This document shows positions 1 to 32,644 of a stretch of DNA of 32,644 nucleotides, in pieces. Under the pieces are notes generated by a model that was not told the DNA's origin, ran no database searches, and was given only the letters and a program-made list of their open reading frames with translations. Every line of letters starts with the position of its first letter. Positions within the stretch are counted from its first letter, which is position 1. The stretch lies in NCBI GenBank assembly GCA_026391475.1, contig JAPLED010000063.1, positions 1 through 32,644 on the forward strand, in the 5' to 3' direction. The position numbers and the translations under genes were made by a program. The DNA is from Bacteroidia bacterium (GTDB taxonomy: Bacteria; Bacteroidota; Bacteroidia; Bacteroidales; VadinHA17).

Positions 1-1748
1 TTTGTATAGTAGGGTGGTGGATGACAGGTAATGCAACGATTATTGGGGGGGATTTCATTCCCAAAGTTATCTTTTGTCCGCTCAAAAATAGCTTTACCAC
101 GAAGTTGAGATTCGGTCAGTACACCGTCTGGATTATACTGAAGATTAGGTGGATATTGAATTCCTGTTAATATATAGGCAGTAATTGCATCAAGATCCTT
201 ATAACTAAACTGTTCAGTCCTTGTCAGAACAGTAGAAAAACGCATCCCGTCTTGCTTATATACAGTCTGGTTTTTACCATTCCATTTGAATGGCGGAGTA
301 TCGCGGATATCACGTAAAGATTGTGTATTTGTCAGATTACGTCCCATATCCTTTGATGCCATATTATATACCAGGCCATCCTCATGCATGTCTGGATGAC
401 ATGTATAACAGTCGAACTGATTCTGAAATGTGTGTCCTGAATTGTTGAAAAGCCTGCGTCCCTGCCGGGCTACTGTAATCCTCCGGGGGCCGCCAAGGTC
501 AATAGTATTGATTGTCTCAAGACTTTCAGTATTTATTACAGCAATCCTGTCCTCCAGTTGCTCGGCAACATACAGGAATTTTCCGTCAGGGGAGAGTGCT
601 AATCCTTTTGGATCTGCCCCGGTGTAAATACGCTTAATAACATAACGGCTGCTGATTCCCAGATGATTAGAATAGGAACTTAGCATTTCAGGAGAAGATT
701 CAGCAATCAGGCTCCTGACAGAGTCAATATCAACCACAGAAATGCAATTCACACCTGAATTTGAAACAAAAGCTTTTTTCCCATCCGGTGAGATTACAAT
801 ATCAAATGGATCGGAATAATATGCATTTGGTTCATCGAGCAACAGCTGAATAACCCTGCCGTTTTCCTTCTGCTCAATGATCCCGATTCCATAGGTCATC
901 ATCCAACCCTGTTCAACCTGAATGGATGGGACCAGGTTCTTGGGCCTGATCATCGTCACTAATGCCATATCTCCGGTGGGAGTAAAGGCAACATTTTCCA
1001 TCATATAGGCTGATTCTATGTTACGTCGTTCGCTGATTCTTTGTCTGCTTTCATCCACTACTGTGAGTTCGCTCCTGACTGTTTCTCCATAAGGAGCAAT
1101 AAGGGCACGTCTGCTGGTCACATATAAAGTTTTTCCGTCTGGAGACAATTGTGTCCCGGTAGGATTATTTCCTGCGTTAAACCTTTTTCGTTCTTCTCCG
1201 GTACTGAGTTCAAAGACAGAAATATTTGATGAAAATGAATTGACAACATACAGAAATCTGCCGTCAGCACTTAAAGAAAGTCCGGCAGGACCATTGCCTG
1301 TTTTCAGAGTGTCAACCACTTTTGACGCGGCTAAATCTATAACAGATACATTATCAGACCATTGGTTACTGACGTAAGCCATTTTACCTCCATCATCAAG
1401 AACCACGCTATGAGGGTACTGTCCAACCTTGATTTTATTTAATACCTTACGATTTTCGGTATCTACTACAAGTAAATCATTGCTCTCCTGTGCTACAACA
1501 TACAAAAGGCTTCCATTTTTAGAAACAGCCATATTAAATGGTGAGTAATAATCTGCATTTACCAGTTTGGAAACCAGTTTGTTCTTTGATGTATAAAGAT
1601 GGCATGAGATACATAGAAGCGGATGATCATCAACAGCTGTCTTGGAATTAACATGTGCCCTGGCCAGTTTGTGTCCGGGAAAATGTGCAACCAATCCCAA
1701 CGAAATGAGAACTCCGAATATCAAGAGTAATTTATATGATCTCTTCAT
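1..1748 (-). CDS. Secreted YVTN beta-propeller protein with three c-type heme motifs and a C-terminal cytochrome-peroxidase-like region (partial, runs off left edge)
   Basis: Open minus frame from ATG at 1746-1748 (MKRSYKLLLIFGVLISLGLVAHFPGHKLARAHVNSK...) with no stop to base 1. CxxCH motifs: CISCH (1599-1613), CYTCH (396-410), CITCH (21-35). Repeated propeller strands such as 'LSADGRFLYVVN', 'LSPDGKTLYVTS', 'ISPDGKKAFVSN'. Not in the ORF track because no stop falls in the window. Confidence 0.85.
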   Translation of the reverse strand, partial: MKRSYKLLLIFGVLISLGLVAHFPGHKLARAHVNSKTAVDDHPLLCISCHLYTSKNKLVSKLVNADYYSPFNMAVSKNGSLLYVVAQESNDLLVVDTENRKVLNKIKVGQYPHSVVLDDGGKMAYVSNQWSDNVSVIDLAASKVVDTLKTGNGPAGLSLSADGRFLYVVNSFSSNISVFELSTGEERKRFNAGNNPTGTQLSPDGKTLYVTSRRALIAPYGETVRSELTVVDESRQRISERRNIESAYMMENVAFTPTGDMALVTMIRPKNLVPSIQVEQGWMMTYGIGIIEQKENGRVIQLLLDEPNAYYSDPFDIVISPDGKKAFVSNSGVNCISVVDIDSVRSLIAESSPEMLSSYSNHLGISSRYVIKRIYTGADPKGLALSPDGKFLYVAEQLEDRIAVINTESLETINTIDLGGPRRITVARQGRRLFNNSGHTFQNQFDCYTCHPDMHEDGLVYNMASKDMGRNLTNTQSLRDIRDTPPFKWNGKNQTVYKQDGMRFSTVLTRTEQFSYKDLDAITAYILTGIQYPPNLQYNPDGVLTESQLRGKAIFERTKDNFGNEIPPNNRCITCHPPPYYT

Positions 1749-1750
1749 AA

Positions 1751-3187
1751 CTATTCCAGTGAAACCTTTTTTTCAACGACTTTACTTATATGAACCGGTA
1801 TATTAACCGGGGGTTTTTTTACTGATATGGGTACTCTGTTCCCAGGAACCATCTCAGGGTCTTCGTGACAACCTACGCATCCGCGCCGCTCATTAGGACG
1901 CAGCCATATCCAGCCACATGGACCTTGTAAAACGCGACCGTTCTCATCAATGGTCTGTATTTGAAAAGGTATATCAGCGATAACCTTCAAATAAAAAGAA
2001 CCATCTTCCTCGACCTGAACCACTCCAAGCGTTGAGTCTCTTCCAATTACCTGAATTCTGGATGCTTTAGTCAAGGTGGAGGGATTACCTGATGATTGCA
2101 TTTCAATGACATTGATATCCTGACAAAGGAGTAATCCGGTTTTCACACCCATATCCACCTCGCTTGGCAGTTTTTTCGGATTGTCATGTTTTTCAACAAC
2201 AACTGCTTCTATTATATCAAAGTCATTATTATTATAGATAGTCTGGCCAAGGGTCTTATTTTCCGGATCAAACTCATAAAGAGCATACCGGTCAGCTTCA
2301 GACTTACGGTAGGAGACAAGCAGCCTGCCTGATTGCAGCGGGAAAACAGTCTGAAAATTACCTTTTATTTCAGATGTGAGATTAACCCATGTATGCAAAG
2401 GCCGGTTATAATTTATGGAAACTACATTTCCTCCTTCCTGACTGCCTTTTTCTGATTCTATAAATACTATTTTACCATTCATTGTTTCCCATCCACGGCC
2501 TGACAATTTACTACCCTCTGAACCTTTATAAAATAGCTCAGCCTTTGTACCATCCGGTCGGAGAACCATAAATACCGCATCTCTCTGATCAGGATTAAGT
2601 TGTCTGCTGATTGTTAAAACACGTCCGTCTTTCAAAACTGTTGAAGCAGAATATGTATTAGGATTAAAAGTAATACGTTGAATATTAGTTCCATCGAGAT
2701 TACAAGTGTAAAGTGAATGCCCTGTTTTCAACGAATCATCCATGGCTAATTTGCTAAATACCAAACGACCACCTGGCAAATATGAAGGATCGGTACAGTT
2801 TTCCAAAGAAGAGGTAATCTGCCTGATTTTTGAATCCTCTAAATTCATTTCCCAAATCTGCCATATATCGTTTAGCTTTTGCTGTGCAGAAAACAACAGA
2901 TGTTTGCCGTCATAGGAAATTTCGGGAGACTGAGCCGAATAGTAATCTTCTGTAAGTACCTTCAGCGAGCCACCTGATTTATAAGGGTTCATGGCAACGA
3001 TACGTGCCTTAGCGATATATCGCCAGGACTCTCCGGATACATTATTATTATCATGCCCCTTCCCGCTAACCTGTGTAAAAATGATCATGCCCTCCATGGA
3101 CTTATTCCTGCAGGATGAAAAAAAGATTCCGGAAGAGCCAAAGGCCATTATGACAGAAAGAATTATGGTCGCTCTCAGTCTATTCAT
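1751..3187 (-). CDS. TolB/WD40-like propeller lipoprotein with one heme motif, HzsA-related family
   Basis: ORF 1751-3271. The internal start MNRLRATIILSVIMAFGSSGIFFSSCRNK at 3187 gives a lipoprotein signal and avoids overlap with the upstream gene. Repeats such as 'PEISYDGKHLLFSAQ'; C-terminal 'WLRPNERRGCVGCHEDPEMVPGNR' (CVGCH at 1865-1879) resembles the HzsA-like family. Confidence 0.8.
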   Translation of the reverse strand: MNRLRATIILSVIMAFGSSGIFFSSCRNKSMEGMIIFTQVSGKGHDNNNVSGESWRYIAKARIVAMNPYKSGGSLKVLTEDYYSAQSPEISYDGKHLLFSAQQKLNDIWQIWEMNLEDSKIRQITSSLENCTDPSYLPGGRLVFSKLAMDDSLKTGHSLYTCNLDGTNIQRITFNPNTYSASTVLKDGRVLTISRQLNPDQRDAVFMVLRPDGTKAELFYKGSEGSKLSGRGWETMNGKIVFIESEKGSQEGGNVVSINYNRPLHTWVNLTSEIKGNFQTVFPLQSGRLLVSYRKSEADRYALYEFDPENKTLGQTIYNNNDFDIIEAVVVEKHDNPKKLPSEVDMGVKTGLLLCQDINVIEMQSSGNPSTLTKASRIQVIGRDSTLGVVQVEEDGSFYLKVIADIPFQIQTIDENGRVLQGPCGWIWLRPNERRGCVGCHEDPEMVPGNRVPISVKKPPVNIPVHISKVVEKKVSLE

Positions 3188-3198
3188 TAAAAAGATAT

Positions 3199-4914
3199 TT
3201 AGGGTTCTTTGACAGTAAGAATCTGATTGGCTTTGATATTCTCCAGAACCTGTAATTTGCCTGAAGGCCACTTAATCTCAATTCTTTCAATCATTTCATT
3301 CTTTGCAAGACCAAAATGCATCCGCGGGTCGTTCTGGGAAAGGTAACCTGTTGTACTTCTTTTCTGAGCTGTCTGCACCTTGCCTCCGGAAGTTACTTTT
3401 ACCCTGGAGCCGATTCCGTCCTTGTTGCTGGTAGTTCCTATCAGATTAAGTATCAGCCAGTTATTTTGATTCCCTTTATTGTTTCGCAGAAATGCACCTC
3501 GATTATTCAGATTCACAATATACCCATCAATATCACCATCATTGTCATAATCACCAAAGCAAGCCCCGCGTCCGACCAGTTTTTGCATAAAATATTTACC
3601 ACGTTCCGTCGAAACATCCTTGAATTTTCCATCGCCAATATTTTCAAATAACTGATCTTCCTGCCCATAAAGGTGTTTTAATGCACCGTTTGTTTTATAA
3701 ATATCAACATCGCCATCATTGTCATAATCTATAAATGATGAGGACCATCCAACAAATTGCCCGGCCGGCATTGCAATACCGGCAGGATATGATTTATCAC
3801 TGAAAATACCGTTTCCCAAGTTTTCATAAAGAGAACAATACTTATCATCAGAAACAAAAAGATCCAGTAATCCGTCACCGTTATAATCGGCAAAATCCAC
3901 TGACATGCTTACGGTTGATTCTCCAGCCTGACTGAATGCTGTTCCGGACATAGTGCCCCTGTCAGTGAATCCCTTTCCCCCGTCGTTGTGCCAGAGATAA
4001 TTCAGTGAATGATCATTGGATACATAAATATCAACGAAACCATCATCATCATAGTCAGCAGCCCCCACACCCATTGCTCTTCCATCAATGTCTTTGATTC
4101 CCATACTTTTAGTTACATCTTCAAAAGTACCATTACCCATGTTATGATACAATATATCCGGCTGGGCATCATAAGCCATCGGGCCGGGAAAGCCATCCGG
4201 AGCATAATAGTATTTATAATTAGAATCAAAATTGATGTAATTCCCTACATAAAGGTCAAGAAAACCATCATTATCATAATCCAGCCAGACAGCTCCTACG
4301 CTGAATTCATTTTCTCTTCCTCCAACCTTAGCACGTTTAGTAACATCGGTAAAAGTCCCGTTACCGTTATTTTTATAAAGTACATTTGCTCCGTAATTAC
4401 TTACGTATAAATCGGGATAACCATCATTATTGTAATCGCCGACTGTTACTCCCATGCTATACCACGGACCGCCCACACCTGCTTTTTTAGTAACATCTTC
4501 AAAAGTACCATCATGACGGTTCCGATAAAGATGGTTCTCAGGCAATTTAACTGGTTTTTCGCCACCACTTAAACCTTCAACCCAGGTACCACTGGTGATA
4601 TATAAATCAATGTATCCATCCTGATCATAATCGAGAAAAGCGGCACCTGCGCCACTTGATTCAACAATATTGGTCAAATCATCGTCACCGATGGAATGAA
4701 TAAAATCCAAACCGATCTCCTGCCCGATCTCCTGAAAATAATCATCATTTGCCTGGGGAAGGGTTGCGACCGATTGTTTCTGTGATTTAGATGAAGATTT
4801 ATTATTGGAATGACATCCGGACAGGATCAGCAAAAAAACGAAAAGGTAAACAAAGCACCTGTATTCATTTGAATTGCTGCAATAATTCTTTTTTATAAAC
4901 ATTGTGCGAGCCAT
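3199..4914 (-). CDS. FG-GAP/VCBS repeat lipoprotein with ASPIC/UnbV C-terminal domain (CRTAC1-like)
   Basis: Many Ca-binding loops (DYDQDGYID, DYNNDGYPD, DYDNDGFLD, DYDDDGFVD, DYNGDGLLD, DYDNDGDVD, DYDNDGDID). ASPIC motif 'GIGSRVKVTSGGKVQTAQKRSTTGYLSQNDPRMHFGL' and 'IEIKWPSGKLQVLENIKANQILTV'. Lipobox LILSGC. Confidence 0.92.
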   Translation of the reverse strand: MARTMFIKKNYCSNSNEYRCFVYLFVFLLILSGCHSNNKSSSKSQKQSVATLPQANDDYFQEIGQEIGLDFIHSIGDDDLTNIVESSGAGAAFLDYDQDGYIDLYITSGTWVEGLSGGEKPVKLPENHLYRNRHDGTFEDVTKKAGVGGPWYSMGVTVGDYNNDGYPDLYVSNYGANVLYKNNGNGTFTDVTKRAKVGGRENEFSVGAVWLDYDNDGFLDLYVGNYINFDSNYKYYYAPDGFPGPMAYDAQPDILYHNMGNGTFEDVTKSMGIKDIDGRAMGVGAADYDDDGFVDIYVSNDHSLNYLWHNDGGKGFTDRGTMSGTAFSQAGESTVSMSVDFADYNGDGLLDLFVSDDKYCSLYENLGNGIFSDKSYPAGIAMPAGQFVGWSSSFIDYDNDGDVDIYKTNGALKHLYGQEDQLFENIGDGKFKDVSTERGKYFMQKLVGRGACFGDYDNDGDIDGYIVNLNNRGAFLRNNKGNQNNWLILNLIGTTSNKDGIGSRVKVTSGGKVQTAQKRSTTGYLSQNDPRMHFGLAKNEMIERIEIKWPSGKLQVLENIKANQILTVKEP

Positions 4915-4970
4915 TTTTTATAAACCTATGATTATTAATAAATTTTTTTAAGAGAGACTTTCATTAAAAA

Positions 4971-5110
4971 ACTCACGTGAGCAACATTTATTTCCGACTA
5001 AACAAACTCACGTGAGCAATATTAAACCCTGACTATGCAAACTAACCTGGAATATATTAAACCCTGACTCTATAAATTAACTATGGCAATGTTAATCCAT
5101 GACTATTAAA
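4971..5110. repeat. Degenerate 35-bp tandem repeat, 4 copies; first two carry palindrome CTCACGTGAG
   Basis: Units 4971-5005, 5006-5040, 5041-5075, 5076-5110: actcacgtgagcaacatttatttccgactaaacaa / actcacgtgagcaatattaaaccctgactatgcaa / actaacctggaatatattaaaccctgactctataa / attaactatggcaatgttaatccatgactattaaa. Confidence 0.85.
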
Positions 5111-5112
5111 CA

Positions 5113-5145
5113 AGGATTAAAATAGGATTAAAAAAGGATTAAAAA
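5113..5145. repeat. 11-bp tandem repeat x3 (AGGATTAAAAW)
   Basis: aggattaaaat (5113-5123), aggattaaaaa (5124-5134), aggattaaaaa (5135-5145). Confidence 0.9.
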
Positions 5146-5171
5146 GTTCATAAAACAGTCTTTATCTACTA

Positions 5172-5213
5172 ACTTCGGACTTCGGACTCCCGGCTTCCGG
5201 CTTCCGACTTTGT
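5172..5213. repeat. 7-bp tandem repeat x6 (ACTTCGG/GCTTCCG-type)
   Basis: acttcgg acttcgg actcccg gcttccg gcttccg actttgt, exact 7-bp period. Confidence 0.85.
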
Positions 5214-5262
5214 ACATTTGACTCTGATTATTCTCATGGATTTTATCAGAAGCACAAAACTT

Positions 5263-6589
5263 TTATGAGATTGTGGGAAGCAAAACAACAACCCTCGTAC
5301 CTTTACCGATTTGTGAGGAAAGTTTTATTGTCCCGTTATGATTTTTAATTATCTGATTAACAAGAGGAAGTCCTATCCCACTACCCGAAATAGAAATGGC
5401 ACTCAGAAATACCTATACCTCTGTCTTCAAAGACTACCTCAATCCATTTATCGACATGCTGAAACTTTACATCAACAGTATGGTCAGGGGAGTATTTGCA
5501 AGCATTATCTATTATGTTTGAAACGGCAACCTTTAGCAAAGACTCATCTCCAACTACAATCATCTGGTCAGAATCGGTTAATGAATTATCTATAGAAATA
5601 TTAATATGGTAATCGTTATTGAACCTTTTCATCTCCTCCTGAGCCTGCCAGAGAATTTCATCAATCCTGATCTTATTGTTTAAATTCACAGGACCCTCGG
5701 CGCTGGTGCGGGCTATCAAAAGTAACCTGTTTGAGAGGTCAATCAAAGATTTAATGTCATCAAGTACAGATCCAAGTGCAGACTTGTATTCTGTAGTTGA
5801 CCGGTCTTTCATCATCAAAACCTCCAATTGTCCATTTATAGAAGTAAGCGGCGTTCTTAGTTCATGCGATGCGTTCGCAATAAAATCCTTCTGCATGGCA
5901 AATGATGTCTCAAGACGTTCAAGCATTTTATTAAAAGTTTTTGCCAGTCTGCCGATCTCATCAGTTCCATTACCTTCAAAAACTCTTAAATTCAGGCTGG
6001 TAATAGAAATATCTTCGACCTTTTTTACCACATCTGATATAGGTTTAAGTGCTCTCCCCGAATAGAACCATCCGGCAATAAAAAACAATAAGAGACTGAT
6101 CAGACAAACAATTATTAAAATAATCTCTAATTTTTCCAGGCGTGCGGACCCCTCTGTGTCAACGGCTGCAGCAATAATCACAAACCTGTCATAAGTCGTA
6201 AAATATAATGTACCTATAACTTCAAACGGATACTGCTTATAGTATACCTTATAACCTAATCTTACTCTTTCGAGGATATTATTACTTATTTCTATCTCCT
6301 TGTTTTCATCTGAACTGTAAACAATATCATTATTAAAATTGATAATTATTATCTTTTCATTTTGCAGGTTGACAGGATTATTCTTTTCGATTCCCAGGAC
6401 ACGATTTGCATCAACTTTAGATGCATTAAATAGTAAATTAGCTGTGCCCCTGGCTTTATTCCAGAGGCGGTTATAAAAGTCATCCTTCCGGAAACTGGCT
6501 GAAGAAAAATAAATTGCAACTGATGCAATTATCATAATTATTCCTCCTAACAGGAGAAACTGTAGTGCTAATCTGGTCCTGATCTGCAT
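5263..6589 (-). pseudogene. Membrane sensor histidine kinase (HAMP, HisKA, HATPase_c), frame-disrupted between the G1 and G2 boxes
   Basis: ORF 5381-6622 has H-box 'ANASHELRTPLTSINGQLEVL', N-box 'SNIIDNACKYSPD' and G1 'EDRGIGIS', then ends abruptly as 'ECHFYFG*'. The remaining domain is in another frame down to TAA at 5263-5265: '...ISISGSGIGLPLVNQIIKNHNGTIKLSSQIGKGTRVVVLLPTIS*'. Likely start MQIRTRLALQF at 6589. Confidence 0.8.
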
Positions 6590-6590
6590 T

Positions 6591-7277
6591 CTAAAATTCT
6601 CCAAAAACATAGCCAAAACCAACCCTTGTATGGATCAGTTTTTTATCATATCCTTTATCAATTTTCTTTCGTAAGAAGTTAACATAAACATCTACAACAT
6701 TTGTACCGAAATCAAACCTGGCATCCCAAACCTTTTCAGCAATATCATTTCGTGACAATACACGTCCGCTATTCCTCATGAAGTATTCAAGTAAAGAAAA
6801 TTCTTTGGCAGTCAGATCAATATGTGAACTTCCTCTGGTGGCAACTTTCTTATCCAGATCAAGTTCCAGGTCACCGACAATAATCCTGTTTACTATGTCA
6901 TGTGATTGATTAGCTTTCTTAAGTAAAACCTTAACTCTGGCAAGCAGCTCCCTGAATTCAAATGGTTTGACAAGATAATCATCCGCTCCGGCATCAAATC
7001 CGATAATTTTATCATCAGTTGTGCCCAGGGCAGTAAGCATCAAAACCGGTACATTTGAATTCAGGTTCTTAAGCTTCTTACATAAATCCAGACCGCTTAT
7101 TCCGGGAATTACAATATCAAGTATGAAAAGGTCATATTTATAAAGTTGGGCAAGTTTTTCTGCAGACAATCCATCATAAGCTATTTCAGCATTATAATTG
7201 CTTTCTTCAAGTCCCTTTTTTATAAATGAAGCTACCTTCGGTTCATCTTCGACAATCAATATCTTCATTGAGTTCAA
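6591..7277 (-). CDS. OmpR/PhoB-family response regulator
   Basis: Receiver 'MKILIVEDEPKVASFIKKGLEE...DLFILDIVIPGISGLDLCKKL...LMLTA...GADDYLVKPFEFRELLARV' plus winged-helix 'TAKEFSLLEYFMRNSGRVLSRNDIAEKVW...VDVYVNFLRKKID...HTRVGFGYVF'. Confidence 0.96.
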   Translation of the reverse strand: MNSMKILIVEDEPKVASFIKKGLEESNYNAEIAYDGLSAEKLAQLYKYDLFILDIVIPGISGLDLCKKLKNLNSNVPVLMLTALGTTDDKIIGFDAGADDYLVKPFEFRELLARVKVLLKKANQSHDIVNRIIVGDLELDLDKKVATRGSSHIDLTAKEFSLLEYFMRNSGRVLSRNDIAEKVWDARFDFGTNVVDVYVNFLRKKIDKGYDKKLIHTRVGFGYVFGEF

Positions 7278-7611
7278 TTGTAAAAATATATATATACCTT
7301 CTAATTTATTCTCTATTCAGCAATATAAGAAATATTACCATTAAATAATCTTAGAACAATTAATAATCATTTCCGATGAGAATCTGCAATATACCTTATT
7401 ATATGTAGAGAGATTCTATAATTGTTCCCGGTTGTCCCCATCGTGGTTGGGCTCAAATCAGGTATCATAATTAAATCTTTCAACAGTCAGGAATTGTGTA
7501 AAACACTTATATACAATGCTTTGACAATTATTATTGATAACTTTTTGCGGATATATGATAAAAAATTCATTTTTTTTATTGTAGTTATGTTTTTTTTATT
7601 TTAATATTGCA

Positions 7612-7638
7612 TTAACTTAACCTTAACCTATATTTAAC
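7612..7638 (+). promoter_or_regulatory. Candidate response-regulator site: three TTAAC elements at exact 11-bp spacing upstream of susC
   Basis: TTAAC at 7612, 7623 and 7634 (an extra one at 7617) in 'attaacttaaccttaacctatatttaac', in the RR/susC divergent intergenic. Confidence 0.45.
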
Positions 7639-7711
7639 ATCGCATCAGTTTACCTTTATTTGAACCAAGTGTATGCTTGCTCTATAAAATTAATCCTTTT
7701 ATCTAACTAAC

Positions 7712-10700
7712 ATGTTTAAAAAACTACTGACTATGCAAATTTTTACCAATGTACGGCGCATTGCGCTGTTTTTTCTCAGCATGGTACTTTCCTCGGGCAT
7801 AATGTTTGCTCAGGAAAGAACCATTACCGGGAAGGTTTCTGCTGCAGGCGAGGGACCTTTACCTGGTGTAAACGTTATAGTACAGGGGACGACGATCGGA
7901 CAGATCACCGACCTTTCTGGTGCCTACTCAATCAGAGTGCCGGGTCCGGCAGCAGTGCTTTTGTTTTCATCTATTGGTTATACAACCAAACAGGCTGCAG
8001 TCGGTACACAGTCCGTGATCAACATGATTCTTGAATCGGATGTAACTTCCCTTCAAGAAGTGGTGGTCACAGGTTACACCTCTCAACGGAGAAGGGAATT
8101 GACCGGTGCTGTTGGAACTGTTGAACCTGCCAAACTAACCGCTGTACCTACAGGAAACGTGAGTAACGCGTTGCAGGGACGTACATCCGGTGTTACAGTT
8201 ATAGGGAACGGGCAGCCGGGGTCTACATCCAAAGTAAGGATCAGAGGATTCAGTTCATTTGAGAACAATGATCCTCTTTATGTTGTTGATGGAGTTCCAA
8301 CCCAGGACATTGCTTCAATGAACCCAAATGACGTTGAATCAATTTCCGTTCTTAAAGATGCCGGTGCTGCTTCAATTTACGGGTCCAGGGCATCAAATGG
8401 TGTTATCATCGTTACTACCAGAAAAGGTAGTAAGGGTACAAAAGTAAACTACAGCATGTTCTACGGTACTCAAGATCCTGGTAAAGGTCCTGATAATATG
8501 TTAAATGCACAGGAATATGCAAACCTTCAGTGGCTTGTTAACAAAAATGACGCATTAGCACCGGAAATTCATCCGATCTACGGAAATACTGCAAATGCTA
8601 CACCTACATTACCCAGCTGGGCTGCAAATACTAATTGGTACAAGGCAATCACTTCTCCTGCTCCAATTATGAATCATGATCTTTCTCTTTCCGGAGGTTC
8701 AGATTATGCTAAATTCTTTGCAGCGATAGGTGTTCGCAAGCAGGATGGTATGGTGATTCACACGAATGCTGATAAATATACTATTAGATTCAATTCCGAA
8801 TTCAGTTTCTTAAAAGACCGGGTGAAAGTGGGAGAGAACTTCACTGCGACTTATGGTAGGAGCCTTGGAGTTGCTAACCTGGGCGAAGGAAGCCCCATCT
8901 CGATGGGAGTTTACAGGCAACAACCCATAATTCCTGTTACATGGACAGGCGCCAATTTTGTCGGATTATCCCATACATATATCGCTGGCGATTGGGGTGG
9001 AACAGGAATTGCTGCAAGGTTGGGTAATGCTACCAACCCGGTAGCAAGCCTTACAAGGGCTAAGGACAATGTATATTGGAACTTCCGTATGATCGGGAGT
9101 ACGTATATTGATATAAAGATTTTGCAGGGTCTGAACTTAAAATCCACAGTGGGAGGCACTTTCTACAATGGATTTGGCCAAGGCTACAACTTTGCTACAT
9201 ATGAAAATTCAGAAAACGTGCTTACTAATAGTTTGGGACTTAATTCATACTATGGTGGTGACTGGGTATGGACAAACTTACTCACCTTCGATAAGACATT
9301 CGGACAGCATAAGATCCTTGCCGTTGGCGGTTATGAAGCTGTAAAGTATGGCATTGGACGTGGTATGGATGCCGCCCGTGGCAATTACTTCACTGATGAT
9401 CCGAATTATCGTACATTAAGTAATGGAGCCTTAATTCAAAGCGCGAATTCCTCTTTTAATACCCCCACCACTCTGATATCACAATTCCTGAGAGCTGATT
9501 ATCAACTGATGGACAAATACATGTTAAGCGCCACAGTACGACGCGATGGTTCTTCAAGGTTTGGCGTAGATAACCGTTATGGTATTTTCCCTTCATTTTC
9601 TGCAGGTTGGCGTATCAGCGATGAAGATTTTTTTAAGGGAATCAGTTTTATAAATGACATGAAAATAAGGGGATCTTGGGGTCTGATGGGTAACCAGCTT
9701 GCCGTTTCTCCACAAAACCAGTTCTACAGCTACGGAGGCTCACCTTCAACATCTTTTTATGACATTAACGGAACATTTACTTCATCAGTCCAGGGATTCC
9801 GTCCGACACGTATTGGTAATCCAAATGCCAAGTGGGAAACCAACGAAAGTACCGACATCGGGTTTGAAGCTGCTCTGTTGAACAGTAAAATCGGTATCAA
9901 ATTTGACTGGTACTCCAAGAAAACAAAGGATTTGTTGTTTGCTCCGGAATTACCTGGAACCGCAGGGGCAGCTTCTGCTCCATACATTAATATTGCGGCT
10001 ATGTCCAATACAGGATTCGACATGGAATTTTCATTCAGGGATAAATGGGGTGATCTTGGCTTTGACGGAAGTGTCGTTTTAACTACCGTCAAAAATAATA
10101 TAGATAAAGTTGCCGAAGGTGTTAACTTCTTTGACTATGGAGGTGCCACCACAAGGATAGGGGCGGGTAACAGGAACCAGGTAGGACATCCGATGTCTGC
10201 ATTCTTTGGGTACAAGGTAATTGGTTTATTCCAGAGCGCAGCTGATGTTACCTCTTCTCCCAAGCAAGACGGCGCTGAACCAGGATTTTTCAAATTTGCT
10301 GACACCGATGGTGATGGTACAATTACTCCCGCTGACAGGCAATTTATAGGAGATCCTAACCCTAAATTTACATATGGATTTAACCTGGCATTTACCTATA
10401 AGAATTTTGATCTGACCGCCTTCCTCTACGGTGCGCAGGGAAATGATATCTTTAACTGGAACAGATATTGGGTTGATTTCTGGCCATCCTTCCAGGGACA
10501 GAAGAGTACGGACCTTTTGTACAAGAGCTGGACAACTACAAATACAAACACAACTGTACCAAAAGCATCGGGCAAGTCCAATTTCTCAACAAATACACAG
10601 ATTTGCAGCTATTATCTTGAAGACGGATCATATCTCAGGATGAAAAACCTGCAGTTAGGTTATACGATCCCTGAAAGCGTTATGAGTAAGATCAATGTTA

Positions 10701-10861
10701 AATCTCTCAGATTATATGTGCAGGGAGTGAATCTTTTTACGTTTACCAAATACACCGGACTTGATCCAGAACTTGGTGGTGACGACCGGGCTTATGGTTC
10801 TGATACTGGCAACTATCCGCTTGTAAGGCAGTACATTTTCGGACTCAACCTTAGTTTTTAA
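7712..10861 (+). CDS. susC: SusC/RagA-family TonB-dependent outer-membrane transporter
   Basis: Signal peptide, CarboxypepD_reg-like N-terminus 'RTITGKVSAAGEGPLPGVNVIVQGTTIGQITDLSGAYSIRV', plug 'VRIRGFSSFENNDPLYVVDGVP...ASIYGSRASNGVIIVTTRKG', and SusC-typical C-terminus 'DTDGDGTITPADRQFIGDPNPKFTYGFNLAFTYKNFDLTAFLYGAQGNDIFN'. Confidence 0.97.
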   Translation: MFKKLLTMQIFTNVRRIALFFLSMVLSSGIMFAQERTITGKVSAAGEGPLPGVNVIVQGTTIGQITDLSGAYSIRVPGPAAVLLFSSIGYTTKQAAVGTQSVINMILESDVTSLQEVVVTGYTSQRRRELTGAVGTVEPAKLTAVPTGNVSNALQGRTSGVTVIGNGQPGSTSKVRIRGFSSFENNDPLYVVDGVPTQDIASMNPNDVESISVLKDAGAASIYGSRASNGVIIVTTRKGSKGTKVNYSMFYGTQDPGKGPDNMLNAQEYANLQWLVNKNDALAPEIHPIYGNTANATPTLPSWAANTNWYKAITSPAPIMNHDLSLSGGSDYAKFFAAIGVRKQDGMVIHTNADKYTIRFNSEFSFLKDRVKVGENFTATYGRSLGVANLGEGSPISMGVYRQQPIIPVTWTGANFVGLSHTYIAGDWGGTGIAARLGNATNPVASLTRAKDNVYWNFRMIGSTYIDIKILQGLNLKSTVGGTFYNGFGQGYNFATYENSENVLTNSLGLNSYYGGDWVWTNLLTFDKTFGQHKILAVGGYEAVKYGIGRGMDAARGNYFTDDPNYRTLSNGALIQSANSSFNTPTTLISQFLRADYQLMDKYMLSATVRRDGSSRFGVDNRYGIFPSFSAGWRISDEDFFKGISFINDMKIRGSWGLMGNQLAVSPQNQFYSYGGSPSTSFYDINGTFTSSVQGFRPTRIGNPNAKWETNESTDIGFEAALLNSKIGIKFDWYSKKTKDLLFAPELPGTAGAASAPYINIAAMSNTGFDMEFSFRDKWGDLGFDGSVVLTTVKNNIDKVAEGVNFFDYGGATTRIGAGNRNQVGHPMSAFFGYKVIGLFQSAADVTSSPKQDGAEPGFFKFADTDGDGTITPADRQFIGDPNPKFTYGFNLAFTYKNFDLTAFLYGAQGNDIFNWNRYWVDFWPSFQGQKSTDLLYKSWTTTNTNTTVPKASGKSNFSTNTQICSYYLEDGSYLRMKNLQLGYTIPESVMSKINVKSLRLYVQGVNLFTFTKYTGLDPELGGDDRAYGSDTGNYPLVRQYIFGLNLSF

Positions 10862-10880
10862 TTTATAATAATGTTATAAT

Positions 10881-12611
10881 ATGAAAAAGAAGTATATTAT
10901 ATTAATCTTTATCCTTGTTGTACTCGGAACATGGAGTTCATGCAAGAATGATTTTCTTACTGTCGCTCCGACAGGTGGTTTGGATCAGGGATTATTGCAA
11001 ACCACTAAAGGGCTTGATGCCCTTCTGATTGGCGCTTATTCGATGATTGACGGTTTCTCTAATCAGATGGGTATGTCCGGTTGGGAAACAACTGCCAGCA
11101 ACTGGGTGTTCGGCTCTATACGGGGTATGGAAGCGAACAAAGGAACGGATGGTGGCGACCAGCCTGACATAAACCCCATGATGACTTTTTCAGAGACTGC
11201 TACAAATCCTTACCTGAATCTTAAATGGAGAGAGGTATATGAGGCTGTTTCCAGGTGTAATAGCGTTATTAATACCGCCACTCAGGCATTAGCTGCAAGC
11301 AAAATTACTCAGGCACAGGCTGATAGTTACATTGCACAGGCCAAGGTACTTCGCGGATGGTACCATTTTGAAGCATGGAGAATGTGGGCAAAGGTACCCT
11401 ATATGGATGAAAAAGCAGATCCGGCTGCCGCTACGAACACGACAGATATCAGTGACAAAATCATTGCCGACCTTACGACAGGAAAAGATTTGCCAAATAA
11501 TATGGGGGCAATAGGCAGAATCAACGGAACCGTATGTAAAGTGATGCTCGCAAAGGTATTGATGCAAGCGAAGCACGACTATGCCGGGGCACTGGCACTG
11601 CTTACGGTTGCTAAAACCGGTACCAAACCAGATGGTAAAGCTATAGGGCTTGCTCCAACTTTTGGTGAGATCTTTGATATCGCAAACCGTAATGGCATTG
11701 AATCCGTTTATACAATTCAGTATTCTGTAAATGATGGTTCGGGAGCATGGAATTCCTCAACTGGTGAGGTATTGAATTTTCCATATAAGAGCGGTGCCTC
11801 TCCCGGAGGATGCTGCGGATTCTTCGATCCAACCCAGGAGTTTGTGAATTCGTTCAGAACATCAGGCGGATTACCATTGCTTGACAATTCCTATAATCTT
11901 GATCCGGTTAAGAATGACCAGGGAGTTGCTCTGACTGCGGTTTTTGTGCCAGATGCAAAACCGCTTGATCCCAGACTTGACTGGACCGTTGGCAGAAGGG
12001 GAATTCCTTACTGGGACTGGGGACTACATACCGGATCAGACTGGATCCGCGACCAGACCTATTCAGGGCCCTTTAGTCCTAAGAAAGCAGTTTACAAAAA
12101 ATCACAGACTGATCAATATACAGATCATAGCAGTTGGACCTCAGGTTATACAGCCAATGGTTACCGTATGATCCGTTACGCTGATATTCTCTTATTGGAA
12201 GCAGAATGTCAGATCGAAACCGGTGCTGCAGACCTTGGCCGGACCAATATTAACCTGATACGGGCAAGAGCTGCAAATGCAGCAGGTTTTGTGAAGATGC
12301 CGGATGGTACCAATGCAGGTAATTATGTAATCTCACAGTACACTACTCCATTCGCTGATAAAGCTACTGCACAAAAAGCGCTCAGAATGGAAAGAAAACT
12401 TGAACTCGGGATGGAAGGCCACAGGTACTTTGACCTGAACAGGTGGGGAATTACCGTGACCGAACTAAACAGAGTTCTTACCTATGAGAAAACAATGCCA
12501 TGGGGTGCTAATTTGTACGGCAGCGCATCGGTTGGAGCTGAAGATGTAACTTTCCCGATACCACAACGTCAACTTGACCTTAGTAACGGGAAATTGACCC
12601 AGAACAGATAA
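10881..12611 (+). CDS. susD: SusD/RagB-family substrate-binding lipoprotein
   Basis: Lipobox 'WSSCKNDFL'; 'AKVLRGWYHFEAWRMWAKVPYMDE', 'GYRMIRYADILLLEAE', 'RMERKLELGMEGHRYFDLNRWG', 'FPIPQRQLDLSNGKLTQN'; directly downstream of susC. Confidence 0.96.
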   Translation: MKKKYIILIFILVVLGTWSSCKNDFLTVAPTGGLDQGLLQTTKGLDALLIGAYSMIDGFSNQMGMSGWETTASNWVFGSIRGMEANKGTDGGDQPDINPMMTFSETATNPYLNLKWREVYEAVSRCNSVINTATQALAASKITQAQADSYIAQAKVLRGWYHFEAWRMWAKVPYMDEKADPAAATNTTDISDKIIADLTTGKDLPNNMGAIGRINGTVCKVMLAKVLMQAKHDYAGALALLTVAKTGTKPDGKAIGLAPTFGEIFDIANRNGIESVYTIQYSVNDGSGAWNSSTGEVLNFPYKSGASPGGCCGFFDPTQEFVNSFRTSGGLPLLDNSYNLDPVKNDQGVALTAVFVPDAKPLDPRLDWTVGRRGIPYWDWGLHTGSDWIRDQTYSGPFSPKKAVYKKSQTDQYTDHSSWTSGYTANGYRMIRYADILLLEAECQIETGAADLGRTNINLIRARAANAAGFVKMPDGTNAGNYVISQYTTPFADKATAQKALRMERKLELGMEGHRYFDLNRWGITVTELNRVLTYEKTMPWGANLYGSASVGAEDVTFPIPQRQLDLSNGKLTQNR

Positions 12612-12634
12612 TATTTTTAATTTAATTAATTCTG

Positions 12635-12668
12635 AAGTGGACTACCTGTACCGGTAGTCCACTTTTTT
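12635..12668 (+). terminator. Rho-independent terminator after susD
   Basis: Perfect 12-bp stem AAGTGGACTACC / GGTAGTCCACTT, loop TGTACC, followed by a T run. Confidence 0.88.
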
Positions 12669-12717
12669 ATACATTTATCGGGTTAATAAAAAATAATTGT
12701 AATTATTATTATACAGT

Positions 12718-15700
12718 ATGAGTAAATATTTATTGCTTTTTTGTACCATATTATTAACCTCCTGTTCTAATTCGCCTAAGTTCCAATTATTGAATTCAAA
12801 GCGAACAGGCATTGATTTTAAGAACACAATAACTGAGACTGACAGTTTTAATGTAATGAAATATGAATACATTTATAATGGTGCAGGTGTGGGCATTGCG
12901 GATCTGAACAACGATGGATTACAGGACATTGTTTTTGCCGGCAACCAGGTTTCTCCAAGGGTCTATTTAAATCAGGGCAATTTTAAATTTAAGGATATCA
13001 CTTCAAATTTTGAAGGGCTTACAAATAATCAGTGGTTCAGCAGTGTGACAATCGTGGATATCAACAGCGACGGATGGGCGGATGTTTATCTCACTGCTAC
13101 GACCAGCGACAATCTTCAAAAACGTAAAAACAGGTTATGGGTTAACAATGGAGCAAAAAATGGAATGGACCCTGCTTTTACGGAGATGGCTGAAAAGTAT
13201 GGAATTGCCGATACAAGTCATACCACCAATGCGGCATTTTTTGATTATGATCTGGACGGAAACCTTGACCTTTATGTTTTGAATAATACTGTAACTCAAA
13301 GAATGATCACCAACTATCGTCAGAAAATGGTTGACGGGAGTGCTCCAAATAATGACAAACTTTATCATAATAATGGGAACGGAACTTTCAGTGATGTGAC
13401 AAAACAGGCAGGAATTGTTTATGAAGGATATGGTCTGGGTCTTGCTGTGGGTGATGTTAACAAGGACGGATACCCGGATATCTATGTTTCAAATGATTTC
13501 ATGTCCAATGACTTATTATACATAAATCAGGGTGACGGAACCTTCAAAAATGAAATAAAAAAATACATGTCGTACCAGTCAAAATCTTCAATGGGTAATG
13601 ATATGGCTGATTTGAACAATGATGGAAATCCTGATATTTTTACACTCGATATGATGCCCGAAAATTATTACAAAAAAAAGCAAACGATCAATGGTTTCAG
13701 CTATATCTACTATATAAATGATGAAAAATATGGTTATGAACACCAGTATTTAAGGAATATGCTCCATCTGCATAATGGATTTTTGAATGGCGAAATGCTT
13801 CCCTTTAGTGAAGTAGGTCAGATGATGGGTATCTATCAGACCGACTGGAGCTGGTCGCCCTTATTTGCCGATTATGACAATGACGGGGATAAAGACCTTA
13901 TCATTACAAATGGTTTTCCCAAAGATATGACCGACAAAGACTGGACCCGTTTCAAAGTGAAGGCAGAAGGAAATTTTGCTTCCGATGAACTCCTTATAGA
14001 CATGGCCCCGGTAGTAAAAATACCTAATATTGCATTTGAAAACACGGGTGATCTCCGTTTCGTTAAAAGAACTGATTGGCTACCCCAGGTTCCTTCTTAT
14101 TCCTATGGAGCTTCTTTTGTCGATCTCGATAACGATGGTGATCTTGACTATGTAGTGAATAATATTAATGACGAAGCTTTTATTCTCAGGAATACCACGG
14201 TAGAAAAGTCTAAGAAAAAATCCAATTTTATAAAGATCAGGTTGGCAGGAAAAGCAGGCAATACGATGGCCATCGGTGCAAAGGTAGAATTATGGAACAA
14301 AGGGAAATATCAGTTTACAGAACATTTTTTGACCAGAGGATATGCCTCTTCTGTTGATCCTATCATTCACTTTGGCTTGTCACAGGACGTTTCCATTGAT
14401 TCAATAAGAGTGACCTGGCCTGCTAGTGATAATACATCAATTCTGAGAAATATCGTAGCTAATCAGACTATCGAAATAAATGAAAAGAATTCCCTGCCAT
14501 CAGTTAAGGCTGTCAGAATATCCGGGATAAATGACTTGTTATTTAATAAACGCGAAAATGTGATAAATTATGTACATGAGCAAACAGATTATGTTGATTA
14601 CGGACTCAAACAGAGAATAATACCACATAAATTTTCACAGATCGGACCGCGTATGGCAAAAGGAGATCTTAATAATGATGGACGTGAGGATCTGATCATT
14701 GGTTCTACGAATAAATTGCCAACTACTGTCTTTTTAAGGAAAGGCAACGGATTTGAAGAGGCCAGTATTGAAGGATTAACAACAAAAAAGGAATTTTCTG
14801 AAGCCGATCTTGCGATATTTGATATAGACGGAGATGGAGATAATGATGTTGTTGCAGTAGCGGGTGGATATGAAAATAATCAGGAAAGTGAGTACATACA
14901 CTACCTCTATGAAAACCGTAATGGTACATTTACAAGAACCCCGCTTCCTGTTCCACCGTTTCCTGCTTCTGTCGTACGGCCTTTCGACTATGACCATGAT
15001 GGTTCAATGGATTTGTTTGTTGGTGCACGTGTAAAAAGAGGAATGTTCCCTTATTCTAACCATTCCTGGATTATTCATAATGATAAAGGCAAACTATCAG
15101 TTGATTCAGCTTCACGTTTAAACCTTGGAATGGTAACCGATGCGGTCTGGACTGATTATGACAAAGATGGCTGGGAAGATCTGCTGGTTGCCCGGGAATA
15201 TAATTCTGTTGTACTTCTTAAGAATATGAATGGGAAAGAGCTTGTTCCTCAAATCATTCCGGGATTGGAAGCTAAACGCGGAATCTGGTACTCATTGGTT
15301 GCCGGGGATTTTGATCAGGATGGGGATGATGACTATATTGTTGGTAATCTTGGCGATAATCACCGATTCAACGTAAGTGATAAATATCCTTTAAACCTTT
15401 ATGCAATTGATTTGGATATGGATGGCACAATAGATCCGCTGATAACGGCATATTGGAACGACAAGAATGGTAAAATGACAGAATATCCGATAAATTACCT
15501 CGATGAACTCATGTCACAGTCTGGCTTCTTTCAGAGCAAATTTAAGGATTATGCTTCCTTTAGCTATGCCGGTATTGATGATATGTTAGATGAAAACATA
15601 TTAAAAAGATTAGAATTTAAACTGGATGTTAATACAACCTCAAGTTATATTTTATGGAATGATAAAGGTAATTTCAGGTGGGAGAAGCTCCCAATACCTC

Positions 15701-16026
15701 TACAGGTTTCTCCAATCAAGAAAATGATTGTGCAGGATTTAAATGGCGACAACTATCCTGATGTACTGATAGGAGGCAATGATTATACGTATGATGTGCC
15801 AACGGGATATTATGATGCAAATAAGGGAATAGTCTTATTGAATAAAGGCAACAAGCAGGAAAAAGGGAAACCCGCTTTTGAGGTATTGACGCCATCTCAA
15901 AACGGTATGCTACTGCAGGGGATGGTAGAGTCATTACTGTATTTTAAAGGTGATACATCTCTTGTTGTTGCAGGTTTCAACAGGGCAAAAGTTGCTGTGT
16001 TTGAACATAAGCAAAAAAGGAATTAA
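12718..16026 (+). CDS. Large FG-GAP/VCBS repeat lipoprotein with a central ASPIC/UnbV domain and second FG-GAP region (CRTAC1-like)
   Basis: Lipobox 'LLTSCSNS'; more than 12 DxDxDG-type loops (DLNNDGLQD, DYDLDGNLD, DVNKDGYPD, DYDNDGDKD, DLDNDGDLD, DIDGDGDND, DYDHDGSMD, DFDQDGDDD); ASPIC 'GAKVELWNKGKYQFTEHFLTRGYASSVDPIIHFGLSQDVSIDSIRVTWP'. Confidence 0.93.
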   Translation: MSKYLLLFCTILLTSCSNSPKFQLLNSKRTGIDFKNTITETDSFNVMKYEYIYNGAGVGIADLNNDGLQDIVFAGNQVSPRVYLNQGNFKFKDITSNFEGLTNNQWFSSVTIVDINSDGWADVYLTATTSDNLQKRKNRLWVNNGAKNGMDPAFTEMAEKYGIADTSHTTNAAFFDYDLDGNLDLYVLNNTVTQRMITNYRQKMVDGSAPNNDKLYHNNGNGTFSDVTKQAGIVYEGYGLGLAVGDVNKDGYPDIYVSNDFMSNDLLYINQGDGTFKNEIKKYMSYQSKSSMGNDMADLNNDGNPDIFTLDMMPENYYKKKQTINGFSYIYYINDEKYGYEHQYLRNMLHLHNGFLNGEMLPFSEVGQMMGIYQTDWSWSPLFADYDNDGDKDLIITNGFPKDMTDKDWTRFKVKAEGNFASDELLIDMAPVVKIPNIAFENTGDLRFVKRTDWLPQVPSYSYGASFVDLDNDGDLDYVVNNINDEAFILRNTTVEKSKKKSNFIKIRLAGKAGNTMAIGAKVELWNKGKYQFTEHFLTRGYASSVDPIIHFGLSQDVSIDSIRVTWPASDNTSILRNIVANQTIEINEKNSLPSVKAVRISGINDLLFNKRENVINYVHEQTDYVDYGLKQRIIPHKFSQIGPRMAKGDLNNDGREDLIIGSTNKLPTTVFLRKGNGFEEASIEGLTTKKEFSEADLAIFDIDGDGDNDVVAVAGGYENNQESEYIHYLYENRNGTFTRTPLPVPPFPASVVRPFDYDHDGSMDLFVGARVKRGMFPYSNHSWIIHNDKGKLSVDSASRLNLGMVTDAVWTDYDKDGWEDLLVAREYNSVVLLKNMNGKELVPQIIPGLEAKRGIWYSLVAGDFDQDGDDDYIVGNLGDNHRFNVSDKYPLNLYAIDLDMDGTIDPLITAYWNDKNGKMTEYPINYLDELMSQSGFFQSKFKDYASFSYAGIDDMLDENILKRLEFKLDVNTTSSYILWNDKGNFRWEKLPIPLQVSPIKKMIVQDLNGDNYPDVLIGGNDYTYDVPTGYYDANKGIVLLNKGNKQEKGKPAFEVLTPSQNGMLLQGMVESLLYFKGDTSLVVAGFNRAKVAVFEHKQKRN

Positions 16027-16141
16027 TATTCGGACTCATTCCTGGTATATGATTAAAATGCCCTTCTGATCTGAGCAATAAAAGATTATTTCAAAACAGA
16101 TAATATTTTCATTATCTTGTTAAAATACAGACAAAGCTAAT

Positions 16142-16801
16142 ATGAATAGTGCAAAAATATTAATCGGATGTTTTTTCATAGCATCATCATTGATGGTTTC
16201 CTCTTGCGAAGCAGGAGTAAAAGACCAGGACGGTAACAGGTATAAAACTATAAAAATCGGCAATCAGGAATGGATGGCCGAAAATCTGAATGTGAGCCAC
16301 TTCAGAAATGGCGACGCAATACCTGAATCAAGATCATCTGAGGAATGGAAAAGGTTGGGAGAAGAACTCAAACCCGCCTGGTGCATTATACAAAACGACC
16401 CGGAGAATGGGAAAAAATATGGTAAACTTTATAACTGGTATGCAGTGAATGACCCCCGGGGCTTAGCACCTGAAGGTTGGCATGTGGCTTCAGATGAGGA
16501 ATGGACACAATTGACAGACTATCTTGGAGGTGCAGTATCAGCCGCATTAAAAATGAGAACTACTGGTTTTACTGAAAACGGTAATTTATCAGGCGAGATC
16601 GGTTTTTCAGGGCTTCCGGGTGGTAAGATCAGCAGCAATGGTGGATTCTACGGCTTAGGTAGCTACGGCTACTGGTGGTCATCTACTGAGGTTAATGTCT
16701 CAGATGCCTGGATCCGTATTCTTAACTACATTTACTGCAATATTTCCTTTTTGAGCTACAATAAGCTTTCTGGTATTTCTGTTCGCTGCATCAGGAATTA
16801 G
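16142..16801 (+). CDS. Fibrobacter succinogenes major paralogous domain (FISUMP) lipoprotein
   Basis: 'VKDQDGNRYKTIKIGNQEWMAENLNV...GKLYNWYAVNDPRGLAPEGWHVASDEEWTQLTDYLGG...GFSGLPGGK...YWWSSTEV...GISVRCIRN'. Confidence 0.92.
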   Translation: MNSAKILIGCFFIASSLMVSSCEAGVKDQDGNRYKTIKIGNQEWMAENLNVSHFRNGDAIPESRSSEEWKRLGEELKPAWCIIQNDPENGKKYGKLYNWYAVNDPRGLAPEGWHVASDEEWTQLTDYLGGAVSAALKMRTTGFTENGNLSGEIGFSGLPGGKISSNGGFYGLGSYGYWWSSTEVNVSDAWIRILNYIYCNISFLSYNKLSGISVRCIRN

Positions 16802-16827
16802 GCTATTTGACCATTTGTCTATCTGAC

Positions 16828-16940
16828 TGCTATTATTCCATTCTGATCAGATCGCCTCCCCTGAATTGATACTTCACTATTTCTTTACAGACTGAACAAT
16901 CACGCAAAGGGGAATTAAGTGAGCGAGTTGAAATTTCGGC
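16828..16940 (-). pseudogene. Duplicated 3' remnant of the gene at 17782-18327
   Basis: 103/113 identical by manual alignment to 17777-17889; encodes ...AEISTRSLNSPLRDCSVCKEIVKYQFRGGDLIRME* in the same frame as the intact gene. Confidence 0.85.
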
Positions 16941-17044
16941 CATATGGCATCAGCCCGCCTATAAAATTTTATCGTGAGATAATAATCTCCACGAATCGGA
17001 GACCACTGGATAAGTTTAAATTTTATAACTTTAACCCTGTGAAA

Positions 17045-17731
17045 ATGAAAGTTAAAAAAGAGGGAAAAATGCAGCAGAAAAATGTAATAATATTCGTAGT
17101 AACCTTGCTTTGCTTAAGGTTAACCGGGCTAAATGGACAAATCGTGAAAGATATCGACGGTAATCTTTATCCTTCAATCACTATTGGAAAACAGATTTGG
17201 ATGGCAGAGAATTTAAAAACAACCAAATACAATGATGGTACAACAATAACATTGGTTACTGATGATAAGGCATGGAGAGCATTAAAAACATCTGCCTACT
17301 GTTGGTTTGATAATGATATTGCAAACGAAGACATTTACGGAGCTTTATATAATTGGTATACTGTTAATACAAAGAAATTATGCCCAAAAGGTTGGCATGT
17401 ACCAACAGATACAGAATGGGCAACTATGAAAAGTTTTCTGGGGGACGTAAGCACGGCAGGTGATAAACTAAAAGAAACAGGGATGACCCACTGGAAAAAT
17501 TCCTTAAACAATGCAACTAACGAATTCGGCTTTACAGCCCTTCCGGGAGGCATGCGACTCGATTCCGGCGTCTTCCCCCTTTTTGGTAGCTCTTACGCTG
17601 TTTGGTGGTCGGCTACAGAGAACAATCCGGAACTGGCTTGGAACCGTGGCCTGTTCTTCAGTAGCAGCAACGTTTACAGGGGCTGCGAAAATAAGCGAAG
17701 TGGCTTTTCTGTTCGGTGTCTCAGGGATTAG
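17045..17731 (+). CDS. Second FISUMP-domain secreted protein
   Basis: 'VKDIDGNLYPSITIGKQIWMAENLKTTKYNDGT...GALYNWYTVNTKKLCPKGWHVPTDTEWATMKSFLG...FGFTALPGGMRLDSG...VWWSATE...SGFSVRCLRD'. Start moved from the track's 16919 (GTG) to ATG 17045, since the upstream extension crosses the duplicated remnant. Confidence 0.88.
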   Translation: MKVKKEGKMQQKNVIIFVVTLLCLRLTGLNGQIVKDIDGNLYPSITIGKQIWMAENLKTTKYNDGTTITLVTDDKAWRALKTSAYCWFDNDIANEDIYGALYNWYTVNTKKLCPKGWHVPTDTEWATMKSFLGDVSTAGDKLKETGMTHWKNSLNNATNEFGFTALPGGMRLDSGVFPLFGSSYAVWWSATENNPELAWNRGLFFSSSNVYRGCENKRSGFSVRCLRD

Positions 17732-17781
17732 ACTATTAGACTATTTGGTGTTTGAGGCCTAACATAAAGAATTCCATGCTG

Positions 17782-18327
17782 TTATTCTATTCTGATCAGG
17801 TCGCCCCTCCTGAATTGATACTTTACTATCTCTTTACAGACTGAACAATCACGCAAAGGAGAATTACGTGAGCGTGTTGAAATTTCGGCGGTTATTACCC
17901 TGTCTTTTATTCCCATGATCTTCATGTCGGATTCTATAACCCTGTTTAGCATGAATTTACCATTTGTCTTAATAAGAATCAGATGTTCAGTCATATTCAG
18001 ATATTGACCATGATAATAATCGATGGACACCATTGCATCATCATTTGAATCTTCGTCAATCAGCCCTGCAAATATTCTTGCAGGGTCAATGACATATTTT
18101 ACCTGGTTATCACCTATAGTGACATAATTTATCTTGTTATCAGCTATAGTAACAATTCCATCCATTTCGACTGTTTTTTTTGCTTCTTTAAATTTATCCA
18201 TGGCATATTTGATTGCAATATCCATGACTTCCTTATTAACTGAGTATCCGGAACCTGCTTTGTTATCATTATGGGAGCATGATAATAGTATAGGGATAAG
18301 AAATAATATAAAAAAACTCTTTTTCAT
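17782..18327 (-). CDS. Small lipoprotein of unknown function with CSVC motif
   Basis: Start MKKSFFILFLIPILLSCSHNDNKAGSGYS at 18327 (lipobox LLSC); C-terminus 'RDCSVCKEIVKYQFRRGDLIRIE'. Confidence 0.72.
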   Translation of the reverse strand: MKKSFFILFLIPILLSCSHNDNKAGSGYSVNKEVMDIAIKYAMDKFKEAKKTVEMDGIVTIADNKINYVTIGDNQVKYVIDPARIFAGLIDEDSNDDAMVSIDYYHGQYLNMTEHLILIKTNGKFMLNRVIESDMKIMGIKDRVITAEISTRSRNSPLRDCSVCKEIVKYQFRRGDLIRIE

Positions 18328-18421
18328 AACTTTAGAATTATTGAATGTTGTCAAAAATATAACAAATGAGGGATTTGGAAAAAAATGATGCAATTTATTT
18401 ACGGTCGGCCCTCTTTTGCCT

Positions 18422-18844
18422 TTATTTCGTATATTTCAACCTGAGGTCAATAATCTTGTCATATACAAAATAGCAAGGGTTGTCGCATTTTGTCTTCTCG
18501 TATCTGACCCTCGGAGTTGCTGAATTAACAGTGATATAATAATTTCCAGGTATATAATAGGTAGCAGTGACGGTGTATTTTTTATTGATGGTTACAGGAA
18601 TCATTGCTTGGGTACCAGAAGGACTATATGAGCTATACAAGACACTATCTTCAAGATTGCCTTCATAAACTTTTATTATTGTCGGACCACCATTATGATT
18701 TATATCAAGCTTCAATTCAAGCTGGATTTTTACAGGTTCGTCTGCTGTGCAATCGGGACATTTAACGAAAATGCCCTGTTCTTCACATGAGAATGGAATT
18801 ATCAAAACAATGAGGAATAGTATTTTTCTGATTTTTGTCATCAT
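18422..18844 (-). CDS. Hypothetical lipoprotein
   Basis: Start MMTKIRKILFLIVLIIPFSCEEQGIFVKCPDCTADEP near 18844; lipobox IPFSC; no recognised domain. Confidence 0.65.
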   Translation of the reverse strand: MMTKIRKILFLIVLIIPFSCEEQGIFVKCPDCTADEPVKIQLELKLDINHNGGPTIIKVYEGNLEDSVLYSSYSPSGTQAMIPVTINKKYTVTATYYIPGNYYITVNSATPRVRYEKTKCDNPCYFVYDKIIDLRLKYTK

Positions 18845-18892
18845 CCTGATACTGCTATATCTGTTTAACATATTTCCAGTCACCTATTGATG

Positions 18893-18956
18893 TCCTGCGG
18901 TCCTGCGGTCTCTCAATCTCTAAGTCTCCTCTTCCCCCAATCTCCCCTTCTTTCTT
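18893..18956. repeat. Degenerate 8-bp tandem array (8 units, each starting TC), pyrimidine-rich
   Basis: tcctgcgg tcctgcgg tctctcaa tctctaag tctcctct tcccccaa tctcccct tctttctt; flanked by CCAGTCACCTAT (18876-18887) and CCAGTCGCCTAT (18969-18980). Confidence 0.6.
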
Positions 18957-18981
18957 CTTTACCTGTCGCCAGTCGCCTATC

Positions 18982-20448
18982 TTAATACCACTTTAAAGTT
19001 TTAATATTGGTCCTGATTTTATCGAAAAAATAGTTATATGAAAAGCCAACTCTGAGCCAGACCGGCCCGTTATGATAAAATTCAGTTTTCAGGTATTCAA
19101 GACCTGCGTTTAAAGAAAAGTTCATTTTTGTCATTTTCATAGAGATTGAAGGAATAACCATGAATTTATTCCCGGGAGTAATAAGAGTTCCTTTTAGCTT
19201 GTTTCCAAAAGAATAACCGGCTAAAAGAGAGGTTGAAAATGCAAAATTACATTTGTCCAGACGATCAGTCAGTGCAAAATCTTTAAACAATCCTGCATAA
19301 GCAACCGATCCCTTATCCATGTATTGATAATACAAATTCTCGGAATTTTTTACCAGAACCCTGGTGTACCATAATTTCGTATCGCAGCCGGCAATGAAAC
19401 CTCCATTTAAAAATGGTTCTTTAAATGAAAGACTTACGCCGGAGTAAATATCATTTAAGAAGAATTTTGACGAGATACCTATAGCTACCTGGTCTATCTC
19501 ATACTTCAATTTCCCTGGAATATTGTGTTTTTCAAGGATGTTGATGATCTCTTTTCTCCGGTATTTTGAGGCAACACTATATGGATTTATAACATATCTC
19601 CCGTAGTTTGTCCATTTATCTCCTGTTTTTAAAAGAAATTCAGTTGCTTCACTGTTGCCAGCTAATATGGAGAGTGTTAATGCATTGTGCCCGGAATTGT
19701 TTTTGGCATAAATATCAGCGCCCTTTTTATTTAAAAGATCCATAACCAGGGTATCTCCATAAAATGAGGCCATAAGAAACGGAGTAAACCCATCATTATC
19801 TTTTTCCTCAGGATTGGCACCATTCTGAATCAGCAGATCTGAAACATCTCTTTTTTCTGCCCAGATTGATGCAAGAAGTGGAGTTGTCCCTTCATCAGTT
19901 TTTTCATCTATTGAAGCATCGTAATACAACAGGAGGTCAACGATATCCAGGTATCCATTCAGCGAAGCATGATGAAGAGGCGTTGCACCATGTCTGTCAG
20001 GAAAATCTATATCAGCGCCTGCTCTTATAAGCGCTTCGGAAATCTCAAAATTTTGATTTTTTACTGCAATAAGAAGGGGCGTTTCATAACTTGTCGTAAC
20101 TTTATCAAGAACAGGATAAAATGTCAGGAGTGTTTTAACTGCTGATAATCTGTTATTTGCGACAGCAAATATGAGGGCAGTAGCCCCTTCATTTGTTTGA
20201 GTATTAATATGAGCGCCTTTCCCGATAAGTCGTATAATCTCTGTATCATATCCTTTTGAAGCTGCTATCATAAGATCATAATTAAGAGCCCCTTCAAAAA
20301 TAAATGGAACATAGTCGGACGTATCAATGTCTGGTAAACCAGGCAATAAACTGTCAATTTTAGTCGACTGGCCATACATATTACCCAGGCATAACAGGAT
20401 TGCTACAAGTAATAATATCCGTAAAACTGATACCCTGACTACACACAT
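18982..20448 (-). CDS. Exported ankyrin-repeat protein with C-terminal beta-barrel-like domain
   Basis: Ankyrin repeats 'GYDTEIIRLIGKGAHINTQTNEGATALIFAVANN', 'QNFEISEALIRAGADIDFPDRHGATPLHHASLNGYLDIVDLLLYYDASIDEKTDEGTTPLLAS' after a signal-like N-terminus; about 170 C-terminal aa rich in alternating strands ending '...VWLRVGFSYNYFFDKIRTNIKTLKWY'. Confidence 0.82.
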   Translation of the reverse strand: MCVVRVSVLRILLLVAILLCLGNMYGQSTKIDSLLPGLPDIDTSDYVPFIFEGALNYDLMIAASKGYDTEIIRLIGKGAHINTQTNEGATALIFAVANNRLSAVKTLLTFYPVLDKVTTSYETPLLIAVKNQNFEISEALIRAGADIDFPDRHGATPLHHASLNGYLDIVDLLLYYDASIDEKTDEGTTPLLASIWAEKRDVSDLLIQNGANPEEKDNDGFTPFLMASFYGDTLVMDLLNKKGADIYAKNNSGHNALTLSILAGNSEATEFLLKTGDKWTNYGRYVINPYSVASKYRRKEIINILEKHNIPGKLKYEIDQVAIGISSKFFLNDIYSGVSLSFKEPFLNGGFIAGCDTKLWYTRVLVKNSENLYYQYMDKGSVAYAGLFKDFALTDRLDKCNFAFSTSLLAGYSFGNKLKGTLITPGNKFMVIPSISMKMTKMNFSLNAGLEYLKTEFYHNGPVWLRVGFSYNYFFDKIRTNIKTLKWY

Positions 20449-20603
20449 GAATACAAAGTTAATTTTTTGATTCTTTTTTTAATGACTTATAGACAATAGA
20501 GTATTAAATATATTTCAAAAACCCGATTTGCAATTTTTTATTGTAATATTTTTAAAATACTTGCTGATTGAAAAAGAATACTTTTATTTTTGCTCCTGAA
20601 AAA

Positions 20604-21944
20604 ATGTATTATCTGTTGATCAGAAAAAGAAAAATATTATTGGTTACTCTTTTAGTCTCATTGGTGAGTTTCAACCCCGGTGCAAAAGAAAACAGTGTTG
20701 TCATTATTGATAAACTTGTACCCCGGAATGTAAGACTCACAAATAGCAACTCTTCGGGGAAGGAATTTGCAACTGCAGAAAAGACAATAAATTCTTTTTT
20801 GCGGAAGTGGTCGATTGCAGGAGCTTCAGTAGCTTTATCAAAGGATGGTAAACTGATTTTTGCAAGAGGTTTCGGATACGCCGATACTGCATCTATGACT
20901 GAAACTCAACCATATAGTCAATTCCGGATAGCAAGTATTTCAAAACTGGTTACGGCAATCGGGATAATGAAACTCCAGGAGGAGGGCAAATTATCTCTGA
21001 ACGACAGCGTTTTTGGTCCGGACGGAATTCTTAATGATCCATATTTCAGTGAACCGAAAGACAAGAGAGTTTTTGGTATAACGGTTGCACATCTTTTAAG
21101 CCATGAGGCTGGCTGGACTCAAAGATATGGAGATCAAATGTTTATGCCGATATTGATAGCTGAAATAATGGGAATAAAACCTCCTGTCGACACTAAAACA
21201 ATTGTAAGGTTTGCCCTTGATAAAAAGCTCCATTATACTCCCGGAACCAGCCGTGAATACTCAAACCTTGGATACAGCATACTTGGACTGATAATTGAAA
21301 AATTATCAGGAATGTCGTATGAAGAGTATTGCAAGCAGGCAATTTTAGAGCCTCTTGGTATTTATGATATGAAAATTGCAGGTAATCTGCCTTCAGAGAA
21401 AAATCCTTTTGAGGTTACCTACTACGAACCTTCCAACGTGGTACTCAAACCGTCAATCTATGGTACGGGAGAGTTGGTTACACCAAGTTACGGAGGAAAT
21501 GATATCAGGGCTCTTGGCGGTGCCGGAGCCTGGCTGTCCACTGCTCCTGATCTAATGCGTTTATTGCTTGCTGTTGATGGCTACAAAACCAGACCGGATA
21601 TACTAAGTGATCAAAGTATCAGGTTTATGACTGATAACGACAACGGTTTTGCACCGGTGGGATGGAAGACTACAATTTTTAACGGTACATGGTGGAGAAC
21701 AGGGTCATTCCCCGGTAGCACCGGTATGATGAAAAGACAATCTGATGGAATTTCATGGGTTGTCCTGTTTAACTCAAGCGCATGGAATGGTCCTGAAATT
21801 TATTCCTACATCGATAAGATGATGTACAGGGTAGTATCGCAGATTAAACCATGGCCGGAATATGATCTTTTTAGCTATTCTCTTCCTGTACCTTTAAAAC
21901 TCACTTTAACGAATACTTTAACAGGTAATCATTTGTTTTTCTAA
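20604..21944 (+). CDS. Serine hydrolase, beta-lactamase class C / PBP4*-like family
   Basis: 'SQFRIASISKLVTAIGIMKLQEEGKLSLND' (SxxK), 'YSNLGYSILGLIIEKLSGMSYEEY' (YxN), 'TWWRTGSFPGSTGMM'. Start at ATG 20604 preferred over TTG 20568. Confidence 0.88.
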   Translation: MYYLLIRKRKILLVTLLVSLVSFNPGAKENSVVIIDKLVPRNVRLTNSNSSGKEFATAEKTINSFLRKWSIAGASVALSKDGKLIFARGFGYADTASMTETQPYSQFRIASISKLVTAIGIMKLQEEGKLSLNDSVFGPDGILNDPYFSEPKDKRVFGITVAHLLSHEAGWTQRYGDQMFMPILIAEIMGIKPPVDTKTIVRFALDKKLHYTPGTSREYSNLGYSILGLIIEKLSGMSYEEYCKQAILEPLGIYDMKIAGNLPSEKNPFEVTYYEPSNVVLKPSIYGTGELVTPSYGGNDIRALGGAGAWLSTAPDLMRLLLAVDGYKTRPDILSDQSIRFMTDNDNGFAPVGWKTTIFNGTWWRTGSFPGSTGMMKRQSDGISWVVLFNSSAWNGPEIYSYIDKMMYRVVSQIKPWPEYDLFSYSLPVPLKLTLTNTLTGNHLFF

Positions 21945-21991
21945 GACTTAACTACCTCAAGACAGCGCGAAGCGCAAGACAATCAACTCAG

Positions 21992-22741
21992 CTACTGTGC
22001 AACAAAGTGATAGAACAAAGTTCCAGTCTGTATTTTTGGGGAGTTGACATCAGGGTTGAATCTCGAAATTAAAGCTGTTGTTACTGCCGTCTCAATAAGA
22101 CACGGGTCGGAAGTGGTGCTTTCATTTGCAATTATCAGCGCTTTTTCAACAACTCCTTTCTGATTTACATCAATAGTAAGAACCACCTTTCCTGAACCCT
22201 GACATTTATATATAGGAATGGGAAGGTACATGTGGTTACGGCCAGCCAGATCGTAATAGATTCTTGTCGGACCTTTGTAATTTGCAGCCACCACCTGCGA
22301 TTCTTTGGGCTTGTCATTTTCATTTTTTCCGACAGTATCATTCTCAAATGCAAGTTTTTCGTCAGTTTTCATTTCATCCATCTTCTTCTGCTCATCGATA
22401 TAATTGTCAATTCCGAGTTTCCCGCTTTTAATAAGTTCTTCCTTCACCATGTCGATATATTCAGAAGGATTGATCGTCTTTTCCGATTTGTTGGCGAGAT
22501 TTCGTGCAATATTCAGCATCTCATCGTCACCTTTAAGAATCCTTTCAATAGAAGTTGCAGGTAATTCAATCATCTTCTCTTTTATCTCCGACTCCTCTAC
22601 AGGGGCAAATTCAACTTCGAATTTATCCGATAAATCTTTCTGTAATGATTTGATCTGAAATGACATGAATATTATTCCGGCAATAAGATGAATTATTACT
22701 GTACCCAGAATGCCAACCAATCTCCCTTCATACTTTTTCAT
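21992..22741 (-). CDS. TonB-like energy-transducer family protein
   Basis: N-terminal TM 'GRLVGILGTVIIHLIAGIIFMSF', then TonB C-terminal-like 'GSGKVVLTIDVNQKGVVEKALII...CLIETAVTTALISRFNPDVNSPKIQTGTLFYHF'. Confidence 0.75.
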   Translation of the reverse strand: MKKYEGRLVGILGTVIIHLIAGIIFMSFQIKSLQKDLSDKFEVEFAPVEESEIKEKMIELPATSIERILKGDDEMLNIARNLANKSEKTINPSEYIDMVKEELIKSGKLGIDNYIDEQKKMDEMKTDEKLAFENDTVGKNENDKPKESQVVAANYKGPTRIYYDLAGRNHMYLPIPIYKCQGSGKVVLTIDVNQKGVVEKALIIANESTTSDPCLIETAVTTALISRFNPDVNSPKIQTGTLFYHFVAQ

Positions 22742-22755
22742 ACAGAAAAGGCTGA

Positions 22756-23448
22756 TTATTTGCTTCCCGTTTTCCTGATCTTCTTTCTGACCTTGGCGTT
22801 AACAGGCTTGTTGAACTTCTGATTTTTAAATAATCCGTTCTTAACCCCTTTAATAAATTTCGCCCAGGCAAATGGGTTTAGAAGGTTATTGACCGGATAT
22901 TGGTTCCTCGTCGACATGGCACTGAAATTCTGCTCCATTGCGTATCTGTAACCGGCTTCAGGTGAAATCCTTACCCCGGTCTGATTTGCAACAGCCACAT
23001 AAATTGAAGCAAGGTTATCATTCATATTTTCAATAATTGGATCAACAGGACGTTCTTTCGTCATGTCTTTAATAAACTCATTATAACTCTTCCATGGGAG
23101 AATCGTTATTTCTGCAATCGAAATAGTATCAATATCCAGGACAATATCAACTTTACAATGCTTTTCTTCATAAGATACAGGAATAATTGTATGATATCTT
23201 TTGAATCCTAAAGCTCTGAAAAATATAGTATCGCCCGGGGTGCTTGTTATGGAATAGATACCTGTTCTTTCACTTACAGCTCCCCTGCGGAGTTTCCTGG
23301 AGATAACCGCAACACCTTGTACAGGCATGTATGACTCGTCAGTGATAATCCCGCTTACCTGGACGAATCTCTCTGTTTCATTTGTCTGCCCATTTACGGC
23401 GATAAAAGAAAGGATGAAGAATGCGATTGTATAAAAAAGTCTGTTCAA
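22756..23448 (-). CDS. CarboxypepD_reg-like domain secreted protein
   Basis: 'RFVQVSGIITDESYMPVQGVAVISRKLRRGAVSERTGIYSITSTPGDTIFFRALGFKRYHTIIP' after a signal peptide. Confidence 0.8.
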   Translation of the reverse strand: MNRLFYTIAFFILSFIAVNGQTNETERFVQVSGIITDESYMPVQGVAVISRKLRRGAVSERTGIYSITSTPGDTIFFRALGFKRYHTIIPVSYEEKHCKVDIVLDIDTISIAEITILPWKSYNEFIKDMTKERPVDPIIENMNDNLASIYVAVANQTGVRISPEAGYRYAMEQNFSAMSTRNQYPVNNLLNPFAWAKFIKGVKNGLFKNQKFNKPVNAKVRKKIRKTGSK

Positions 23449-23561
23449 TTAGAACTGTGTTTTTATCTGGTGAAATCGAGTTGCGTATGCAAAATAAACA
23501 TTATTGAGTGTAACGGTAAAACATTTAACTATATTTTAAAGTCTAATAATAGATATTCCCA

Positions 23562-23810
23562 ATTAATGATTTCCGATATTCATAATAGATTTAAAATGAG
23601 TATCCGTTTTGATTTATAAAATCAATTTTTTTTACTAATGATAATTATTAAGGCATATACTAAAAAATCATATTTTGGACTAAAGTCCGCAATCAGCTCA
23701 TTATCAATAACCCCGGACTTAAGTCCGGGGTTATTGAACGTCCATAAAAACAGGGCTTTAGCCCTTAATTCTTCTATATTAATAATTTCCGATTTTCATA
23801 TTATATTTAA
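23562..23810. repeat. REP-like hairpin cluster bracketed by 33-bp imperfect direct repeats
   Basis: DR1 23562-23594 and DR2 23778-23810 (29/33 identical). Between them: GGACT-AA-AGTCC (23677-23688), perfect 34-nt palindrome TCAATAACCCCGGACTTAAGTCCGGGGTTATTGA (23704-23737), AGGGCT-TT-AGCCCT (23752-23765). Confidence 0.75.
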
Positions 23811-23949
23811 TTCATTCGTCATTTTTATATATGGAAAATATTTCAATATTTGTTCATTAAATTTCAGATCATTCTATCTGGTTTCACAAAAACCTGATAA
23901 CCTAATAACTCAATATCATATATTTTACAGAAAATTATTAAAATCCTAT

Positions 23950-25551
23950 ATGAAAAAACTACTATTAATGGGTGATGAAGCAATAGCTCAAGCTGCTTTA
24001 GATGCAGGTTTGAGCGGGATGTATGCTTACCCCGGAACTCCTTCCACCGAAATAATGGAGTATATCCAATCATCAAAAGATGCTTCTTACCGTAAAGTAC
24101 ACAGAGAGTGGTCCTCAAATGAAAAAACTGCTATGGAGGCTGCTCTTGGTATGTCTTACGCCGGTAAAAGGGCTATGGTTGCCATGAAACATGTTGGCCT
24201 GAATGTAGCTGCCGACGGTTTTATTAATTCTGCACTGACAGGAGTAAATGGCGGCCTTGTTGTAGTCTCAGCTGATGATCCCTCCATGCATTCCTCTCAG
24301 AACGAACAGGATTCAAGGTTCTATGGGAAGTTCGCATTTGTCCCCTGCTTTGAACCATCTGATCAGCAGGAGGCGTATGAAATGATTTTTGATGCTTTTG
24401 AAGCATCTGAGAAATATAAACTTCCGGTTCTTTTCCGGATTACTACCCGCCTTGCTCATTCAAGAGCAAGTGTTCAGTTAAAAGAAGTCCTTCCTGAAAA
24501 AAAACTATCCCTGCCTTCAGATCCTCTTCAGTTTGTTCTTCTTCCTTCATTTGCAAGGAAAAAGTACAAAGTTTTGCTATCATCTTATGAATCATTAAGA
24601 TATGAAAATAGAATCTCGAAATACAACTCTTTTAAAGATGGCAGGAAAAGAGATCTTGGGATAATTGCCTGTGGAATAGCCTATAACTACCTGATGGAGA
24701 ATATTGCCGGCACTGTTGATGATTTTCCGGTTCTGAAGATCTCGGCTTACCCTTTTCCAAAAGACCTTATTAAAGACCTAACCGACAGGTGTAAAGAGGT
24801 TCTCATCCTTGAGGAGGGAGCTCCTCTTATTGAAGAAGCTTTAAGAGGAATTCTGGATAATGGAATAAAAATTTATGGCAGGCTTGATGGAACAGTGCCC
24901 CGCGATGGTGAACTAAACCCCGCTATTGTTGCAAAAGCCCTTGGTTTGCCGGCCAGTTATGGAGAAGAGGTTCCGTCACTTGTTAAAATGCGACCGCCAT
25001 CATTTTGCAAGGGTTGCGGACATACCGATATGTTCAATTCTTTAATCGAAGCTGTGAAACCTTATGGTCCGGGACGGGTTTTTTCCGATATAGGTTGTTA
25101 TACCCTTGCAGCTCTGCCTCCATATAATGCTATAAATTCATGTGTCGATATGGGTGCTTCAGTGACTATGGCGGTGGGAGCAGCCGATGCGGGTCTATTC
25201 CCTTCAGTTGCCGTAATAGGTGATTCAACTTTTACCCATTCCGGTATGACAGGTCTGCTTGATGCTGTAGTGAAAAATTCATCAGTAACTATCATTATAT
25301 CTGATAATTTAACAACAGGGATGACTGGTGGTCAGCAGTCGCAGGCAACCGGTAGGATCGAACAAATCTGTGAAGGTATTGGAGTAGCATACGAGCATCT
25401 GAAAATTATAATTCCATTACGTAAGAATCATGAGGAAAACGTACGTATAATGAAAGAGGAGTTTGAATATAAAGGTGTTTCAGTAATTATTGCCTCACGC
25501 GAGTGCATTCAGACAGCCACAAAAAGAAAAAGATCAGAAGGTTCAAACTAG
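23950..25551 (+). CDS. iorA: Indolepyruvate ferredoxin oxidoreductase alpha subunit (TPP enzyme), short form lacking the C-terminal 4Fe-4S domain
   Basis: Start MKKLLLMGDEAIAQAALDAGLSGMYAYPGTPSTEIMEYI; 'KHVGLNVAADGFINSALTGVNGGLVVVSADDPSMHSSQNEQDSRFYGKFA', 'PPSFCKGCGHTDMF', 'IGDSTFTHSGMTGLLDAV', 'GMTGGQQSQATG'. The track's N-terminal extension (23638-23949) crosses palindromic repeats. Confidence 0.9.
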   Translation: MKKLLLMGDEAIAQAALDAGLSGMYAYPGTPSTEIMEYIQSSKDASYRKVHREWSSNEKTAMEAALGMSYAGKRAMVAMKHVGLNVAADGFINSALTGVNGGLVVVSADDPSMHSSQNEQDSRFYGKFAFVPCFEPSDQQEAYEMIFDAFEASEKYKLPVLFRITTRLAHSRASVQLKEVLPEKKLSLPSDPLQFVLLPSFARKKYKVLLSSYESLRYENRISKYNSFKDGRKRDLGIIACGIAYNYLMENIAGTVDDFPVLKISAYPFPKDLIKDLTDRCKEVLILEEGAPLIEEALRGILDNGIKIYGRLDGTVPRDGELNPAIVAKALGLPASYGEEVPSLVKMRPPSFCKGCGHTDMFNSLIEAVKPYGPGRVFSDIGCYTLAALPPYNAINSCVDMGASVTMAVGAADAGLFPSVAVIGDSTFTHSGMTGLLDAVVKNSSVTIIISDNLTTGMTGGQQSQATGRIEQICEGIGVAYEHLKIIIPLRKNHEENVRIMKEEFEYKGVSVIIASRECIQTATKRKRSEGSN

Positions 25552-25571
25552 TAACCCCAAAAAGAATTAAA

Positions 25572-26150
25572 ATGAAGAATGACATTATATTATCAGGAGT
25601 AGGAGGACAGGGTATCTTGTCAATTGCAGCTACTATTGGCTTGGCTGCGGTTGCGAATAACCTCTTTATCAAGCAATCGGAAGTTCACGGAATGAGCCAG
25701 AGAGGTGGAGATGTTCAGTCGCATCTGAGGCTTTCCGATAAGCCGGTTTCTTCTGATCTGATCCCTTATGGGAAAGCAAACCTGATAATCTCTGTTGAAC
25801 CGATGGAATCATTGAGATATCTTCCATGGCTTTCAAAAGATGGCTGGCTGGTAACCAACTCAATCCCTTTTAATAATATACCTGACTATCCACCAGTAGA
25901 TGAGATAATAAAAGAGATAAAAAAGATTAAAAACCATATCATTATTGATGCAGATGCAATAGCCAGGGAAGTAGGATCAGCACACTCCGGTAATATTGTT
26001 ATTCTGGGAGCTGCGTCCCAATTTATTGATATGTCTTTTGAAAGCCTCGAAAATGCAATCAGGAAGCTATTTGGACGAAAAGGTGAAGAGGTTGTTGAAG
26101 CCAATCTGAAAGCGCTTAAAGCCGGAAGAGAATTCGTTTTCAAAACTTGA
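25572..26150 (+). CDS. iorB: Indolepyruvate ferredoxin oxidoreductase beta subunit
   Basis: 'MKNDIILSGVGGQGILSIAATIGLAAVANNLFIKQSEVHGMSQRGGDVQSHLRLSDKPVSSDLIPYGKANLIISVEPMESLRYLPWL'; directly downstream of iorA. Confidence 0.92.
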   Translation: MKNDIILSGVGGQGILSIAATIGLAAVANNLFIKQSEVHGMSQRGGDVQSHLRLSDKPVSSDLIPYGKANLIISVEPMESLRYLPWLSKDGWLVTNSIPFNNIPDYPPVDEIIKEIKKIKNHIIIDADAIAREVGSAHSGNIVILGAASQFIDMSFESLENAIRKLFGRKGEEVVEANLKALKAGREFVFKT

Positions 26151-27129
26151 ATAGAGCATTCAGGAAAAATGCATCAGTAATCTGTCTGCCAGGGTTATAA
26201 GGATACGTGCCTTGGTAATTCAAAGCCATTTTTACATTCTGGCTGAAAGTGTACTGAACGCCAATTATTGCGAAGCTTCCATCCATTTGGTAATTCCATT
26301 GAATAATATCACCTGGTACTATAACTGAAGAGGAATAATCATATCGTACGAAGATTTCTGCCTTTTTGGAAATACTGATTGCACCGGTTCCTGATAAGCC
26401 CCAGGCATGATGTCCTCCGATCATATCAAGATTTGATTTGTAACTTGCTTCAGCTCCGAATGTTATGAGTTCATTTTTAAATCCGGCAAATCCGATCAGA
26501 GTGTATTGCAATATCCCTTGTGGCTTAGTTACATCTCCATATAGTCTTATTGCCAATTGTTTAACAGGAGTAATTGTTAAACCTGCTGAAGTTTTTACGC
26601 TATTATCAAGTTGAAGTTCCGAATAACCTTCTCCGTTCATTAATGTAAAATCAGCTCTTAAAATATCATTGAATTTATAATCCATTGCCAGGCCAAGATC
26701 TGCTACAAAACCATACCCGTTAATTGATTGATATGTGTTTGCGATATATCTTTTCCCCCAGAATTTTTGCTGAAAATCAAAAAGTCGTGTACCTGTAATC
26801 CCAAAGTAGATATTGAGATTGTCTTTTGACCAGGAGATGGATGCTTCCCTGAAATAAGCGTACCTGCGGTGAGTTGATCCCAACGCAAGTTCTTCCGGAC
26901 TCCCGATATTAACAATTATTGTAGCAGAAAAATTACCCCCGGGGAGATAATTGTAACCAAGGTAAGCCCTGTTCAATCCGAAACCTATTGTTTGTGCCGT
27001 ATCATTAAGATTGTAATGAAAATCTGTAAAAATTTCAGCAATCGGCTTCCCCTTATTTTCTGTAGTTTGAGAATTAATAATCTGGCATAAAAAGAGAGAG
27101 ACTAGCAAAACAGGCAGTATCTTTTTCAT
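26140..27129 (-). CDS. Outer-membrane porin-like beta-barrel protein
   Basis: Signal peptide MKKILPVLLVSLFLCQIINSQ; alternating strands and barrel-like C-terminus 'GVQYTFSQNVKMALNYQGTYPYNPGRQITDAFFLNALFKF'; tail overlaps iorB by 11 bp (convergent). Confidence 0.75.
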   Translation of the reverse strand: MKKILPVLLVSLFLCQIINSQTTENKGKPIAEIFTDFHYNLNDTAQTIGFGLNRAYLGYNYLPGGNFSATIIVNIGSPEELALGSTHRRYAYFREASISWSKDNLNIYFGITGTRLFDFQQKFWGKRYIANTYQSINGYGFVADLGLAMDYKFNDILRADFTLMNGEGYSELQLDNSVKTSAGLTITPVKQLAIRLYGDVTKPQGILQYTLIGFAGFKNELITFGAEASYKSNLDMIGGHHAWGLSGTGAISISKKAEIFVRYDYSSSVIVPGDIIQWNYQMDGSFAIIGVQYTFSQNVKMALNYQGTYPYNPGRQITDAFFLNALFKF

Positions 27130-27194
27130 TAATTATTATTATCAGAATAATTTTTATTTTATTTGATAAAGATAATAACCCAAATTTAATTCAT

Positions 27195-28707
27195 ATGAAA
27201 CGTCTGTTGTTTTTCTTATCATGTTCAGTATCTCTCTTTTTTCAACCGCCCAAAAGGCTGATTTCAAAGCAGCTGAAAAATTAATCCTGATACGCAAGGA
27301 CAGGCAACTGAAAAACCTTGATGTGTGCCTTGTTAATGCTGAAACCGGAGTTCTTTCTGTTCTCTTTAGCGAGCAAACATGGCCCTATTTTAATAATGAG
27401 TATACCCGTTTATCTGTCCTTAATGAGGGAAATGATATAATCTGGTGGTCAGAAAGAACAGGATGGGGTCAACTTTATCTCTACGATGGAAAAGGGAATC
27501 TGAAGAACCAGATCACTAACGGGTATTTTGTTACAGGAAGGGTTGAACGGATAGATACCCTTGGAAGAATGTTATATTTTGAGGCTTTTGGAAGAGAACG
27601 GGGGTCCACCCGTATTACAGCATGAAATACAAAGCCTCTATTGACAGAGGAGGAATGACCCTTATTACAAAAGAGGGTGCCAACCATTCGTTCACAATGT
27701 CGAAATCAAACAAATACTTTGTTGATACTTACTCAACAGTGGATAAAGTTCCTGAAGCAGTTCTACGGGATAATAACGGGAATATAATTCTCAGTCTCGA
27801 AAGGGCTGATATTTCCCAGCTCTACAAAGCAGGATGGAAAATGCCCGAAACTATTGTTGTTAAAGCAAAAGACGGTGTTACAGACTTGTACGGTGTTATG
27901 TATAAGCCTTTTGATTTTGACTCCACCAGAAAATACCCTGTCATCTCTTATGTTTACCCTGGTCCTCAAACCGAATCGGTACAATATTCATTCACTGTTA
28001 CAGGTGGTAAAAATGTGGCTCTTGCCCAACTTGGTTTTATAGTTGTAAACTTTGGCCATCGCGGTGGTAGCCCGATAAGAAATAATTACTATCACACTTT
28101 TGGCTACAGCGACCTCAGAGATTATGCTCTTGCCGACGATAAATATGGTATTGAACAACTTGCCGATATATTTAAATTTATCGATATAAGCAGGGTTGGT
28201 ATATATGGTCATTCCGGTGGCGGATTCATGTCGACGGCTGCAATTCTATCATATCCTGATTTTTATGATGTCGCCGTTTCCTCTTCCGGTAATCATGATA
28301 ATAATATTTATAATCAGTGGTGGGGTGAAACTCATAATGGTGTCTCAGAGGTTGAAAAGAAGGTAACCAGGAAGGATGAAATAAAAGATAGCCTCAATAA
28401 AAAGAAGGAGGTGGAAATTTCATTTAAAGGGGTTGTTGAGAAAAACCAGGATCTTGCAAAAAACCTCAAAGGCCATCTGATGCTTGTTACCGGAGATATA
28501 GATAGTAATGTTCATCCCGGGAATACACTCAGGGTAGTTGATGCACTTATTGCGGCAAATAAACGATTTGATTTCATGATGTTACCTGGTCAGCGACATG
28601 CTTATGGAAATGATGTTCCCTATTTCGACAGGATTATGTGGTATTATTTTGCTGAATATCTTCTGGGGGATTACAGAACCAGTGTGGATCTGCTTGAATT
28701 CGAATAG
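27195..28707 (+). pseudogene. Prolyl oligopeptidase family S9 (DPP4-like), disrupted
   Basis: ORFs 27221-27625 and 27622-28707 join as '...YFEAFGRERG|VHPYYSMKYKASIDRGG...'. Catalytic motifs GHSGGG, DSNVHPGNT, GQRHAYG. Signal peptide MKRLLFF../..LIMFSISLFSTAQ split across frames; most of the propeller missing. Confidence 0.82.
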
Positions 28708-28757
28708 CATTTCCCTGAAATTGTTTAACTTGTAGACAGGAATAAAAAGGTGTGCCC

Positions 28758-30308
28758 ATGGTAAATGATTCAGTTAATAAAGCGGAAAAATTTCTGTCAA
28801 TAGCTTCACAGTTTAAACTTGGCAGCCTTGTTACTGAATCACCTCATCCTGCTACAAGCGACCTGTCATCTCTGGCTGTAAATAATCTGCCGGAGGCTAT
28901 TTCAATATTGAAGGAACTCGATAGGCAGACTATCAGGGTTTTATCAGAGAAGAAGAAACAGATATGCTATCTGAAAGATATCATCCATGATACATTAAAA
29001 TCAGGAAATAACATCTTTTTCTGCGGATGCGGAGCTACCGGACGATTATCTCTTACCATTGAAACGCTCTGGCGCCAGGTATATGAAAAAAATAATATTA
29101 AAGACAGGGTATTCAGTTTTATGGCAGGAGGGGATGTTGCTCTTATCCGTTCTATAGAAAACTTCGAGGATTTTCCTCATTACGGAGCCCGACAACTGCT
29201 GGAATCCGGATTTAAAGATGGCGACCTGTTGATTGGCACTACTGAAGGTGGTGAAACTCCCTTCGTGATCGGCGCTGTGGAAAAAGCAACACAAATATCA
29301 AAAAGGAAACCATTTTTTATGTACTGCAATCCCGATGAAATTTTATGCGAGGTAGCAGAAAGATCAAAACTGGTGATTCAAAATCCTGATATTGAAAAGA
29401 TAAATCTTACTGTCGGGCCAATGGCTATCACAGGAAGTACGAGGATGCAGTCATCGACAATTCTCCTTGCATTCGCAGGGATTGCACTATTTTATTATAA
29501 GGATAGTAATGAAACGATCGAAAAAGAGATAGATGGTTTTATCAGGTTTTGGGATTCTGCGGATACTCAGTTTATCGAAAAATTCATTGTTCTGGAATCT
29601 GATTATTATAAAAACGGAGACTATTTATTATATGAAACTGATAATCAGTTAGGCATAACGGTTATTACGGATACCACTGAGCGTTCACCGACATTCAGTT
29701 TATTTCCATTTGAAAATGCAAATGAAGCAGAACAGAATTTGTCCCTCTGTTATCTTTTTATGCCCGATGCAGCAGATAGTGAAAAGGCATGGGAGAAACT
29801 ATTATGGAGATCTCCAAGGACACTGGAGTGGCCCGATATAAATGGTATCGCTTCCAGAGAACGATTACTTGGTTTTGATTTCAGTAGTAAAGTTCTTTCA
29901 AGGAGAGAACACCAACAAAAACCTATCAGGCAGCACCGGTTTAAAATATTGTACGATCAAAACGGAATTAACTTTACACTGGGTAATGAAAGACATTTTT
30001 TAACTACCCCTTTTTCAAACCCGCTCTTTACGCACCTTATACTTAAGATGATTTTAAATGTTCATTCTACGCTTATAATGGGAAGATTGGGAAGGTACGA
30101 AGGAAATGTGATGACATATGTAAGAGCCAGTAACAATAAGTTGATCGACAGGGCGATAAGATATATCGATCTGCTTATGAAAAATAAAAAAATCAATCTA
30201 CCGTACCACACTCTTGCTCATATCCTTTTCGAAATGATTGAAAAAACACCCTCTGACCAATCAATAGTTCTGGCAACTGTAGAGGAGATAGTAAAGCGTA
30301 ATAAATAA
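28758..30308 (+). CDS. SIS-domain protein, MurQ / glucokinase-regulatory-protein-like
   Basis: 'ESPHPATSDLSSLAVNNLPEAISILKELD', 'NIFFCGCGATGRLSLTIETLWRQ', 'DLLIGTTEGGETPFVIGAVEKA', 'NLTVGPMAITGSTRMQSSTILLAFAGIALF'. ATG 28758 preferred over GTG 28752. Confidence 0.82.
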   Translation: MVNDSVNKAEKFLSIASQFKLGSLVTESPHPATSDLSSLAVNNLPEAISILKELDRQTIRVLSEKKKQICYLKDIIHDTLKSGNNIFFCGCGATGRLSLTIETLWRQVYEKNNIKDRVFSFMAGGDVALIRSIENFEDFPHYGARQLLESGFKDGDLLIGTTEGGETPFVIGAVEKATQISKRKPFFMYCNPDEILCEVAERSKLVIQNPDIEKINLTVGPMAITGSTRMQSSTILLAFAGIALFYYKDSNETIEKEIDGFIRFWDSADTQFIEKFIVLESDYYKNGDYLLYETDNQLGITVITDTTERSPTFSLFPFENANEAEQNLSLCYLFMPDAADSEKAWEKLLWRSPRTLEWPDINGIASRERLLGFDFSSKVLSRREHQQKPIRQHRFKILYDQNGINFTLGNERHFLTTPFSNPLFTHLILKMILNVHSTLIMGRLGRYEGNVMTYVRASNNKLIDRAIRYIDLLMKNKKINLPYHTLAHILFEMIEKTPSDQSIVLATVEEIVKRNK

Positions 30309-30313
30309 AATAA

Positions 30314-30344
30314 AGAGGCTGTTTCTTAAAATGGAACAGCCTCT
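30314..30344. terminator. Hairpin between convergent genes; T-rich flank on the minus strand suggests an ssb-side terminator
   Basis: AGAGGCTGTTTC / GGAACAGCCTCT, loop TTAAAAT, one G:U. Confidence 0.75.
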
Positions 30345-30384
30345 CTTCACCGAAAATGCAGCGAACATTTTCCGGTACCCCGGC

Positions 30385-30756
30385 TTATTCATCCTTGTCC
30401 GGTTCCTCTTTTCCCTTGTCCTTTCCTGATCTGAGCAGGATAAGATCATTAAGAACAATCTCAGTAATGTTCTTTGTGGCACCCTTCTTATCCTCATAAG
30501 TGCGATAGACGATCCTGCCTTCAACTGCTACCTGCCGGCCTTTTTTCAGATACTTCCCGGCGATATCAGCCAGTCCGTTCCATGCAACGATGTTATGCCA
30601 TGTAGTTTCGTTAACCTTCTGACCATCAGAATTTTTATACCCATCATCGGTGGCAAGTGTGAAATGGGTTACTTTTTTTCCGGTCTCGGTGGTTTTTGTT
30701 TCCGGATCCTGACCAAGATTTCCGATCAGGGTGACTCTGTTTTTTAATGAATTCAT
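30385..30756 (-). CDS. ssb: Single-stranded DNA-binding protein
   Basis: 'MNSLKNRVTLIGNLGQDPETKTTETGKKVTHFTLATDDGYKNSDGQKVNETTWHNIVAWNGLADIAGKYLKKGRQVAVEGRIVYRTYEDKKGATKNITEIVLND', acidic tail. Confidence 0.95.
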   Translation of the reverse strand: MNSLKNRVTLIGNLGQDPETKTTETGKKVTHFTLATDDGYKNSDGQKVNETTWHNIVAWNGLADIAGKYLKKGRQVAVEGRIVYRTYEDKKGATKNITEIVLNDLILLRSGKDKGKEEPDKDE

Positions 30757-30824
30757 GACTTTAAGTTTTAATTTGACATTAGTTTAATTTCTTAGCAAAC
30801 TTAAGCCACCCTCTGATACTGTTC

Positions 30825-30866
30825 CGGTTATTAAGCATTTATATTCGGTTTGTAATCATTTATAGT
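30825..30866. repeat. Imperfect 21-bp tandem duplication in the ssb/zinc-ribbon divergent intergenic
   Basis: CGGTTATTAAGCATTTATATT (30825-30845) / CGGTTTGTAATCATTTATAGT (30846-30866), 17/21 identical. Confidence 0.6.
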
Positions 30867-30920
30867 CGTTTGTATCCGTTTGAAAATGTTTTTTTATATC
30901 TTTATCAAAACATTAGTGCT

Positions 30921-31286
30921 GTGGAAAAGAAATGTCTCGATTGCGGCGACACCTTGCGTGGTCGTACCGATAAGAAATTCTGTTCTGATCAGTGCCGGAA
31001 TAATTATAACAACAGGCAGAACCGTGATTCAAACAATTTTGTCAGAAATGTTCACGGGCTGTTGAGAAAGAACAGAAGAATCCTTTCAGATCTCTATTCT
31101 GAAGGTAAAGTGAAAGTTCATAAAGATGCCCTTTTTGCCCTGGGTTATAACTTTAGTTTCTTTACCCATATTATTGAAACAACACAGGGCCAGAAGTTTC
31201 ATTATTGCTTTGAATACGGTTATCGCGAAACAGGTGATGATTTTCTGGAATTAAAACAAAATAGTCAATATATTGAATATCAATAA
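30921..31286 (+). CDS. Small zinc-ribbon protein of unknown function
   Basis: 'VEKKCLDCGDTLRGRTDKKFCSDQCRNNYNNRQN' (CxxC...CxxxC). GTG 30921 precedes the conserved-looking start; the track's ATG 30870 is possible. Confidence 0.72.
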   Translation: MEKKCLDCGDTLRGRTDKKFCSDQCRNNYNNRQNRDSNNFVRNVHGLLRKNRRILSDLYSEGKVKVHKDALFALGYNFSFFTHIIETTQGQKFHYCFEYGYRETGDDFLELKQNSQYIEYQ

Positions 31287-31290
31287 AAAA

Positions 31291-31323
31291 CCCCCCTTGC
31301 CCCCAATTGGTGGGATGGGGGGG
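31291..31323. terminator. G/C-homopolymer hairpin between convergent genes, possible bidirectional terminator
   Basis: CCCCCCTTGCCCCCAATTGGTGGGATGGGGGGG; A-run on the left gives TTTTTT after the stem on the minus strand. Confidence 0.6.
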
Positions 31324-31333
31324 TAAAAGATCT

Positions 31334-31879
31334 TCAGATCACAATGCTTTCCTGAAGTGGAATGTTTATCTTGTCTTTTATCGGAACAATGCGCCCTGAG
31401 TATCTTACGAAATCAATTCTGAGACTTGAAACCGAAACATTGCAGAACCCGTTTTTGCTGATTGTAAGATTTACATCGAATGAATTATCTCCTCCTCTGC
31501 CTACATCCATTTTTATTTTATATGCACCATCAGAAGAGTCGTTTGATAATTCATAATTCATAGATTTTCCAATCATATCTATTGCAGCAATTGGCATACC
31601 ATATTGTCTGCCAAGATAAGCAGCACTTATAATAGCTCTGTCTCCATCAATAATAATGTAATTAGCTCTTGGAACAAGATCTACCCTTCCTCCGTGTGAA
31701 TAATAGACCCGATCGAATCTTATTATGAACCTTCTCGATTCAACAGCTTTTTTAATTACTGTCTGTTCAGCAAGATTCTTATTTTTTCTAAGTTCAATCC
31801 TTGTTGATTTTGCCTCTTTGGTTGTCATGCAGGATGACATGACCATGAGAATCATAATAATATAAAACAGCTTTTTCAT
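31334..31879 (-). CDS. DUF4251-like lipoprotein
   Basis: MKKLFYIIMILMVMSSCMTTKEAKSTRIELRKNKN; 'RVDLVPRANYIIIDGDRAIISAAYLGR'. Confidence 0.78.
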   Translation of the reverse strand: MKKLFYIIMILMVMSSCMTTKEAKSTRIELRKNKNLAEQTVIKKAVESRRFIIRFDRVYYSHGGRVDLVPRANYIIIDGDRAIISAAYLGRQYGMPIAAIDMIGKSMNYELSNDSSDGAYKIKMDVGRGGDNSFDVNLTISKNGFCNVSVSSLRIDFVRYSGRIVPIKDKINIPLQESIVI

Positions 31880-31945
31880 GGCAGTATATTTTACTCTGTG
31901 TAAGTCAAATATCATGCCAGTTGATCGATTCTATCGCGTTATTTA

Positions 31946-32644
31946 TTATTTTAAAAAAGGAAAGTAGTAACTGATATTTTCTTTTGTGAGACGAGTGCCA
32001 TAGCCGGAATCCTGGAATGCTTCGCAATAATTAATTTTAGCCCCTTTTTCACTCCCGTAAAGTTCAATCAGTTTATCCCGATAAGGCGTTGCACTAGATC
32101 CGTTTTTTCTGGTTTCACCAAGCCATGCTCTCCTGTCGGCATCCGAAACAGGAACCTGATCAAGATCCCCCCTGTTAAATGGCAGCCATTCGTACATCTG
32201 CGACTTGTGCTGATGATACATATCAATTTTCTTTTCAATTACATCATCTATGTCGATGCAAACATCAGCTTTAAAAGGTTCGGGATGAATAAACCCGTCA
32301 CTCATGAAGAGAAACAGAGGATTCTTCTGAAGGTGAGGAACCTTGGGTAGTATTGTTGGTACTGTCACCATATAGGCGGCATCAAGCACCAGAACACCCG
32401 TATATCTGTGATCAGGATGATAATCGTATGGTCGCGGGAAGATAACAATATCAGCCTTTTGCTCCCTGATAATCTTTATGATCTGTAATCGGTTCTTATA
32501 AGTCGGCATTAATTGTCCGTCGTGATTGTCCAATGTTATGTACCTTACTCCAATGACTTCCCCGGCCTTCCGTGCTTCTTCTCTGCGGATTTTTGCCAGT
32601 TCCTTAGCCTTGATTTTCTGATGGCCGGCATCACCATTTGTAAC
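31946..32644 (-). CDS. LmbE/PIG-L-family deacetylase (5' end off right edge)
   Basis: Frame stays open to 32644: 'VTNGDAGHQKIKAKELAKIRREEARKAGEVIGVRYITLDNHDGQLMPTYKNRLQIIKIIREQKADIVIFPRPYDYHPDHRYTGVLVLDAAYMV'; HPDH metal motif. The track's 32533 start is a TTG, not the true start. Confidence 0.87.
   Translation of the reverse strand, partial: VTNGDAGHQKIKAKELAKIRREEARKAGEVIGVRYITLDNHDGQLMPTYKNRLQIIKIIREQKADIVIFPRPYDYHPDHRYTGVLVLDAAYMVTVPTILPKVPHLQKNPLFLFMSDGFIHPEPFKADVCIDIDDVIEKKIDMYHQHKSQMYEWLPFNRGDLDQVPVSDADRRAWLGETRKNGSSATPYRDKLIELYGSEKGAKINYCEAFQDSGYGTRLTKENISYYFPFLK

Follow-up and report, generated by a model that had tools for sequence, protein, structure and literature searches.

The window (the whole stretch of 32,644 nucleotides that was analysed), from an uncultured Bacteroidales genome, carries a two-component system on the minus strand. 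The OmpR/PhoB-type response regulator gene (6591–7277, minus strand) encodes a protein with Response_reg and Trans_reg_C domains, and its Pfam coverage is complete (PF00072, 1–111 of 111; PF00486, 3–77 of 77), in line with the earlier note, which had described the regulator beside the kinase as intact. The sensor histidine kinase gene (5381–6622, minus strand) is truncated. Between the kinase gene and the FG-GAP/ASPIC(UnbV) gene (3199–4914, minus strand) lie four perfect TTTAAT direct repeats with an 11-bp period (5100–5143, minus strand), and the FG-GAP/ASPIC gene is the first operon gene downstream of them. The minus-strand block at 3–4914 comprises this FG-GAP/ASPIC protein, a protein matching HZS_alpha and a beta-propeller protein with haem-binding CxxCH motifs, and most near relatives have the same block following their kinase gene. 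The HZS_alpha Pfam match refers to the middle domain of hydrazine synthase alpha, a name that alone is not evidence of anammox.

On the plus strand, an intact SusC-like TonB-dependent receptor gene (7712–10861) is followed by a SusD-like lipoprotein gene (10881–12611), which is likewise open and intact in the window; the pair is syntenic with the two-component system in several relatives. Additionally, a DPP-IV/S9-type peptidase pseudogene lies at 27195–28707 (plus strand). The corresponding protein has about 774 aa in relatives, and the pseudogene has several lesions: its frame changes in the signal-peptide region, about 0.8 kb is deleted, and a single nucleotide is missing near 27600.

Anatomy of the sensor kinase gene

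The kinase open reading frame encodes 413 aa from a TTG start and contains an in-frame ATG (M5) just inside this start. Its domains are ordered HAMP-HisKA-HATPase_c. The HAMP (PF00672, E = 1e-9) and HisKA (PF00512, E = 5.6e-14) domains are complete, while HATPase_c ends just past the G1 box, covering positions 1–51 of the 111-position profile vs 1–108 and 2–109 in the two orthologous proteins scanned. Several histidine-kinase hallmarks are present: apart from the HAMP and HisKA domains, these are the H-box SHELRTP with the phosphoacceptor histidine and an H-E-x-x-T phosphatase-type motif (5849–5869, minus strand), the N-box NIIDNACKY (5492–5518, minus strand), and the G1 box DRGIGIS (5405–5425, minus strand), which is the final catalytic motif kept in frame. 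The 3′ end of the frame reads ...FEDRGIGISECHFYFG*, and the F-box/ATP lid, G2 and G3 are all missing from it.

The rest of the gene persists as an out-of-frame 3′ remnant (5263–5400, minus strand) that reads AISISGSGIGLPLVNQ...PTIS*. This frame directly follows the truncated one, carries G2 (GSGIGL) and G3 (GKGT), and ends as ...SAISISGSGIGLPLVNQIIKNHNGTIKLSSQIGKGTRVVVLLPTIS* at its natural stop at 5263. Within the remnant no ATG, GTG or TTG precedes G2, and an in-frame stop stands just upstream. Separate translation of the C-terminal fragment was rejected, since the remnant offers no such start codon in frame before G2.

The kinase resembles HAMP-HisKA-HATPase_c kinases paired with OmpR/PhoB-type regulators in its domain order, in its H-, N- and G1 boxes and in its REC-Trans_reg_C operon partner. 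Unlike them, it has the F-box/ATP-lid region deleted and G2 and G3 out of frame.

The 44-bp deletion

DNA alignment with 14 orthologues revealed a single clean gap of 44 bp in the window kinase, with ungapped homology on both flanks. The junction lies between plus-strand bases 5401 and 5402, the gene being on the minus strand, and falls between ATTTCTGAG and TGCCATTTC. L040, the closest orthologue (93% protein identity), shows what was lost: together with the preceding codon, the missing bases there encode EEDLLKIFEPFYRGA, a stretch of about 15 residues corresponding to the F-box/ATP-lid region between G1 and G2. As 44 equals 3 × 14 + 2, the deletion also shifts the kinase frame. The earlier note had read from the window alone a net loss of several tens of base pairs with a frame change, and it had called for comparison with an orthologous kinase; the alignment bears out this reading, and the HATPase_c domain of the two orthologues scanned is nearly complete.

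The same note had stated that the break is not at a homopolymer, and indeed no homopolymer of four or more bases occurs at the junction. The surroundings also lack repeats longer than 6 bases, slippery tracts and simple repeats. The proposed mechanism of slippage at an ATTTCT microhomology did not hold. Slippage deletion between two repeat copies leaves only one copy, and here ATTTCT stands on both sides of the junction, 9 bases before and 4 bases after it. ATTTCT slippage was thus rejected as the deletion mechanism. No other obvious microhomology was seen at the junction when the deleted segment was read from the orthologues, and a simple short deletion describes the event best.

Comparison with relatives and alternative readings

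We searched 62 genomes of the genus for orthologues of the kinase with a match cut-off of E ≤ 1e-60, and obtained matches in 29 genomes besides that of the window. The intact same-genus orthologues are 55–93% identical to the window kinase. All the other orthologues have longer open frames (422–506 aa vs 417 aa in the window), one of which is cut off by a contig end, and intact orthologues such as L040, L041 and L042 give 457–467 aa from the same region. In those inspected, F-box and G2 share a single reading frame, and the truncation was found in none of the other genomes among the 62 searched. Within the window's own genome there is no second kinase copy or alternative contig, and the next best kinase shows 23% identity over part of the length.

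Compared with nine relatives, the kinase sequence before the deletion has a dN/dS of 0.07–0.14, a sign of purifying selection, and the remnant past the deletion carries no stop. The low dN/dS and the stop-free remnant imply that the break is recent relative to the split from the sampled relatives. The intact response regulator has a similar dN/dS, 0.07–0.13 outside L041, whose regulator is divergent. In L041 (regulator 105–782, kinase 754–1974), the regulator is 61% and the kinase 86% identical to its counterpart in the window, a contrast that would fit replacement of the regulator gene through recombination.

We consider it likely that a conserved OmpR-type two-component system lost the function of its sensor kinase through a recent, lineage-private, out-of-frame deletion of 44 bp. 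Judged from the sequence, this is an ordinary case of recent pseudogenisation in a gene of a known kind, with a lesion predicted to be disabling by comparison with intact orthologues. The literature that we searched for kinase pseudogenes accompanied by orphan regulators offered nothing specific.

The main competing account, which we regard as unlikely, is that the organism's kinase is intact and that 44 bp were lost, or two strain variants fused, when the contig was assembled. The assembly is a draft with 133 contigs, and the third-position divergence from L040 climbs from 0.15–0.32 to about 0.41 within the final 100 bp ahead of the junction and is higher beyond it too. This rise in divergence from near relatives around 5.5 kb makes local recombination or a strain mosaic possible; however, the climb begins before the junction, in the block 5402–5497, and not at the junction itself, so that it does not favour a chimeric join placed exactly at the deletion. 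The surroundings contain no homopolymer and no repeat longer than 6 bases that could collapse, and nothing at the junction points to an assembly error. A second broken gene on the same contig, at 27.2–28.7 kb, might also hint at assembly trouble, but this peptidase gene has several independent lesions, like real pseudogenes. We further looked for frame breaks in about 79 genes that were comparable between 0.99 Mb of the window's genome and 0.60 Mb of the closest relative. Only two genes in this sample were truly broken, the kinase and the DPP-IV-like peptidase, both inside the window, and the sampled rest of the genome showed no other frame breaks; the other rows that had been flagged showed stops confined to terminal extensions of open reading frames, or shorter coverage at an end. 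With the broken genes of the sample confined to this window, a generally error-ridden assembly is unsupported.

It is improbable that the truncated protein has been kept as a kinase-dead sensor, which by analogy might bind or dephosphorylate the regulator through its intact DHp helices. The complete HAMP, HisKA, H-box and N-box and the low dN/dS would fit such a role, and a precedent is known from Corynebacterium glutamicum, in which a CA-domain-disabling frameshift of ChrS that arose in laboratory evolution (ChrS_CA-fs) was shown to act, giving more heme tolerance than deletion of chrS (PMC9491836). In both cases the frameshift abolishes the function of the CA domain, while the sensor part and the DHp stay. 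But the low dN/dS is equally explained by the recency of the break, and the same truncation is absent from every other genome searched. ChrS_CA-fs, moreover, had a cross-talking paralogue (PMC9491836), whereas the window kinase has no close paralogue for cross-phosphorylation, and nothing indicates that its truncated form has been selected for. About as slim is the chance that a phosphatase-only or sequestering truncated kinase locks the regulator and the TTTAAT-controlled operon in one state in a ChrS-like manner; if true, this would be a pseudokinase comparable to ChrS_CA-fs that arose in nature and not in laboratory evolution. Programmed frameshifting or phase variation that restores the HATPase_c domain is hardly conceivable: the downstream frame is open to its natural stop, but restoring the frame would not bring back the 15 missing residues, and the junction offers no homopolymer, slippery tract or simple repeat.

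Candidate operator and predicted consequences of the deletion

OmpR/PhoB-type response regulators bind direct repeats of about 11 bp, and the TTTAAT array, which lies upstream of the FG-GAP/ASPIC operon, is plausibly the best candidate for the operator of this regulator. Of the 19 loci scanned, 18 have the array 3′ of the kinase; L049 and L053 are among them, although the genes downstream of it are unrelated there. In the 2.8-Mb genome of the window, the exact three-copy core occurs in one place only, as two overlapping matches, and the reversed control of this pattern has no match; in 58 genomes from the genus, the pattern read forward gives far more matches than its control. A literature search on TTTAAT direct repeats of OmpR-type regulators yielded nothing specific. 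Three 35-bp tandem repeats also lie upstream of the FG-GAP gene (4965–5069), two of which contain the perfect palindrome CTCACGTGAG (4972–4981 and 5007–5016).

No TTTAAT array stands upstream of SusC in the window. The earlier note had placed an intact SusCD system next to a regulator that may have lost its kinase; the SusCD part stands, with both genes open and, in several relatives, syntenic with the system, but the implied loss of SusCD control is unsupported, because the operator-like repeat precedes the FG-GAP/ASPIC operon and none precedes SusC.

If the kinase was inactivated as we propose, the deletion, by taking the F-box/ATP lid, G2 and G3 out of the reading frame, would leave a 413-aa product unable to bind ATP productively and devoid of autokinase activity, considering the roles of the ATP lid, G2 and G3. 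As ATP would no longer be bound productively, the regulator would cease to be phosphorylated by its own kinase, and would be either unphosphorylated or phosphorylated only through small phosphodonors or cross-talk. Control of the FG-GAP/ASPIC operon, the likely target preceded by the TTTAAT repeats, would then be lost or constitutive.

The window would thus hold a natural loss-of-function allele of a sensor kinase, mainly useful as a natural knockout: with the regulator and its likely operator still in place, the role of the kinase would show when FG-GAP/ASPIC operon expression is compared between this lineage and its relatives. The TTTAAT array, conserved and nearly unique, is probably a more useful lead than the kinase itself, since through it the target of the regulator becomes testable.
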